Shown here: piece after piece, positions 1-64,000 of the stretch | Numbering within the stretch: position 1 is the stretch's first letter | Layout: each line of letters begins with the position of its first letter | NCBI RefSeq assembly: GCF_002288265.1 | Contig: NZ_CP016778.1 | Span: forward strand, 992,001 to 1,056,000 | Length of the DNA: 64,000 nucleotides | Direction of reading: 5' to 3' | From: Candidatus Planktophila versatilis | GTDB lineage: Bacteria; Actinomycetota; Actinomycetes; Nanopelagicales; Nanopelagicaceae | Notes under the pieces: generated by a model | Told to the model about the DNA's origin: nothing | The model's database searches: none | The model's input: only the letters and a program-made list of their open reading frames with translations | Translations under genes and position numbers: made by a program

Positions 1-1
1 C

Positions 2-1405
2 CCAGCGGCAATCAGCGCGCTCGGCGATAAAGTCTCTGCTCGTCGCATTGCAGCAGCTGCTGGTGCGCCACTTGTTGCAGGTACAAAAGATCCAGTTACT
101 GGTCATGGCGAAGTATTGGCATTCGCGAAAGAACACGGGCTTCCTGTTGCAATTAAAGCTGCCTTCGGCGGAGGAGGGCGTGGTCTCAAAGTTGCTCGCA
201 CTATGGAGGAAATCCCAGAGCTCTATGACTCTGCGGTGCGGGAAGCGATTGCAGGTTTTGGACGCGGTGAATGCTTTGTAGAGCGCTACCTTGATAAGCC
301 GCGCCACGTTGAGACTCAAGTACTAGTTGATAAGCATGGCCACGCAGTTGTTGTTTCAACCCGAGACTGTTCATTGCAACGCCGACATCAAAAACTTGTA
401 GAAGAAGCGCCAGCACCATTTCTGACACAAGCTCAGAATGAAGAGCTCTACCGCTCAAGTAAGGCGATTATGAAAGAGGCAGGCTATATCGGTGCCGGCA
501 CATGCGAATTCCTTGTTGGACAAGATGGAACAATTTCATTCTTAGAGGTAAATACTCGTCTGCAAGTAGAACATCCTGTTTCTGAAGAAGTTACCGGCAT
601 TGACTTAGTGCGTGAACAGTTCCGAATCGCAATGGGTGAAAGTTTAGGTTTCGATGATCCTGTAGTGCGTGGGCACTCAATTGAATTCCGTATTAATGGT
701 GAAGATCCAGGGCGTTCATTCTTGCCAGCTCCTGGTCGCATTACTGCGTGGAGTATCCCCACTGGTCCTGGCGTTCGGGTTGATGCAGGTTTCCGTAACG
801 GTGATGTAATTGGTGGAAACTTCGATTCACTTCTTGCCAAACTCATTGTTACCGGTGCAACACGTGAACAAGCCATTGAACGTGCTCGTCGCGCTCTTGC
901 CGAGTTTATAGTTGGTGGACTAGCTACAGCACTTCCGTTTCACCGCGCAATTCTTGAAGACCCTGCCTACACAGAAGATTTCAAGATCTATACCAGTTAC
1001 ATTGAAAATGAATTTATCAACGAGATTCCAGCATTTAAATCTGTTCCTTTAGATATTCAGACGAAGGTTGCTGCTGAGAAATTAGTTGCTGAAGTTAATG
1101 GAAAGCGGTTTGAGATTCTCGTTCATGCACCAGAACCAGTCGTAAAGCGCCACCGTGCAAAGCAATCTTCTGTTACTGGCGCAGCAGGAACCGGGCTTGC
1201 ATCTCCGATGCAAGGAACGGTGGTAAAGATTGCCGTGGAAGAAGGACAGAGCGTTGAAGCGGGTGACCTTGTTATAGTGCTTGAAGCCATGAAGATGGAG
1301 CAGCCATTAACTGCCCATACCAGCGGTGTGATTAAGAACTTAAAAGCTGTAATTGGTGAGACTGTGGCTAGTGGAACAGTTCTCTGTGACATTATTCAGG
1401 CATGA
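2..1405 (+). CDS. Acetyl/propionyl-CoA carboxylase alpha subunit (biotin carboxylase + BCCP), 5'-truncated by window edge
   Basis: The open frame is already running at base 2, so the true start lies left of the window. The visible part holds the ATP-grasp of biotin carboxylase ([29 protein letters not shown]), the biotin carboxylase C-terminal domain (FRINGEDP) and a C-terminal biotinyl domain with EAMKMEQP, whose Lys takes biotin. This fused architecture is typical of actinobacterial AccA1/AccA3-type alpha subunits, which carboxylate biotin for a separate carboxyltransferase beta subunit. Which acyl-CoA is used cannot be told from here. Its stop overlaps the next start as ATGA, so it is probably cotranscribed with the nucleoside phosphorylase. 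Confidence 0.93.
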
Positions 1406-2232
1406 CCTCAACCGAACTTCTCTACTCCGATCCTCTCTCCGCCGCTACGCAAGCGGCGAAAGAAATCGCCCAGCGCACGGGTGTGCCATCGCACGATGTT
1501 GCACTGGTGATGGGTTCGGGTTGGGTGGGCGCAGCTGATGCACTTGGCACTCCTGCCTTTGAATGCGATGCAGATGAACTCACTGGATTCTTAGCTCCAG
1601 CAGTAGAAGGTCACTCTGGAAAAGTTCGCTCATATGAAATCAGTGAAAATGGCAAGACGATACGAGCGCTAGTTTTTCTTGGTCGTACACACTTGTATGA
1701 AGGCAAGGGCATGGAGCCAGTTGTGCACGGTGTACGCACTGCAGTCAAAGCCGGTTGCAAGGTTGTCATTTTAACTAATGCCTGCGGTGGAATTAACACC
1801 TCCTTCAAGGTTGGTCAACCAGTCATTATTCGCGACCATATTTCACTCACTGCAGCCTCACCCCTTTCAGGTGCAACATTTATTGATCTCACAGATCTTT
1901 ACAGCAAGCGAATTCGCGAGATTGTGAAGAAGGAAGATTCATCTCTCGCTGAGGGCGTCTATGTTCACTGGCGCGGGCCTACTTATGAAACTCCGGCAGA
2001 AATTCTCATGATGCGCACCATGGGTGCCGATTTAGTCGGAATGTCTACGGTTCCGGAAGCAATTGCAGCTCACGCACTCGGTGCTGAAGTTCTAGGCATT
2101 TCCTTGGTAACAAATGCTGCATCTGGTGTGACTGGTGAGAAGTTAAACCATGAAGAAGTCATTGCCGCAGGGAAAGCTGCTGCGAGTCGCATGGGATCAC
2201 TTCTTAAAACCACAATTCCAAAGCTCGTATAA
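1402..2232 (+). CDS. Purine nucleoside phosphorylase (PNP family 2, trimeric type)
   Basis: The 276-residue protein has the family-2 PNP features: the phosphate-binding GSGWVG near residue 38, [17 protein letters not shown] near residue 126, [15 protein letters not shown] and SLVTNAASG. It would cleave purine (deoxy)ribonucleosides with phosphate to free base and pentose-1-phosphate. Length is normal for the family. The ATG overlaps the upstream carboxylase stop (ATGA). The mutase and deoC that follow would process the pentose phosphate released, so the operon reads as purine nucleoside catabolism. It is the purine counterpart of deoA on the opposite strand. Confidence 0.93.
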
Positions 2233-2251
2233 GGAAAGTTACTCTCTTCTT

Positions 2252-3868
2252 ATGGATGCATCACTGAAGGCAGAAGTAGAGGCATGGATAGCCGATGACC
2301 CAGATCCGCAGACAGCCGGCGAACTTCAGAAAGCACTTGATGCCGGTGATGAACAATTACTTAAGAAGTATTTCAATGGATTTCTCCAATTTGGCACGGC
2401 AGGTTTACGTGGACCGGTAGGTCCCGGTCCTTCGGCTATGAACCGCGCCGTAGTCGGCCGCACCGCAGCAGGTATCGCTGCCTATATGAAATCTCATGGA
2501 ATGAAATCAGTTGTTATCGGTCAAGATGCACGTCATGGATCGGCTGAATTTACCCAGGAGAGCGCATCAATCTTCAGCGGTGCCGGCATGGATGTGTACG
2601 TTCTGCCTCGCCCGCTTCCGACGCCAGTATTGGCATTTGCTACGCAGTATTTGAAGTGCGATATCGGAATTATGGTGACTGCAAGCCATAATCCTCGACA
2701 AGATAACGGCTACAAGGTTTATGTAGGACCGAGCGCCGATGGAATCAACTACGCCTGCTCGCAAATCATCAGCCCCACCGATCAGTTAATTGCCGATCAA
2801 ATCACTTTAGTGAATTCCTTGAAATCACAGCCTCGCGGCAAAGAATGGAAAATCGTTGGTGAGGATGTCATTACCGAATACGTGAGGCGCACTGCACAGT
2901 TAGCCCCCCGTCCCGGTGATCTCAAGATTGTCTACACCGCGATGCATGGCGTTGGAACCGAGACTGTGCAAAGAGTCTTTAACCATGCGGGTTTTGCCAC
3001 TTTGATTCTGGTTGATGACCAATGCACTCCTGATCCGGATTTTCCAACAGTTGCTTTCCCAAACCCGGAGGAACCTGGCGCAATTGATTTAGCACTCAAG
3101 AAAGCGCGCGATTTTGGCGCTGAGCTGGTAATTGCTAATGACCCAGATACTGACCGATGTGCGGTGGCAATTAAAGATCCTAAAGTCGGCTGGCGAATGT
3201 TGCGCGGAGATGAGCTTGGAATAATCTTTGGCGAATGGATTGCACGCACCAAGCCATCTGGAACATTCGCAACTTCTATCGTCTCTTCCTCGGCACTGGG
3301 CAAGATTAGCGCGCACTATGGAATCAAATACAAAGAGGTGCTCACAGGCTTTAAGTGGCTGGCAAAGATTGAGAACCTGTCCTTTGGATATGAAGAAGCG
3401 ATTGGCTACGCCGTTGATTCCGAAAATGTTAATGATAAAGATGGAATATCAGCTGCAATCTTCATCGCTCAGATAGCAATCGATTTAAAGCGCGATGGAC
3501 TCACTATTTCTGACCTGCTCGATGAAGTATGGGCCCGACATGGTTTCCATGGCACGGAACAGATTTCAATTCGCGTCGCTGATCTATCGGTGGTTACTGG
3601 TCTACTCGCACGGCTACGCCAGCACCCACCACAAGAGATTGCCGGACGTGGCGTTGAAGCCATCGATGACTTAGCGGCTCCTACAAACGGATTACCACCA
3701 ACAGATGGGCTGCGAATCTGGCTTGCTGGAGGAATTCGAGTCATTGTGCGTCCCTCAGGTACTGAGGCGAAAATCAAGTGTTATATCGAAGTCGTGACAG
3801 CAACGTCAGGTGAGTCACAGAAAATACTCGACGAGATTCGCCAACCTCTGAAAGAATTCCTTTCATGA
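2252..3868 (+). CDS. Phosphohexomutase-family enzyme, likely acting as phosphopentomutase (PGM2-like)
   Basis: The protein is 538 residues when started at ATG 2252. A start at 2150 is open but would overlap the PNP gene by 83 bases, and the alpha-D-phosphohexomutase fold begins after 2252. Landmarks are TAGLRG, the phosphoserine loop TASHNPRQDNGYKVY, the metal loop DPDTDRC, the sugar loop GYEEAIGY and the phosphate loop RPSGTEAK. Family members interconvert sugar-1- and sugar-6-phosphates. PGM2-type members prefer pentose phosphates, and the position between PNP and deoC makes ribose-1-P/deoxyribose-1-P to 5-phosphate the likely job (inference). No separate deoB was seen in the window. AAGGAAAG at 2231-2238 is a distant possible RBS. 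Confidence 0.88.
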   Translation: MDASLKAEVEAWIADDPDPQTAGELQKALDAGDEQLLKKYFNGFLQFGTAGLRGPVGPGPSAMNRAVVGRTAAGIAAYMKSHGMKSVVIGQDARHGSAEFTQESASIFSGAGMDVYVLPRPLPTPVLAFATQYLKCDIGIMVTASHNPRQDNGYKVYVGPSADGINYACSQIISPTDQLIADQITLVNSLKSQPRGKEWKIVGEDVITEYVRRTAQLAPRPGDLKIVYTAMHGVGTETVQRVFNHAGFATLILVDDQCTPDPDFPTVAFPNPEEPGAIDLALKKARDFGAELVIANDPDTDRCAVAIKDPKVGWRMLRGDELGIIFGEWIARTKPSGTFATSIVSSSALGKISAHYGIKYKEVLTGFKWLAKIENLSFGYEEAIGYAVDSENVNDKDGISAAIFIAQIAIDLKRDGLTISDLLDEVWARHGFHGTEQISIRVADLSVVTGLLARLRQHPPQEIAGRGVEAIDDLAAPTNGLPPTDGLRIWLAGGIRVIVRPSGTEAKIKCYIEVVTATSGESQKILDEIRQPLKEFLS

Positions 3869-4812
3869 GTTTCTATGGCCTAGTTGATGGATCTGAGAAA
3901 TCTCTTCTTAAATTCTTAGAGCAACTATCTGGCGTTGACCAAGTGGGTGCAGACTCTCGAGCTGCAATGCTGGCAACTCGTAGTATTAAGACAACAAGCA
4001 AGAAATGGGCGATTGATACCGCAATATCCATGGTTGACCTAACAACTCTCGAAGGTGCAGATACACCTGGGAAAGTTCGCGCCTTGTGTTCAAAGGCAGT
4101 CAGGCCTGATCCAACGGATCCAACAGTTCCTAGCGTAGGCGCAATCTGTGTCTATAACGATATGGTTGAAATAGCTCGCACACATTTAGATGCAATTGGC
4201 GGGGAACATGTTCCAGTTGCCGCTGTCTCCACTGCATTTCCATCTGGCCGAGCTTCCATGGAGGTGAAGATTCAAGATACTCAAGATGCAATCAATGCGG
4301 GTGCAGCTGAAATTGATATGGTGATTGACCGTGGAGCATTCTTGGCAGGTAAGTATGGAATGGTCTTTGATGAGATTGTAAAGATTCGAGAAATCTGTGG
4401 TGAGAAGGCGCATCTTAAAGTTATCTTTGAAACTGGCGAACTTGTCACCTATGACAATGTTCGAAAGGCTTCCTACCTTGCAATGCTTGCAGGAGCTGAC
4501 TTCATCAAGACTTCCACAGGAAAGGTGGCTCCTGCTGCTACCCCGCCAGTTGTGCTTGTGATGCTTGAAGCTGTGCGTGATTTTTACACACTCACACAAC
4601 GAAAAATTGGAGTCAAGCCTGCCGGCGGAATCCGGACTACGAAGGATGCAATTAAGCAATTGGTTCTGGTAAATGAGACTGCAGGACCTGACTGGTTAAC
4701 TCCGCAGCTATTTCGAATCGGGGCAAGCGCGCTTCTCAATGATTTACTGATGCAACGCATGAAAATGTCAGATGGCTACTACGCTAGCCCTAACTACGTA
4801 TCGATTGACTAG
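3865..4812 (+). CDS. deoC: Deoxyribose-phosphate aldolase, long form
   Basis: DeoC splits 2-deoxyribose-5-phosphate into glyceraldehyde-3-phosphate and acetaldehyde. The Schiff-base lysine sits in DFIKTSTGK (about K215), the acidic partner in AAEIDMVID (about D151) and the second lysine in KPAGGIRT (about K251). At 315 residues it is longer than the compact bacterial form (about 220-260) and resembles the longer animal-type DERA with an N-terminal extension. Its start overlaps the mutase stop (ATGA). The two aldehyde dehydrogenase-like genes directly downstream would deal with acetaldehyde. Confidence 0.95.
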   Translation: MSFYGLVDGSEKSLLKFLEQLSGVDQVGADSRAAMLATRSIKTTSKKWAIDTAISMVDLTTLEGADTPGKVRALCSKAVRPDPTDPTVPSVGAICVYNDMVEIARTHLDAIGGEHVPVAAVSTAFPSGRASMEVKIQDTQDAINAGAAEIDMVIDRGAFLAGKYGMVFDEIVKIREICGEKAHLKVIFETGELVTYDNVRKASYLAMLAGADFIKTSTGKVAPAATPPVVLVMLEAVRDFYTLTQRKIGVKPAGGIRTTKDAIKQLVLVNETAGPDWLTPQLFRIGASALLNDLLMQRMKMSDGYYASPNYVSID

Positions 4813-4825
4813 GAATGGGCGCAAG

Positions 4826-6274
4826 ATGACCTTCGAATATGCACCGGCGCCGGAATCTAGGGCGATCGTCTCAATCAAGCCTAAGTATGGTCACTTCATC
4901 AACGGCTCTTTTGTTGCCGGAAAGAAGCACTTCCCAACCATCAATCCTGCGACCGAAGAGGTGTTGAGCCTTATTTCTCTGGGTGGTGTGTCAGATGTTG
5001 ATAAGGCGGTTGCAGCGGCACAAAAGGCTTATACAAAAACCTGGTCAAAGCTTTCAGGTAAAGAACGTGGAAAATATTTATATCGAATTGCTCGAATTCT
5101 GCAAGAACGTGCACGTGAGTTTGCCGTCCTTGAGACTCTCGATAATGGAAAGCCAATCCGTGAAACTCGCGATATTGATATTCCACTCGTTGCAGCACAC
5201 TTTTTCTATCATGCAGGGTGGGCCGACAAATTAGATTACGCAGGTCTCGGTCACTCCCCTAAAGCCTATGGCGTTGCGGGACAGATCATTCCTTGGAATT
5301 TCCCACTGTTAATGCTGGCTTGGAAAGTTGCACCGGCACTTGCCACCGGTAACACAGTGGTTCTCAAGCCAGCAGAGACAACCTCGCTGACTGCTCTTCT
5401 TTTTGCCGAAGTCTGTCAGCAAGCTGAATTACCAGATGGAGTAGTCAATATTGTCACCGGCGATGGCTCTACTGGTGCAGCGATAGTGAACCATCCAGGA
5501 ATACATAAGATTGCATTTACCGGATCTACTGAAGTTGGGAAGAAGATTGCTCGCGCTATTGCAGCCACAGATAAGAAAGCGACCCTGGAATTAGGTGGAA
5601 AGGGTGCCAATATTGTCTTCGATGACGCCCCAGTAGATGAAGCAGTCGAAGGAATCGTCAATGGAATCTTCTTTAATCAGGGACATGTCTGCTGCGCGGG
5701 ATCAAGGCTAATTCTGCAAGAGAGTATCGCTGACGAAGTGATTGAAAAGCTCAAGGTCAGAATGTCTAAAATTAGAGTCGGAGATCCGCTCGATAAAAAT
5801 ACTGATCTCGGTGCCATCAACTCAAAGGAGCAGTTGGTAAAGATTAAAGAGCTCTCAGCAATCGGAGATGGCGAAGGTGCTCAACGTTGGAGCCCACAGT
5901 GCAATCTGCCTGATAAAGGTTTCTGGTTTGCTCCAACAATCTTTACTGGTGTCACTCAGGCTAACCGAATCGCGCAGGAAGAGATCTTCGGTCCAGTTCT
6001 GTCAATCCTAACTTTTAGAACTCCCCAAGAAGCTATCGACAAGGCAAATAACACTCCCTTCGGATTATCTGCCGGTATCTGGAGCGAGAAAGGCTCACGA
6101 ATTTTCTGGGCTAGCCAACACCTCAAAGCTGGAGTTATCTGGGCAAATACCTTTAATAAATTTGATCCAGCATCGCCATTCGGAGGTTATAAAGAATCTG
6201 GATGGGGTCGCGAAGGTGGCAAGCATGGCCTTGCTGCATATTTAAAAAATGGCAAAGAGACTGGGGCGAAGTAA
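4826..6274 (+). CDS. Aldehyde dehydrogenase, catalytic half of a split ALDH16-like pair
   Basis: The 482-residue enzyme has a complete ALDH fold: GQIIPWNFP (Asn near 158), ELGGKG (general-base Glu near 255), FNQGHVCCAG (catalytic Cys near 289/290) and EEIFGP. An upstream in-frame codon at 4772 lies inside deoC, so ATG 4826 is preferred; AGGAATGGG at 4811 is the probable RBS. The likely substrate is acetaldehyde from DeoC, oxidised to acetate with NAD(P) (inference from context). The stop TAA directly abuts the next ATG. Together with the next gene it matches the domain order of ALDH16, where a catalytic ALDH domain is followed by a shortened non-catalytic one. Confidence 0.93.
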   Translation: MTFEYAPAPESRAIVSIKPKYGHFINGSFVAGKKHFPTINPATEEVLSLISLGGVSDVDKAVAAAQKAYTKTWSKLSGKERGKYLYRIARILQERAREFAVLETLDNGKPIRETRDIDIPLVAAHFFYHAGWADKLDYAGLGHSPKAYGVAGQIIPWNFPLLMLAWKVAPALATGNTVVLKPAETTSLTALLFAEVCQQAELPDGVVNIVTGDGSTGAAIVNHPGIHKIAFTGSTEVGKKIARAIAATDKKATLELGGKGANIVFDDAPVDEAVEGIVNGIFFNQGHVCCAGSRLILQESIADEVIEKLKVRMSKIRVGDPLDKNTDLGAINSKEQLVKIKELSAIGDGEGAQRWSPQCNLPDKGFWFAPTIFTGVTQANRIAQEEIFGPVLSILTFRTPQEAIDKANNTPFGLSAGIWSEKGSRIFWASQHLKAGVIWANTFNKFDPASPFGGYKESGWGREGGKHGLAAYLKNGKETGAK

Positions 6275-7126
6275 ATGACTACTAAGAAGCAGCCTCGTGT
6301 TGATGTGAAGAAGACTTACAAACTCTTCATCAATGGTGCATTTGCCCGTAGTGAATCTGGTCGCGTATTTGAAGTAACTGCCAAGAATGGGGATTTCATT
6401 GCTAACCCTGCACTGGCATCGCGTAAAGATCTACGTGATGCAGTCACAGCGGCGCGTGCTGCGCAATCAGGGTGGGCAAAAGCCACTGCATACAATCGTG
6501 GTCAAATTCTCTATCGCATCGCTGAAATGCTTGAAGGCAGAGCAGAACAGTTTGAATCTGAAATTGCACTTACTTCGCAGATAACCGCGGCTAAAGCCAA
6601 GGCACAAGTAACAGATGCTATTGATCGTTGGGTTTGGTATGCCGGCTGGAGTGACAAACTTCAAGCAGTCAGTGGAGCCACAAATCCAGTCTCTGGTCCA
6701 TTCTTCAATTTCTCAATCTCTGAGCCGCAAGGCGTGATTGCCATCGCATCTGATGTGAGTTTTATCGATTTCATCGATGCTATCGCCGCCGCCGTAGTCT
6801 CAGGTAATACAACTGTTGTTCTCGTTCCTGGTTCACTTGCAGTACCAGCCATGACTTTCGCCGAGGTGTTGGCAACAAGTGACCTACCGGCTGGTGTCAT
6901 CAATATCCTGACCGGATCACTTGATGAACTTGCCCCGTGGGCTGCATCTCATATGGATATTGATGGTTTTGATATTTCTGGTGTTAACAAGAAAAAACAT
7001 GGAGAACTGAAAGTAGCTGGGGCTGAGAACTTAAAGCGGATTCATGCATTTAGTACTGGTCAAAGCCCGTCAAGAATCCTTGCATTTATGGAATCTAAAA
7101 CTGTCTGGCACTCAGTTGGGGTGTAA
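6275..7126 (+). CDS. Truncated, non-catalytic aldehyde dehydrogenase homologue
   Basis: At 283 residues it covers only the N-terminal, cofactor-binding half of an ALDH (LFINGAF; a WYAGWSDK region matching the upstream gene; a degraded counterpart of the IPWNFP region reading IASDVSF; then VVLVPGS and LPAGVINILTG). The catalytic Cys motif and the C-terminal catalytic domain are absent. It ends with KTVWHSVGV, and only 5 bases separate it from the convergent add gene, so no missing 3' half lies downstream. I read it as a natural pseudoenzyme partner, comparable with the second domain of ALDH16 proteins, not as a decayed gene, because the frame is intact and codon use matches its neighbours. Confidence 0.8.
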   Translation: MTTKKQPRVDVKKTYKLFINGAFARSESGRVFEVTAKNGDFIANPALASRKDLRDAVTAARAAQSGWAKATAYNRGQILYRIAEMLEGRAEQFESEIALTSQITAAKAKAQVTDAIDRWVWYAGWSDKLQAVSGATNPVSGPFFNFSISEPQGVIAIASDVSFIDFIDAIAAAVVSGNTTVVLVPGSLAVPAMTFAEVLATSDLPAGVINILTGSLDELAPWAASHMDIDGFDISGVNKKKHGELKVAGAENLKRIHAFSTGQSPSRILAFMESKTVWHSVGV

Positions 7127-7131
7127 CGAAC

Positions 7132-8226
7132 TTACTCCTCTGAAATCTTTGCATACTGCGGTTTCACAACGCTTTCGATAATCGATAGCCGTTCCTCAAA
7201 AGGAATAAACGCACTTTTCAGGGCATTAATTGTCACTCGCTGCAAATCTTGGAAGGTCCAATCACATTGATTGACCATCTCTGTCATCTCACGTGACATC
7301 GAAGTTGCAGACATCAAGCGATTATCTGTATTGATGGTCACTCTAAATCGAAGCTTTGCCAGCTTTGCTAGCGGATGGTGGGCAAATGAATCTGCAACAC
7401 CTGTTTGAATATTGGAAGATGGGCACATTTCAAGTGGCACTCTGCGATCTCTCACATAAGAAGAGAGACGACCAAGGCGGGCTGGTGTGTGATTGAAATC
7501 GATATCGTCGGTAATGCGAACACCGTGACCTAAGCGTTCTGCTCCGCACAATTGAATTGCTTCCCAGATAGATGGCAGGCCGTAGGCCTCACCAGCATGA
7601 ATAGTGAAGTGCGCATTCTCGCGGCGCAGATATTCAAAGGTATCTAGCTGATCACTTGGTGGGAATCCATCTTCTGGCCCTGCAATATCAAAGCCGACAA
7701 CTCCTTGATCGCGATACTTCACTGCCAGTTCTGCAACTACTTGTGAGAGTTGATTTTGGCGCATTCCACAAAGCAGTGACATGACGCGAATCGTGTTCCC
7801 TTCACTCTTTGCTTCAGCTTCACCTTCGCGGAAACCCTCGAGGATTGCTTCGATGGCTTGTGCAAGTGTCAGTCCTTTTTCGGTAATCAGTTCAGGTGCC
7901 ATGCGAACTTCAGCATAAACAACACCATCGCGCGCAAGATCTACAGCGCATTCGCGCGCAACCCGGACAATATCTTGTCTGCGTTGCATCACGGCAACCG
8001 TGTGGGCAAAAGTTTCTAAGTAGAGAACTAGTGAGCCTGAATCACATGATGATCTAAACCATTCAGCAAGCTCTGCCGCATCATAAGTTGGGAGTTCATG
8101 GCCAATCTCTTTGGCAATGTCAATGATTGTTTGGGGGCGCAGTCCGCCATCGAGGTGATCGTGCAGCAACGCCTTAGGTAAACGCTTTACCTGTTCAGCA
8201 GTTGGCTTCTTGGTGATGTTACTCAT
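7132..8226 (-). CDS. add: Adenosine deaminase
   Basis: The 364-residue enzyme would hydrolyse adenosine or deoxyadenosine to (deoxy)inosine, which PNP can cleave. Visible signatures are the zinc pair in LLHDHLDGG (H22, H24), the catalytic IHAGEAYG, LGHGVRITDD, CPSSN and TINTDN. This is the standard length for bacterial Add. Its start overlaps the deoA stop (ATGA), making it the last gene of the minus-strand nucleoside operon. It ends 5 bases from the convergent ALDH-like gene, with no obvious terminator in the gap. Confidence 0.95.
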   Translation of the reverse strand: MSNITKKPTAEQVKRLPKALLHDHLDGGLRPQTIIDIAKEIGHELPTYDAAELAEWFRSSCDSGSLVLYLETFAHTVAVMQRRQDIVRVARECAVDLARDGVVYAEVRMAPELITEKGLTLAQAIEAILEGFREGEAEAKSEGNTIRVMSLLCGMRQNQLSQVVAELAVKYRDQGVVGFDIAGPEDGFPPSDQLDTFEYLRRENAHFTIHAGEAYGLPSIWEAIQLCGAERLGHGVRITDDIDFNHTPARLGRLSSYVRDRRVPLEMCPSSNIQTGVADSFAHHPLAKLAKLRFRVTINTDNRLMSATSMSREMTEMVNQCDWTFQDLQRVTINALKSAFIPFEERLSIIESVVKPQYAKISEE

Positions 8227-9512
8227 CCTTCGATTCTCTCCAAAACTAATGGCAGTCGGTTGACTGTTCCGCCTTCTACTATTGTGACAGCACCTTCTAG
8301 AATCTCTAAAGCGCGCTCGAATCTCGCTGGCTCATCGGTATGTAAGGTCATAAGCGGTGCACCTGCAGTGATGTAATCCCCTGGCTTTGCGTGTAACTCG
8401 ATTCCAGCTCCCGCCTGGACCTTCTCGCCCTGCTTAGAGCGCCCCGCACCTAAGCGCCAAGCGCTGACTCCCACCTTCATGGCATCCATGGTGGTCACTG
8501 TGCCGCTGTGAGCAGCTGCAATCACATGTTTTTCTCGCGCTACTGGCAGCGCTGCATCCGGGTCTCCCCCTTGGGCGCTAATCATTCTGCGCCAATGATC
8601 CATTGCACTGCCATCTTTCAGTGCAACTTCTGGATCTTTTCCAATAATTCCAGCAGCATCAATCATTTCACGTGCAAGCAAAATTGTTAATTCAACAACA
8701 TCGCTGGGGCCACCCCCTGCTAATACCTCAACAGATTCACGCACTTCAAGTGCGTTGCCTGCAGTTAAGCCCAGTGGCACATCCATCGCAGTTACTAACG
8801 CGCGAGTCTTTACTCCGGCATCTGTACCAAGTTGCACCATCGTGCGAGCGAGCTCTGATGCCTTCTTGGGATCTGCCATAAAGGCTCCGCTGCCAGTCTT
8901 TACATCAAGAACAAGAGCGGAAGTTCCTTCGGCAATCTTCTTGCTCATGATTGATGATGCAATCAGCGGAATCGCCTCCACCGTTGCAGTGACATCACGT
9001 AGTGCATAAAGCTTCTTATCTGCCGGTGCTAACCCAGCACCAGCTGCGCAAATGACTGCACCAGTCTCTTGTAATACCTTAAGCATCTCATCATTAGAAA
9101 GTGATGCGCGCCAACCAGGAATTGATTCAAGTTTGTCGAGTGTTCCACCTGTGTGGCCAAGTCCGCGACCAGAAAGTTGAGGGACGGCGCCACCACATGC
9201 TGCCACAAGCGGTGCCAACGGAAGTGTGATCTTGTCGCCAACACCGCCGGTTGAGTGTTTATCTACAGTTTTGCGATCAAGCATCGACCAATCCATACGC
9301 TCGCCACTATTTATCATCGCATTGGTCCAGCGTGATATCTCACGCGAGTTCATACCATTTAGCAGAATTGCCATGAGAAGTGCCGACATCTGCTCATCTG
9401 CAACAACACCACGGGTGTACGCGTCGATAACCCAATCAATCTGTGTGTCGCTTAGTTCGTTTCGGTCTCGCTTAGCTGCAATGATTTCTACAGCTGCAAA
9501 AGGTTCAATCAT
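8223..9512 (-). CDS. deoA: Thymidine/pyrimidine-nucleoside phosphorylase
   Basis: The 429-residue protein converts thymidine or other pyrimidine nucleosides and phosphate to base plus (deoxy)ribose-1-phosphate. It carries the family signature near residues 110-135 (SGRGLGHTGGTLDKLESI), the earlier phosphate-site segment KHSTGGVGDK, DVKTGSGAF, and a C-terminal domain with LGAGRSKQ. Both ends overlap neighbours by 4 bases (cdd upstream, add downstream), indicating translational coupling. Whether it is strictly thymidine-specific or accepts uridine cannot be decided by eye. Confidence 0.95.
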   Translation of the reverse strand: MIEPFAAVEIIAAKRDRNELSDTQIDWVIDAYTRGVVADEQMSALLMAILLNGMNSREISRWTNAMINSGERMDWSMLDRKTVDKHSTGGVGDKITLPLAPLVAACGGAVPQLSGRGLGHTGGTLDKLESIPGWRASLSNDEMLKVLQETGAVICAAGAGLAPADKKLYALRDVTATVEAIPLIASSIMSKKIAEGTSALVLDVKTGSGAFMADPKKASELARTMVQLGTDAGVKTRALVTAMDVPLGLTAGNALEVRESVEVLAGGGPSDVVELTILLAREMIDAAGIIGKDPEVALKDGSAMDHWRRMISAQGGDPDAALPVAREKHVIAAAHSGTVTTMDAMKVGVSAWRLGAGRSKQGEKVQAGAGIELHAKPGDYITAGAPLMTLHTDEPARFERALEILEGAVTIVEGGTVNRLPLVLERIEG

Positions 9513-9907
9513 GAAAGGCGATTCTCAATTTCCTCGGGTCCAAAAGCCCATGGAAGTAAATCTGCCAAAGTCTTTACGCCCTGATCAGTCATCATTTGTA
9601 GTGTGGAACCACCATGTTCTTGCAGTAATTGGCGACAGCGACCACACGGCATCAATGCATTTCCTGCGATATCCACGCATACAAATGCCACGAGACGGCC
9701 CCCACCTGTTGCAATCAGTGAGGAAACCAAGCCACATTCAGCACACAAGGTCAGTCCATAACTCGCATTTTCAACATTGCATCCAGAAACAATTCGCCCA
9801 TCATCGACAAGTGCTGCCACACCCACCGGAAACTTTGAATACGGCACGTATGCCTTCTTCATCGCAGTTAGCGCCTCTGCGTGCAGTACATCCCAAGAAA
9901 TATTCAT
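9509..9907 (-). CDS. cdd: Cytidine deaminase
   Basis: The 132-residue homotetrameric-type enzyme deaminates cytidine and deoxycytidine to (deoxy)uridine. The zinc site is clear: C55-A-E57 in TLCAECGL and P87-C88-x-x-C91 in MPCGRCRQL, with substrate-binding GCNVENASYG just before. Length is typical of the short Cdd class. Its start shares one base with the stop of the upstream permease (TAATG). It feeds deoA by converting cytidines to uridines. Confidence 0.96.
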   Translation of the reverse strand: MNISWDVLHAEALTAMKKAYVPYSKFPVGVAALVDDGRIVSGCNVENASYGLTLCAECGLVSSLIATGGGRLVAFVCVDIAGNALMPCGRCRQLLQEHGGSTLQMMTDQGVKTLADLLPWAFGPEEIENRLS

Positions 9908-11184
9908 TAGTGCGAGCCTCCGCCACGTTTATACGGAATTCCATCTGCCGCCGGCGCTCGAACTTTTCCAATAAATCCTGAGACGGCAATGATTGTCGCA
10001 ATGTATGGCGCCATCAACATAAATTCAGATGGAATTGGGGTACCAATAATTGTCAGTAGCCCTTGGAGGTTATCGGCGAAGCCAAAGATCAATGCAGCTG
10101 CTACTGCGCCCATGGGGCTCCAGCGGCCAAAGATGAGCGCTGCCAAGGCGATAAAACCCTTACCTGCAGTCATTTCCTTACTGAAAGATCCAACTGCACC
10201 CAAAGTGAAGAAGGCGCCACCAAGACCTGCGATGGCACCAGCTAAAATTACGTTCTTAAATCGAATTGCGTTGACATTGATTCCAACGGATTCTGCAGCA
10301 GTTGGATGCTCACCTACAGCGCGTGTACGAAGACCCCACCTGCTCTTAAATAGCGCAATGTGAATAATAGTTACGAAAATATACATGAGGTAAACAATTA
10401 TGCTTTGGGCAAAAAAGATTGGTCCAATCACTGGAATCTGGGAAAGCAAAGGAATCTCTATGGGAGCAAATGCCGTTGCTGAATTCCATTCGCTTTGATA
10501 TGGAATAAGAAGTTTCTTGTAAAGAAAGCTAGTTAATCCAATTACCAAAACATTGAGAACAAAACCAAGAACTACCTGATCAATTCCGTATCTAATTGCA
10601 AAAATCGCAAGAAGGAGGGAAATTAGTGCTCCAGCTATGGGAGCAAAGAGAAGTCCCCACCAATTATTATTTAGCAGTGAAGCAATAACACCTGAGGCAA
10701 AGGCCCCGGCTAGAAGCTGTCCCTCGATTGCAATATTGATAACTCCTGAGCGTTCTGATAGCACACCAGCCATTGCCCCAAAAATAAGTGGAACGGAAAG
10801 TAGTAAACCTCCTTGTAAGAGACCTGTAAGAGGAATGAACTTCCCTGCAGCTGCCCAACAGAGGAAGGACATAAGAAATGTAGATCCGAAAACAAGGCTG
10901 ATGACTCTTGAATGTTTCCTCATCGTAAAGAGGCCCAATGCCACAAGCGCAGTAACTACTGACAGGACGGCGAAGAGTAAGGCGCCAGATTTGGAGTCAA
11001 CGACCCACTTCTCGAGCAGCACCCATTCCTTGCCTAAAATAAAACCATATGTGACAGGCTGGCTTTTATCCGGCAGGAGTGCAAAAACTACAAGTGCAAA
11101 AATTCCTAGTACACCCATTGTGATTACCCCACGGAATTTTCGTCTCTCCGGAACAGACATTGTGCGCAAACTAATCTTTGCCAT
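9907..11184 (-). CDS. Nucleoside ABC transporter permease (NupQ/YufQ-like)
   Basis: This highly hydrophobic polytopic protein belongs to the branched-chain-amino-acid/ribose permease superfamily as used in BMP-type nucleoside importers. The family core shows GVLSERSGVINIAIEGQLLAG and, later, RTRAVGEHPTAAESVGINV, the cytoplasmic loop contacting the ATPase. The start is taken at 11184, where TGATG overlaps the upstream permease stop; an in-frame ATG at 11196 would extend the protein by four residues to 429. It pairs with the next permease to form the heterodimeric channel. Confidence 0.9.
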   Translation of the reverse strand: MAKISLRTMSVPERRKFRGVITMGVLGIFALVVFALLPDKSQPVTYGFILGKEWVLLEKWVVDSKSGALLFAVLSVVTALVALGLFTMRKHSRVISLVFGSTFLMSFLCWAAAGKFIPLTGLLQGGLLLSVPLIFGAMAGVLSERSGVINIAIEGQLLAGAFASGVIASLLNNNWWGLLFAPIAGALISLLLAIFAIRYGIDQVVLGFVLNVLVIGLTSFLYKKLLIPYQSEWNSATAFAPIEIPLLSQIPVIGPIFFAQSIIVYLMYIFVTIIHIALFKSRWGLRTRAVGEHPTAAESVGINVNAIRFKNVILAGAIAGLGGAFFTLGAVGSFSKEMTAGKGFIALAALIFGRWSPMGAVAAALIFGFADNLQGLLTIIGTPIPSEFMLMAPYIATIIAVSGFIGKVRAPAADGIPYKRGGGSH

Positions 11185-12353
11185 CAGCCATTCCATCCCT
11201 TCGAAGAGATTGTCGCTCCTTGGTCTAGATTCTTTAATCTGAAAATTGCCTTAACCAAAGCTGGTGCCGCAATAAAGAGGACAACGAGAGCTTGAATTAC
11301 TAGTACTAGATCCAGTGGTGTTTCCGTGCTCGCCTGCATCTCTAACCCACCAGCTCGAAGAGCACCAAAAAGTAGAGCAGCAAATACTGTTCCTATAGGG
11401 GTGGCGCGTCCAAGTAAGGCGACAGTGATTGCATCGAATCCAAAAGTTCCACCAACCCCAGCTGTGAGTGCTGGTTCCGAGCCAAGTATCTGCACTGCAC
11501 CACCCAGACCAGCAAGAGCACCAGCGATAAACATCACCGTCGTCGTAGTTCGCCCAACTGATATACCCGCAGTCTTGGCTGCGACTGCATTAGCTCCAAC
11601 TGCGCGAAATCGAAATCCCCAAGTGCTGCGTTGCAAAAGCCACCAGACCAGGGCTGCTACAGCTAAAGCGATAATAAATCCTAAATTTGCTCTGAGGTCG
11701 GCGCCAAAAAGCTTAGGCAATCTCGCCGTGAGCGCAACTTCGGGTGCAAGTGGATCTTGACGACCTGGTCGCAAAAAAGTTTCAGTGCTTAAAAGCCAAA
11801 GCAAAAAGTATCCTGCGACATAATTGAGCATAATTGTGACGATAACTTCGTGCGCACCAGTACGTGCCTTTAGTAAGCCCACAAATCCACCGTAAATTCC
11901 GGCAGCAATTACTGCAGCCAGTATGGCGGCAAGTGCATGAATTACGACCGGAAGATCGAAATAAAATCCAACAAAACTTGCTCCAATTGCGCCTGCAATA
12001 AATTGTCCTTGGGCTCCAATATTAAATAGTCCTGCACGAAAGGCTAGTGCCACAGAAAGTCCTGTGAGAATTAAAGGTGAAGCGGCAACGATTGTCTCTG
12101 AGAGTGGATAGAAGCCATTCCAGTATCCATTTCGAGTCAGATTTGGATCGAAAACTGAACCTTGCCATAGCGCCGCAAAAGCACCACCAGCTGTAGCAAA
12201 GGCCTTTACCAGCATCTGTAAAGGAGAGGATTTAAGGGCCAACACTTCTGAATCAGAGAATGCAACAAGCAGGCCACTCACTAGGAGCGCCAAACCAAAT
12301 GCCAACAATGGAAGGGCTAGCTTCCTGGAGACTCTTTGCCAAAGGTTCTTCAT
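11184..12353 (-). CDS. Nucleoside ABC transporter permease (NupP/YufP-like)
   Basis: The 389-residue integral membrane protein has many hydrophobic segments. Its family core reads AFRAGLFNIGAQGQFIAG around residue 105, with the ATPase-contact segment FRAVGANAVAAKTAGISV later on. This is the first permease of the BMP-ATPase-permease-permease order found in nucleoside importers. Its start overlaps the ATPase stop by 4 bases. Substrate assignment as nucleosides rests on gene order (cdd, deoA and add directly downstream) and on family knowledge. Confidence 0.9.
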   Translation of the reverse strand: MKNLWQRVSRKLALPLLAFGLALLVSGLLVAFSDSEVLALKSSPLQMLVKAFATAGGAFAALWQGSVFDPNLTRNGYWNGFYPLSETIVAASPLILTGLSVALAFRAGLFNIGAQGQFIAGAIGASFVGFYFDLPVVIHALAAILAAVIAAGIYGGFVGLLKARTGAHEVIVTIMLNYVAGYFLLWLLSTETFLRPGRQDPLAPEVALTARLPKLFGADLRANLGFIIALAVAALVWWLLQRSTWGFRFRAVGANAVAAKTAGISVGRTTTTVMFIAGALAGLGGAVQILGSEPALTAGVGGTFGFDAITVALLGRATPIGTVFAALLFGALRAGGLEMQASTETPLDLVLVIQALVVLFIAAPALVKAIFRLKNLDQGATISSKGWNG

Positions 12354-13849
12354 CTCTTTACCCCCGCCATCAATAATCCAAGTTCTTCTCTTGAAGTTGT
12401 TGCAGGTACGATTGCAATAAATTTGCCTCGATACATCACTGCAATTCTATCTGCCAAAGAAATCACTTCGTCTAGTTCGGTACTGAAGAGAAGAACTGCG
12501 CGGCCCGAATCACGTTCTGCTATGACTCTTTCGTGTACAAACTCGATTGATCCAACATCTAATCCACGCGTGGGCTGTGACGCTACTACTAATTTCACTG
12601 GCCGAGATAATTCACGGGCAAGGACCACCTTCTGCTTATTACCACCAGAGAGTGAAGACGCAGAATCTTTTGGTGATTGCGCACGGATATCAAACTCAGT
12701 AACTCTAGATGCTCCGTTTTCTGAAACAACGCTTTGAGAAATAACCGGACCTTTAGCAAAAGGAGGGAGATCATGTAAGTCGAGGATGAGATTCTCTTCA
12801 ATACTAAATGAAGATATCAATCCGTCCTCTTCTCGAGATTCTGGAACGAATGCAATTCCTGCATGCAGGGCTTTTCTCACAGAAACCTTCGAAATGTCCT
12901 TCCCCGCTAAAGTAATTTTCCCATCTACGTGGTCCTGTAATCCAACAATCGCCTCTGCTAGCTCGCTCTGACCATTTCCTTGCACGCCCGCAACTGCCAG
13001 AATTTCTCCAGCCCGGATAGAAAATGAGATATCAGAGACAAGTGCCCTGCCCGTGTGGTCTCGAATTGTTAAATTCTCCACATCGAGAATTACTGAACCA
13101 AATGATGCAGGAGCTTTTTCAATTTCAAATGAGATAGGTCGGCCAACCATAAGAGAGGCAAGTTCCTCTTGTGAAGCCTCAGGTGAGGCAATCGCTACAA
13201 CCTTACCGCGGCGAATAATGGAGATCTTATCTGCTGCTTCTTGCACTTCACGTAGCTTATGAGTGATGAAGATTATTGCCGTACCTTGATCCCGAAGTTT
13301 CCTCATATTTCGAAGGAGTTCATCTGTCTCCTGTGGGGTTAAGACCGCCGTTGGTTCATCCAAGATGAGCACCTTTGCGTTATAAATGAGAGCTCTAATG
13401 ATCTCTACGCGCTGCTGGATTCCCACCGGCAAATCTTCAATCAAGGCATCGGGGTCAACATCAAAATTAAACTCAGCAGATACTCGGATTATCTCTTTCT
13501 TTGCCGCTTCCAAATCGAGGAACCCAAACCCTCTTACCTTTTCGTGACCTAGAACTATATTTTCAGCGACCGTGAATACCGGAATAAGCATAAAATGTTG
13601 ATGCACCATTCCGATTCCAGCGGCAAGGGCATCAAGCGGTGAATTAATCGTAATTTCTTTCTCATCAACTAAAATTTTGCCTTCATCCGGTGCTAAGAGC
13701 CCGTAGACGATATTCATAAGCGTAGATTTACCAGCACCATTTTCACCAAGAAGCGCGTGGATTTCGCCTGACTCAACTCTCAAACTAATTGAATCATTTG
13801 CGATCAAATCACCAAATCGTTTGGTGATGCCGCGGAGCTCAAGAGACAT
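12350..13849 (-). CDS. Nucleoside ABC transporter ATP-binding protein, two fused nucleotide-binding domains (NupO/YufO-like)
   Basis: The 499-residue ATPase has two ABC domains. The first has Walker A GENGAGKST, a degenerate signature region LPVGIQQRVEI and Walker B LILDEPTAVL. The second has a degenerate Walker A (GVQGNGQSE) but a good signature LSGGNKQKVVLAREL. This asymmetry is normal for the family: the second site usually has reduced ATP-binding capacity. It lies between the lipoprotein gene, with a strong hairpin at 13886-13921 between them, and the permeases. Confidence 0.94.
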   Translation of the reverse strand: MSLELRGITKRFGDLIANDSISLRVESGEIHALLGENGAGKSTLMNIVYGLLAPDEGKILVDEKEITINSPLDALAAGIGMVHQHFMLIPVFTVAENIVLGHEKVRGFGFLDLEAAKKEIIRVSAEFNFDVDPDALIEDLPVGIQQRVEIIRALIYNAKVLILDEPTAVLTPQETDELLRNMRKLRDQGTAIIFITHKLREVQEAADKISIIRRGKVVAIASPEASQEELASLMVGRPISFEIEKAPASFGSVILDVENLTIRDHTGRALVSDISFSIRAGEILAVAGVQGNGQSELAEAIVGLQDHVDGKITLAGKDISKVSVRKALHAGIAFVPESREEDGLISSFSIEENLILDLHDLPPFAKGPVISQSVVSENGASRVTEFDIRAQSPKDSASSLSGGNKQKVVLARELSRPVKLVVASQPTRGLDVGSIEFVHERVIAERDSGRAVLLFSTELDEVISLADRIAVMYRGKFIAIVPATTSREELGLLMAGVKR

Positions 13850-13885
13850 AGCGTAAATCTACTCTGTAATTTACTTTATAGAAAG

Positions 13886-13921
13886 CAAATGGGACTAGTG
13901 AATAATCACTAGTCCCATTTG
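13886..13921 (-). terminator. Strong intercistronic stem-loop after the nucleoside lipoprotein gene
   Basis: A perfect 16-bp inverted repeat (13886-13901 with 13906-13921) closes a 4-base loop. It lies between the stop of the BMP lipoprotein gene (13949) and the start of the ATPase gene (13849), and is transcribed on the minus strand. Only a poor pyrimidine tract follows, so it is probably a partial terminator or an mRNA-stabilising structure that lets the binding protein be made in excess over the membrane parts. Confidence 0.75.
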
Positions 13922-13948
13922 TTGGACTTGAAATCGGTCCTTTACAGA

Positions 13949-15010
13949 TTACTGAACAGCGACCTCACCTGATTTGATTGCATCACCAAGTGCTTCAATT
14001 TCAGCGCTGAGTTCTGCAGGAACCATATCTGCAAGATCATAGTATGGAGCCAAGTAGGTTCCACCATTCTCAAGATTGCCCTGGTAACCAGTTGCTGTGA
14101 ATGTACCTGCAGCTGCTTCAAGAATTACTGCCTTAACAGATGTATCTACACCCTTCACAACTGAGGAAAGAAGTACTTCCTTGTACTGAGAGGCAGCCAC
14201 GTAACCATCGGTGTCGACCCAGATTACGTATGACTTCTTCGAGGCAATTGAATTACCTGCAGTTGCTCCACCAAGTCCACCAGCAACTGGGAAGATAATG
14301 TCTGCACCCTGTTGCTCGAAGTTCTTAGAGATTTGCAGTGCCTTTGCGGAGTCAGAGAACCCGCCAACGAATGTGCCGTCCTTCTTGGCGGTATCCCACC
14401 CAAGAACCTTTACAGACTTGCCTTTAACTTCGTTGTAGTGCGCGACGCCACGAGCAAAGCCATCCATGAAGATTGTGACTGGTGGAATGTTAAGTCCACC
14501 GTATGTAGCAACAGTTCCGGTCTTTGAAACTCCTGCTGATAGGTAACCTGCTTGGAAAGCTGACTCATTTGTTGAAAATTGAATTGGCTTCAAGTTATCA
14601 AACTTGGTTCCTGGATAGATTGAACCATCTGGTCCGTGATCTTCACCATCCTGGTCAACGATTGCGAACTTAACATCTGGGTTCGCCTTAGCACCTTCAA
14701 TGATTGCACCATTGATAAGGAAGCCAACGCCGATGATTGTTGTACATCCCTCATCAACAAGCTTCTTAATGTTTGGTGCGTAATCTGCATCGGTTGCTGC
14801 AGCAAGATACTTAACTTCGATATCTGAATTCTCTTCAGCTGCAGCCTGAGCTCCAGCCCATGCTGATGCGTTAAATGACTTGTCATCCACGCCACCTGTG
14901 TCGAGAGCAAGGCACGCTTTGGCTCCAGCACTCTCACTTGACGCACTACAGCCGCTTAATACAAGGGCAGCCGAGGCAAAGATCGCCATAAAGGCTAATT
15001 TGTTTTTCAA
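13949..15010 (-). CDS. BMP-family nucleoside-binding lipoprotein (NupN/BmpA-like)
   Basis: The 353-residue solute-binding protein has a lipoprotein signal peptide: a charged start, a hydrophobic stretch and the lipobox LVLSGC (Cys near 21). The mature part has the BMP-family pattern DTGGVDDKSFNASAWAG at the start of the first lobe. Family members bind purine and pyrimidine nucleosides for the adjacent ABC importer. The start codon is TTG at 15010, preceded by GGAGG with 4-5 bases spacing. It is the first gene of the importer operon; the 135-base gap upstream probably holds its promoter. Confidence 0.92.
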   Translation of the reverse strand: MKNKLAFMAIFASAALVLSGCSASSESAGAKACLALDTGGVDDKSFNASAWAGAQAAAEENSDIEVKYLAAATDADYAPNIKKLVDEGCTTIIGVGFLINGAIIEGAKANPDVKFAIVDQDGEDHGPDGSIYPGTKFDNLKPIQFSTNESAFQAGYLSAGVSKTGTVATYGGLNIPPVTIFMDGFARGVAHYNEVKGKSVKVLGWDTAKKDGTFVGGFSDSAKALQISKNFEQQGADIIFPVAGGLGGATAGNSIASKKSYVIWVDTDGYVAASQYKEVLLSSVVKGVDTSVKAVILEAAAGTFTATGYQGNLENGGTYLAPYYDLADMVPAELSAEIEALGDAIKSGEVAVQ

Positions 15011-15145
15011 GGTTCCTCCAAGGAATAGTTGAATATTGCTTTGCCCGAGCCTAGTAGTTGAGGGTGATAATTCCTAAGAATTGAAGAGCTAAAGCGTGGG
15101 CGTGGCATGTAACAGTTAGGAAAACTCTCAAGTTGAAGTTGAGTG

Positions 15146-16129
15146 CTATTCGGTGATTTTTTCAGCTGTGGCGGCTGCAATATTGATTGCATCACTTTTC
15201 GCCAATAACTCCTTGGATCGGATGGTGAACTCTATTCCTCCGCCATCAATGCCGTAGCGGGTGCCAAATAGGCCGGCATCTAGGTCGAGATAATCCAGAA
15301 ATTGATCACCTGAAAGTGATTTGGAGATGATGTCAATAATTGCCTTATCCACTCGTTTAACAACTGTTGCAGCCAAAAATTTCTTGGTTTGGCTTGTCAC
15401 GGCCAAGTATTGATCTGGCTCGATATTTATGAGTGAAACTTTTTTGGCACTTTTCTTCATATTGTTGGAGACAATTACCTTGAATACCTCGGCGTCAGAT
15501 CCTTGAGTGCTCAAATAGATGACATCTGCACCAACAGAAATCACCTGACTTGCCGCCAATGAGTAGGAGCCAGAAACATATTTCACGATGGGAATAACCT
15601 TTTTCTTGCTAGCTAAGACGCCTGCGCTAAAACCATTTTTGAATAAATCAGCTTGATTTGTGTTGGCAATCATCGCAACCTTGCCAGTCTGTGAAATTTG
15701 TGCGGCGCTAAAACCCGCCAAGTAGGCTCCTTGGGTTTCAGCAAAGATGATAGAGCTGACATTTACTGCCGCAACGCTTGCGTCATTAATAATGGCAAAT
15801 TGCGTATTGGGGAATTCAAAGGCGAGTGCTTGCAAAGTTGGGCCGTATCCCTCGCCAACAGCGATAATCAGAGCGCACTTCTTTGTAATCAAGCTACGAA
15901 TTCTCTTATCGCGGTCTTCAGAGGTTCCATCAGTAACCACTGCTTCAATACCAAAATCGAGTGACTTCTTAGCCTTTTCTAAGCCTGCTGCGGTGGCATC
16001 ATTAAAAGATTTATCTCCACGTCCACCAAGATCGTAGGCAACTCCAATGGTGGCTGTATCTGCCGAACTGGGCGCCGGAGTGAGCACGCCAAAAATCAGC
16101 GCACAGGCAAGTGCCATGCGCAGTTTCAT
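15146..16129 (-). CDS. Second BMP-family solute-binding protein, secreted, no lipobox
   Basis: The 327-residue protein starts with a Sec signal peptide (hydrophobic core ALACALIFGVL, likely cleavage after PSSAD) and then the BMP motif GVAYDLGGRGDKSFNDAT. It is a diverged paralogue of the next downstream gene. It lacks the Cys lipid anchor, so how it stays with the importer is unclear. Its ATG overlaps the trpS stop by one base (TAATG), so it seems to be translated with trpS. It may be a second specificity for the same transporter, or a sensor-like binding protein; no further evidence separates these. Confidence 0.85.
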   Translation of the reverse strand: MKLRMALACALIFGVLTPAPSSADTATIGVAYDLGGRGDKSFNDATAAGLEKAKKSLDFGIEAVVTDGTSEDRDKRIRSLITKKCALIIAVGEGYGPTLQALAFEFPNTQFAIINDASVAAVNVSSIIFAETQGAYLAGFSAAQISQTGKVAMIANTNQADLFKNGFSAGVLASKKKVIPIVKYVSGSYSLAASQVISVGADVIYLSTQGSDAEVFKVIVSNNMKKSAKKVSLINIEPDQYLAVTSQTKKFLAATVVKRVDKAIIDIISKSLSGDQFLDYLDLDAGLFGTRYGIDGGGIEFTIRSKELLAKSDAINIAAATAEKITE

Positions 16130-17121
16130 TAAAGAACTACCCCGAGGTTCTTATATGTATCTGCAAGAGTGGCTTCTGCAACTGTGCGGGCTTTAGCTGA
16201 ACCCTGGTGCAAAATATCAAGTAGATGCTTCTCATCTTCTAGGAGCTCAAGTGCTCGAGTGCGAATGGGGCGTAGGTATTCAACAACTACCTCTGCAACA
16301 GCTGCCTTAAAATCTCCGTAACCCTTGCCGGCAAATTCATTTTCGAGCTCGGCAATTGTTCTGCCAGAAAGCGCGGAATGGATAGTAAGCAAATTACTGA
16401 TGCCAGGTTTTTTGGCCGCATCGAATGTGACTTCGCGACCAGCATCGGTGACCGCACTCTTAATCTTCTTCAAGTTAGCATCTGGTGAATCCATAATCTC
16501 AATGACTCCCGCAACGGCGCCTGATGACTTACTCATTTTGGAAGTAGGTTCTTGAATGTCATTAATTTTTGCAGCGGTCTTTAAAATGTAGGCTTCTGGC
16601 AATTGGAAGGTCTGGCCGTAGCGTGAATTAAATCGTCCGGCTAAATCGCGAGTGAGTTCAATGTGTTGACGTTGATCCTCACCGACCGGAACATAGTGCG
16701 CCTGATAGAGCAAGATATCTGCAGCTTGCAGCATGGGATATGTAAAGAGCGCAACGCGAGAGGAATCGGCGCCAGATTTAGAAGATTTATCTTTAAATTG
16801 CGTCATGCGGCTTGCTTCACCAAAACCAGTCAGGCACTCCATAATCCAACCCAGTTGATTGTGTTGTGGAACTTGAGATTGAACAAAGAGCGTTGATTTT
16901 TCAGGTGAGATGCCGAGTGCGATTAATTGCGCGGCAGAAGCAAGCGTGCGCTTTCGAAGTAGTACTGGATCTGTCTCAACGGTCAGAGCATGTAGATCAA
17001 CAATGCAGTAGAAAGCATCATGGCCATCTTGCAGCTCAACCCATTGCTTGACTGCACCTAGATAATTTCCTAAGTGGAAAGAATCACTTGTGGGTTGAAT
17101 TCCAGATAAGACGCGCTTCAT
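16129..17121 (-). CDS. trpS: Tryptophanyl-tRNA synthetase
   Basis: The 330-residue class Ic synthetase charges tRNA-Trp. The HIGH-like motif appears as [14 protein letters not shown] (residues 11-24) and the KMSKS loop as KMSKSSGA near residue 197. [16 protein letters not shown] is the typical middle segment. Length matches bacterial TrpRS. The start at 17121 is 20 bases from the stop of the CNNM-type gene, so cotranscription is likely. The downstream binding-protein gene overlaps its stop. Confidence 0.97.
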
Positions 17122-17141
17122 GGGTGTAATTCTCGCACGCC

Positions 17142-18437
17142 TTAGTAGTTACGTGAGATTAATAGTCGACCAGCGCGCTTGCCTTCCATGGAAAGCACTG
17201 TGATTCGAACTCCATTTACTCCAACGATGTCGTTCTCAACCGGAATACGCCCTAAAAAATGCATGACAAATCCGCCTGCGGTCTCATATGGACCTTCGGG
17301 TAACTCAACCCCGGACTCTTCTTGTAAATCCTCGAGTGAAATCAGACCATCAATTTCAAAATCGCCAGTATGTGATTCTTCCGAAATTTCTACCTCATCG
17401 GAGTCATATTCATCTCGGATATCTCCGATGAGAGTTTCCACGAGATCCTCGAGGGTGACGATGCCATCGGTTCCGCCGTACTCATCAAGGACAATAGCCA
17501 GGTGCTGACGTTGCTTTCGCATCTCAGTCAGGGCCGGCAAAATTGCTTTTGTCCCTGGCAGATACATGATGTTTCGAGCAAGCTCTTGAATCTTTGCATT
17601 TGAATTCGCAAGGCTGGTGTCTAACAAATCTCGAACATGGATAAAGCCAATGACTTCATCAGAGGATCCACGCACGACCGGGTAGCGAGAGTGTGCTTTT
17701 TCGATAGCCAGTGCAATCGCTTTTCCAACAGTGAGAGAAGCATCCATGAAATCTACTTCTGTGCGAGGGACCATGACTTCGTGCACTTGTCGCTCTGAAG
17801 CGTTAAATACTTCTTCCACAATGTCGCGTTCTTCATCGGTGAGGGCGGCATGGCCAGCCACAAGATCCAGTAGCTCTTCTTCAGAGATGGCTGTGCGCTG
17901 CTCCTTTGGATCAATACCGAAGAGGCGAACAATAAGGTTTGTAGAGTGAGATAAGACCCAAATGATTGGCCTGAAAAGATTGGCCACGAAATCAATGAAT
18001 AAAGCAGAGGCGAGCGCAATTTGTTCGGTGCGAAATAGCGCCAACCGTTTTGGAACGAGTTCACCGAATACAAGTGAGAAGTAAGCAATGACTAAGGTGA
18101 CGCCGATGAGTGACGTGGTGTCTGCAGATTTCGTTGGCACACCAAGATCTTCTAGCCATGGAATGACATAAACTCCAAGTTTCTCTGCGCCCAATGCGGC
18201 AGAGAGAAATCCTGTAAGCGTGACACCAACCTGGAGTGCTCCAAGTAATCGATTGGGATTAGCTGCTAACTTGGCAACGATTGCTCCGCGCTTTCCGCGC
18301 AGCGCTAATTGTTTAACCTGACTTTCGCGTAATGAGATAAGTGCGATCTCAGCAGCTACAAAGAGTCCGCCGGTAACGATGAGGCCTACAACAATCAGGA
18401 TGGAGCTAATAAGTGGGGTACTCGGGTCACTTTCCAT
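17142..18437 (-). CDS. CNNM/CorC-HlyC family membrane protein (DUF21 + CBS pair + transporter-associated domain)
   Basis: The 431-residue protein has an N-terminal DUF21 membrane domain with several hydrophobic segments (roughly residues 10-160), a CBS pair ([13 protein letters not shown] through [28 protein letters not shown], in the usual order) and a C-terminal CorC_HlyC domain ([13 protein letters not shown]). Family members are linked to Mg/Co efflux and metal homeostasis; the older name hemolysin C is misleading. It diverges from the msiK-like gene, with 136 bases between the two starts. Confidence 0.92.
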
Positions 18438-18462
18438 GATGGGAGAAGTCTACCGAGCGTAA

Positions 18463-18491
18463 TTGCCTCCCGCCTGCCGCTGACATACCCT
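18463..18491 (+). promoter_or_regulatory. Candidate promoter for the msiK-like gene
   Basis: TTGCCT (18463-18468) and TACCCT (18486-18491) are separated by 17 bases, which fits a sigma-70-type -35/-10 pair with weak -35 agreement. The predicted start of transcription, about 18497, falls just before the first hairpin of the leader at 18499, which supports the assignment. Confidence 0.5.
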
Positions 18492-18498
18492 TAGCCAC

Positions 18499-18553
18499 GC
18501 TGGTCACCCGACCAGCGCCTTACTCCACGGATCGTCGGGCACGTACCTGCCCG
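18499..18553 (+). ncRNA. Two-hairpin leader RNA upstream of an msiK-like gene (candidate msiK motif)
   Basis: Two consecutive perfect stem-loops precede the gene: GCTGGTC/GACCAGC with loop ACCC (18499-18516) and CGGGCA/TGCCCG with a 6-base loop (18536-18553). The second ends just before the RBS-like AAGGAAGG at 18558-18565, so its folding could affect ribosome access. A conserved cis-regulatory structure named the msiK RNA motif is known in leaders of actinobacterial msiK genes. The position and two-stem layout suggest this is a member, but I could not compare it with the consensus. Confidence 0.5.
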
Positions 18554-18573
18554 GATAAGGAAGGTGAAAAAAG

Positions 18574-19656
18574 ATGGCATCAGTCATATTCGAAAATGCT
18601 TCACGTATCTATCCAGGAACCACAACTCCAGCAGTAGATAAGCTCAACCTCACCGTTGCAGATGGTGAGTTCTTAGTACTCGTCGGACCATCAGGATGCG
18701 GAAAGTCAACATCACTTCGCATGCTTGCAGGTCTAGAAGAAATCGACGGTGGTCGAATTCTTATCGGTGATCGCGATGTAACAAATGTCGCACCAAAAGA
18801 TCGCGATATCGCAATGGTCTTCCAGTCCTATGCGCTCTACCCACACATGACCGTTGCCGAAAATATGGGCTTCGCTCTAAAGATCGCCGGTATCGATAAG
18901 GCTGAACGCGATAAGCGCGTTCGTGAAGCTGCAAAGTTACTCGACCTTGAACCATATCTTGAGCGCAAGCCAAAGGCTCTCTCTGGTGGTCAACGTCAGC
19001 GCGTTGCAATGGGTCGCGCAATTGTGCGTGAACCACAGGTCTTCCTTATGGATGAACCACTCTCCAACCTTGATGCGAAGTTGCGTGTTGCAACTCGTAC
19101 CCAAATCGCCGCGCTTCAGCGCCGTCTTGGAATTACTACTGTCTATGTCACTCACGATCAAGTGGAAGCGATGACAATGGGCGATCGCGTTGCAGTTCTT
19201 AAAGATGGATTGCTACAGCAGGTTGATACACCTCGTAATCTCTATGACAAGCCAGGAAATGCATTTGTTGCTGGATTTATTGGTTCACCTGCCATGAACT
19301 TACTTATTGCTCCAGTATCTGGTGGCAAGGCACACCTTGGAGATCTTGATATCGATGTTCCCGCATCAGCAGGTTCAACTGTGACCGTGGGAATTCGTCC
19401 AGAAGGATTAGTTCCAGCAGATAAGGGATTCCAAGTTCATGTTGAAGTTGTCGAAGAACTTGGTTCTGATGCATTTGTCTATGGCAAGCCGGCCGATGCA
19501 AGCATCAAGTTCGCAAATGCTGTCGATGAAGGCGCTCAAGTAATTGTGCGCTGGGATCCAAAGAACCCACCAAAGGCGGGACAGATCGTTACCGTCACTA
19601 ACTTACCGGGTGCAGTTCACCTCTTTGATTCTGCAACAGGTGGGCGAGTTAATTAA
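18574..19656 (+). CDS. Sugar ABC transporter ATP-binding protein (MsiK/UgpC/MalK family)
   Basis: The 360-residue ATPase has an N-terminal ABC domain with Walker A GPSGCGKST, Q-loop VFQSYALYPH, signature LSGGQRQRVAMGRA, Walker B VFLMDEPLSNLD and the H-loop in VYVTHDQVEAM, then a C-terminal OB-type (TOBE) regulatory domain (VGIRPEGL). It stands alone, without permease or binding-protein genes. In Actinobacteria, MsiK is a shared ATPase that energises several separate carbohydrate importers, which fits this isolation. Terminator 19682-19711 follows. Confidence 0.93.
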   Translation: MASVIFENASRIYPGTTTPAVDKLNLTVADGEFLVLVGPSGCGKSTSLRMLAGLEEIDGGRILIGDRDVTNVAPKDRDIAMVFQSYALYPHMTVAENMGFALKIAGIDKAERDKRVREAAKLLDLEPYLERKPKALSGGQRQRVAMGRAIVREPQVFLMDEPLSNLDAKLRVATRTQIAALQRRLGITTVYVTHDQVEAMTMGDRVAVLKDGLLQQVDTPRNLYDKPGNAFVAGFIGSPAMNLLIAPVSGGKAHLGDLDIDVPASAGSTVTVGIRPEGLVPADKGFQVHVEVVEELGSDAFVYGKPADASIKFANAVDEGAQVIVRWDPKNPPKAGQIVTVTNLPGAVHLFDSATGGRVN

Positions 19657-19681
19657 TCACAGCTAATATTTAAGTAAGTGG

Positions 19682-19711
19682 CCCGTCGTAGTTTTCTACG
19701 GCGGGTTTCTT
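19682..19711 (+). terminator. Rho-independent terminator of the msiK-like gene
   Basis: A 10-bp stem (19682-19691 with 19696-19705, one G-U pair) with a TTTT loop is followed by TTTCTT. It begins 25 bases after the msiK-like stop and its tail runs into the 3' end of the convergent peptidase gene. On the minus strand there is no matching U-tract, so it should work mainly for the plus strand. Confidence 0.85.
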
Positions 19712-20399
19712 ATTCTGTGAAATCAAGGGATCCGCGCAGAACATGTACTTTCCCGCGTCCTGCCCGCCGCCATGAATCGGTATGCACCAACGCCGTGTAT
19801 TCATCTATTCCAAGAAGTACAGACTGAGAATCAGATTTTAAAACAAAGGATGCAACTCGCTCTGGTAGCCAACCTAACATTTTGTCATAGTGTGGAATCA
19901 CTTCAATATCTGGCAAGAGTGATAGCCCTGGACTATGGTTTGAGCGACGCAAGCCCATAATGGTGCCCCCAAAAGCCATAGCGCCAGCTGAACACCCAGC
20001 AAGGGAAGTTCCTGAATTCCATTGCTTAATGATTTCTTCCCAGAGTGGAGAACCACTAAAGATTTCGGCAACTCTGTGTGGGTCTCCCCCAGAAAAATAG
20101 ATAAGTCCAGCATCAGCAATCAAATCTAGAAAGTCTAGGTTAAATGCATCTTCACGTTCATGAATAGGTAAGTAAACGCACTGACTTCCGATGCGATCTG
20201 CTTGCTCTCTTCCGAGTGATTGCCAATGTTCGCGGCGTGATTGCCCCTCATGCGAAGACGCAGTTGGGATCTGCACAAAAGTGTTTTTCTTACCTTTAGA
20301 AATAGCTAAATGCAGGAGCTCGGTTTCTAGCTCCTGCATCTGCAGTGAATATTCGCCAGAACCAACAAGTGCTATTGCACCAGAGTCCTGATTTATCAA
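19710..20399 (-). CDS. Peptidase E / cyanophycinase-like protein (family S51)
   Basis: The 229-residue protein has the class-I glutamine-amidotransferase-like fold used by S51 serine peptidases. The nucleophile elbow is LAGCSAGAMAFGG, and YFSGGDPHRV before it is typical of the family. Members are dipeptidases for Asp-Xaa or cyanophycinases; the sequence alone does not choose between them. It is the last gene of the sucC-to-icd run, 5 bases after icd. No cyanophycin synthetase was seen in the window. Confidence 0.8.
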   Translation of the reverse strand: MINQDSGAIALVGSGEYSLQMQELETELLHLAISKGKKNTFVQIPTASSHEGQSRREHWQSLGREQADRIGSQCVYLPIHEREDAFNLDFLDLIADAGLIYFSGGDPHRVAEIFSGSPLWEEIIKQWNSGTSLAGCSAGAMAFGGTIMGLRRSNHSPGLSLLPDIEVIPHYDKMLGWLPERVASFVLKSDSQSVLLGIDEYTALVHTDSWRRAGRGKVHVLRGSLDFTE

Positions 20400-20404
20400 T
20401 TGAT

Positions 20405-21619
20405 TTAAGCCATTGCTTTCTTGAGATTCTCATCAATGGAATCAAGGAACTGCTCAGTTGTTTGGTATGGCGCATCTTTAGAAATCAGTACCGCTAAATC
20501 CTTAGTCATCTTTCCCTGCTCGACCGTTTCAATACATACTCGCTCGAGAGTTTTAGTGAACTTAGCAAGCTCAGCGTTGTTATCAAGCTTGGCACGGTGG
20601 GCTAAGCCCTGGGTCCAAGCGAAGATGGAAGCGATCGGATTTGTTGAAGTCGCTTTACCTGCTTGGTGCTCACGGTAGTGACGAGTCACAGTTCCATGGG
20701 CTGCCTCTGACTCGCAAATCTTTCCATCTGGCGTCATGAGCACAGATGTCATGAGACCAAGTGAGCCATAACCTTGTGCGACGGTATCTGACTGCACATC
20801 TCCGTCGTAGTTCTTACAGGCCCAGACATATCCGCCTTCCATACGCAATGACATGGCAACCATGTCATCAATCAGGCGGTGTTCATACCAAATACCTGCG
20901 GCCTCAAATTGCGTCTTGAATTCAACTTGATAGATCTCTTCAAAGATATCTTTGAAGCGTCCATCGTAGGCTTTAAGAATTGTGTTCTTGGTTGAGAGAT
21001 AGACCGGGAACTTACGAAGAAGTCCATAGTTCAAGGAGGCACGAGCGAAGTCACGGATTGAGTCATCAACGTTATACATAGCCATTGCAACGCCTGAAGA
21101 TTCGAAGTTAAACACTTCAAACTCCTGTGGAGCAGATCCATCTTCTGGCACAAATGAGAGGGTGAGTTTTCCAGCTCCTGGTACCTTGAAATCAGTTGCG
21201 CGGTATTGATCACCGAAAGCGTGGCGGCCAATGACAATTGGCTTAGTCCAGTGTGGAACTAAGCGCGGAACGTTGCTGATAATAATTGGTTCGCGGAATA
21301 TAACACCACCAAGGATGTTGCGAATCGTTCCGTTAGGAGACTTCCACATCTTCTTGAGGTCAAATTCTTTAACGCGAGCTTCATCGGGAGTAATGGTCGC
21401 GCACTTAATTCCCACGCCGTGCTTCTGGATTGCGCGAGCAGAGTCGATTGTTACTTGATCATCGGTTGCATCACGGTGTTCCATGCCAAGGTCGTAGTAC
21501 TCAAGGTTTACATCGAGGTAAGGCAAGATTAATTTGTCTTTGATGAACTGCCAGATAATGCGAGTCATCTCATCGCCATCTAGCTCAACAACTGTGCCTG
21601 CTACTTTAATCTTTGACAT
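20405..21619 (-). CDS. icd: NADP-dependent isocitrate dehydrogenase, dimeric eukaryotic-like type
   Basis: The 404-residue enzyme makes 2-oxoglutarate in the TCA cycle. The start [23 protein letters not shown], the [10 protein letters not shown] substrate loop (residues 91-100), the later [22 protein letters not shown] metal/NADP region and [13 protein letters not shown] mark the homodimeric IDH subfamily shared by eukaryotes and many Actinobacteria. The gene follows mdh by 28 bases and shares its direction, so the TCA genes here are likely transcribed with sucCD upstream. Confidence 0.96.
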
Positions 21620-21647
21620 TATCTTCTCCCGATTAGCTTCTACTTAA

Positions 21648-22598
21648 TTACAGTGTTTGAACGTCTGCTTGCTTTGCACGAACAGCTTCTGCGGCTTCCT
21701 TCAGTGAGGCAACCTCTGCATCTGTCAGTGCGCTCTCCACAACTTTGCGAATGCCTACCTTGCCAATCTCTGCTTCCACACCGAGATAGACGCCAGAGAT
21801 TCCGTATTCGCCATCAACCCAGGCACAGACCGGCATGACATCACCAGAATCTTCAATTACTGCTTTAGCCATACGCGCTGCTGCTGCAGATGGCGCGTAG
21901 TAAGCAGAGCCAGTTTTCAGAAGTGCAACTACTTCGGCGCCACCGTTGCGTGTGCGATCAACTAGTTCGTCAATTTCAGTTTGGGATAACTTCTCAGAAA
22001 GTGCAACGCCATTAACTGTGCAGCGACTTGGAACCGGAACCATTGTGTCACCGTGTGAACCCAGCGTCAGAGTTTTCACTGAAGAAACCGGCACTCCCAG
22101 TTTTTCTGCTACAAAGTTGGTAAAGCGTGCAGTGTCGAGCATTCCTGCTTGACCCATCACGCGGTTCTTCGGAAAGTTGGTAGCAATCTGTGCCAGGGCT
22201 GTCATCTCATCGAGTGGATTAGAGACCACGATGATGACGGCATTTGGTGAATGCTTTGCAATATTTTCAGCAACTCCACGAACGATTCCGGCATTAACAC
22301 CAATTAAATCCATGCGACTCATTCCCGGCTTACGTGGAAGTCCTGCCGTAATCACTACAACATCAGAGTTAGCTGTCTTTTCATATCCAGCACCTTCAGC
22401 CGTGGTTGTCGCGCCAGTGATGCGCGTTTCAAAACCTTCGATTGAGCGAGATTGGTTCATATCAAGGGCCAAACCTTCTGGCTTTCCTTCAAGAATATCG
22501 GTGAGTACAACTTCATCGAAGATGTTGTATTCGGCTAACCGAAGGGCTGTTGTTGAACCATAGAAACCTGCACCTACAACGGTGACTTTCTTTGCCAT
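21648..22598 (-). CDS. mdh: Malate dehydrogenase (LDH-like family)
   Basis: The 316-residue enzyme oxidises malate to oxaloacetate. It has the dinucleotide-binding GAGFYGST, the mobile-loop arginines in AGLPRKPGMSRMDL (Arg at the first substrate position with MSRMD following, as in malate not lactate dehydrogenases), VVSNPLDEMT, and catalytic His in TLGSHGDTMVP. Length is typical. It lies between the DUF3017 gene and icd, the order also known in Streptomyces. Confidence 0.95.
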   Translation of the reverse strand: MAKKVTVVGAGFYGSTTALRLAEYNIFDEVVLTDILEGKPEGLALDMNQSRSIEGFETRITGATTTAEGAGYEKTANSDVVVITAGLPRKPGMSRMDLIGVNAGIVRGVAENIAKHSPNAVIIVVSNPLDEMTALAQIATNFPKNRVMGQAGMLDTARFTNFVAEKLGVPVSSVKTLTLGSHGDTMVPVPSRCTVNGVALSEKLSQTEIDELVDRTRNGGAEVVALLKTGSAYYAPSAAAARMAKAVIEDSGDVMPVCAWVDGEYGISGVYLGVEAEIGKVGIRKVVESALTDAEVASLKEAAEAVRAKQADVQTL

Positions 22599-22656
22599 AG
22601 CGATCCTTTATCTACCTTGATGTATTGAACGTATTTATCTTGATATCGAGAGAATT

Positions 22657-22884
22657 CTACAACCCATTAGGAAGTGCAATTGCCAGCCCGAAAAGCACCA
22701 CGGCTATCGTTAGCGGCAGATAGCGCTCGAAAGAGCGAGCCCCCCACTGCGAGAGCGCAATCACACCGGTGCCCGCCGAAATAAGCAGCGCTCCAGTACG
22801 GACAAATCCTGCAATACCAAGGAGAACTCCGAGTGAAATAACTATGTATGCAATACGAAGTTGTAGGGCGTTTATCGCTCGCAT
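22657..22884 (-). CDS. DUF3017-like small membrane protein
   Basis: The 75-residue protein is mostly hydrophobic, with about three predicted membrane helices (residues 9-26, 30-46 and 55-72). Its start overlaps the folD stop by 13 bases. Size, hydrophobicity and the folD-X-mdh gene order match the DUF3017 family of Actinobacteria, whose role is unknown. The assignment is mainly positional; I recognise no sequence motif beyond the membrane segments. Confidence 0.75.
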
Positions 22885-23714
22885 GCATCGACCACATTCA
22901 TCAGCAACATGGCACGAGTCATGGGCCCAACACCACCTGGCATTGGTGCAACGAATGATGCGACCTCGAATACACCTGGATCAACATCACCGATGAGCCC
23001 AGCATCAGTTCGTGAGATCCCGACATCGAGAACTGCTGCACCCGCTTTAATCATTGCCGCCTTTAAGAAGTGTGGTTGTCCGATAGCTGCAATCACAATA
23101 TCGGCTCGCTTAGTGTGAGCGAGCAAATCTTTGGTACCAGTGTGTGTCAGAGTTACCGTTGCATTTTCTTGCTTACGGGTAAGCAAGAGCCCAAGCGGGC
23201 GACCAACAGTAAGTCCACGTCCGATGACAACAACTTCTGCACCTGAAAGTGGAATTTTATAGTGGTTAATAAGCTCAACAATTCCGCGTGGGGTGCATGG
23301 AAGCGGTGCTTGGTAGCCGGCAACGAGTCGACCTAAATTAAGTGGGTGCAAACCATCAGCATCTTTTGTGGGATCAATGGCTTCTAGAATAAGTTGCGTA
23401 TTAATCGAACCTGGAAGCGGAAGTTGCACGATATATCCAGTGCACTCTTTGGCAGCGTTGAGATCTTTAATGGCCACCAATACATCGGCTTGTGTTGCAG
23501 TTGCCGGTAGGTCTATCCGGATCGAATTGATTCCTACTTCCTGGCAATCTCTATGTTTTCCACCAACATAAGAATGCGAACCTGGATCATCGCCCACCAA
23601 GATCGTTCCAAGGCCTGGGATGATGCCTTTAGCTTTCAGTGCCTGCGTGCGCGCTGTGAGATCTTTCTTGATGGTTGCAGCAAGTGCCTTGCCATCAAGT
23701 ATTTGCGCGCTCAT
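22872..23714 (-). CDS. folD: Bifunctional methylenetetrahydrofolate dehydrogenase / methenyltetrahydrofolate cyclohydrolase
   Basis: The 280-residue enzyme interconverts one-carbon folates and supplies formyl-THF to purN and purH upstream in the run. Recognisable parts are [18 protein letters not shown] (residues 42-59, with catalytic Tyr and Lys), the substrate loop VQLPLP, the NADP-binding [14 protein letters not shown] and the C-terminal [13 protein letters not shown]. Length is standard. It is separated from purH by 21 bases. Confidence 0.97.
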
Positions 23715-23735
23715 GGCTTTATCTTAATCGTTGCT

Positions 23736-25283
23736 CTAGGCGTGCGAGAAATGTCGGGTTGAAGTGAAGAACATCGCTATTCCAGCCTTAGTTGCCGCAG
23801 CAATCACTTCCTCATCACGAACGCTGCCACCTGGCTGCACGATTGCTATCACCCCGGCTGCGCTAAGAATCTCAAGACCATCAGCAAATGGGAAGAATGC
23901 ATCGGAAGCGCCCACACTTCCTGCAACGCGAGCTCCAGCGCGATCAACGGCCAGCTTTGCAGAATCAACGCGGTTGACTTGCCCCATTCCGATTCCTACC
24001 GCTGCGCCATCTTTAGCAAGAAGAATGGCGTTGCTCTTCACGGCGCGAACAGCGCGCCATGCAAATTCAAGATCGCGCATGACATCGGGTGAAAGTGCGG
24101 CGCCAGTTACTTGCTTCCAATTCTTTAGATCATCACCATCGGCTGCAATGAGATCAGTCTCTTGCACTAACACGCCACCTGAGACGGGGCGAATTTCAAG
24201 AGGCGAGATTCGAGTATGAGCGCATGTAAGAATTCGAATGGAGGGTTTCTTCATCAGTATTTCTAACGCAGCGCTCTCATATTCTGGCGCAATGATTACT
24301 TCAGTAAATACTTCCGAAAGAGACTGCGCCATCGCAGCAGTGATCGTGCGATTTGCCGCTACCACCCCGCCAAATGCCGATACTGGATCGCATAAATGTG
24401 CCTTTGCATACGCTTGCGCAATATCTTTTCCGACTGCGATGCCGCATGGGTTGGCGTGCTTAATGATTGCCACACATGGTTCGACATGATCCAAAGCCGC
24501 TCGCCACGCTGCATCGGCATCGGTGTAATTGTTAAATGACATCTCCTTGCCATGTGATTGCACTGCATTCACAATTCCCGATGGGCCACCACGATAAATG
24601 GCAGCTTGCTGATGTGGGTTCTCGCCATAACGAAGGGAATTCTCGCGCTTGAAAATTAGACCAAGCCAATCAAGATCTTGAATCTCATCGCTCACTGTTG
24701 AGCCAAGCCAACTTGCGATGGTGAGGTCGTATTCCGCTGTTGTGCGAAATACTTCCAGAGCAAGTAACTTTCGCTCTTCATCGCTAAATCCACCGGCTTT
24801 TATGGATGCAAAGAGCTGGTCATATTGCGATGTATTGCAGATAACTGCAACAGAACCATGGTTTTTGGCTGCCCCGCGCAACATTGATGGGCCACCGATA
24901 TCAATCTGCTCAATACACTCAGCAAAATCAGCACCTGAGGCAAGTGTTGCTGCAAACGGATACAAGTTAATGACAACAAGATCAAAGGGTTCGATATCAA
25001 GATCTGCAATTGCTTTCAGATGTTCTGGATTATTCTGATCGGCCAAAATTCCTGAATGAATCTTCGGGTGCAGAGTCTTTACGCGACCACCCATAATTTC
25101 TGGAAAACCGGTATAGGCGCTCACCTCGGTTACTGGTATTCCAGCGTCCTGCAGTGTTTTGGCAGTAGAACCAGTGGAAAGTATTTCAACGCCAGCTTCA
25201 ACCAGAACTTTGCCAAGTTCGAGCAATCGCACTTTGTCATAAACACTGACTAGCGCCCTACGAATCGGTTTGCGATTAGCCAT
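23736..25283 (-). CDS. purH: Bifunctional AICAR transformylase / IMP cyclohydrolase
   Basis: The enzyme performs the last two steps of IMP synthesis. Started at ATG 25283 it has 515 residues, the normal length; the frame stays open to 25385 but that part lies inside purN, and GGAGAA sits just before 25283. The N-terminal MGS-like cyclohydrolase domain begins [10 protein letters not shown] and has STGSTAKTL and [12 protein letters not shown]. The transformylase domain contains [12 protein letters not shown] and IKHANPCG. It overlaps the purN stop by 8 bases. Confidence 0.97.
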
Positions 25284-25848
25284 TATTCTTCTCCTGCGTA
25301 GCCAGTATCGATGCAATAGTCGCAACGATGAGACCGCGTTCCAGAATCTTAATGCGCTCGTGTAGAGACTCCTCGGTTTCCCCACTACCTATCTCGAGTT
25401 TTTCTTGAGCGATAATTTCCCCGGTATCTAACCCAGCATCAACCCAATGAATTGTCGTGCCGCTTTGAGTGGCTCCTGCTTGCAGGGCGTCACGAACTGC
25501 ATGAGCACCTGGAAAGAGCGGCAGAAGTGAAGGATGGCTATTAATGATCTTAAATCTCTCAACTGTCATAGCTGAGAGTAAGCGCATGAACCCAGCGCTA
25601 ACCACGAGGTCAGGCTTGAGTGCGCCAAGGAGTGTCTCGAGCTCTCGATCCCATTGTGTGCGATCGGCCATCATGGGAACAACAAAAGACTCAATCTGCG
25701 CTGCTTCTGCTCTGGCAATAACGTGAGCATCTTTCTGATCAGAGATGACTGCCACAATATCTACATCAGCCAAAGTTGTTGAGCGCGCATCGAAAATGGC
25801 CTGTGCCAGCGTTCCACCGCCGGAAGCAAGAATGACAACTCGCTTCAC
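25276..25848 (-). CDS. purN: Phosphoribosylglycinamide formyltransferase 1
   Basis: The 190-residue enzyme transfers formyl from 10-formyl-THF to GAR in purine synthesis. It starts [18 protein letters not shown] (the phosphate loop), has FMRLLS, the catalytic triad region [21 protein letters not shown], and [13 protein letters not shown]. Length is typical. Its start overlaps the membrane-protein stop by 4 bases and its stop overlaps purH, so translation is probably coupled. Confidence 0.96.
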
Positions 25849-26930
25849 CGAACGCCTCTATTTAATACCTTATTGGAAATAAATATTGTGACAGCTAGAC
25901 CTATTCCCATTTCGAGGGCGATGGAGAGTGCGAACTTCCAGATTGAAACGCCCATGGCGCCCATCTCTGCGGTAATCAGTGATCCACTTGCAAGATAGCC
26001 AAGAACTACCAGACCAACGACTGTAAAGAGATAGCTCTGGATGATCGCGCGGAAATCGAAATTTGCTGTCAGATAACCTAAAAGTGCACCAAGGCCAATA
26101 AAGAAAAGTATTCCAAACAGTGCAAGAGGTTTTGGGCCCACTGGAAGAATTCCAAGAAGTGGCAGGGCTGGAATCTCGCCCAAGCTATATGAATGCGGTG
26201 AAATCAGAGTTCCAGCGCCAACTGCCAATCCAGTTCCTGAAAAATAAGACGCACCGGCAATGGCTGCATTCGGTAGATAGAGAATATTGAGAAAGAGGAG
26301 TAGTACTCCACCAAAGATTCCGGGCTGTAGCGAGGTCGTAATTGTTCTCACCTGAGAAAAATTGATGAAGATAAGTACTGATACGACGATGAATGAAACT
26401 CCTAGGAGAACTGATAAAACTCGAGCACTCATTTGAAGTGGGCGTGATGGCACTACCCGACTACCCACTGTCAGAGTTGAAATCAGAGCGATGGCAAATG
26501 CAAAGAGTGGGGCTAGATACCACTGCACTGCAACCGTGTTTGATCTGCTCATGAACGCCAAAATGGTGACGAGTAGTGCATAAATGATTGAGAAGTTAAG
26601 TCTCACAACATTAAGGTCGTGGTAATCACCCTTAAGTCGCTCGAGAGCGCGCGTAAATGAGGAGCGAATAACAAGAATTGGCAGAACTACTGCACCTATA
26701 GGCAAGTAGGTGAGATAGCCAGCAACACCAGTTGGTGGAAGGGAGAGTTGAAATGGAATGTGATGAGCGCCGAGCCAGATCCAGAGCGCTCCACGTATGG
26801 GATCTGTAGTTGATCCGCTTGCGCTACCTGCTGTAGACCAAGCAATCAGTGCAATAAAAGAGAATGGCAGCAGTAGAAATGCAGCACTACGAAATACATG
26901 AGACAACGAGACCAGGAGGACGCGTTGCAT
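25845..26930 (-). CDS. Polytopic membrane protein, DUF6350-like
   Basis: The 361-residue protein consists almost wholly of hydrophobic segments, roughly 9-10 membrane helices. I see no transport or enzymatic motif. In Actinobacteria a DUF6350 membrane protein often sits between sucD and purN, and this gene is exactly there, 7 bases after sucD and overlapping purN by 4. The family name rests on position and overall character. No function is proposed. Confidence 0.7.
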   Translation of the reverse strand: MQRVLLVSLSHVFRSAAFLLLPFSFIALIAWSTAGSASGSTTDPIRGALWIWLGAHHIPFQLSLPPTGVAGYLTYLPIGAVVLPILVIRSSFTRALERLKGDYHDLNVVRLNFSIIYALLVTILAFMSRSNTVAVQWYLAPLFAFAIALISTLTVGSRVVPSRPLQMSARVLSVLLGVSFIVVSVLIFINFSQVRTITTSLQPGIFGGVLLLFLNILYLPNAAIAGASYFSGTGLAVGAGTLISPHSYSLGEIPALPLLGILPVGPKPLALFGILFFIGLGALLGYLTANFDFRAIIQSYLFTVVGLVVLGYLASGSLITAEMGAMGVSIWKFALSIALEMGIGLAVTIFISNKVLNRGVR

Positions 26931-26937
26931 CGTGGGA

Positions 26938-27819
26938 TTAACGACCTAGTATGTCGCGCATTAATTGCGCAGTTTCACTTGGTGTTTGTCCCACTTTCAC
27001 GCCAGCTGCTTCAAGTGCATCTTTCTTAGCTTGCGCAGTACCGGATGAACCAGAAACGATTGCACCAGCATGTCCCATAGTTTTTCCTTCAGGAGCGGTG
27101 AATCCGGCAACGTAACCCACAACTGGCTTGGTGACATATTCAGCGATAAATGCAGCTGCCCGCTCTTCGGCATCGCCACCAATTTCACCAATCATCACAA
27201 TTGCAGTTGTTTCAGGATCATCTTGGAATGCACGTAGGCAATCAATATGGGTGGTTCCAATAACTGGGTCTCCACCAATACCAACAGCTGTTGAGAATCC
27301 GATATCGCGAAGTTCGTACATCATTTGATAAGTAAGAGTTCCTGACTTTGATACCAAGCCAATCGGTCCACGCTTTGTAATATCTGCTGGAATGATGCCA
27401 ACATTTGATTGTTCGGGGCTAATCAGCCCTGGACAGTTGGGGCCGATGATTTGTGTGGTGCCTTTTTGAAGCGAGTAGGCATAGAAGAATGCTGAATCGT
27501 GCACCGGAATACCTTCAGTGATGACAACAACAAGCGGCATCTTGGCGTCGATTGCATCAATGACCGCTGCCTTAGCAAACTTTGGCGGCACGAAGACCAC
27601 TGAAACGTTGGCTCCAGTTGCTGTCATTGCCTCAGCTACTGTGTTAAACACTGGAAGTGATGTGCCATCGATATCGACTGACTGTCCACCCTTACCGGGT
27701 GTCACACCACCAACAACTTTGGAACCTGATGCCAACATGCGACGGGTGTGCTTAGTTCCTTCAGAACCAGTCATTCCTTGAACGATTATCTTGCTTGCTG
27801 AATTAATAAAGATTGACAT
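26938..27819 (-). CDS. sucD: Succinyl-CoA synthetase alpha subunit
   Basis: The 293-residue subunit binds CoA and carries the phosphohistidine. It shows [15 protein letters not shown] and [10 protein letters not shown], the CoA-site segment [12 protein letters not shown], and the phospho-His loop [15 protein letters not shown]. With SucC it makes succinyl-CoA/succinate with NTP in the TCA cycle. Its ATG shares one base with the sucC stop (TAATG). Confidence 0.97.
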
Positions 27820-28985
27820 TACTTGGCCGCCAATTCTGCAGCACGTGATGCTGCTCCATCCATAGTCTGCGCCTGCTCCACCAATGGGTGGTTAGCTGCG
27901 CTAAGAATTGCACGACCTTCAATAACGTTATTTCCATCGAGTCGAACAACGATTGGCTTCGTTGCCTTCGGTCCAAGTAGTTCCAGGGCTTGAACGATGC
28001 CATTTGCAACCGCATCACATGCAGTGATTCCGCCAAAGACGTTAACTAATACGCTCTTCACATCTGAATCACCAAGAATGATGGATAGACCATCTGCCAT
28101 CACTTGGGCTGAAGCACCGCCACCAATATCAAGGAAGTTCGCTGGGCGCATTCCGCCGAATTTTTCTCCAGCATAGGCAACAACATCGAGGGTAGACATC
28201 ACAAGACCAGCGCCGTTTCCAATGATTCCAACTTGACCACTATCAAGCTTGACGTAGTTCAGTCCCTTCTCTTTGGCAGCTGCTTCTAGGGCATTGGTGG
28301 AGTCGTGATCTACCAGAGCCTCATGATCTGGTTGGCGAAAATCAGCGTTCTCATCGAGAGTTACTTTCCCGTCAAGTGCGACAACACGACCATCTTCTGT
28401 CTTTACAAGTGGATTTACTTCAACGAGCGTGGCATCTTCTGATTGGAAAGTTTCCCAAAGTTTGACCAGCACATCTGCAACTTGCGCCGCAACATCTGCG
28501 GGAAATTGTGCTTGGGTAACAATCTCTGTCGCCTTTGCCAATGAAATTCCATCGACGGCGCTAACTGGCACCTTTGCCAATTTCTCTGGCGCAGTATGAG
28601 CAACTTCTTCAATATCCATACCGCCGGCAACCGATGCCATCACAAGAAAGGTGCGGTTAGATCGATCAAGCAGTATGGAAACGTAATATTCATCAACGAT
28701 AGGTGCGGCCTGAGCAATCATCACTTTATGAACAGTGTGGCCTTTAATATCCATTCCAAGAATGGCTCCTGCTTTTTCCTTTGCATCATTTGCGTCAACT
28801 GCCAGCTTTACACCGCCAGCTTTTCCGCGCCCACCAACTTTTACCTGCGCCTTAACAACTACTTTGCCACCCATCTTGGCGGCTGCATCGTGTGCTTGAT
28901 CTGCTGTTGTAGCGACTGCTCCTTGTAATACTGGAACGTTATGCTTTTCAAAGAGATCGCGTGCTTGGTATTCGTAGAGATCCAC
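27819..28985 (-). CDS. sucC: Succinyl-CoA synthetase beta subunit
   Basis: The 388-residue subunit has the ATP-grasp domain ([19 protein letters not shown], residues 42-60; EVNPLV for metal/nucleotide) and the C-terminal CoA-ligase domain ([27 protein letters not shown]). The start is GTG at 28985, with AAGGAG 7 bases upstream. It appears to be first in a run of ten minus-strand genes that ends with the PepE-like gene; the 65-base gap to pcrA upstream would hold the promoter. Confidence 0.96.
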
Positions 28986-29050
28986 TAATGGGCTCCTTCA
29001 GGTGTGGCTAATGAGCAGGACGTGTATGCCCCTAATCCTAAAGGCTTAAT

Positions 29051-31294
29051 TTATAGCGCTGTGACAGGGGCATATCGAAGCAGCAGGCGTTTATCACCGT
29101 AGGCGCCGAAGTTAATGGTCGCCTCTGATTTATCGCCCTCGCCGGCAAGTGAAACGACGGTGCCAAGTCCGAATGTGTCATGTGACACACGCTGTCCCAC
29201 GACAAGTGCCATCGCTGTTGATTTCTTTCCCGTGGCTCGTGGCGGTGGCCCTGATGGAAGTCGAGATTTCTTCACACCGGATGAGGATGTAAAAGATGAA
29301 CGAGCTTCGCTATTCCATTGAATAAGTTCAGCAGGAATCTCATCGAGGAATCGTGATGCCGGATTGTATTTAGGTGTTCCAAAAGTTAAGCGATATTCAG
29401 CGCGAGAAATGTAGAGACGTTTCTCCGCCCTAGTAAGACCCACATAGGCAAGTCTGCGCTCTTCTTCAATCTCTTTCGGATCATCGAGGGTGCGGGCATG
29501 GGGAAATATTCCATCTTCCATTCCGGTGAGAAAGACTGTTGGAAATTCCAAACCTTTAGCGGTGTGCAGAGTCATGAGGGTGACAACTCCCCCATGATCG
29601 GCTCCATCTGGAATTTCATCGGCATCGGCCACAAGTGAAACTTTCTCCAGGAATCCTGAAAGTGAAATCTCTTCATCTTCAATGAGCTCTTCAAATGGGC
29701 GCCCTTCATAATCCATCGAGGCTGAAACAAGTTCCTTCAGGTTCTCCACTCGCACTTCATCTTGCGAATCTGTACTTGCCTCAAGTTCAGTAAGCAACCC
29801 AGATTGCTCAAGGACTGCTTCAATAATCACGGAAGGTTTTGTCTTTGCTTCCACCAGAGTTTGCAGAGCTGTGAGCATGGAGGTGAAGGAACTAATGGAG
29901 TGGGCAGCTTTATTTGGCACCGCTGTTGCCTCTGTTACTCGCAAAAGCGCGTTCCAGAATGAAATGCCGTGTAATTCGGCGAACAACTCAACTTCTTCCA
30001 GGGCGCGATCTCCAATACCCCGCTTAGGAAAGTTAATAACTCGACGCAGTGAAACTTCATCATCAGGATTGGCCAGCACCCGAAGGTATGCCAGTAGATC
30101 CTTTACCTCTTTGCGCTCATAGAAGCGCAGCCCACCAACGACTTTATATGGAATTGCTGCACGCATAAACACTTCTTCGAAGATACGAGATTGAGCATTT
30201 GTGCGATAGAAGATGGCGGTATCGCCCGGGTTTGAGTGGCCCATATCCTGCAGTGAACGAATCTCGCCCTCAATGAATTCAGCTTCGTCATACTCAGATT
30301 CTGCAACGTATCCAGTCAGTGGCGCACCTGCACCAGCATCAGACCACAGATTCTTCTCTTTGCGAGATTCATTCTTAGTGATGACCGCATTCGCGGCGCT
30401 GAGAATATTCTGGGTGGAGCGATAGTTCTGTTCAAGTAAGACCGTAGTTGCGTTTGGGTAATCAACTTCAAATTGCAGAATATTTCGAATTGTTGCCCCA
30501 CGAAAGCCATAGATAGATTGGTCGGCGTCTCCAACAACACAGAGCTCTGCCAGTGGGAAGCCGTCTCCTTCAACGCCGGTAAGTTCTTTTACTAATTGGT
30601 ACTGAGCATGATTTGTATCTTGATACTCATCAATTAAAATATGGCGAAAGCGAGAGCGAAAGCGAGCCTTGGCTTCAGGGAATTTCTGCAATACCTGAAC
30701 AGTCTTCATGATCAAGTCATCAAAATCCATGGCGTTGGCCTGCTGCAGCCGCTTTTCATAGAGGGTATAGACATCAGCAACGATGGTTTCGAATTGATTG
30801 CTAGCCTGACTTAAGTATTCATAAGGAGTCTGTAATTCATTCTTTGCATTAGAAATCAGATTCTGGAATTGGCGCACTGGATAACGCTTGGAATCAAGAT
30901 TGAGCGTCTCCATGACTCGTGAAATGAGCTTCTGAGAATCGGCTGAGTCATAAATACTGAAAGTACTGCTGTAGCCAAGTCGTTCCACCTCTTGGCGCAA
31001 CATGCGCACACACGATGAGTGGAATGTAGAGACCCACATTGACTTTGCAACAGGGCCAACAAGTTCAGTGACCCGCTCTTTCATCTCACCGGCAGCCTTA
31101 TTGGTAAATGTAATCGCCAAGATTTCATAGGGGCGCACATCGCGTCTAGCCATAATGTATGCAATTCGGCGTGTGAGCACGCGCGTCTTTCCAGAACCAG
31201 CACCTGCCACAACCAGCAGCGGTGATCCGGCATGGGAAACCGCCTTCTGTTGCTGCGGATTGAGTCCGTCTAGCAATGGGTCGGTCGCGCTCAT
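29051..31294 (-). CDS. pcrA: ATP-dependent DNA helicase, UvrD/PcrA type (SF1A)
   Basis: Started at ATG 31294 the helicase has 747 residues and begins just before DPLLDGLNPQQQKAV, the usual Q-motif. The open frame extends to 31435 but that would overlap the divergent gene. Motifs are Walker A AGAGSGKT, motif Ia TFTNKAA, DEYQDTN, DADQSIYGFRGA, QNYRST, VTLMTLHTAKGLEFPTVF and AYVGLTRAEKRLY. The C-terminal tail (VGQRVSHDTFGLGTVV) is the Tudor-like RNA-polymerase-binding fold typical of PcrA. The start lacks a clear Shine-Dalgarno sequence and may be leaderless. Confidence 0.95.
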   Translation of the reverse strand: MSATDPLLDGLNPQQQKAVSHAGSPLLVVAGAGSGKTRVLTRRIAYIMARRDVRPYEILAITFTNKAAGEMKERVTELVGPVAKSMWVSTFHSSCVRMLRQEVERLGYSSTFSIYDSADSQKLISRVMETLNLDSKRYPVRQFQNLISNAKNELQTPYEYLSQASNQFETIVADVYTLYEKRLQQANAMDFDDLIMKTVQVLQKFPEAKARFRSRFRHILIDEYQDTNHAQYQLVKELTGVEGDGFPLAELCVVGDADQSIYGFRGATIRNILQFEVDYPNATTVLLEQNYRSTQNILSAANAVITKNESRKEKNLWSDAGAGAPLTGYVAESEYDEAEFIEGEIRSLQDMGHSNPGDTAIFYRTNAQSRIFEEVFMRAAIPYKVVGGLRFYERKEVKDLLAYLRVLANPDDEVSLRRVINFPKRGIGDRALEEVELFAELHGISFWNALLRVTEATAVPNKAAHSISSFTSMLTALQTLVEAKTKPSVIIEAVLEQSGLLTELEASTDSQDEVRVENLKELVSASMDYEGRPFEELIEDEEISLSGFLEKVSLVADADEIPDGADHGGVVTLMTLHTAKGLEFPTVFLTGMEDGIFPHARTLDDPKEIEEERRLAYVGLTRAEKRLYISRAEYRLTFGTPKYNPASRFLDEIPAELIQWNSEARSSFTSSSGVKKSRLPSGPPPRATGKKSTAMALVVGQRVSHDTFGLGTVVSLAGEGDKSEATINFGAYGDKRLLLRYAPVTAL

Positions 31295-31304
31295 GCCGCG
31301 GAGT

Positions 31305-31311
31305 CTATTAG
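31305..31311. promoter_or_regulatory. Candidate shared -10 element between divergent pcrA and PIG-L genes
   Basis: Only 28 bases (31295-31322) separate the two start codons. The 7-base CTATTAG reads TATTAG on the plus strand, 11 bases before ATG 31323, and TAATAG on the minus strand, 10 bases before ATG 31294. Both resemble a -10 box at a distance that would give leaderless or nearly leaderless transcripts. Neither gene has a recognisable RBS. Confidence 0.4.
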
Positions 31312-31322
31312 GCTTGTGCATC

Positions 31323-32048
31323 ATGGAGCCGATTGCAGATTCAGAGATCAAGCGCGTTTTAGTTATCAACGCCCACCCCGATGATTCAGATTTCGGAGCC
31401 TCAGGAACTATCGCGCAGTGGGTGGCGCAAGGCATTGAAGTCTCTTATGTGCTGTGCACAAATGGCGACCAAGGTGGCGAAGAATCTGGACTTACCAAAG
31501 AAGAGATGCCGGCAGTGCGTCAGAGAGAACAACGCGCAGCATGTGCCGCACTCGGAATTAGTGATGTCACATTCCTGAATTATGTAGACGGTCATCTTGA
31601 ACCGACTATCGAGCTACGCAAAGATATTGTCAGGCAAATTCGCCGAGTGAAACCAGATCGTATGATCTGCCAATCACCTGAGCGCAATTGGGAACGCATC
31701 GGTGCCAGCCATCCAGATCACCTAGCTGCAGGTGAAGCCACTATTCAAGCGGTCTATCCCGATGCCCGTAACCCATTTGCCTTTACAGATTTATTGGAAA
31801 AAGAAGGTCTACAACCGTGGAAGGTGAAAGAAGTCTGGATGCAGGGTCACGCACATCCAGATCACTTCGTTGATATCACCGACACATTCCACTTTAAATT
31901 GGCGGCGCTGAAAGAACATGCTTCCCAGACATCACATATGGAAAACCTGGAAGAAATGCTGCGCGAATGGGGCCAACGTAACGCTGGCTTAGGCGAACTT
32001 CCAGAGGGTCGAATCGCCGAAGCATTCAAAATCGTCAATACGAATTAA
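31323..32048 (+). CDS. PIG-L/LmbE-family zinc deacetylase
   Basis: The 241-residue protein belongs to the family of GlcNAc-type deacetylases that includes MshB, Mca and BshB. The zinc and catalytic residues are visible as NAHPDDSDFG near residues 16-25 and SHPDH near residue 124. ATG 31323 is chosen because the family starts there; the frame is open back to 31155 but lies inside pcrA. Substrate is unknown: an amide of a thiol cofactor, a sugar amide or a xenobiotic conjugate are all possible. It converges on the MBL-fold gene with 3 bases between. Confidence 0.88.
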   Translation: MEPIADSEIKRVLVINAHPDDSDFGASGTIAQWVAQGIEVSYVLCTNGDQGGEESGLTKEEMPAVRQREQRAACAALGISDVTFLNYVDGHLEPTIELRKDIVRQIRRVKPDRMICQSPERNWERIGASHPDHLAAGEATIQAVYPDARNPFAFTDLLEKEGLQPWKVKEVWMQGHAHPDHFVDITDTFHFKLAALKEHASQTSHMENLEEMLREWGQRNAGLGELPEGRIAEAFKIVNTN

Positions 32049-32051
32049 ATA

Positions 32052-33008
32052 TTAGATACTGAAGGTATCGATTCCCGCACTATTTTTGCTTCTCTTGATT
32101 TTTCCATAGGATTCAAGTACTTCAAGATGTCCAAGTACGGGGTAGACCAGATATTTATATGCAGGATCTGGCCATGGTCCCATTCGAGTATGTGCGATCT
32201 CAATCAGTTCTAGCATGGTTATCGGCTTAGCTACTTCTTGAATAGTCTCGAAGCAAATTTTTTCAATTCGATCCGTGTACGCAAGAGATAGATCTAGAAA
32301 ATCAAGACCAAGTTGACCTTTATATCGTGGATAGTGTGATGTCAGTACTTCACTTGGTTTGTAGGCCTTTAAAAGTCGAATTGTTGAACGATATGCCTCA
32401 ACAAATCTATATGTGGGTGGGAATGCTGGAGCACCATCTGCAAGGAGAACTGACTCACCTAAAACTGCGTCTCCGATAATTACTGCACCAGTCTGTTCGT
32501 CGAGTACAGATAAATGTCCCCATGAGTGTCCAGGTGTATGGAGTATCTCTACCATGCGTCCGCCTAAATCAATTCGCTCATTACCGGCAAAACCAATATC
32601 TACTTTACTTTCAAAGGCAACGGTACGAATGAAATCGACCGCTTCTTGCGATTCTGCAAACCCGTGGTCATGAGCAAATTCGTTATATCGATCATCAATC
32701 ATAATCTGAAGGTCTTCAATCATCGGACGATCTCGTTCACCACAACATATCAATGCATTTGGCATCAGCTCTTTGACTGCGCCATTGCCACCAGTATGGT
32801 CGTAATCTGAGTGTGTATTAATGGCATAGCGAACTTTGCTCAGTGAAAGATTATGTTCTTTAAAGTATGGAACTAAGGTTTCACGTATCGAGCCATCAAA
32901 ACCGGTATCGACAAGCAAAATATCAACTTTGCCAACGATGGCATAGAGGGCCACATAACGAGGCCCAATTGGACATTCAATGCGATGTAAACCTGGGAGT
33001 ATCTCCAT
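32052..33008 (-). CDS. Metallo-beta-lactamase-fold hydrolase
   Basis: The 318-residue protein starts at ATG 33008 (AAAGGC RBS; the longer open frame to 33137 overlaps the crotonase gene). Metal-site motifs are NTHSDYDHTGG, TPGHSWGHLS, VIIGDAVLG and LTSHYPR. The first motif has Asp where HxHxDH normally has its second His, giving HxDxDH, a variant found in some MBL-fold branches. The C-terminal 70 residues look like a winged-helix-type extension (PITMLELIEIAHTRMGP). It is last in the CoA-transferase-to-MBL gene run; a thioester, lactone or phosphodiester substrate is possible. Confidence 0.85.
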   Translation of the reverse strand: MEILPGLHRIECPIGPRYVALYAIVGKVDILLVDTGFDGSIRETLVPYFKEHNLSLSKVRYAINTHSDYDHTGGNGAVKELMPNALICCGERDRPMIEDLQIMIDDRYNEFAHDHGFAESQEAVDFIRTVAFESKVDIGFAGNERIDLGGRMVEILHTPGHSWGHLSVLDEQTGAVIIGDAVLGESVLLADGAPAFPPTYRFVEAYRSTIRLLKAYKPSEVLTSHYPRYKGQLGLDFLDLSLAYTDRIEKICFETIQEVAKPITMLELIEIAHTRMGPWPDPAYKYLVYPVLGHLEVLESYGKIKRSKNSAGIDTFSI

Positions 33009-33021
33009 TTTTTGCCTTTCC

Positions 33022-33810
33022 CTATCTTCCTTTGAAATTCGGTTTTCTTTTTTCGGTAAAGGCCGCTCGGCCTTCATCGCTATCTTCGGTTGTGAAGCAA
33101 TATGCAAAAGTGTCATTCTCGTACTGCAACCCAACATCTACAGCAGTTGACATTGAGACTCGCACCAGATGTTTTGCCAGTTCTGAAGCGATAGGAGCAT
33201 TTCCTGCGATTCGAGCTGCGAGATCGGCTACCTTTGCATCAATATCAGCATCATCGAAAATTCTGTCGACTAGGCCCCAATCACGCGCCTCCTCTGCGCT
33301 CACCATGTCCCCTGTGAGTAACATTTCAAGTGCTCTGCCAGGTGACATCACACGTGGAAGAAGCTGCGTGTTGCCTGCTCCTCCATGCCATCCAAGTTTT
33401 ATCTCCCCAGCAGCAAATCTGGAATCGGGAGTTGCATAACGAATGTCAGACATCAGCGCCATTTCGAGTCCACCACCGATGCAATAGCCTCTAATTTTCG
33501 CAATTACTGGTTTACGAATCTTCCAAAGTTCGCGAGCGTAATCAATCCGGTTTCGTAACTGCCAATTAGACCCATAGTCATCAAGAACTTTTACATCACT
33601 TCCAGCCGAGAACGCTCTACTTCCAGTTCCGGTCAGGATGACCACGCGAATGGAATCCTCATTATTAATGTAGGTGACTAATTGGATGATGGCCTTACCC
33701 ATTGCAGGCGTCATTGTATTGAGCTTCTCTGGGCGGTTTAAAGTTATAGTGGCAACTGCTCCATCTTGTACAAAGAGCAATTCATCTGGCAACCCTGGCA
33801 AAGTTCTCAT
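33022..33810 (-). CDS. Enoyl-CoA hydratase/isomerase (crotonase) family protein, complete active site
   Basis: The 262-residue crotonase-fold protein has the oxyanion-hole segments AFSAGSD and GGGLEMA, and both acidic positions used by hydratases: AGEIKLGWHGG (first Glu) and RALEMLLTGD (second Glu). It closely resembles the second crotonase of this run (35619-36413), sharing GSNW-x2-RNR and the end KRKPxFKGR, so the two are paralogues of one subfamily. It should hydrate, dehydrate or isomerise a CoA thioester made by the CaiB-type transferase nearby. Its ATG shares a base with the GntR stop. Confidence 0.88.
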   Translation of the reverse strand: MRTLPGLPDELLFVQDGAVATITLNRPEKLNTMTPAMGKAIIQLVTYINNEDSIRVVILTGTGSRAFSAGSDVKVLDDYGSNWQLRNRIDYARELWKIRKPVIAKIRGYCIGGGLEMALMSDIRYATPDSRFAAGEIKLGWHGGAGNTQLLPRVMSPGRALEMLLTGDMVSAEEARDWGLVDRIFDDADIDAKVADLAARIAGNAPIASELAKHLVRVSMSTAVDVGLQYENDTFAYCFTTEDSDEGRAAFTEKRKPNFKGR

Positions 33811-34529
33811 TATCGTGGAGATTTCTTACGAGCATCTGTCGATGCTTGTATCGCTTGGCTGAGAAGTACTTTCATGGCGGCTTCGGCTAGATCAGCATCT
33901 TCCTCAACAATTGCGTCCAGAACTGCTTGATGTTGAATCAGAAAGTCTCCATCATCGACAACGTGGCGAACCATGTCATCTCTAATCTTCAAAAGTGGAA
34001 TGAATAGTTTTCCAATACGTTTCATCAACTCATTCTGCGTGGCATCCAAAAGAGCTTGATGAAATGCCGCATCTGCTTCACCGATTGCTTCAGATTGTGG
34101 TCCCTCTTGATAAAAGGCATCTGTCATTTTCTTCAATGAATTGGTGAGGACAGAGATATCTTTACTTCCGCGTCGTTTCGCAGCAATTCGAGCTACCCAT
34201 GGTTCATAGCTCGCTCGAACTTCTTCTAAATCGCGAACTAATTCTCGGCCAAGCCCAGATGCCTGTAGCCAAGAGATCACGTCAGGATCCAATAAATTCC
34301 ACTCATGTCGCTCCAGCACAATCGTTCCGGTCTTAGTGCGAGCACGAGTTAAACCCTTGTCGTGAAGCACTTTGAGAGCTTCCCGGACTACGGTGCGACT
34401 GACTCCAAATTGAGCTTCCAGCACATCAGATGTAATCACTGAGCCCGGCGCAACTTGACCAGAGACTATTTGGTTGCCCAGTGAGATGACAATCTGGGTT
34501 GGCAGGTTGCGCGCCATCTTAGTTTTCAT
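33810..34529 (-). CDS. GntR-family transcriptional regulator, FadR subfamily (FCD domain)
   Basis: The 239-residue protein has an N-terminal winged helix (LGNQIVSGQVAPGSVITSDVLEAQFGVSRTVVREALKVLHDKGLTRAR across residues 17-60) and a C-terminal all-helical FCD ligand-binding domain (residues about 90-225). FadR-type GntR proteins usually respond to acyl or sugar-acid metabolites and control their own gene clusters. It is the only dedicated regulator in the 32-53 kb island, so it probably controls the surrounding minus-strand genes. It overlaps the GH88/105 gene by 4 bases and the crotonase by 1. Confidence 0.92.
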   Translation of the reverse strand: MKTKMARNLPTQIVISLGNQIVSGQVAPGSVITSDVLEAQFGVSRTVVREALKVLHDKGLTRARTKTGTIVLERHEWNLLDPDVISWLQASGLGRELVRDLEEVRASYEPWVARIAAKRRGSKDISVLTNSLKKMTDAFYQEGPQSEAIGEADAAFHQALLDATQNELMKRIGKLFIPLLKIRDDMVRHVVDDGDFLIQHQAVLDAIVEEDADLAEAAMKVLLSQAIQASTDARKKSPR

Positions 34530-35614
34530 AGGAGTGAATCAGTTTCGCAGATAGCAAGTGCGACAGGTCCTTGTCCCCAAGGAACTGAGAATCCACGTGG
34601 CGTAAATTCATAATGTGACTTTCGGGTTGATGCCATGACTGCGGCAGTCACATTTTGAAGTTCACCGGCAGAATCTGTATCTGCAATCACCCCGGCAAGT
34701 GCTTTGATCATGGCTGGTTTCACAATCGACTCATCAACTATTCCAAGCTTGATTGCGCGAGCAAAACCAGTTGCCATAAAGCCTGCAGTGGAACCTTCTT
34801 CACCTGATCGTTCGCTATCAACAACACACCACCAGCGACCATCTTCGCGCTGAAGTTTAATCATAGAATAAATCAGTTTCGTTGAAGCATCTTCAATTTT
34901 CTTGCGTCCCGGATGATTGAGTGAAATGTTCTTCAGCACATCCATCATTCCGAGTAAGGCCCATCCTTGGCCACGACCCCAACCTGGCGCCCAAGTTCCT
35001 TCGACGCCATTCATAAAGAAGTGATCAAAAATCCCATTTTCTTTTTGTAGCGCATCAATATATGCGTGCGCCTGTTCGACTCCAACGGTAACCAAATCTT
35101 CTCTACCTGTTTCTTTACCAAGTGCGGTGAAAAATGGTGGATCAAAGTGAAGACAGTCGATGCATGTTCCCCCTGGTGGGTTTGCCAGCCACTTTGCTTC
35201 ATTTGTTGGAAGCTCTTCCCCGCCATATGGTGGAATCAAACAGAGTGATTCCCAGGTGTCATAAATTCCACGGTCTTTTGTGCGGCTCATTAGATATGCA
35301 GCTAATAGATTGAGTGAATCGATAATCGCTTTATCTTTTGTCTCATGAGCGATTTCCACCATTGCAACACCGGGTGCTGTGCAATCAAGGCGTCGAAATG
35401 GTTCTGGTCGGCTTGCCCAGGCGCGAATCCAGCCATTTGCAAATGAAAAATAAGTGGGATCCTTGAGTAATCGGCCTGCTTCCAGAATTCCCTCAAATCC
35501 TGTGGAATCGCCAAAATTCCAACTCTTGTACGGCATTGCAAGCAGAGACTTGCCTACCTTTTCTAGAAGTAGAAGTCTTTCTTCTCGCGATGGGAGTGCG
35601 GGTGCCTGAGTCAT
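34526..35614 (-). CDS. Glycoside hydrolase family 88/105-like (unsaturated uronyl hydrolase)
   Basis: The 362-residue protein has the six-hairpin (alpha/alpha)6-barrel pattern of GH88/GH105: YDTWESLCLIPPYGGE, CIDCLHFDPPFF, GWGRGQGWALLGMMDVL, REDGRWW and EGSTAGFMATGFARA. Family enzymes hydrate 4,5-unsaturated uronic-acid ends left by polysaccharide lyases. No signal peptide is visible, so it would act on imported di- or oligosaccharides in the cytoplasm. No lyase is present in the window. It lies between the GntR gene (4-base overlap) and the second crotonase. Confidence 0.85.
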   Translation of the reverse strand: MTQAPALPSREERLLLLEKVGKSLLAMPYKSWNFGDSTGFEGILEAGRLLKDPTYFSFANGWIRAWASRPEPFRRLDCTAPGVAMVEIAHETKDKAIIDSLNLLAAYLMSRTKDRGIYDTWESLCLIPPYGGEELPTNEAKWLANPPGGTCIDCLHFDPPFFTALGKETGREDLVTVGVEQAHAYIDALQKENGIFDHFFMNGVEGTWAPGWGRGQGWALLGMMDVLKNISLNHPGRKKIEDASTKLIYSMIKLQREDGRWWCVVDSERSGEEGSTAGFMATGFARAIKLGIVDESIVKPAMIKALAGVIADTDSAGELQNVTAAVMASTRKSHYEFTPRGFSVPWGQGPVALAICETDSLL

Positions 35615-35618
35615 CTAT

Positions 35619-36413
35619 TTACCGTCCCTTAAATTCTGGTTTACGTTTTTCTGCAAAAGCTCTTTGGCCTTCAGCTGCATCTTCAGTTGTCATGCAGTAT
35701 GCAAAAGAATCATTTTCGTAGAGCAGTCCGGTTTCTAGCGGAATGCTTTGTGAGATTCGCACCATGTGCTTGGTCATTTGCGCCGCGATAGGAGCTTTCT
35801 CAGCGATAGATTCCGCAATAACAATGGCGCGATTAAGCACTTCTTCTCTGGGTACTAACTCTTGGATCAAACCCATGCGAAGTGCATCAGCTGCCAAGAC
35901 GGGTTCTCCGTGCAATAGAAAGAGCGAGGCATTTCCAGGACCCACTCTGTGTGAGAGCAATTGAGTCTGGCCGGAACCACCATGCCAACCCCATCTAATC
36001 TCACCTGCTAAAAACTTTGCATCAGGAGAAGCCACGCAAATATCTGAAGCACATGCCATTTCAAGTCCGCCACCAATTACCCAGCCGTGAAGAGATGCAA
36101 CGACAGGTTTCTTGATAAGCCAGATTGCACGGGCATAATCAAGATTACGATCAAAGCGATTGCGATATTCCCAATTACTTCCATATTCGCCTAAATCAGT
36201 GAGGTCGCTGCCAGCACAAAAACCTTTCTCGCCTTTGCCATAAAGAAGTACAGAGCGAATTTCTAAGTTGTTATTAATCTCGTAGATGTAGCTATTCATC
36301 TGCTCATCCATAGTCACGGTCATCGCATTTATCTTCTCGGGGCGATTAAGAATGAGATGGGCAACTTTTCCATGAACTTCAAAATCGACCTGTCCTGTAA
36401 GTGGTGTAGCCAT
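35619..36413 (-). CDS. Enoyl-CoA hydratase/isomerase family protein, second acidic residue missing
   Basis: The 264-residue paralogue of the crotonase at 33022-33810 keeps the oxyanion hole (GFCAGSD; GGGLEMACASD) and the first acidic residue (AGEIRWGWHGGSG). At the second acidic position it reads NASLFLLHGEP instead of the usual LEMLLTG, so the Glu used by true hydratases is lost. A changed reaction such as isomerisation, racemisation or hydrolysis, or a heteromeric pairing with the other copy, is possible. It lies 4 bases upstream of the GH gene and 3 bases downstream of the CoA transferase. Confidence 0.86.
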   Translation of the reverse strand: MATPLTGQVDFEVHGKVAHLILNRPEKINAMTVTMDEQMNSYIYEINNNLEIRSVLLYGKGEKGFCAGSDLTDLGEYGSNWEYRNRFDRNLDYARAIWLIKKPVVASLHGWVIGGGLEMACASDICVASPDAKFLAGEIRWGWHGGSGQTQLLSHRVGPGNASLFLLHGEPVLAADALRMGLIQELVPREEVLNRAIVIAESIAEKAPIAAQMTKHMVRISQSIPLETGLLYENDSFAYCMTTEDAAEGQRAFAEKRKPEFKGR

Positions 36414-36416
36414 TTC

Positions 36417-37628
36417 TTACTCCTTCACTGTTCCGACGGCGCCAGACTTAATGAGCTCTTCAACCTTCGTGGCCGGCATTCCAAGAAGATCAATCAAAAT
36501 TTCCTTCGTATGTTCACCTAAAGCAGGTGCACCGCGGCGAATAGTTGGTGGAGTATCAGAAAGACGCACCGGAGGGCGTACGGTTTTTGCACTTCCACCC
36601 CGCAGCTGCGGTTGTTCCCAGATGTACTTTGTTTCAATAATATGTGGATCTTTCACAAGAGCTTCGTAGTCATACACCGGCCCACACCATGCTCCGACTC
36701 GATCACAGATTTCAATCCACTCAGCAGTAGTCTTCTCTTGGAAACTATGTCGAATTAGCTTATAAATCTCATCACGATGTTTATGTCCGTCGTTGTAGTG
36801 CGTCAAGGTTCGCAGGAAATCATTATCCAGAACTTCGCCCAGAATTGAGAGCGGCACCATGGCCAAAGTTAGCCAAGCATCTTTTGTTTTATACACGCCA
36901 TATGGTGCTGGAATTGAGGCATGCGCACTCCGTTCTTCCATACGAGTTGGCATACGATCTGTATTTAAGAAAGTCACAATCTCTTGAAGCTGACAATCCA
37001 TCACGACTGACAACATATCGATTTCAACGTGTTGACCAGTGCCAGTCTGATGGCGTGATTCAATTGCGGCAAGAATTCCTATAACTGCCTGATATCCAGT
37101 CATCACGTCAGCGCCCCAGAGCGCACTCGGAGTTGGGTCATCACCTAGCGCTCCAACGCTAAACATCGAACCGCTATAGCCCTGAACAATGAGGTCTTGC
37201 CCTGGGCGATCTCGATAAGGCCCAAAAGATCCGTAACCCGAAATAGAACAGTAAACAATTTTGGGGTTTATCTTCTTAAGGTCCGCGTAACCAATTCCCA
37301 GGCGGTCTGCAGTTCCAAATCTAAAGTTTTGCAAGAAGACATCAGATTTCTTCACTAGCTCATAGAGAACTTCTTTTCCTTCTGCACTCTTAAGATCGAT
37401 TGAAAGCGATCTCTTATTGCGATTGACTGCAAGAAATGTGGTCATCTCGCCATTACTCTGTCGATCTTCGAATCCGCGAGTTCTATTAAATTCACCATTA
37501 ACAGGCGGCTCAATTTTTATTACATCAGCGCCAAGGTCACCGAGTCGAGTTCCGGCAATGGGTCCTGCCAACATCTGTGTTGCATCGATTACGCGCAGGT
37601 TATCTAGGGCGCCTTTAGCTGAATTCAT
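36417..37628 (-). CDS. CaiB/BaiF (class III) CoA-transferase family protein
   Basis: The 403-residue protein has the family start (LRVIDATQMLAGPIAGTRLGDLGADVIKIEPP) and mid-section landmarks FRFGTADRLGIGY, IVYCSISGYGSFGPYRDRPGQDLIVQGYSG and, at the catalytic Asp region, GADVMTGYQA. Class III transferases move CoA between carboxylic acids. With the two crotonases it suggests that a carboxylic acid is activated to a CoA ester and then dehydrated or isomerised, as with carnitine, but the substrate here is unknown. It seems to be the first gene of the CoA-transferase/GntR run; 93 bases separate it from the SDR upstream. Confidence 0.9.
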   Translation of the reverse strand: MNSAKGALDNLRVIDATQMLAGPIAGTRLGDLGADVIKIEPPVNGEFNRTRGFEDRQSNGEMTTFLAVNRNKRSLSIDLKSAEGKEVLYELVKKSDVFLQNFRFGTADRLGIGYADLKKINPKIVYCSISGYGSFGPYRDRPGQDLIVQGYSGSMFSVGALGDDPTPSALWGADVMTGYQAVIGILAAIESRHQTGTGQHVEIDMLSVVMDCQLQEIVTFLNTDRMPTRMEERSAHASIPAPYGVYKTKDAWLTLAMVPLSILGEVLDNDFLRTLTHYNDGHKHRDEIYKLIRHSFQEKTTAEWIEICDRVGAWCGPVYDYEALVKDPHIIETKYIWEQPQLRGGSAKTVRPPVRLSDTPPTIRRGAPALGEHTKEILIDLLGMPATKVEELIKSGAVGTVKE

Positions 37629-37657
37629 GGATAGATACTTTCTTATGAAGAATTCAA

Positions 37658-37673
37658 TGTCAACGAAATTTCG
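37658..37673 (-). promoter_or_regulatory. Candidate promoter -35 with adjacent palindrome ahead of the CoA-transferase/GntR run
   Basis: A perfect TTGACA -35 hexamer lies at 37663-37658 on the minus strand. It overlaps nothing coding and stands 30 bases ahead of ATG 37628. A convincing -10 at 17 bases spacing is not seen; TATCTA at 20 bases is the best candidate. The palindrome CGAAATTTCG (37664-37673) touches the -35 and is a plausible operator for the GntR protein encoded in the run (inference). Confidence 0.35.
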
Positions 37674-37721
37674 CTGCCATCTACCGGGTTATTGCCTTGC
37701 TGAACTGGGGTTTTATCCCAT

Positions 37722-38480
37722 TTATGCAAATCGGCAGCTCAGGCCGCCGTCAACGATCCAATCTGCCCCGTTCACAAATGAGGCATCATCGGAGAGAAGG
37801 AAGGTAACAACCTTTGCGATCTCTGATGTCTGTGCCATGCGAGCCATTGGTTGCACCGCCATTGATTCGGCCTTCTTTTCAGGCAGCATTTCAAACCACG
37901 ACAGCAGTAACGGGGTGAGGGTGTACCCAGGTGAGACCGCATTGGTGCGGATCTGGTGGATGCCTTCATCAAGTGCCAAGTTGCGGGTCAAACCAATGAC
38001 GCCTGACTTTGCAGCTGCATATGGGAAATACTTTGGGTAGGTCATGCGCGCATGGATTGATGCAATATTAACAATCGCACCCTTCTTAGCTGCTCGCATT
38101 GAAGGTAATACTAATTTTGCAGTATGCCAGACGCTCTTTAAATCTACATCAAAGAATTTGTTCCACTCTTCATCGGTCATTTCAACTGCATCTGCATTTG
38201 AATTCACACCTGCGTTATTGACTAAGCCTGTAATTGGACCGAGCTCTTTTACAATCGCATCATGGGCCGTCTTAAGTGAATCAAACTTACCCACATCTGC
38301 TTGATGGAACATCACTTTAAATCCTTGCGCCGTCAATTCGGCTGCATAGGCTTCACCGGCTGGGACTACGATGTCACAGAACGAGACTCGAGCTCCTTGT
38401 TGAACAGCATCTAAAACAATTGCTGCACCAATTCCAGATGCTCCACCTGTGACAAAAACATGTTCATTTTGAAGTTTCAT
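37722..38480 (-). CDS. Short-chain dehydrogenase/reductase
   Basis: The 252-residue classical SDR is started at ATG 38480 (MKLQNEHVFVTGG; GGTGAAAG RBS). It has the cofactor motif TGGASGIG, NNAG in LVNNAGVN, and the catalytic Tyr-x3-Lys as YAAAK in FPYAAAKSG. The acidic residue after the second strand (FCDIV) suggests NAD preference. It lies 5 bases after the galactonate-dehydratase-like gene and is probably a sugar or sugar-alcohol dehydrogenase of the same pathway; the substrate is not determined. Confidence 0.9.
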   Translation of the reverse strand: MKLQNEHVFVTGGASGIGAAIVLDAVQQGARVSFCDIVVPAGEAYAAELTAQGFKVMFHQADVGKFDSLKTAHDAIVKELGPITGLVNNAGVNSNADAVEMTDEEWNKFFDVDLKSVWHTAKLVLPSMRAAKKGAIVNIASIHARMTYPKYFPYAAAKSGVIGLTRNLALDEGIHQIRTNAVSPGYTLTPLLLSWFEMLPEKKAESMAVQPMARMAQTSEIAKVVTFLLSDDASFVNGADWIVDGGLSCRFA

Positions 38481-38485
38481 TTCTT

Positions 38486-39649
38486 TCACCAATCTGCTAC
38501 TGAGCCGTCGTTGTGGAACCATTGAACCGGAATACCCGATACAAATGGGTGTTTCGCTGCTTCTTTTTCATCCATCTCAACGCCGATTCCCGGTGCAGTC
38601 GGTGGATAAATATGACCATCTTTGATTTCTGGGACGCCAGAAAATACTTCTGAACGCCAAGAAACATCCGAGCGCATCACTTCTTGAATGAGGAAGTTCG
38701 GTGTAGTCAGGCCAAGATGTACGTTGACCATAGTTGCAATAGGGCCAAGTGGGTTATGTGGCGCCATCGTAACTCCGTATGTGTCACAGAGCGCTGAAAT
38801 CTTTCGTAGCTCTGTAATGCCACCTGCATGACACACATCCGGTTGAGCGACATCAATAAGACCATCCTCGAGGAGCGGCAGGAAATCCTCACGGTGAAGC
38901 AGGCGTTCACCTGTGGCAAGCGGAACAGTGATCTTTGCTCGAGCCCGCTTCAGCGCTTCATGTTGATCGGGTGGAACAATTTCTTCGAGAAAGAGTGGCT
39001 TATAAGGAGCTAAAACCTCAGCGAATTGAATCGCCATCGCGGCAGTTGTTCGTCCGTGGAAATCAATCATGATGTCTACATCTGGTCCAGCAGCACGTCT
39101 GGCTGATTCCATCAACTCTCCTGCATGGCGAAGTTTTTGTGCATCTCCAAGCGGTGCCGATTGCGGAACCGCAAGAATTTTCACTGCGGTAAATCCATCT
39201 TTGATGCTCTGCTTCATCTTATCTTCAAAGGAAGAGACACTGTCAGAGTTATAAACGGCATCAGAATTTCCACCACCAAGGTGGTCATACATGCGTACTC
39301 GATCTCGGGCTAAGCCACCAAGAATGCGCCACAGTGGAACGTTTAAATCTTTTGCCGAAATATCCCATAGCGCTTGATCAATTCCGCTTATTGCAGACAT
39401 TGTCACGGCTCCACCTTTAAAAAATGGGTGCCGGTAAAGAATCTGCCAATTGCGCTCGATTTCACGTGGGTCGCGGCCGACAAGTAGCGGCGCTAAATCT
39501 TCTACCGCACCAACGACCGCTTGTGTTTGAAACTCCAGAGTAGCTTCACCAATTCCAATAAGTCCTGCGACATCTGTATATACCCGGACAACAACCCAAT
39601 TGCGCATCTTGGCATTGACGACAGTTGTTGTTATTTTAGTTATCTTCAT
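38486..39649 (-). CDS. Mandelate racemase/muconate-lactonizing family dehydratase, galactonate dehydratase-like
   Basis: The 387-residue enolase-superfamily enzyme has an N-terminal capping domain and a TIM barrel with the residues expected of D-galactonate dehydratase (DgoD): MIDFHGR (metal Asp and catalytic His), LFLEEIVPP and ATGERLLHR (metal Glu pair) and the catalytic APHNPLGP. It would dehydrate an aldonate to a 2-keto-3-deoxy sugar acid for the kinase and aldolase that follow. The exact sugar acid is inferred from motif similarity and neighbours. It overlaps the aldolase stop by 4 bases on its upstream side. Confidence 0.88.
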   Translation of the reverse strand: MKITKITTTVVNAKMRNWVVVRVYTDVAGLIGIGEATLEFQTQAVVGAVEDLAPLLVGRDPREIERNWQILYRHPFFKGGAVTMSAISGIDQALWDISAKDLNVPLWRILGGLARDRVRMYDHLGGGNSDAVYNSDSVSSFEDKMKQSIKDGFTAVKILAVPQSAPLGDAQKLRHAGELMESARRAAGPDVDIMIDFHGRTTAAMAIQFAEVLAPYKPLFLEEIVPPDQHEALKRARAKITVPLATGERLLHREDFLPLLEDGLIDVAQPDVCHAGGITELRKISALCDTYGVTMAPHNPLGPIATMVNVHLGLTTPNFLIQEVMRSDVSWRSEVFSGVPEIKDGHIYPPTAPGIGVEMDEKEAAKHPFVSGIPVQWFHNDGSVADW

Positions 39650-40266
39650 TTTTTACCCGATTTCACTCTCTTAATTTCAGCGATGAAAGCTGCAACCCTT
39701 GTAGGAATTTCTGGAATTCCGCCACCTAGTAAAGGTCCCCCGACTCCGAAGCCTAAAACACCTGCAGCAAACCAATCCTTAATGTTTTCTACACTTACTC
39801 CACCGGTAGCCAACCATTTGGCTTCTGGGAATGGATCTCGAACCGCCTTCAAATAGGCGGGGCCAAAGTGTGAGGCTGGAAAGAGTTTCAAAACTTTCGC
39901 ACCAGCCTGCAGCGCACGAGCCACATCGGTAGGCGTGGCAACACCTGGAACTGATAGAAGGTTGAGATCAAGAGTCTTCTTAATGACTGCAGCATCTGTA
40001 TGTGGTGAGAGAACAAATGTAGCTCCCGCCTTCTTTGCGCTAATGACATGTGCAGGGCTCATAGCTGTTCCAACTCCAACTGTGATTCCCTTGATGGCTG
40101 AGAATTCTTCAATCAGATCAAAGACATCGGGTGTTGTTGTCGTAAATTCAAAAGAGGTAATGCCTGCACTATGTAAGGCATGCGCCGCGCTCCTGCCTTC
40201 AGCCGATGTCTTAGTACGAATAATGGCAACTATAGAACTCTTCTCAAATTCCTCTAGTGCGCTCAT
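39646..40266 (-). CDS. 2-dehydro-3-deoxy-6-phosphogalactonate/gluconate aldolase (DgoA/Eda family)
   Basis: The 206-residue class I aldolase is started at ATG 40266. It has Glu in SFEFTTTTPD (about E40) and the Schiff-base Lys in VLKLFPASHFGPAYLKA. The FGPxYxKA segment and the lack of Arg after the Glu motif resemble E. coli DgoA (KDPGal aldolase) more than Eda, which has TLRT there. It would cleave a phosphorylated 2-keto-3-deoxy sugar acid into pyruvate and glyceraldehyde-3-phosphate. Both ends overlap neighbours by 4 bases. Confidence 0.88.
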   Translation of the reverse strand: MSALEEFEKSSIVAIIRTKTSAEGRSAAHALHSAGITSFEFTTTTPDVFDLIEEFSAIKGITVGVGTAMSPAHVISAKKAGATFVLSPHTDAAVIKKTLDLNLLSVPGVATPTDVARALQAGAKVLKLFPASHFGPAYLKAVRDPFPEAKWLATGGVSVENIKDWFAAGVLGFGVGGPLLGGGIPEIPTRVAAFIAEIKRVKSGKK

Positions 40267-41201
40267 GAACTCTTTACCAATCTCTGAGAGATGACACCTG
40301 ATGTGCCAAATGGAAGACCTGTCCAGTCCCCCAAGTGTGATGCAACGAGTGCGCCACATGTACTTCCTTGCAAAATTGATTCTCGCATTGAAAGTCCACC
40401 TAAAATTCCAGAAATCGTACCTCCCACAAAAGCATCCCCAGAACCAACAGGATCCACAGTTTCTACAACTTCTGGGGATATGTCGAACCTTTCGCCATTG
40501 TGCAGCACGCGCATTTTCTGATCACCCGCAGTCATGATTGCTGTTTTTGCACCCGCAGCACCAGCTAGTCGAAGATTTTCTTCCGGGTCGCTACTTCCCC
40601 AGACCACGGCGTATTCGTCCACGCCACCGATAACGAGTTCAACATCATGAATGAGTGAATGAAGTGCCTGAGCAGCCTGCGATTCACTCCATAGTTTGCG
40701 GCGCAGATTGATATCAAAGCTAATTGGAATGTTGTTTTTGCGGGCTAAATCCATTGCCTTTGCAACTGCGCCAGCAGAACTTTCCGAGATTGCAACAGAT
40801 ATTCCAGTCATATGCACCCATCGAGCAGAGGCAATCTCTTCCTCTTTGATATCTGCCACAGAGATTGTTGAGCCGGCAGATGATTTACGAAGGTAGGTCA
40901 CATCTATCGGATTCTCTTTGCCACGATTACGCACCAGTGCAGGGGTATAAGACTCAACGGTTTTAATCCCATCAAGACTCAGTCCCTCACTTTTCAGTTT
41001 CGCAAGAATATTCTTTCCCAGCTGATCGGCTCCGAGCCGCGAAATCAAAGTTGCACGCAGCCCAAGGCGCGTCACCGCAACTGCAACATTTACTTCGGCG
41101 CCGGCAACAGATAACTCAAATTTTGCCGCTGTCGCTACGTCATCAGTATCAGTTGCAAGAAAGAGCCCCATCATTTCGCCCAGGGTATAGAGATCAGACA
41201 T
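40263..41201 (-). CDS. PfkB-family sugar kinase, 2-keto-3-deoxygluconate kinase-like
   Basis: The 312-residue ribokinase-fold enzyme is started at ATG 41201 (GAGGTG 7-8 bases before; the longer frame to 41240 lies inside the next gene). It begins YTLGEMMGLF, has SVAGAEVNVAVAVTRLG near the substrate site and the catalytic anion hole DPVGSGDAFVGG near residue 245. Between a dehydratase/aldolase pair it is most likely a 2-keto-3-deoxy-sugar-acid kinase. No DgoK-type kinase was seen in the window; a PfkB-type enzyme would do that step. It overlaps the DHDPS-like gene by 8 bases. Confidence 0.88.
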   Translation of the reverse strand: MSDLYTLGEMMGLFLATDTDDVATAAKFELSVAGAEVNVAVAVTRLGLRATLISRLGADQLGKNILAKLKSEGLSLDGIKTVESYTPALVRNRGKENPIDVTYLRKSSAGSTISVADIKEEEIASARWVHMTGISVAISESSAGAVAKAMDLARKNNIPISFDINLRRKLWSESQAAQALHSLIHDVELVIGGVDEYAVVWGSSDPEENLRLAGAAGAKTAIMTAGDQKMRVLHNGERFDISPEVVETVDPVGSGDAFVGGTISGILGGLSMRESILQGSTCGALVASHLGDWTGLPFGTSGVISQRLVKSS

Positions 41202-42096
41202 TTGTCTGCACCTCTTCAACAAGTGCGAGCATTTCTTCAATCTCTCTTAACGTATCTACATCAAGTGACACGGTCGGATTCCGACAGTAGTTCGTCTCAA
41301 TAATTCCACGCTTAAAAAGAACATCTTTCTCAGCAGCGATAAGTAAATCGAGATTTGATATCCATCGAGCGATATGCGGGATAAACCTATCTAGCCGTGA
41401 ATCAAACTCCTTGTGATCACCTGCGAGCAATGCTCGCTCTGCCCAGAGATACAGATCAGTGAGACCACACCCCGGCTGAAGTCCGTCAGCACCTGCGGCA
41501 ACTCCCTCTTTCCAAAAGATTCCACCCCAGCCAATAAGAGTTCTGACTCGACCGTTAGTTAAGGAATTAACAGTCTTGATTGATTCTGTAGGTGGATTCG
41601 CTTCACATTTGATAATTTGCAGATTCTCATATTTATTTGCAAGATTCACAAGCCCTGAAACATCAGCCATTCCACCGGCTTGCGGAAGGTGTTGAATTAC
41701 CACTGGAATTTTGACCGACTTCAAAATAGATTCAAGATGAAAATCTATTTGCGCAGCAGTTGGCGCAAAGAATGTCGGTGGCAAAATATTGATGTAATCG
41801 ACACCCATTGCTTCATAGTCTTTTGCTCGAATTACTGCCAGCTCTGATGAGTGATCTGCCACCGTGGTAATGATCTTCAGATCTGAGCCAGCACGTTCGG
41901 TCAGCAGGATATCCAAGAGTTGATAACGCTCTGGGTCGGAGAGTTTTATATTCTCACTTGCCACCCCGAAGAACAGAGTGGATTTCGTTCCGATCTCGAT
42001 AATCCAACGGCAGAGCGCGCGAAAGCTTTCGTAATCGACTTCACCTTTTGTTGTGAAAGGAACAGATAAAACCGGGCAAACGCCTTTGATGCTCAC
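41194..42096 (-). CDS. Dihydrodipicolinate synthase-family aldolase/dehydratase, non-lysine-pathway type
   Basis: The 300-residue TIM-barrel protein has the Schiff-base Lys in LQIIKCEANPP (about K163). The usual catalytic Tyr in the LYNxP motif is replaced: the segment reads VIQHLPQAGG (Q135/H136). GFDG-like GADGLQPGCGL follows. With this substitution and the sugar-acid context it is unlikely to be DapA; a 2-keto-3-deoxy sugar-acid aldolase or dehydratase is more likely. It is 18 bases downstream of the permease gene. Confidence 0.82.
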   Translation of the reverse strand: MSIKGVCPVLSVPFTTKGEVDYESFRALCRWIIEIGTKSTLFFGVASENIKLSDPERYQLLDILLTERAGSDLKIITTVADHSSELAVIRAKDYEAMGVDYINILPPTFFAPTAAQIDFHLESILKSVKIPVVIQHLPQAGGMADVSGLVNLANKYENLQIIKCEANPPTESIKTVNSLTNGRVRTLIGWGGIFWKEGVAAGADGLQPGCGLTDLYLWAERALLAGDHKEFDSRLDRFIPHIARWISNLDLLIAAEKDVLFKRGIIETNYCRNPTVSLDVDTLREIEEMLALVEEVQTNV

Positions 42097-42114
42097 CCGG
42101 TCTTATCCTAATTA

Positions 42115-43119
42115 CTAGCGCTTGATTTTCTTAGAAATAACTGCCTGCATAATCACGGATAAAATGATTACTAGCCCAAAGAATACTTGGGTGTAAAAGG
42201 CGTTGATTCCAGAGGCAACAATTCCGGCATTGATAGCTCCGATAATGAATGAGCCAACAAATGTGCCAGTGACGGTTCCGATGCCACCGAATACAGAGGT
42301 GCCACCCAAGAACACTGATGCAATTGAGTTCATCAGAAGTCCTTCGCCTAGTGTTGGCCAGAAGTATGAAACCTCAAAGGATGCGACTAAGCCGGCAAAG
42401 GCCGCGAAGAATCCCATGATTGCAAAGGTACGTCTCTTCACTTGGTTGACATTCACACCCATCAATTGGGCAGATGTTTTATTGTCGCCAGTTAAGAAAA
42501 CATGCGCACCAAATTGAGTTCTATTGAGTACAAACCACAAAATGATTGTGGCTAGGACTGCCCACCAAAATTGATTTGCGATACCGAAAAAGGATCTACC
42601 TACAAGAAGGTTAGAGACGCCGGCTAGCTCCTTATCTGTAAGGCCAACTCCGGAGCCGTTCATCCAAGCAAGTTCGATTCCGCGGAATAGAAATCCAGTA
42701 CCAATAGTGATTACAAGTGACGGAATAGCAAAGTAAGTTACTAGCCAGCCATTGAAGTATCCAGAGAGAGTTCCGGCAATCAGTGCCCCTGCAAAGCCCA
42801 GCCAAATATTTCCCGTTCCTTGGTAAATTTTGGCAAATGTTGCTGTGGAGAGCGCCATCACGGCAGGGAAAGAAAGATCAATCTCTCCGGTAATAACAAT
42901 AAGTGTTAGTGGAATTGCCATCAGGGCAAAGAGTGGAGTACTCGAAGCGAAGGCCAAATAAATATCTTTAGAAGTAAATGCTTCGGAGGCTGTGACCACA
43001 AAAACGAGCCACATCGCAATTCCAACTCCCCAGATACCAAATTGCATTCCAAATCTGCGCCAAAATGATGGCGGACGGGCTGCGTTGTTCTTTACCTTTG
43101 AATCAGTTCTTTCGCTCAT
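42115..43119 (-). CDS. Sugar ABC transporter permease (RbsC/FrcC type)
   Basis: The 334-residue polytopic membrane protein has the ribose-permease family features: LIVITGEIDLSFPAVMALS, YFNGWLVTYFAIPSLVITIGTGFLFRG, and the C-terminal EGLLMNSIASVFLGGTSVFGGIGTVTGTFVG. A single permease gene with a single-domain ATPase implies homodimers of each in the complex. The N-terminus is predicted cytoplasmic, with a basic segment before the first helix. It follows the ATPase by 7 bases. Confidence 0.93.
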   Translation of the reverse strand: MSERTDSKVKNNAARPPSFWRRFGMQFGIWGVGIAMWLVFVVTASEAFTSKDIYLAFASSTPLFALMAIPLTLIVITGEIDLSFPAVMALSTATFAKIYQGTGNIWLGFAGALIAGTLSGYFNGWLVTYFAIPSLVITIGTGFLFRGIELAWMNGSGVGLTDKELAGVSNLLVGRSFFGIANQFWWAVLATIILWFVLNRTQFGAHVFLTGDNKTSAQLMGVNVNQVKRRTFAIMGFFAAFAGLVASFEVSYFWPTLGEGLLMNSIASVFLGGTSVFGGIGTVTGTFVGSFIIGAINAGIVASGINAFYTQVFFGLVIILSVIMQAVISKKIKR

Positions 43120-43126
43120 AATCTCA

Positions 43127-43897
43127 TTACTCCTTTATTGACCCGGTGCGAGCAACTCGATACATGCTCTCGATTAACTCATCCATTGTAATTTCACTCT
43201 TTTTATAGTTGCCGGCCACTTTGCCGCGATCGAGCACAATCATCCGGTCAACAGCCGGGTAGATATGGAAAATGTTGTGGTCAATAAAGATTGCCGAACG
43301 ACCAGATTTCTTGATGTTTTGAACAAAATCTAGCGTCTTCTTAGTTTCTGATAGAGACAAGCCTACTGTTGGCTCATCCAAAATCACGAGCTCGGCATCA
43401 AAATAAAGGGCTCTTGTGATTGCCACTCCTTGTTTTTCACCGCCGGACATAGTTAAGACTGCATTATCAGGATGCACTGCCGTTGATGTGAAACCCATGT
43501 GTTCGCTCATGAGGCGGGTTGCTTCGCTTCTCATTTTCTTAACGTCTAATCGACCAAATTTAGTTTTAATCTCTCTACCCATGAACATATTGCGCCAGAT
43601 AGGTTGTAGTTCACAGAGTGCGCGCTCTTGGTAGATTGTTTCAATTCCCAGGTCACGGGCCTTAGCCACGCTCCAGTCGGTTATCTTCTCGCCCTTAAAC
43701 CAAATCTCGCCGCCTTCATCTGGCTTGTGGAAACCCATAATTGTCTTAACTAGGGTTGATTTGCCAGCGCCATTATCGCCAAGTAGGCCAACAATCTCGC
43801 CAGGATAAATTTCTAGATCAACTCCAGATAGAGAGCGAACCTCGCCAAATGTTTTTGAAACATTTTTCAATTGAATTACTGGTGCACTACCGGACAT
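43127..43897 (-). CDS. Sugar ABC transporter ATP-binding protein, single domain (FrcA-like)
   Basis: The 256-residue ATPase is started at ATG 43897, preceded by AAGGGG; the frame is open to 43954 but runs through a strong hairpin. It has Walker A GDNGAGKST, signature MSGGEKQGVAITRAL, Walker B LVILDEPTVGLS and the His switch in FIDHNI. RbsA-type ATPases normally fuse two domains in about 500 residues; this one is a single domain as in FrcA of the fructose importer. It forms a BCA-ordered transporter with the binding protein and permease. Confidence 0.93.
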   Translation of the reverse strand: MSGSAPVIQLKNVSKTFGEVRSLSGVDLEIYPGEIVGLLGDNGAGKSTLVKTIMGFHKPDEGGEIWFKGEKITDWSVAKARDLGIETIYQERALCELQPIWRNMFMGREIKTKFGRLDVKKMRSEATRLMSEHMGFTSTAVHPDNAVLTMSGGEKQGVAITRALYFDAELVILDEPTVGLSLSETKKTLDFVQNIKKSGRSAIFIDHNIFHIYPAVDRMIVLDRGKVAGNYKKSEITMDELIESMYRVARTGSIKE

Positions 43898-43919
43898 ATG
43901 TCTGAACCCCTTCGAAAAG

Positions 43920-43956
43920 GTGTGTCGGTTGGGAATTACCTTCCCAACCGACACAC
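43920..43956 (-). terminator. Strong intercistronic stem-loop after the sugar-binding protein gene
   Basis: A perfect 16-bp stem (43920-43935 with 43941-43956) closes a 5-base loop between the binding-protein stop (43977) and the ATPase start (43897). On the minus strand it is followed by a short CTTTTC, so termination would be partial. Its likely role is to raise binding-protein mRNA above the rest of the transporter transcript. Confidence 0.75.
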
Positions 43957-43976
43957 ACTAATTTATCAGCTATTTA

Positions 43977-44996
43977 TTAGCGGATTTCTACCTTTGCAAG
44001 TGGTGCTACGACTGCAACGTTTGACTTATCAACGAATCCACCAGCTGTATTCACATCAAGACCTGAGAAACCAAACTTCTTGGTTAGACAGATTTGAAGG
44101 ATTGGTAGATATCCCTGTAAGAACGGTTGCTGATCGATTACGAGTTGTAGGAAGCCACTCTCGATAGCAGTTGTTGTTGCAGGAGATACGTCGAATCCAC
44201 CGAAGTAGACAGATCCTGCCTTCAAGTTTGCTGCCTTCATATATGTTGCTGCAGTAGCAGTTAAGCCACCGTGATCAGTAACAACAGCCTTCACATTAGG
44301 GTTCTTTGCCATGATTCCAGCAAATGTTGGACCGCCTGATGCAGGTGTTGTGTTGGTAGCTTGATCGATTTCCTGATAGATAACTTTAACCTTCAGTTTT
44401 TCGAAGCCATCAATTACACCAACTGTACGTTGACCGCGATCTCCGCCTTGACCCTTGAGGCCCCAAACGAATGCTGAGTCGCCAGCAGCAAGTTTTCCAC
44501 GCTTAACCATTTCTGATGCTAGATCTACTCCAGCTTTGTAGTTAACCGCACCGACATAGCCAAATCCCTGTGTTGAATACTGGGCTTGTAGATCTGTAAG
44601 TGATGTGTTCAATGTTGTGACGATGATGCCTTTCTTGAAAGACTCCTCGACTAGTGGCTTAGCAGCTTCTGGTCCCATGAAGCCGTACATTGCAATGCCG
44701 TTTGGCTTAGTTGCAATAGCTTCTTTCCACTGGGTTACCATTTTTGCAGGATCCCAATCTGAGAAGTAGTACTTCACTGTTGGGCCTAGATCTCTTTGAG
44801 CTTGGCGATAACCGTTATAAACGTTATTTGCAAAGACACCACCTTGTGGACCACCAGGGAATGCGGCGATCTTTACACCTTTGCACCACTGGCCTGTTGC
44901 TGCTGCGTTTGCAGATGTTGCACTATTAAACGCAACAAGTGAAGAAGCTGCAAAGACAAGTGCAACAAAGCCAACTTTAGCTTTCTTGATTGACAT
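43977..44996 (-). CDS. Sugar ABC transporter substrate-binding protein (periplasmic-binding-protein-like I, ribose/fructose type)
   Basis: The 339-residue protein has a Sec signal peptide (MSIKKAKVGF, hydrophobic core, likely cleavage after SANA) but no lipobox Cys. The mature part is a type-I two-lobe binding fold with GYRQAQRDLG near the start, KPNGIAMYGFMGPEAAKPLVE and VVTDHGGLTATAA. It starts at 44996 with a strong AGGAGG RBS. It heads the FrcBCA-like importer and the sugar-acid genes downstream. The ligand is unknown; in this context a hexose or aldonate is likely. Confidence 0.9.
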   Translation of the reverse strand: MSIKKAKVGFVALVFAASSLVAFNSATSANAAATGQWCKGVKIAAFPGGPQGGVFANNVYNGYRQAQRDLGPTVKYYFSDWDPAKMVTQWKEAIATKPNGIAMYGFMGPEAAKPLVEESFKKGIIVTTLNTSLTDLQAQYSTQGFGYVGAVNYKAGVDLASEMVKRGKLAAGDSAFVWGLKGQGGDRGQRTVGVIDGFEKLKVKVIYQEIDQATNTTPASGGPTFAGIMAKNPNVKAVVTDHGGLTATAATYMKAANLKAGSVYFGGFDVSPATTTAIESGFLQLVIDQQPFLQGYLPILQICLTKKFGFSGLDVNTAGGFVDKSNVAVVAPLAKVEIR

Positions 44997-45037
44997 TTAT
45001 TCCTCCTAGAGTTTGAATCGTGAATCGACCCGCCCCT

Positions 45038-45066
45038 TTTATACTTCATACTTAATGGAGAAACAA
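45038..45066 (-). promoter_or_regulatory. Promoter of the sugar importer / sugar-acid operon
   Basis: On the minus strand TTGTTT (45066-45061) and TATAAA (45043-45038) are spaced by exactly 17 bases and lie about 40 bases ahead of the binding-protein start. CCCCTT and AAGGGG flank the core as an inverted repeat (45033-45070), which might be an operator. The rest of the 243-base gap (44997-45239) shows nothing else that I can identify. Confidence 0.65.
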
Positions 45067-45239
45067 GGGGTTTGCATCACGGCTGAGTAACGATTAGATA
45101 ACTCCGCATAAAGCATCTTTAGGGCACTTCTGAGCGCACATTAATTGAGACTTATCGCTAAGAAAAAAAGAATGAATACCGCACCCCACTAGACAAACTC
45201 TTAGACCCTCCTGTAGGGCTTGCCTAGTACTCCTTACGG

Positions 45240-46004
45240 TTAATACGTTGCGCGCCCGCCTGAGATATCAAAGGTGAATCCTGTGGTGAAGGAACAAGCT
45301 GGTGATGCCATAAAGGCAATCATCTCAGCGACTTCTTCTGACTCCCCGATTCGACCCATCGGGATTCGAGAGATCATATATTTCATCGTATCTTCGGTTG
45401 TATTCTCGTTTATCGCTGTGCGAATTACCGCTGGGGCCAATGAGTTAATTACTACGCCAGATGCGGCAGCTTCCTTTGCTACACCTTTTACATAGCCAAT
45501 TAATCCAGCCTTTGCAGTGTTATATGGCGACATTCCAGGGTTGCCTTCTTTGCCTGCAATAGAAACTACTTGCACAATGCGCCCATACTTGCGCTCTTTC
45601 ATCAGTGGCATCACTGCTTGCGTAATCCAAATCGCACCAAAGAGATCGATTGTTAGTGGCTTGAGGAATTGTTCCCAGGTTATATCTTCTGTCTGCATTC
45701 CCGTTGGTCCCGTAATTCCACCGGCATTCACCACTGAATCAATTCGGCCGTGCTCTTTCTCAATAGCTTTAATCCTTTGACGTACATTTTCCTCAGAACC
45801 CAAATCAAAGATGTGATAAGCGGCGCTGGCGCCACTACTTTTTATCTCATCCACAACAGATTTCAAGCCAGTTTCGTTGACATCGAGTGCAATGACATGA
45901 GCACCACGGCGAGCAAGCAGAATAGCCGATGCTCGCCCGATGCCACTGGCAGCGCCAGTAACTACCGAGATCTGCCCAGCGAGTGATGTGAGGTCTTCGG
46001 TCAT
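45240..46004 (-). CDS. Short-chain dehydrogenase/reductase (glucose-1-dehydrogenase-like)
   Basis: The 254-residue SDR has cofactor motif TGAASGIG, VNAGG in place of the usual NNAG (SVVNAGGITGP), and catalytic Tyr-x3-Lys as YNTAK. ALDVN after the second strand suggests NAD. It diverges from the SMP-30 lactonase gene. A sugar dehydrogenase beside a lactonase would convert an aldose to an aldonic acid, entering the dehydratase pathway next door; this pairing is inferred. Confidence 0.9.
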   Translation of the reverse strand: MTEDLTSLAGQISVVTGAASGIGRASAILLARRGAHVIALDVNETGLKSVVDEIKSSGASAAYHIFDLGSEENVRQRIKAIEKEHGRIDSVVNAGGITGPTGMQTEDITWEQFLKPLTIDLFGAIWITQAVMPLMKERKYGRIVQVVSIAGKEGNPGMSPYNTAKAGLIGYVKGVAKEAAASGVVINSLAPAVIRTAINENTTEDTMKYMISRIPMGRIGESEEVAEMIAFMASPACSFTTGFTFDISGGRATY

Positions 46005-46122
46005 GATGAGCCCTTCGGTTTGGCGTAAAAAGTTTCATTCACCTATTGAGTATTTACGGCAATTTACACTAACTTGAATACAGTAGAAACCTTTTTGAGC
46101 GCTTATTTTAAGGGGCTGGCAG

Positions 46123-47013
46123 ATGTCGACTAAAATCTCAGTGGAAGTCTTTGACGAGCGAAAATGCCTTCTCGGTGAAGGCCCTACATCTTCAGGACCA
46201 GGAAACAACCACGTGATGTGGGTCAATATTCTTGAGAACCAAGTCATGTGGCGCAACCTCGAAACTGGGATTGCAGGCGGCTACGACACCTCAGAGCATG
46301 TCTCCTTCGCTATTCCTCGCACGCATGGTGGTGAAGTTTTAGGAACTGTCAGTGGGCCGGTATTGCGAGGTCCGGACGGAAAAATTCACCAGCTACCAAC
46401 ACGATCAACTGTCGTAGGCGATGTAGATACAACTCCTACTCGCTGGAATGATGCAAAAGTTTCTCGCAACGGTGACCTGTGGCTTGGCACAATGGCTTAT
46501 GACGTGGAGCCTCATGCAGGTGCGCTATATCGATACACGCCTAATAGTTCTTTTCTAGAGCGCATTGTTAGTGATATAACAATCAGCAATGGAATGGATT
46601 GGTCATTTAAAAATGACGCATTCTTCTACATCGATACCATGGCGCTGAGTATCGATCGATTTGATGTGGCTGCTGATGGTCGAACAATTTCCAACCGAAG
46701 AGCGATGTGGAAAGTCCCCGAAGGAGACCCGGCTCTTCCTGATGGCATGGCGATAGATGAGCAAGACGGCCTTTGGGTTGCATTCTGGGGTGGCTCTGTT
46801 GTGCGACGCTTCGATAAAGATTTCAGAATTACCGCTGAAATTAATATTCCTGCTCCTTTTGTCACGAGCTGTGTATTTGCCGGTCCTAATTTAGATACTT
46901 TGATAATCACAACCGCACATAATGGCCAAGCAGATGCCGTGCCACAGTCCGGTATGACCTTTATCTGCAAGCCCGGTGTCAAAGGGGTTGCGACCAACCT
47001 CTTCCCTATGTAA
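46123..47013 (+). CDS. SMP-30/gluconolactonase family lactonase
   Basis: The 296-residue protein has the six-bladed propeller pattern of SMP-30/LRE lactonases, with the metal residues visible as LLGEGP (Glu near 17), ARTRW-like KVSRNGDLWLGTM, ISNGMDWS (Asn) and DGMAIDEQDGLWVAFWGG (Asp). It should hydrolyse a sugar lactone to the aldonic acid. An AAGGGG RBS lies 7 bases before ATG 46123. The 118-base divergent region 46005-46122 must hold promoters for both directions; TTGAGT-18-TAACTT is one weak candidate for this gene. Confidence 0.88.
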   Translation: MSTKISVEVFDERKCLLGEGPTSSGPGNNHVMWVNILENQVMWRNLETGIAGGYDTSEHVSFAIPRTHGGEVLGTVSGPVLRGPDGKIHQLPTRSTVVGDVDTTPTRWNDAKVSRNGDLWLGTMAYDVEPHAGALYRYTPNSSFLERIVSDITISNGMDWSFKNDAFFYIDTMALSIDRFDVAADGRTISNRRAMWKVPEGDPALPDGMAIDEQDGLWVAFWGGSVVRRFDKDFRITAEINIPAPFVTSCVFAGPNLDTLIITTAHNGQADAVPQSGMTFICKPGVKGVATNLFPM

Positions 47014-47093
47014 GTCCAGGGGTGGTTACACTTACGCTTAACTTTTATTCACTGCGGAAATAGATTTTCGCCTCCACAGATTGGGCTACACCT

Positions 47094-48017
47094 ATGGCTA
47101 ACTGGCCTTCAACTCGAGATCCAAAAGGACCGATGAAGAAGTCAATTTCACTTCTTAAGAACCAAGGTGTGCAGAGCCAAGATGCAGATGCAATTCCCGA
47201 ATCTGCAAAGCGATTTAAAGATGGCAGTCGTTGGAAAATTGAGATTCCATCTGTCGAAGGTCCAGCAGCCTTCAAGGTTGTTCTTGAAGAAGCAAAGAAA
47301 CGTAAACTAAAGATTGATCGCATCTCCCAAGGTTCCGGCATCATGATGCAAACTGATGATGAAATCGCAGAGATGGTGGCAATAGGCAAGAAAGAAAAGA
47401 TTGAGGTCTGTCTCTTTGTTGGCCCGCGCGCTGCATGGGATATCGGAAAGCAACCTGTCTCATCCGCTGGCGGAGTAGCCGCGCCTACTCTTCGTGGTGC
47501 TGATCAACTTCGTTATGCAGTTGAAGATGTGCTCCATGGTGCAAGCCTTGGACTTCGCTCCGTTCTTGTCGGAGATCTAGGACTACTTGCCGTTCTGGGT
47601 GAAGCGAAGAAGAAGGGCGATTTGCCGAAAGATTTCATTTTGAAAACCTCGGTCGCGCTGCCTTGCACTAATCCAGCTACGGCAAAGATTTTGGAAGAGC
47701 TAGGTGCATCAACTCTTAATCTTGCAACAGATCTATCGCTGCAACAGATTGCTGCAATTCGTGCCCAGGTAGATGTTCCACTCGATGTTTACGTTGAGGG
47801 TCCCGATGATTTCGGTGGGGCTGTTCGTCACTATGAAGTTCCAGACTTAGTACGAGTTGCCGCCCCTGTTTATCTGAAATTTACGGTGCGCAACTCTCCT
47901 GGCCTCTATCCATCCGGCGGCCATATCCAAGGTCTCGTTGAATCAACAGCGCGCGAACGTGTTCGTAGAGCGTCAATTGGTCACTCCATGCTTACGCGCT
48001 ATGACTACAAGGGTTAA
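47094..48017 (+). CDS. U32-peptidase-like TIM-barrel protein of unknown function
   Basis: The 307-residue protein has no signal peptide. Its repeating strand/helix pattern (RISQGSGIMMQTDDEIAEM; KKEKIEVCLFVGPRAA; LPCTNPATAKILEELGASTLNLATDLS; VPLDVYVEGPDDFGGAVRHYEV) fits a TIM barrel like those in COG0826/U32 proteins. I see no established catalytic motif and the U32 link is a recollection of related actinobacterial annotations. It is the first of four tightly packed genes (3-base gap to the SDR), so it probably acts on the same small molecule as the kinase and enolase-like enzyme. Confidence 0.6.
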   Translation: MANWPSTRDPKGPMKKSISLLKNQGVQSQDADAIPESAKRFKDGSRWKIEIPSVEGPAAFKVVLEEAKKRKLKIDRISQGSGIMMQTDDEIAEMVAIGKKEKIEVCLFVGPRAAWDIGKQPVSSAGGVAAPTLRGADQLRYAVEDVLHGASLGLRSVLVGDLGLLAVLGEAKKKGDLPKDFILKTSVALPCTNPATAKILEELGASTLNLATDLSLQQIAAIRAQVDVPLDVYVEGPDDFGGAVRHYEVPDLVRVAAPVYLKFTVRNSPGLYPSGGHIQGLVESTARERVRRASIGHSMLTRYDYKG

Positions 48018-48020
48018 TTT

Positions 48021-48716
48021 GTGGCAACAAATAACGTTCTAATCTTTGGTGCAACGGGTGCCCTAGGTGGCGCTATCCATGCTCGATTTGTGAAAGCCGA
48101 TTGGAACGTTTACTGCGCGGTGCGTTCACCATCAACACTTGCCCACTCTTTTCTCTTGCCAATAACCAAGGACCATCTTCCGGCTGAGATTGCAGATGTT
48201 GAATTCGATGCCGTTATTTTTGCGCAAGGAACGAACACAAATGACAGTGTGATAAGCGGTCAGACTCAAGAGCTGCTACGTGTATTCGAAGGTAACGTGG
48301 TCGCAATCACCGAGGCAACAGCTGGGTTGATGCACCACGATAAAATCAAACGAGGTGCGCGAATAGTTATCTTAAGTTCGCTGTGGGAGCTATCTACTCG
48401 CCAAGATAAAATGTCTTACACCGTCTCTAAAGCCGCGGTAGGCGGACTAGTAAGATCAATGGCGGTAGATCTTGGTCGTGCAAAAGGAATTCTTGTTAAC
48501 GGAATTCTCCCCGGGATCGTAAAAACACCAATGGCGGAGAAATTGCTTACAGCTGCACAGATAGCGAATGTGGAAAATGCAACCCCAGGTGGAAGATTGG
48601 TTACTCCGGAAGATGTTGGAAATAGCGCTTACTTATTAGCCAGCGAATCAAATACGGCGATTTCAGGACAAAGCATCTTCGTAGATAATGCATTCTCGGT
48701 TTCGAGAGTTATTTAA
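48021..48716 (+). CDS. Short-chain dehydrogenase/reductase
   Basis: The 231-residue SDR starts at GTG 48021. The cofactor motif is FGATGALGG, a variant of the classical GxxxGxG, and the catalytic Tyr-x3-Lys is YTVSK in KMSYTVSKAAVGG, followed by the usual PG motif ILPGIVKTPMAEK. CAVRSPS after the second strand has Arg, suggesting NADP. It is 3 bases from each neighbour and part of the four-gene operon with the kinase and the enolase-like protein. Its substrate is unknown. Confidence 0.87.
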   Translation: MATNNVLIFGATGALGGAIHARFVKADWNVYCAVRSPSTLAHSFLLPITKDHLPAEIADVEFDAVIFAQGTNTNDSVISGQTQELLRVFEGNVVAITEATAGLMHHDKIKRGARIVILSSLWELSTRQDKMSYTVSKAAVGGLVRSMAVDLGRAKGILVNGILPGIVKTPMAEKLLTAAQIANVENATPGGRLVTPEDVGNSAYLLASESNTAISGQSIFVDNAFSVSRVI

Positions 48717-48719
48717 GTA

Positions 48720-49715
48720 ATGAGTGTTGAACTTCTCACTGAAGATACGGTAGTTGCATATCTTCAAGCTAGAGGGGTCATTTCTGACACTGAGAAAGCA
48801 ACAGTTGAAATCCTGACTGGTGGCGTTTCCAATGTAGTTCTTGCTGTTCAGACTCCATCGAAAGACTTGGTATTAAAGCAGGCACTTGCCGAGTTAAAGG
48901 TGGCAACAAAATGGGAGGCAGATCAACGCCGGGCCATTGTTGAGGCCCATGCAATCGAGACTTTTCACGCTCTCTCCCCACAACAAGTGCCAGCGCTTGT
49001 TGATTACGATCCTGACTTATTCACCCTCGTACTCGAGCGAGTTCCACATTCTGCAACGGTCTGGAAGTCAGATTTACTTCAAGGGGTTATCTATCCAGAG
49101 ATAGGGGCAAAACTTGGCCACACGCTAGCTACGTGGCATAACTTTGGGCGTAGCTCCGAAGAATCAAGAAAGAAATTCTCGGAAGATTTACTCTTTGAAC
49201 AACTTCGCATTACTCCCTTTTATGGCACCGTTGCTGGTAAGAATCCGCCGCTGTCTCCAAGAATTATGAGCTTGGTCAAGGAGTTAAAGAGTGAAAAAAC
49301 GACGCTAGTTCATGGCGACTTTTCACCGAAGAACATAATGATCAGTGAAGATCAAGATATATACATTCTAGATTTTGAGGTGACGCATACTGGTAATCCA
49401 GTATTTGATTTAGCTTTTCTCACTGCCCACTTACTCTGTAAATTTCATCGAGAGCAAGATTCTCATAACCGAGGACTCCTTCGTCAAACAGCGCAGGATT
49501 TCCTTAAGGCATACGATGCCGAGAGCGAAATTACACATGCACCCTCTCTTGCTTGGCACACCGCACTCATCGCACTTGCCCGAGTTGAGGGAACTTCACT
49601 AGTAAATTACTTAGATGAATCAGCTCAAATCGGGCTGACCAAGCTATGCAAGGGTGCCCTCTCTGAGACAGCTCCCATGAATTTACTAGAACTATTTAAC
49701 GGGGAATCTCAATGA
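48720..49715 (+). CDS. Aminoglycoside-phosphotransferase-fold small-molecule kinase
   Basis: The 331-residue protein has the protein-kinase-like APH fold. The nucleotide loop region is LTGGVSNVVLAV with Lys in DLVLKQAL, the catalytic loop is LVHGDFSPKNIM (His-Gly-Asp ... Asn) and the metal loop is YILDFEVTHTGNP. Relatives phosphorylate choline, methylthioribose, homoserine or antibiotics. A metabolic sugar or sugar-acid kinase is more likely here, because the gene sits between an SDR and an enolase paralogue, with its stop overlapping the enolase-like start (ATGA). Confidence 0.85.
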   Translation: MSVELLTEDTVVAYLQARGVISDTEKATVEILTGGVSNVVLAVQTPSKDLVLKQALAELKVATKWEADQRRAIVEAHAIETFHALSPQQVPALVDYDPDLFTLVLERVPHSATVWKSDLLQGVIYPEIGAKLGHTLATWHNFGRSSEESRKKFSEDLLFEQLRITPFYGTVAGKNPPLSPRIMSLVKELKSEKTTLVHGDFSPKNIMISEDQDIYILDFEVTHTGNPVFDLAFLTAHLLCKFHREQDSHNRGLLRQTAQDFLKAYDAESEITHAPSLAWHTALIALARVEGTSLVNYLDESAQIGLTKLCKGALSETAPMNLLELFNGESQ

Positions 49716-50980
49716 AGATCACAAGAGTTCAGGCATTCCAAGTCCTTGATTCCCGGGGTCGCCCGACAGTGGCTGCAGCGATCACCCTTGCTGACACATC
49801 TGTTCATACCGCTCGAGTTCCATCAGGTGCCTCGACAGGTGCTCATGAAGCTCTTGAATTACGAGATGCCGGCACTGCTCTTGCCGAGAAGTTCTATGGT
49901 GGTAAGTCAGTATTTACCGCAGTTGCAAATATAAATACAAAAATTGCACCAGCACTTGTTGGTAAAGAAGTTGCCCTCCACACCATTGACAATCAAATAA
50001 GGGAAATTGATCCGAGTACCAGCCGTAAGGGGTTAGGAGCAAACGCCACGCTTGCAGTCTCACTTGCTGGCGCAAAAGCGGAGGCACATAGTAAGAACCA
50101 ATCACTGGCTCGTTTTTTCACCCCCACCGGCAATCTCCTACTTCCAATGCCGATGGTTAATATTCTCTCGGGTGGTGCTCATGCCAACCGCACATTGGAT
50201 ATTCAAGATGTACTTGTACTTCCACATGGTGCAACATCTTTCTCAGAAGCCCTTTCCTGGATTGTTGCAATACGAGAGCTTGCTGCGGTTCGAGGCAAGG
50301 ATAAAGGCCTAGTTACTCACCTAGTTGCAGATGAAGGTGGCCTCGGAATTCCATTTGATTCGATAGAGGATGCCTGCTCTTTTGTGGTCTCATGTATTGA
50401 GGAGATTGGCCTAAAGCCAGCTGTCGATGTCTCCCTTGCGCTAGATATTGCATCCACACAATTCTTTGAAAATGGTCAGTATCAACTTCATAATGCAAAG
50501 CAGAGTTACACATCAGCAGAATTTGTAGATTTCATCACCAATCTTGTGAAGAACCAACCCATCATCTCGATTGAAGATCCTTTCGCTGAAGATGACTGGG
50601 ATTCATGGAAAAATTTTGCATCAGTTGCACCGCCACATTTGCAATTACTTGGTGATGATTTGTTTACAACGAGCCAGTCGCGACTTGAGCGTGGGATTGC
50701 GGAGAAGAGTGCAAACGCAATTCTTATCAAGCCGAATCAGAATGGGCTGGTCTCTGACACTCTTCGCGTCCTCGAAAGCGCCCATGGGGCGGGCTTTAAG
50801 ACTGTTTTTTCCGCTCGCTCTGGTGAAACTGAAGATAGTTGGCTGGCAGATTTAGCAACAGGTTCGAAGGCGCAGCAAATTAAAGTGGGCTCAACCCATG
50901 GCTCAGAACGCACTGCAAAATGGAACCGCTTACTTGAGTTAGAAGCTACGGAAGAGACGAGCTTCGCTCAACCATTCTAA
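49712..50980 (+). CDS. Enolase paralogue with altered active site
   Basis: The 422-residue protein has the full enolase fold: loop VPSGASTGAHEALELRD, catalytic pair E208 (ADEGG) and K340 (LIKPNQNG), metal ligands D245, E288 and D315, and H157. Two positions differ from canonical phosphopyruvate hydratase: the conserved Glu of the IQEF motif is Asp (D166, IQDVLVLP), and the substrate-binding His of SHRSGETED is Ala (A368, SARSGETED), while R369 is kept. So the core chemistry (abstraction of an alpha proton next to a carboxylate) should survive but the substrate pocket is changed. Its place in a kinase/SDR operon argues against a housekeeping role. Confidence 0.88.
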   Translation: MKITRVQAFQVLDSRGRPTVAAAITLADTSVHTARVPSGASTGAHEALELRDAGTALAEKFYGGKSVFTAVANINTKIAPALVGKEVALHTIDNQIREIDPSTSRKGLGANATLAVSLAGAKAEAHSKNQSLARFFTPTGNLLLPMPMVNILSGGAHANRTLDIQDVLVLPHGATSFSEALSWIVAIRELAAVRGKDKGLVTHLVADEGGLGIPFDSIEDACSFVVSCIEEIGLKPAVDVSLALDIASTQFFENGQYQLHNAKQSYTSAEFVDFITNLVKNQPIISIEDPFAEDDWDSWKNFASVAPPHLQLLGDDLFTTSQSRLERGIAEKSANAILIKPNQNGLVSDTLRVLESAHGAGFKTVFSARSGETEDSWLADLATGSKAQQIKVGSTHGSERTAKWNRLLELEATEETSFAQPF

Positions 50981-50994
50981 GTAATGCGATTTAG

Positions 50995-52722
50995 TTAGTG
51001 AGAGTGACGCGGAATTCCCGATCCACTTCCACCTACCAGGAAGTCAAAGTCTGCACCTAAATGTGCCTGCTGAACATGTTGCACATAAAGCCGTGACCAA
51101 CCACGATCGGGAAGCGGATTTGGATTACTCCACTTGGCTCGGCGCTCGGCCAGCACTTCTTCGCTCACATGTAGCGTAAGTGATCGATTCGCAACATCGA
51201 GTTCAATCTCATCGCCGTTTTCAACCAGCGCAAGTGGGCCACCTGCGGCACCTTCTGGAGAAACATGAAGTACAACTGTTCCATAGGCAGTTCCGCTCAT
51301 GCGAGCATCAGAGACGCGCACCATGTCGGTAATACCCATCTCAAGAATCTTCTTAGGTAGGGGCATGTTTCCAACTTCTGGAAAACCTGGATATCCCATT
51401 GGTCCAGCGTTGCGAAGAACTAGCACGGTATCTGGAGTGACATCTAAATCTGGATCATCAGCTACTTCTAAATACTCTTCGATGCGATCAAAAACCATTG
51501 CCACACCACGATGTTGCAAGAGCGAAGGAGTAGCTGCCGAAATTTTTAGAACAGCGCCATTTGGTGCCAGCGAGCCACGTACGACAACGATGCCCGATCC
51601 CGCTTTCTGGAACGGCTTGGCCATTGGAGTAATGACATCGTCATTCCATGATTTAGCGTTCGCAATATTTTCTGCAACAGTTTTTCCAGAAACAGTGATG
51701 TGATCTGTATGGAGCAAGCTTTCAATTTCCTTCATAACCACAGGAAGGCCGCCTGCATCAAAGAACTCTTCCATCAAATACTTACCTGATGGCATGAGGT
51801 TTAATAGGACTGGAACGTCGCGTGCTAGTCGGTCGAAGTCATCGAGCTCTAGTTTCACGCCAATACGGCCGGCGATTGCAAGGAGGTGAACAACAGCGTT
51901 TGTTGAGCCACCAATAGCGGCGTTTACCCGGATCGCATTTTCAAAAGCTTCTCGGGTGAGGACTTTAGAAAGTCGTTGATCTTCATGGACCATCTGAACA
52001 ATGCGACGGCCAGCTTCATGGGAAGTTGAGTATCTGCGAGCATCAACTGCTGGAATTGCGGCACTTCCTGGCAATTGCACGCCGAGCGCTTCGGTAACAC
52101 ATGCCATTGTGGACGCAGTTCCCATAGTCATACAACTTCCGTTGGAACGAGCTGAGCAGCTCTCCATCGCAAAGAACTCTTCAATTGTCATTTTGCCGGC
52201 GCGAAGTTCTTCACTGTATTTCCACACTGCAGTGCCAGAACCAAGAGTCTTTCCTTGATAGCGACCATTAAGCATTGGTCCACCGGTAATCATCAGAGTT
52301 GGAAGATCCACACTTGCAGCTCCCATAAGCAATCCGGGAGGTGTCTTATCGCAACCTGCAAGAAGTACAACGCCATCTAAAGGATTGGCACGAATTAATT
52401 CTTCGGCCTCCATTGCCAGCAAATTGCGATACAACATAGTTGTTGGGCGCATGATTGGTTCACCCAATGACATGGCAGGAAATTCAAGTGGGAAACCACC
52501 AGATTCCCAGACTCCACGCTTAACAGCCTCTGCGACTCGGTTGAGGTGGCCATTGCAAGGATTGAGCTCAGACCAAGTAGACGCAATACCAATGACAGGT
52601 TTATTGATGAAGACATCTGGGGCGTAGCCTTGATTGCGTAAGCGTTCGCGATAAATGAATCCGTGTTTGTCCTTTAGCGCAAACCAGTTCTCACTTCTAC
52701 GAGCAAATACTTCTTCGGACAC
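50995..52722 (-). CDS. IlvD/Edd-family sugar-acid dehydratase (arabinonate/xylonate dehydratase-like)
   Basis: The 575-residue iron-sulfur dehydratase has the three conserved cysteines (C56 in NPCNGH, C124 in AGCDKTPPG, C197 in GSCMTMGTAST). The WSELNPCNGHL start and the later AARSNGSCMTMGT-type region resemble the sugar-acid branch more than IlvD. It would dehydrate a pentonate or hexonate to a 2-keto-3-deoxy acid, matching the DHDPS-family aldolase nearby. The start is GTG 52722 with AGGAGG 6 bases upstream. It converges on the enolase-like gene with 14 bases between. Confidence 0.87.
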   Translation of the reverse strand: MSEEVFARRSENWFALKDKHGFIYRERLRNQGYAPDVFINKPVIGIASTWSELNPCNGHLNRVAEAVKRGVWESGGFPLEFPAMSLGEPIMRPTTMLYRNLLAMEAEELIRANPLDGVVLLAGCDKTPPGLLMGAASVDLPTLMITGGPMLNGRYQGKTLGSGTAVWKYSEELRAGKMTIEEFFAMESCSARSNGSCMTMGTASTMACVTEALGVQLPGSAAIPAVDARRYSTSHEAGRRIVQMVHEDQRLSKVLTREAFENAIRVNAAIGGSTNAVVHLLAIAGRIGVKLELDDFDRLARDVPVLLNLMPSGKYLMEEFFDAGGLPVVMKEIESLLHTDHITVSGKTVAENIANAKSWNDDVITPMAKPFQKAGSGIVVVRGSLAPNGAVLKISAATPSLLQHRGVAMVFDRIEEYLEVADDPDLDVTPDTVLVLRNAGPMGYPGFPEVGNMPLPKKILEMGITDMVRVSDARMSGTAYGTVVLHVSPEGAAGGPLALVENGDEIELDVANRSLTLHVSEEVLAERRAKWSNPNPLPDRGWSRLYVQHVQQAHLGADFDFLVGGSGSGIPRHSH

Positions 52723-52908
52723 AATTGCCTCCTGATATTGAGTTCACCAACTAGCGTGACTAGCTACCTGTCTACCTTAAGGTCATGATTCTAATAGCAA
52801 ATGCATCCCTGAAGATAGGTCCCTCGGCTTGCTCACTTTTGTTATGAGATTCAGGCCATTATTTATGACAAATGAAGGAAAGTTCTACTCAAAGTTTGCA
52901 ACGTTACG

Positions 52909-53547
52909 TTATTTAACAACAACTGATTCGATAGCAACCTTTATCTTTGGCGCTCCGATTCCACTTGGATCATTAACGCCTTTGGATGCGATGTATCTCA
53001 ACACATCAAGGCCTTTTGTAATCTTTCCCCAAATTGAATATGAGGGCCCCAGAGCAGGTGAATCTCCAAATACGAGGAAGAACTGGCTGCCATTTGTGTT
53101 TGGCCCAGCGTTTGCCATTGCCACTGTGCCTGCTGGATATGCCAGAGCTTTGCCGATAGGTAAATTCTCATCCCCATACGTAAATCCTGGTCCCCCATTA
53201 CCTTGCGCAGTTGGATCGCCACATTGCAACATTTCAAAGCCAGATACCGCTTCTCGATGACAGAGACTCTTGTTGTAGTAACCAGCTTTAGCTAGTGCGG
53301 TAATTTGAGTAACAGTAAATGGTGCCTTTGCATCGAGTGCTATTACTACATCTCCGCAGTTTGTTTTAAGTGTCATTGACTTGGGAAGAGGCTTAGCAGG
53401 CTTCTGTGGCGGAACTGTTTTTAAGGGCGTGTGCGCTTTAGCTGTTGTTGGCTTGCAGACTATTGGCGCAGCACTTGCCTGTTGTACCGAAATGAGTGCA
53501 CCAGCTAGAACCAATACAGCTACTGCAATCGCACTTACTTTTCTCAT
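52909..53547 (-). CDS. Secreted cyclophilin-type peptidyl-prolyl cis-trans isomerase
   Basis: The 212-residue protein has a Sec signal peptide (MRKVSAIAVAVLVLAGALISV, cleavage near ASAA), a Pro-rich linker and a cyclophilin domain from about residue 57 (MTLKTNCGDVVIALD). Family landmarks are FEMLQCGDPTAQGNGGPGFTYGDE, VAMANAGPNTNGSQFFL and YSIWGKITKG. The catalytic FHR motif is modified: the segment reads LCHREAVSGFEM. It would assist folding outside the membrane. It follows guaA by 12 bases on the same strand. Confidence 0.9.
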   Translation of the reverse strand: MRKVSAIAVAVLVLAGALISVQQASAAPIVCKPTTAKAHTPLKTVPPQKPAKPLPKSMTLKTNCGDVVIALDAKAPFTVTQITALAKAGYYNKSLCHREAVSGFEMLQCGDPTAQGNGGPGFTYGDENLPIGKALAYPAGTVAMANAGPNTNGSQFFLVFGDSPALGPSYSIWGKITKGLDVLRYIASKGVNDPSGIGAPKIKVAIESVVVK

Positions 53548-53559
53548 TCTCTTTTTTTC

Positions 53560-55110
53560 CTATTCCCACTCAATGGTGCCGGGTGGCTTACTTGTGACAT
53601 CTAGGACTACCCGATTTACTTCACGAACTTCATTGGTAATGCGGGTAGAAATTTTCTCGAGCACATCATAGGGAACTCGCGACCAATCGGCTGTCATTGC
53701 ATCTTCACTTGAAACCGGACGCAGCACGATGGGATGACCATATGTGCGTCCGTCGCCTTGCACGCCAACACTTCGAACATCGGCCAACAGAACTACTGGG
53801 CACTGCCAAATCTCACGATCAAGGCCAGCAGCTTTGAGTTCTTGGCGAGCGATGAGATCTGCCTCGCGCAAGATATCTAAACGCTCTTGTGTTACTTCAC
53901 CAATGATGCGAATGCCAAGGCCTGGCCCAGGAAATGGTTGGCGCCAAATAATCTCTTCCGGTAATCCAAGTTCCAGACCCACCTGACGTACTTCATCTTT
54001 AAAGAGAGTGCGCAGCGGTTCTATTAATGCAAACTTTAAATCATCGGGCAGGCCGCCCACATTGTGGTGAGATTTAATATTGGCAGTTCCGGTGCCGCCT
54101 CCTGATTCCACAACATCGGGATATAAGGTGCCTTGCACTAAGAATTCAACATCTCCCCCAGCCGCAATATCGCGGGCTGCTGACTCAAATGAGCGAATGA
54201 ATTCGCGGCCAATAATCTTTCGTTTTGTCTCCGGATCAATCACACCAGCCAGGGCGGAAAGGAACTGCTCCCGCGCATCAACTACAACGAGTTCGATTCC
54301 AGTTGCGGTGACAAAATCACGTTGGACTTGTTCAGATTCTCCGCTGCGCAGTAAACCGTGATCGACAAAGACACAGGTGAGTTGGTTTCCGACTGCCTTT
54401 TGCACAATTGCTGCGGCAACTGCAGAGTCAACCCCACCAGAGAGGCCACAAATTACTCGCTTTGCGCCAATTGCAGCTTTCGCTTTGGCAACTTCTTCTT
54501 CGGCAATGTTTGCAGTAGTCCATGATGGAATGCATCCTGCGATGTTAATAAGCCAATTCTGCAAAATCGCCTGGCCGTGTTCTGAGTGCAGAACTTCTGG
54601 ATGAAATTGCACGCCAGCTAATTTTCCACTTGCATCCTCAAAGGCGGCAATTGGGGTGTCGGCAGTGGATGCCGAGATGCTAAAGCCACGCGGTACTTCC
54701 GAGACGGCGTCGCCATGTGACATCCATACGGATTGTGATGTAGGAAGTCCAGCAAAAATCTTAGAGCCGCCCTTCACATCAAGTGGGGTGCGACCAAACT
54801 CTGATTTACCGGTCTGGGCAACTACGCCAGCAAGGGCGGCGGCCATTGTTTGAAACCCATAACAGATTCCAAATACCGGAATACCAAGTGCAAAGATTGC
54901 TGGATCAACTTTAGGTGCGTGATCTGCATAGACTGAAGATGGGCCACCCGAGAGAATGATTGCTTCTGGGTTCTTTGCACTTACTTCAGCTGCCGTAATA
55001 GATGATGGAACTATCTCGGAATATACCTTTGCTTCCCGCACGCGACGGGCGATGAGCTGTGCATACTGTGCGCCGAAATCGACGACAAGTACTCCGTGCT
55101 TATCGGCCAT
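53560..55110 (-). CDS. guaA: GMP synthase (glutamine-hydrolysing)
   Basis: The 516-residue enzyme aminates XMP to GMP. The class-I amidotransferase domain has GGPSSVYAD, nucleophile FGICYG and FHPEV; the synthetase domain has the PP-loop [10 protein letters not shown] near residue 220; the C-terminal dimerisation domain ends with the standard KPPGTIEWE. Its start overlaps the guaB3 stop by 11 bases. With guaB and guaB3 upstream this completes IMP to GMP. Confidence 0.97.
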
Positions 55111-56212
55111 GCTGCATAACGATTTCTACGCGCTGGAATGACTTCACATCTGAGTATCCGCAGGTGGCCATCGCACGACGTAGTGCACCAAATAAATTCA
55201 TAGAACCATCGGATGCATGTGATGGCCCATTCAAAATTTCTTCCAGTGTTCCCACGGTTCCCACATTCATGCGCTGACCACGAGGAACCTCAGGATGGTA
55301 TGCCTCAGAACCCCAATGCCAACCAAGACCTGGAGATTCGACAGCCTTGGCAAGTGCTGCGCCCATCATGACCGCATCTGCTCCACATGCAATCGCCTTT
55401 GCAATGTTTCCAGATTTTCCAACGGCGCCGTCGGCAATAACATGGACATAACGTCCGCCAGATTCATCGAGGTATTCACGACGAGCTGCTGCAACATCGG
55501 CAACTGCTGTTGCCATCGGAACTTCAATACCAAGAACTGTTTGGGTTGTGTGGGCAGCTCCGCCGCCAAAACCAACGAGAACTCCAGCAGCTCCAGCGCG
55601 CATGAGGTGTAGTGCGCCAGTTGTTGTTGCAACCCCGCCCACAATCACTGGCACATCGAGTTCATAGATAAATTTCTTCAAGTTCAGTGCTTCATTTTCG
55701 GCGGCAACATGCTCGGCAGACACTGTGGTTCCACGAATAACAAAGATATCCACACCTGCATCAATCACCGCCTTGTGAAGTTGGGCGGTGCGCTGTGGTG
55801 AAAGTGATGCCGCAACAGTGACACCTGAATCGCGAATCTGCTTAATACGTTCTTTGATCAGTTCAGGCCGGATAGGTGCGGAATAAATCTCTTGCATGCG
55901 ACGTGTTGCATGCTGATCTGGCATCGATGCGATTTCACCGAGTGGAATACGTGGATCCTCATAACGAGTCCACAACCCCTCAAGGTTAAGTACTCCTAGA
56001 CCGCCCAGTTTTCCTATCGCAATCGCAGTCTCTGGTGAGACCACTGAATCCATAGGTGCTGCAATCAGTGGTAGATCAAACTTATAGGCATCTATCTGCC
56101 AGGTAGTGGAAACATCTTCCGGGGTACGAGTACGACGACTTGGCACAATGGCAATATCGTCAAATGAATAGGCGTGACGGGCTCTTTTTCCGGGTGCGAT
56201 TTCGTAATCCAT
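55100..56212 (-). CDS. guaB3: GuaB3 family IMP dehydrogenase-related protein
   Basis: The 370-residue TIM-barrel protein belongs to the GuaB3 branch found in Actinobacteria and cyanobacteria. It begins [31 protein letters not shown] and lacks CBS domains. At the loop where IMP dehydrogenases have the catalytic Cys (GSICTT) it reads [13 protein letters not shown], so no Cys is present. The cyanobacterial relative has been reported active as an IMP dehydrogenase; activity here is unknown. It sits 2 bases after guaB and overlaps guaA. Confidence 0.9.
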
Positions 56213-56214
56213 AG

Positions 56215-57357
<1,143 letters not shown>

Positions 57358-57374
57358 CTAGTCTAACTTGAGAA

Positions 57375-58262
57375 TTAAGCGCCGATTGCCTGCTTGATTT
57401 CAGAACAGGCGAGCGCTAAATCCTCAGCAAAGGCAACCTCTTGGCATTGATCTCGGTCCCAGCCAGGGCCACCTAGGACAACTCGCGGGGCTGGGCGAAC
57501 ATTCGGAATTTCCTTAAAGAATTTAGGATCACCATTTTTTGCTAACTGAGCCCAGAGAAATACAGCAGGTGGGGCGCTGCGAGTTACGACCGTAGATAGC
57601 GCTGCCAGCGGAGTTCGCGCCCCCATTACCTGACATTCGATATTCAATTCAGCAAGTGCGGCGGTAAGTGCATGCAAAGCTAGACAGTGCAGCTCCTCCC
57701 CGACAGATGCCAGCAGCACCGGACGAGGATTGATAGGGCTCTTAATCTCCCTTGAGAAATCACGCAAAACATTTGTGATTGATTCCGAAAGTAAGTGCTC
57801 TACTTCAATTCCTTCACCAGTTTGCGCCCAGATATCGCCAACGATAATTAAGACCGGAACCATGACCTCATGCCAACTATCAATGACTCCGAATTGAGAA
57901 ATTTCCTGACGCAATAGCGCCTCAACAAAATTGTGATCAAGTGATTGCGCAGCGCTCACAATCGCATCCACCACATCAGAGCGCTCGTGAACCGTCTCTA
58001 CGATCTGCTCCAGGTTAAGACTGCCCTTATGAGATAGGGCTTGTTCGGCAGCCTCTGCCGGACTCACTCCGGCAACAATCAACCGTCGCATCATGATCAA
58101 TTTGGCGAGGTCTTGCGGGAGATACTTACGATGCTCACCGGCTTCGTGGCCCGATGGACCAAGGCCATATCTGCGGGCCCAGGTGCGAAGAGTTGCCGGG
58201 GCTACGCCAATCCGGCGAGCCACCGCCGCCACGGTGAGTTTCTCTTCACCTATGGCAGCCAT
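57375..58262 (-). CDS. MerR-type regulator with C-terminal B12-binding domain, CarH/LitR-like
   Basis: The 295-residue protein has an N-terminal MerR winged helix (TVAAVARRIGVAPATLRTWARRYGL, residues 10-34, HRKY wing), a four-helix segment and a C-terminal Rossmann-type cobalamin fold. The CarH photoreceptor signature W-x9-EH is present exactly (W145, E155, H156), and the lower-ligand motif appears as E190-x-H192. In CarH these residues cap and bind adenosylcobalamin, whose photolysis releases DNA. The residue after Trp is Ala, where T. thermophilus CarH has His132. It faces the whiB-family gene across 145 bases. Light sensing is inferred from motifs. Confidence 0.85.
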   Translation of the reverse strand: MAAIGEEKLTVAAVARRIGVAPATLRTWARRYGLGPSGHEAGEHRKYLPQDLAKLIMMRRLIVAGVSPAEAAEQALSHKGSLNLEQIVETVHERSDVVDAIVSAAQSLDHNFVEALLRQEISQFGVIDSWHEVMVPVLIIVGDIWAQTGEGIEVEHLLSESITNVLRDFSREIKSPINPRPVLLASVGEELHCLALHALTAALAELNIECQVMGARTPLAALSTVVTRSAPPAVFLWAQLAKNGDPKFFKEIPNVRPAPRVVLGGPGWDRDQCQEVAFAEDLALACSEIKQAIGA

Positions 58263-58320
58263 GACGTAATCCTGTCGGAAAGTGGCTCAACTCACCACCT
58301 GAAAAACGGACATTTTGGCC

Positions 58321-58371
58321 CTTGAACAAGACACGGAACGATTGCCTCTTGAACAACCTATGAAACGATTG
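58321..58371. repeat. Tandem direct repeat in the MerR-B12 / whiB intergenic region, candidate operator
   Basis: Two 24-base units at 58321-58344 and 58348-58371 (period 27) share CTTGAACAA at the left and AACGATTG at the right, with a divergent 7-base middle. Viewed finer, this is four head-to-tail (G/A)AAC(A/G)A sites spaced 12, 15 and 12 bases. TTGAACAA fits the nTnnACAn half-site that I recall for T. thermophilus CarH. The right-hand unit contains the -35 box of the whiB promoter. Confidence 0.7.
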
Positions 58372-58377
58372 TATCCT
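58349..58377 (+). promoter_or_regulatory. Candidate promoter of the whiB-family gene
   Basis: TTGAAC (58349-58354) and TATCCT (58372-58377) are separated by 17 bases. Transcription would begin near 58384, leaving a 24-base leader with GGAG at 58397-58400. The whole -35 and spacer lie inside the second direct repeat, so a protein bound there would block RNA polymerase. Confidence 0.6.
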
Positions 58378-58407
58378 CTGAGATCCCTAGGGAAAAGGAG
58401 AACCATC

Positions 58408-58710
58408 ATGGCTGAACTATCACGACTTCCTCAACCTATTGCTGAGCAATGGGAATGGCAGTACCAAGGTGCCTGCCGATCGATGGACTCTGAGAAGTTC
58501 TTCCATCCTGATGGAGAACGTGGACCCCGTCGTCGCAATCGCGAGAATGCCGCGAAGACTATCTGCGCATCATGTCCGGTCATTGCAGCCTGCCGCGCCC
58601 ACGCGCTCGCCGTCCAAGAACCCTATGGAATCTGGGGCGGTCTATCAGAAGATGATCGCAGCGCAATCTTGATACAGCGCGGCATACCAGTTATTTCACA
58701 CGCATCATAA
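58408..58710 (+). CDS. WhiB-family iron-sulfur transcription factor, WhiB3/WhiD-like
   Basis: The 100-residue protein, started at ATG 58408 with GGAG 7 bases upstream, has the four cluster cysteines (GACRSMD; ICASCPVIAACRAHAL), the WhiB3/WhiD-type FFHPDGERGPRRRNRE segment and the G[IV]WGG turn as YGIWGGLSEDDR. WhiB proteins carry a [4Fe-4S] cluster and regulate through the primary sigma factor. WhiD is needed for late sporulation in Streptomyces and WhiB3 responds to redox in mycobacteria. The position between groEL and guaB is also the whiD position in Streptomyces. An open frame back to 58315 is not used because it crosses the promoter. Confidence 0.93.
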   Translation: MAELSRLPQPIAEQWEWQYQGACRSMDSEKFFHPDGERGPRRRNRENAAKTICASCPVIAACRAHALAVQEPYGIWGGLSEDDRSAILIQRGIPVISHAS

Positions 58711-58734
58711 TTATCAAATAATTACTAGAAGAGA

Positions 58735-58763
58735 AAAACCCCCGTACTCAGTACGGGGGTTTT
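58735..58763. terminator. Bidirectional terminator between whiB-family gene and groEL
   Basis: A 13-bp perfect stem (58735-58747 with 58751-58763; core CCCCCGTAC/GTACGGGGG) with a 3-base loop is flanked by A and T runs on both sides. It is placed between two convergent genes, so it can end transcription from both. Confidence 0.93.
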
Positions 58764-58779
58764 CTTATCAACTTTTTTA

Positions 58780-60417
<1,638 letters not shown>

Positions 60418-60711
60418 TTACTTCTCGATAATCGCGAGGATGTCGCGAGCAGAGAGAACGAGGTACTCCTCGTTGTTGTACTTCACTTCAGTTCCGCCGT
60501 ACTTGCTATAGAGAACAACGTCGCCAACTTTTACATCCATTGGTACGCGAACGCCATCATCGAAGCGGCCTGGGCCAACTGCAACAACTGTGCCTTCTTG
60601 TGGCTTCTCTTTCGCGGTATCTGGGATAACAAGACCTGATGCAGTTGTAGTCTCAGCTTCATTTGCCTTAACAACAATGCGATCTTCGAGTGGCTTAATG
60701 GCAACTGCCAT
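60418..60711 (-). CDS. groES: Co-chaperonin GroES
   Basis: The 97-residue protein starts at ATG 60711 with a good AAGGAG RBS; the frame is open to 60789 but enters the promoter region. Signatures are [11 protein letters not shown], the mobile loop [27 protein letters not shown] and [21 protein letters not shown]. It caps GroEL. It is first in the groES-groEL operon and controlled by CIRCE. Confidence 0.97.
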
Positions 60712-60789
60712 GGTGGTACTCCTTCTTATTCGAGTGTGTGTTTCGAGTCTTAGCTTTGATATTTCCACTATGCCGGGACTTACCTGCAA

Positions 60790-60816
60790 TTAGCAGTGTG
60801 GGCCCGAGAGTGCTAA
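60790..60816. promoter_or_regulatory. CIRCE element (HrcA operator) for groES-groEL
   Basis: TTAGCAGTG (60790-60798), a 9-base spacer and GAGTGCTAA (60808-60816) match the CIRCE consensus TTAGCACTC-N9-GAGTGCTAA with two mismatches in one arm. It is 79 bases ahead of the groES start, where HrcA would repress until heat stress. hrcA itself is not in the window. Confidence 0.92.
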
Positions 60817-60859
60817 CGCCAAGCCTAGGGGCGCTTATTCCACCCGGCAAATCCAAGAG

Positions 60860-61891
60860 CTAAAGGCTGACCTGCTCCACCTTCAGGCTCGAATCGGCAT
60901 CAAAGGCCCCGTGTGTGGCTGGCCTGCCCGAACTGAGCATCAGGGAGCCCAGAGCCGCCACCATCGCCCCATTATCAGTACAAAGGCCGGCGACTGGGAT
61001 ACGAAGCTCCACCCCGGCTTTTTCACAGCGATCAGCTGCCACCGCGCGAAGACGTGAATTAGCAGCTACTCCACCAGCGATCACCAATGAATTAATCCCC
61101 GTCGATTTACATGCAGCCAGTGCCTTAAGCAGCAAGACATCAACTACCGCCTCTTGAAATGATGCTGCCACATCTGCGCGAACAAATCTTGGCGTGTTCT
61201 CTAAATATCTAGCCACTGCAGTCTTAAGTCCAGAGAAAGAAAATTCATAAGGGCGAGACTGCCAATCTTGGGAAGTTGTCAGCCCTCTTGGAAAATCAAT
61301 TGCAGTTGGTGATCCGCCAACTGCTTCCCGATCGATTGCAGGCCCGCCCGGAAAACCTAGCGCCAATAGCCGTGCAATTTTATCGAAAGCTTCACCTGCC
61401 GCGTCATCCATCGTTGCACCTAGTTTGGTAATTGAACCGGTGATGTCATCTACTTGGAGAAGTGAAGAGTGACCACCGCTAACCAGCAACGCAATAGTTG
61501 GATCTGTGGGTTTGTCATGGGTTAAGTAATCAACTGAAACATGAGCTGCTAAATGGTTCACACCATAGAGCGGGCGACCAAGACCTTGCGCAAGTCCACT
61601 TGCTGATGCAACGCCGACAAGGAGTGCTCCCACTAATCCGGGGCCAGCTGTCACAGCAATGGCGTCGATATCTTTAAGTGAAATCTTTGCCTCTGTCACG
61701 GCGCGTTGGATGCTGGGAAGCATCGCCTCTAAATGTGCACGAGATGCGATTTCAGGAACTACTCCCCCAAAGCGTGCATGTTCTTCCACACTCGATGCAA
61801 TGACATTAGCCAATAAAGTGCGCCCGCGCACAATTCCTATTGCGGTTTCATCACACGAAGTTTCAATGCCAAGAACTATCGGCTGCATCAT
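60860..61891 (-). CDS. tsaD: tRNA N6-adenosine threonylcarbamoyltransferase
   Basis: The 343-residue ASKHA-fold enzyme transfers the threonylcarbamoyl group to A37 of ANN-decoding tRNAs. It begins [14 protein letters not shown], has the metal histidines in NHLAAHVS (HxxxH), [16 protein letters not shown] and [11 protein letters not shown]. The ATG at 61891 overlaps the rimI stop (ATGA); a second ATG follows in the next codon. It is last in the tsaE-tsaB-rimI-tsaD operon. Confidence 0.97.
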
Positions 61892-62340
61892 GTGAACTCC
61901 TTGCGCATGACAAGAGCGTCACTGCCAGGACCGTAGTAATTCATACGTACCGAAATCTGCATATATCCAAGTGCCTGATAGAGCTCGATGGCGGCGGCGT
62001 TGGTATGTTCGACTTCCAGCATCATGGCACTGGCGCCACGTTCTTCTGACCATTGCTCAATTTGTCGCATAAATTCGCGGGCTATCCCCTGCCTGCGAAA
62101 TTCAGTAAGTACTGCCACGGTGAGAATATCTGCCTCAACTCCTGGTGCTGGCAGAAATACGCCGCAATACCCCACGATGCGATTATCACTTTCGGCCACC
62201 GACATAAATCGGCTGCGAGGAATTCCAGCAAACTCCTCTTTAAATTGCGCAGCGCTCCACGGTGAATATGGAAATAACTCTTTCTCATAACCGACAAGAA
62301 CTGGAATATCCAATGCGATGGGCTGGCGATAACTAATCAT
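61888..62340 (-). CDS. rimI: Ribosomal-protein-alanine N-acetyltransferase RimI-like
   Basis: The 150-residue GNAT protein has the acetyl-CoA motif in [15 protein letters not shown] (R/Q-x-x-G-x-A) and the C-terminal [19 protein letters not shown] typical of RimI. It probably acetylates the N-terminus of S18, and in many Actinobacteria it sits between tsaB and tsaD, as here. Both ends overlap by 4 bases. Confidence 0.92.
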
Positions 62341-62870
62341 GGCCGCTCCGCAGTGGGCACAGCATCAGGTCGACGTAAATACATAGGCTCAGTTACGCTC
62401 TGACTTGCTGCCAGTGAAACTAGTTTTTGCATATCGGGAAAAACATCAATGATGAAGTTGGCAACTTCAGCTGGTTTATTGACCGAGGGACCAGCAACGC
62501 GGACGCCATCTTTGTAACTAGCCCAGTAAATCTCTTTCCGGCGGGCATCAATTGCCACTGTGTACTGATCTTTATCAATTGCAATCGCATCAAGTGAACA
62601 GATTCCAATAACAGGAATCTGGCGGGCGAGAGCAAAGGACTGCGCAAATGCGATCCCCACACGAAGACCGGTAAATGGCCCCGGACCCATTCCCACAACT
62701 ACTTGGTGCGGAGGCTTGGCAACCTTCAGCGCATCTGCAACTAACTCTGAAAGTGCGCGTCCATGATCAGTTGCTCCCTCATGAGCTTTCTCAAAAAGAA
62801 CTACGCCATCTTCGATAATGCCAACAATCGTCTTTGAAGTTGAGGTGTCGATAGCGAGTGAGATTGTCAT
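62337..62870 (-). CDS. tsaB: tRNA threonylcarbamoyladenosine biosynthesis protein TsaB
   Basis: The 177-residue protein is the shortened, non-catalytic ASKHA partner of TsaD. It begins SLAIDTSTSKTIVG and contains VVGMGPGPFTGLRVGIAFAQ. It is shorter than the E. coli form (about 230), in keeping with the trimmed C-terminal half of small-genome versions. Start and stop both overlap neighbours. Confidence 0.93.
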   Translation of the reverse strand: MTISLAIDTSTSKTIVGIIEDGVVLFEKAHEGATDHGRALSELVADALKVAKPPHQVVVGMGPGPFTGLRVGIAFAQSFALARQIPVIGICSLDAIAIDKDQYTVAIDARRKEIYWASYKDGVRVAGPSVNKPAEVANFIIDVFPDMQKLVSLAASQSVTEPMYLRRPDAVPTAERP

Positions 62871-63322
62871 AGCTCAACACCCTGCCAGCGCGCGCCGACC
62901 TTATTGATAAATACTTCACGAACTTCTTCAGTGCGATCAATGGTGATTTCAAGGCGTTCATCACTTAATCGTGCAGATTCAGCCCCGCCCCATTCAATGA
63001 CCGTCACGGCATCTTCGCGCGCCGTATCAAGATCCAAGTCATCTAAGTGAACAGCTGCATTGCCACCTTCAAGTAGTCGGTAAGCATCGACATGGATAAG
63101 TGTGAGCGGAGCCTGATGAATTCGGGAGATCACAAAGGTGGGCGATGTAACGTCGTTGATGCCAAGTGCTTGACCAATACCTTGAACCAAAACAGTTTTG
63201 CCAGCGCCCAATGGGCCGTTGAGCAAGATCAGATCTCCAACGCGGCACTGTGCACCTATGCGCATACCTAGTGCATGCATATCTGCAGCAGTCTCGATTC
63301 TCACTCGTGAAGGATAGTTCAT
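62867..63322 (-). CDS. tsaE: tRNA threonylcarbamoyladenosine biosynthesis ATPase TsaE
   Basis: The 151-residue P-loop ATPase has Walker A GPLGAGKTVLVQGIG, the TSPTFVISR segment, HVDAYRL and VIEWG with the Walker-B-like function. It completes the TsaBDE machinery. The ATG at 63322 has no Shine-Dalgarno sequence: the bases before it are the U-tract of the terminator at 63330-63367. A downstream ATG at 63280 is a less likely start because it would remove part of the usual N-terminal region. Confidence 0.93.
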   Translation of the reverse strand: MNYPSRVRIETAADMHALGMRIGAQCRVGDLILLNGPLGAGKTVLVQGIGQALGINDVTSPTFVISRIHQAPLTLIHVDAYRLLEGGNAAVHLDDLDLDTAREDAVTVIEWGGAESARLSDERLEITIDRTEEVREVFINKVGARWQGVEL

Positions 63323-63329
63323 AGTGAAA

Positions 63330-63367
63330 AAGAAGAAGGGCCCCAGTCTCCCAGGGCCCTTCTTCTT
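63330..63367 (-). terminator. Rho-independent terminator of the gene entering from the right edge
   Basis: A 14-bp perfect stem (63330-63343 with 63354-63367) closes a 10-base loop and is followed on the minus strand by TTTTC. It lies 14 bases after the stop of the partial gene and ends only 7 bases ahead of the tsaE start codon. AAGAAG/CTTCTT at the base also gives a weak reverse tail. Confidence 0.9.
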
Positions 63368-63381
63368 AACTTATTGCTGAA

Positions 63382-64000
63382 TTAATAGCCGAAGTCATAC
63401 TTCAGATCGGCTGGACGATAATCAATATCGCCATTGAGGTAAGGAACCTTTTCTGCAATGTATTGAACATACTTGCTTGTAGGAACCTTTCCTGATTTAG
63501 CAGCGACTGCGAGCATATCTACCCATGCCTTCATCTGCTTTGTGGTGAAGGATTGATGGCCTACTCCAGATACTGCTGGAGCTGCCTTCAAATCTGGCGC
63601 ACCTGTAGCAAGGAACTTTGTGTAGGTTTCAGGTGTCATGGCATAGAGTGCAAGCGTGTTCCAGATTGGCTTCTTGCCAGTTCTTGTCTTCTCCCAAGCT
63701 GAAAGTGCCTTTTCGTAGACTTCGCGCTTGCGATCTACATAACGTGATGAGTTACCGGCAAAGACCAAACGATCTGCTTCATTTGAAATCAAGATCGTTG
63801 GCTTGGTTGAGGTAAATGATGACTTATCAAGTGCCTTGAACTTGGCAATTGCAGCTGCATCACCTGTAACACGAGGAGCCATGGAAAGCACTCCAAGCAT
63901 TGCAGCAATACCTTCATCACCTGAAAGTCCTAGGTTGTAACGACCAGAATCAGCCTCATCGAGCAGTGCTGCCCAATTAGTTTTTGTATTGTCGTAGAAA
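63382..64000 (-). CDS. Hypothetical protein, C-terminal part (start beyond window)
   Basis: At least 205 residues of frame continue to the right edge, so the start is outside. I do not recognise the family with confidence. PTILISNEADRLVF followed by GVGHQSFTTKQM resembles the Asp and His regions of alpha/beta hydrolases, for example a peptidase- or lipase-like enzyme, and the tail YIAEKVPYLNGDIDYRPADLKYDFGY is unusual. A strand-loop NLGLSGDEGIAAM near the left part could be the nucleophile region but lacks a clear GxSxG. No membrane segment is visible in the part present. Confidence 0.55.
   Translation of the reverse strand, partial: FYDNTKTNWAALLDEADSGRYNLGLSGDEGIAAMLGVLSMAPRVTGDAAAIAKFKALDKSSFTSTKPTILISNEADRLVFAGNSSRYVDRKREVYEKALSAWEKTRTGKKPIWNTLALYAMTPETYTKFLATGAPDLKAAPAVSGVGHQSFTTKQMKAWVDMLAVAAKSGKVPTSKYVQYIAEKVPYLNGDIDYRPADLKYDFGY

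Follow-up and report, generated by a model that had tools for sequence, protein, structure and literature searches.

Results

A direct repeat between divergent merR and whiB genes

The window, which is the whole 64-kb stretch of DNA that was analysed, covers bases 992001-1056000 of a single-contig genome of 1,325,420 bases. In it, a MerR-B12 regulator gene (57375-58262, minus strand, 295 aa) and a whiB gene (58408-58710, plus strand, 100 aa) form a divergent pair around a repeat element. The product of the first gene is CarH-type by profiles and structure matches and is the proposed operator-binding protein; the product of the second belongs to the WhiB family by its Whib domain (Pfam, 1.5e-25). 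Judging from their translations, we take the genes behind merR-B12 to be guaB-like and the gene behind whiB to be groEL.

The repeat element consists of a distal unit, CTTGAACAAGACACGGAACGATTG (58321-58344, plus strand), and a proximal unit, CTTGAACAACCTATGAAACGATTG (58348-58371, plus strand), which are identical at 19 of 24 positions and lie 27 bases apart from start to start. This is the only pair with at least 19/24 identities at a spacing of 24-40 within the 64 kb, and the mean over 30 two-base-block shuffles of the window was 0.07 such pairs, so that the two 24-base units with a period of 27 reported in a preliminary description of this DNA are real. A general repeat search of the window, at its settings, did not list the 58321/58348 pair. 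The second unit carries the -35 element TTGAAC of the whiB promoter (58349-58354, plus strand), 17 bases before the -10 element TATCCT (58372-58377, plus strand; TAnnnT in relatives), again as first described. In the window the whiB start is preceded by a leader in which the Shine-Dalgarno-like AAGGAGA can be read directly (58395-58401, plus strand). In 33 of 59 unique genus loci, the aligned whiB start codon is only 6 nt after the -10 element, and whiB is therefore probably leaderless there.

Two further blocks were observed on the merR side of the repeat. The sequence AAAAACGGACATTTTGG (58303-58319) lies between merR and the distal unit; it resembles a third site and is nearly unchanged, as CGGACATTTyG, in a subset of relatives (e.g. 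L028-L030, L035-L037, L048 and L049). The block AAGTGGC-n-AACTCACCAC (58280-58300) adjoins merR, is conserved in most genus loci and may represent a promoter for merR or a further operator.

Half-sites in an 11-bp register

As found by comparison across loci, each unit is composed of a half-site TTGAnCAA followed by a degenerate half wTGnnnCG in an 11-bp register. In the distal unit these are TTGAACAA at 58322-58329 and a degenerate half at 58333-58340; in the proximal unit they are TTGAACAA at 58349-58356, which contains the -35 element, and ATGAAACG at 58360-58367. The TG at +11 from a TTGAnCAA-type site is present in 79/88 genus sites, 51/60 sites of named close relatives, 8/13 of other genera of the family and 33/60 of other families, and the CG at +16 in 85/88, 57/60, 10/13 and 30/60, respectively. 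The named close relatives are contigs titled, for example, Candidatus Planktophila limnetica or Actinobacteria bacterium IMCC26103, and a few of these titles look mislabelled. In one family (L057 and L058), two near-identical half-sites are found 11 bp apart, TTGCACAACTT|TTGAACAAGTT in L057 and nearly so in L058. Since the distal unit, which has no -10 element, also has the wTGnnnCG half, the conservation of this half is not that of a promoter, which shows it to be part of the predicted binding site beyond any promoter role.

The element had been described as four head-to-tail GAAC-like sites with the half-site of CarH. The head-to-tail arrangement holds, but the four sites are not equal, two being full half-sites and two degenerate; the GAAC-like cores would give a 12/15/12 register, whereas comparison places the sub-sites at 11 bp. 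Likewise, the likeness to the CarH half-site is borne out for the TTGAACAA halves, which contain TnnACA, but not for the wTGnnnCG halves. Compared with the CarH-type repeat nnnnTnnACAn, each unit thus has one full TnnACA and one degenerate repeat, with at most two repeats in tandem, in the 11-bp register.

Classical MerR activators bind a dyad in a spacer of 19-20 bp and act by untwisting the promoter spacer. The spacer here is 17 bp, without the long-spacer dyad, and since such a spacer needs no untwisting of the MerR type, repression appears likelier than classical MerR activation. We also considered a dyad reading of the element, ACAACC-N8-GGTTGT, which was dropped: the partial dyad ACAACC/GGTTGT of the genus shows no covariation and fades in other families.

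A single perfect site in the genome

In its own genome, the 19-base unit pattern is matched perfectly only at the 58348-58371 site. Since the unit occurs only once without mismatch, MerR-B12 would seem to have a single main target, as far as such pattern searches can indicate, and weaker or differently built targets are possible. When two mismatches were allowed, 30+21 matches were found in the genome compared to 23+24 for the control, and the distal copy is among the former. A genome-wide scan for 11-bp direct repeats of TGAACAA gave no excess (89+71 compared to 73+91 for the control). Near-matches recur elsewhere in the genus; the ten places that were fetched all lie inside long open frames, which presumably include RsgA-like and YvcK-like genes, and these matches were treated as chance.

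Conservation and loss within the genus

A strong MerR match was found in 51 of 61 genus genomes. Fifty loci (L001-L050) were aligned around the promoter, the 51st (L051) ending inside merR, and the proximal unit is present in all 50. Most positions of TTGAACAA carry 2 bits of information, as do TTGTA and both the TG and the CG of the second half. By pattern search the proximal unit occurs in 68 of 81 genus genomes and in 25 of the 26 that are complete and clean, compared to six matches in all for backward-read control patterns, one each in six of the 81 genomes. The promoter pattern TTGAAC-N17-TAnnnT is found in 59/59 unique genus loci, a count that is not independent of the score matrix used below, which was trained on L001-L050. 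Together with the overlap of the site with the -35 element and spacer, this conservation supports the earlier proposal of an operator overlapping the whiB promoter.

The distal unit is kept in 45 of the 59 unique genus loci, with 0.43 expected from shuffles, and its offset is either 26 or 27 (23 and 22 loci). Relatives that have the same gene pair thus keep the repeats, as the preliminary description would have it, but the spacing is not fixed at 27. In L002, the nearest relative with a different sequence (88% identical regulator), the distal unit is not recognisable.

In the ten genus genomes that lack a strong MerR match, no operator match was found, and WhiB matches, where there are any, reach 48% at most; most of these assemblies are incomplete. 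Three single-contig genomes of 1.2 Mb from a sister genus (G189, G216 and G276) have no MerR match at E 1e-40 and WhiB matches of only 46-49%. The combined absence of MerR and operator, with only a distant WhiB left in such genomes, indicates that the module was lost as a whole. A coupled loss of adenosyltransferase was considered and rejected, as the same three genomes keep PF01923. The genome of the window encodes a PduO-type adenosyltransferase; the CobA/BtuR type was found in none of 41 genomes, and the window's own genome is without a CobA-type enzyme.

The operator follows the merR-whiB pair across families

A class-wide search covered 296 genomes, of which 139 had a match at E 1e-40, and the loci were then fetched. 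Upstream stretches were scored with the genus matrix, and a locus passed when it scored above 200/200 shuffles. Duplicates were removed (38 upstream stretches), and loci without whiB on the fetched piece were left out of the counts (e.g. L009, L051 and the unlinked merR loci). The results show that all 11 unique loci from other genera of the family with merR divergent to whiB pass the matrix test, as do 45 of 53 such loci from other families (45-46 depending on the shuffles), compared to 0/27 whiB loci with no divergent merR on the fetched piece. This bears out the claimed tie between the operator and the divergent MerR-B12 gene. In the control set, 8 of the 27 loci have a WhiB with at least 60% identity to a query, and two (L107 and L111) are next to groEL; since so few have such identity or a shown groEL neighbour, most of this control consists of paralogues or genes of uncertain orthology. 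Conversely, of 18 merR homologues that are not beside whiB, 17 have no such operator upstream, and a weak one is found in L341, which suggests that the operator marks the merR-whiB pair and not the protein alone.

Eight of the 53 loci in other families did not pass. Four of these (L106, L248, L262 and L296) were reached by 1/200 shuffles. The other four (L060, L285, L299 and L300) have the merR-whiB pair without the operator, and in L060 and L285 its place is taken by GAACTTGTTCA and TGAACAAGTT in the opposite orientation.

Beyond the genus, the distal unit is found in 16/50 named relatives, 2/11 loci of other genera of the family and 5/48 elsewhere. In other families, 12 of the 48 loci tested have a back-to-back TTGTTCA-type site at a distance of exactly 17 bases upstream, and three have a further one at 28 (=17+11), with a null of 0.03 per distance. 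A second unit placed differently by lineage but at fixed distances would fit a single oligomeric protein.

In two loci of other families (L239 and L247), two 11-bp-spaced TGAACAA half-sites face merR (TTGAACAACTTATGAACAAG in L239). Since these half-sites face merR, this suggests that merR may be autoregulated in those families.

A CarH-like protein with an altered B12 motif

The product of 57375-58262 matches the MerR_1 and B12-binding families, and its best solved relatives are the TtCarH structures 3whp and 5c8d (Thermus thermophilus CarH/LitR, E 1e-13). The AlphaFold model (pLDDT 87.6) has a predicted CarH-like fold, with full-length chains of TtCarH at Foldseek ranks 1-12 (E about 1e-15 to 1e-13); 8jbs, from the cobalamin photoreceptor group, is also among the solved relatives and the Foldseek matches. 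Against the NCBIfam CarH profile, the protein scored 85.2 bits, which is below the cut-off of 400.

The motifs that define CarH are Wx9EH and ExHx2G-x41-SxV/T-x22-27-GG, as given in the consulted part of PMC8156234. The adenosyl-capping Wx9EH is present in the window protein (W145, E155, H156); among 17 aligned whiB-linked proteins, the Trp is kept in 15 and is Phe in two, while the Glu and His are found in 17/17, as is the His that serves as the lower (cobalt) ligand. The second motif is partly kept: E190-x-H192, GG at 264-265 and the x41 and x24 spacings are present in the window protein, and the E/D, H and GG hold across the alignment, but the glycine and the serine are replaced. The glycine of ExHx2G is A195 in the window and A or P in 17/17, and SxV reads W237-x-Q239, the serine being W, Y or H in 17/17. 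Both residues are also replaced in 18/18 actinobacterial homologues that are not linked to whiB. The position of TtCarH His132, which is the upper ligand in the light state, is A146 in the window and A, E, Q or Y, never His, in 17/17. Since the capping and ligand residues are kept, and since His132 is replaced here yet variable among photoreceptors, AdoCbl is the likely ligand of this protein, and a CarH-like light release of the whiB operator, which the preliminary description suggested together with repression in the dark, is possible.

Of the 18 unlinked homologues, 6 have no adenosyl-capping Trp; Gln or His takes its place in L325-L330 and L342. With this Trp replaced, those proteins may be unable to bind AdoCbl.

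Discussion

In this study, comparison of sequences points to the repeat as a real, deeply conserved control site that is most likely bound by the neighbouring MerR-B12 repressor. We consider it probable that the AdoCbl-loaded MerR-B12 protein represses whiB at this dedicated operator and promoter, and that the promoter is released once light or a falling B12 supply removes the AdoCbl form. In the proposed mechanism, the AdoCbl-loaded CarH-type protein would bind head to tail on the 11-bp-spaced TTGAnCAA and wTGnnnCG halves and would cover the -35 element and the spacer, so that RNA polymerase is blocked; the upstream unit would serve as a second, cooperative binding unit. Once the AdoCbl-bound form is lost, the promoter would be free and WhiB would be made.

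The main rival explanation is that MerR-B12 is a sensor of B12 status, which represses whiB when AdoCbl is plentiful, and that light has no physiological part. We regard it as the less probable account, but one to be taken seriously, since the Ado-capping and cobalt-ligand residues are kept while the His132 position is A, E, Q or Y in all 17 proteins. On the other hand, AdoCbl is photolabile anyway, which counts against a sensor of B12 status only. TtCarH with H132A is mostly tetrameric in light, according to the part of PMC10442372 consulted, which cites an earlier report as finding otherwise, and AdoCbl auxotrophy is predicted for one acI clade (part of PMC5574706), so B12 supply may vary; against this rival, cobalamin photoreceptors with Arg, Gln or Tyr at the His132 position are still light-responsive (part of PMC11796333). 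The replaced ExHx2G glycine and SxV serine, in 17/17 aligned and 18/18 unlinked proteins, would also suit a B12-independent regulator, whose domain does not bind corrinoid and which acts through a partner or another ligand, like CarA or class II LitR. We think this unlikely, as 15/17 whiB-linked proteins keep Wx9EH, with the x41 and x24 spacings intact, whereas 6/18 unlinked homologues have lost the Trp.

A further explanation is that another factor, such as WhiB, binds the site, or that the site is no more than a promoter under strong conservation. The near-invariant bases do fall mostly within a promoter; however, the spacer bases are as invariant as the promoter hexamers, the second unit has no promoter, and the site is absent at 27/27 whiB loci without a divergent merR, which together make this explanation quite improbable. 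That the period of 27 reflects nine codons, with an in-frame TTG start at 58315 extending the WhiB N-terminus through the open frame 58315-58710, can be virtually dismissed, since the unit and the aligned start codon are in different frames in 14/59 genus loci and 22/50 named relatives and this codon follows the -10 element by 6 nt in 33/59 genus loci.

The preferred reading, repression of whiB by AdoCbl-loaded MerR-B12, can be set beside known systems. WhiB3 and WhiD genes are located beside groEL in mycobacteria and streptomycetes, as the whiB gene is here, but the eight merR-less loci with at least 60% WhiB identity have neither a divergent MerR-B12 gene nor the operator. By its description in the material consulted, Streptomyces LitR is likewise an actinobacterial MerR-B12 light regulator that acts on a neighbouring regulator gene. 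The target of Streptomyces LitR is an ECF sigma factor gene and not whiB. The operators of CarH from T. thermophilus and Bacillus megaterium are 11-bp direct repeats (parts of PMC9304148 and PMC8156234). As portrayed in the source text consulted, these proteins share with the window protein the MerR DNA-binding and B12 domains, Wx9EH and the cobalt-ligand His, and their operators share head-to-tail TnnACA half-sites, the 11-bp register, the overlap with the -35 element and a tolerance of degenerate repeats. CarH differs in that it targets carotenoid genes and has three or four contiguous repeats, whereas the window site has two units 26-27 bp apart with wTGnnnCG as the second half-site, and the window protein does not have His132, the ExHx2G glycine or the SxV serine. 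The cobalamin photoreceptors CtMerR, SasPcob and AbDPcob also have a Wx9EH-type signature without His132, but they keep a GxxH signature, and the consulted part of PMC11796333 reports no link to whiB.

A search of the open-licence PMC literature found no link of CarH, LitR or MerR-B12 to WhiB, which does not establish its absence in print. Light responses are known in very abundant freshwater actinobacteria, and the consulted main text of a light/dark RNA-seq study of other freshwater actinobacteria neither mentions WhiB nor has MerR-B12 sensors on its list of those discussed (PMC8591293).

We tentatively propose, with rather less assurance than for repression itself, that merR and whiB form a two-gene switch in which a divergent CarH branch, whose corrinoid-tail pocket is altered and which has no bis-His light state, links light or coenzyme B12 directly to WhiB, an iron-sulfur redox regulator. 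This switch would occur in many actinobacterial families, each genome having one dedicated operator, and even the most streamlined freshwater bacteria would have kept it. The divergent B12 pocket lends itself readily to testing which features of the CarH light mechanism are indispensable. If the proposal is true, a single conserved site places a WhiB redox regulator under the control of a B12-based sensor, and iron-sulfur redox control in actinobacteria, among them very abundant freshwater ones, would thereby receive an input from light or B12.
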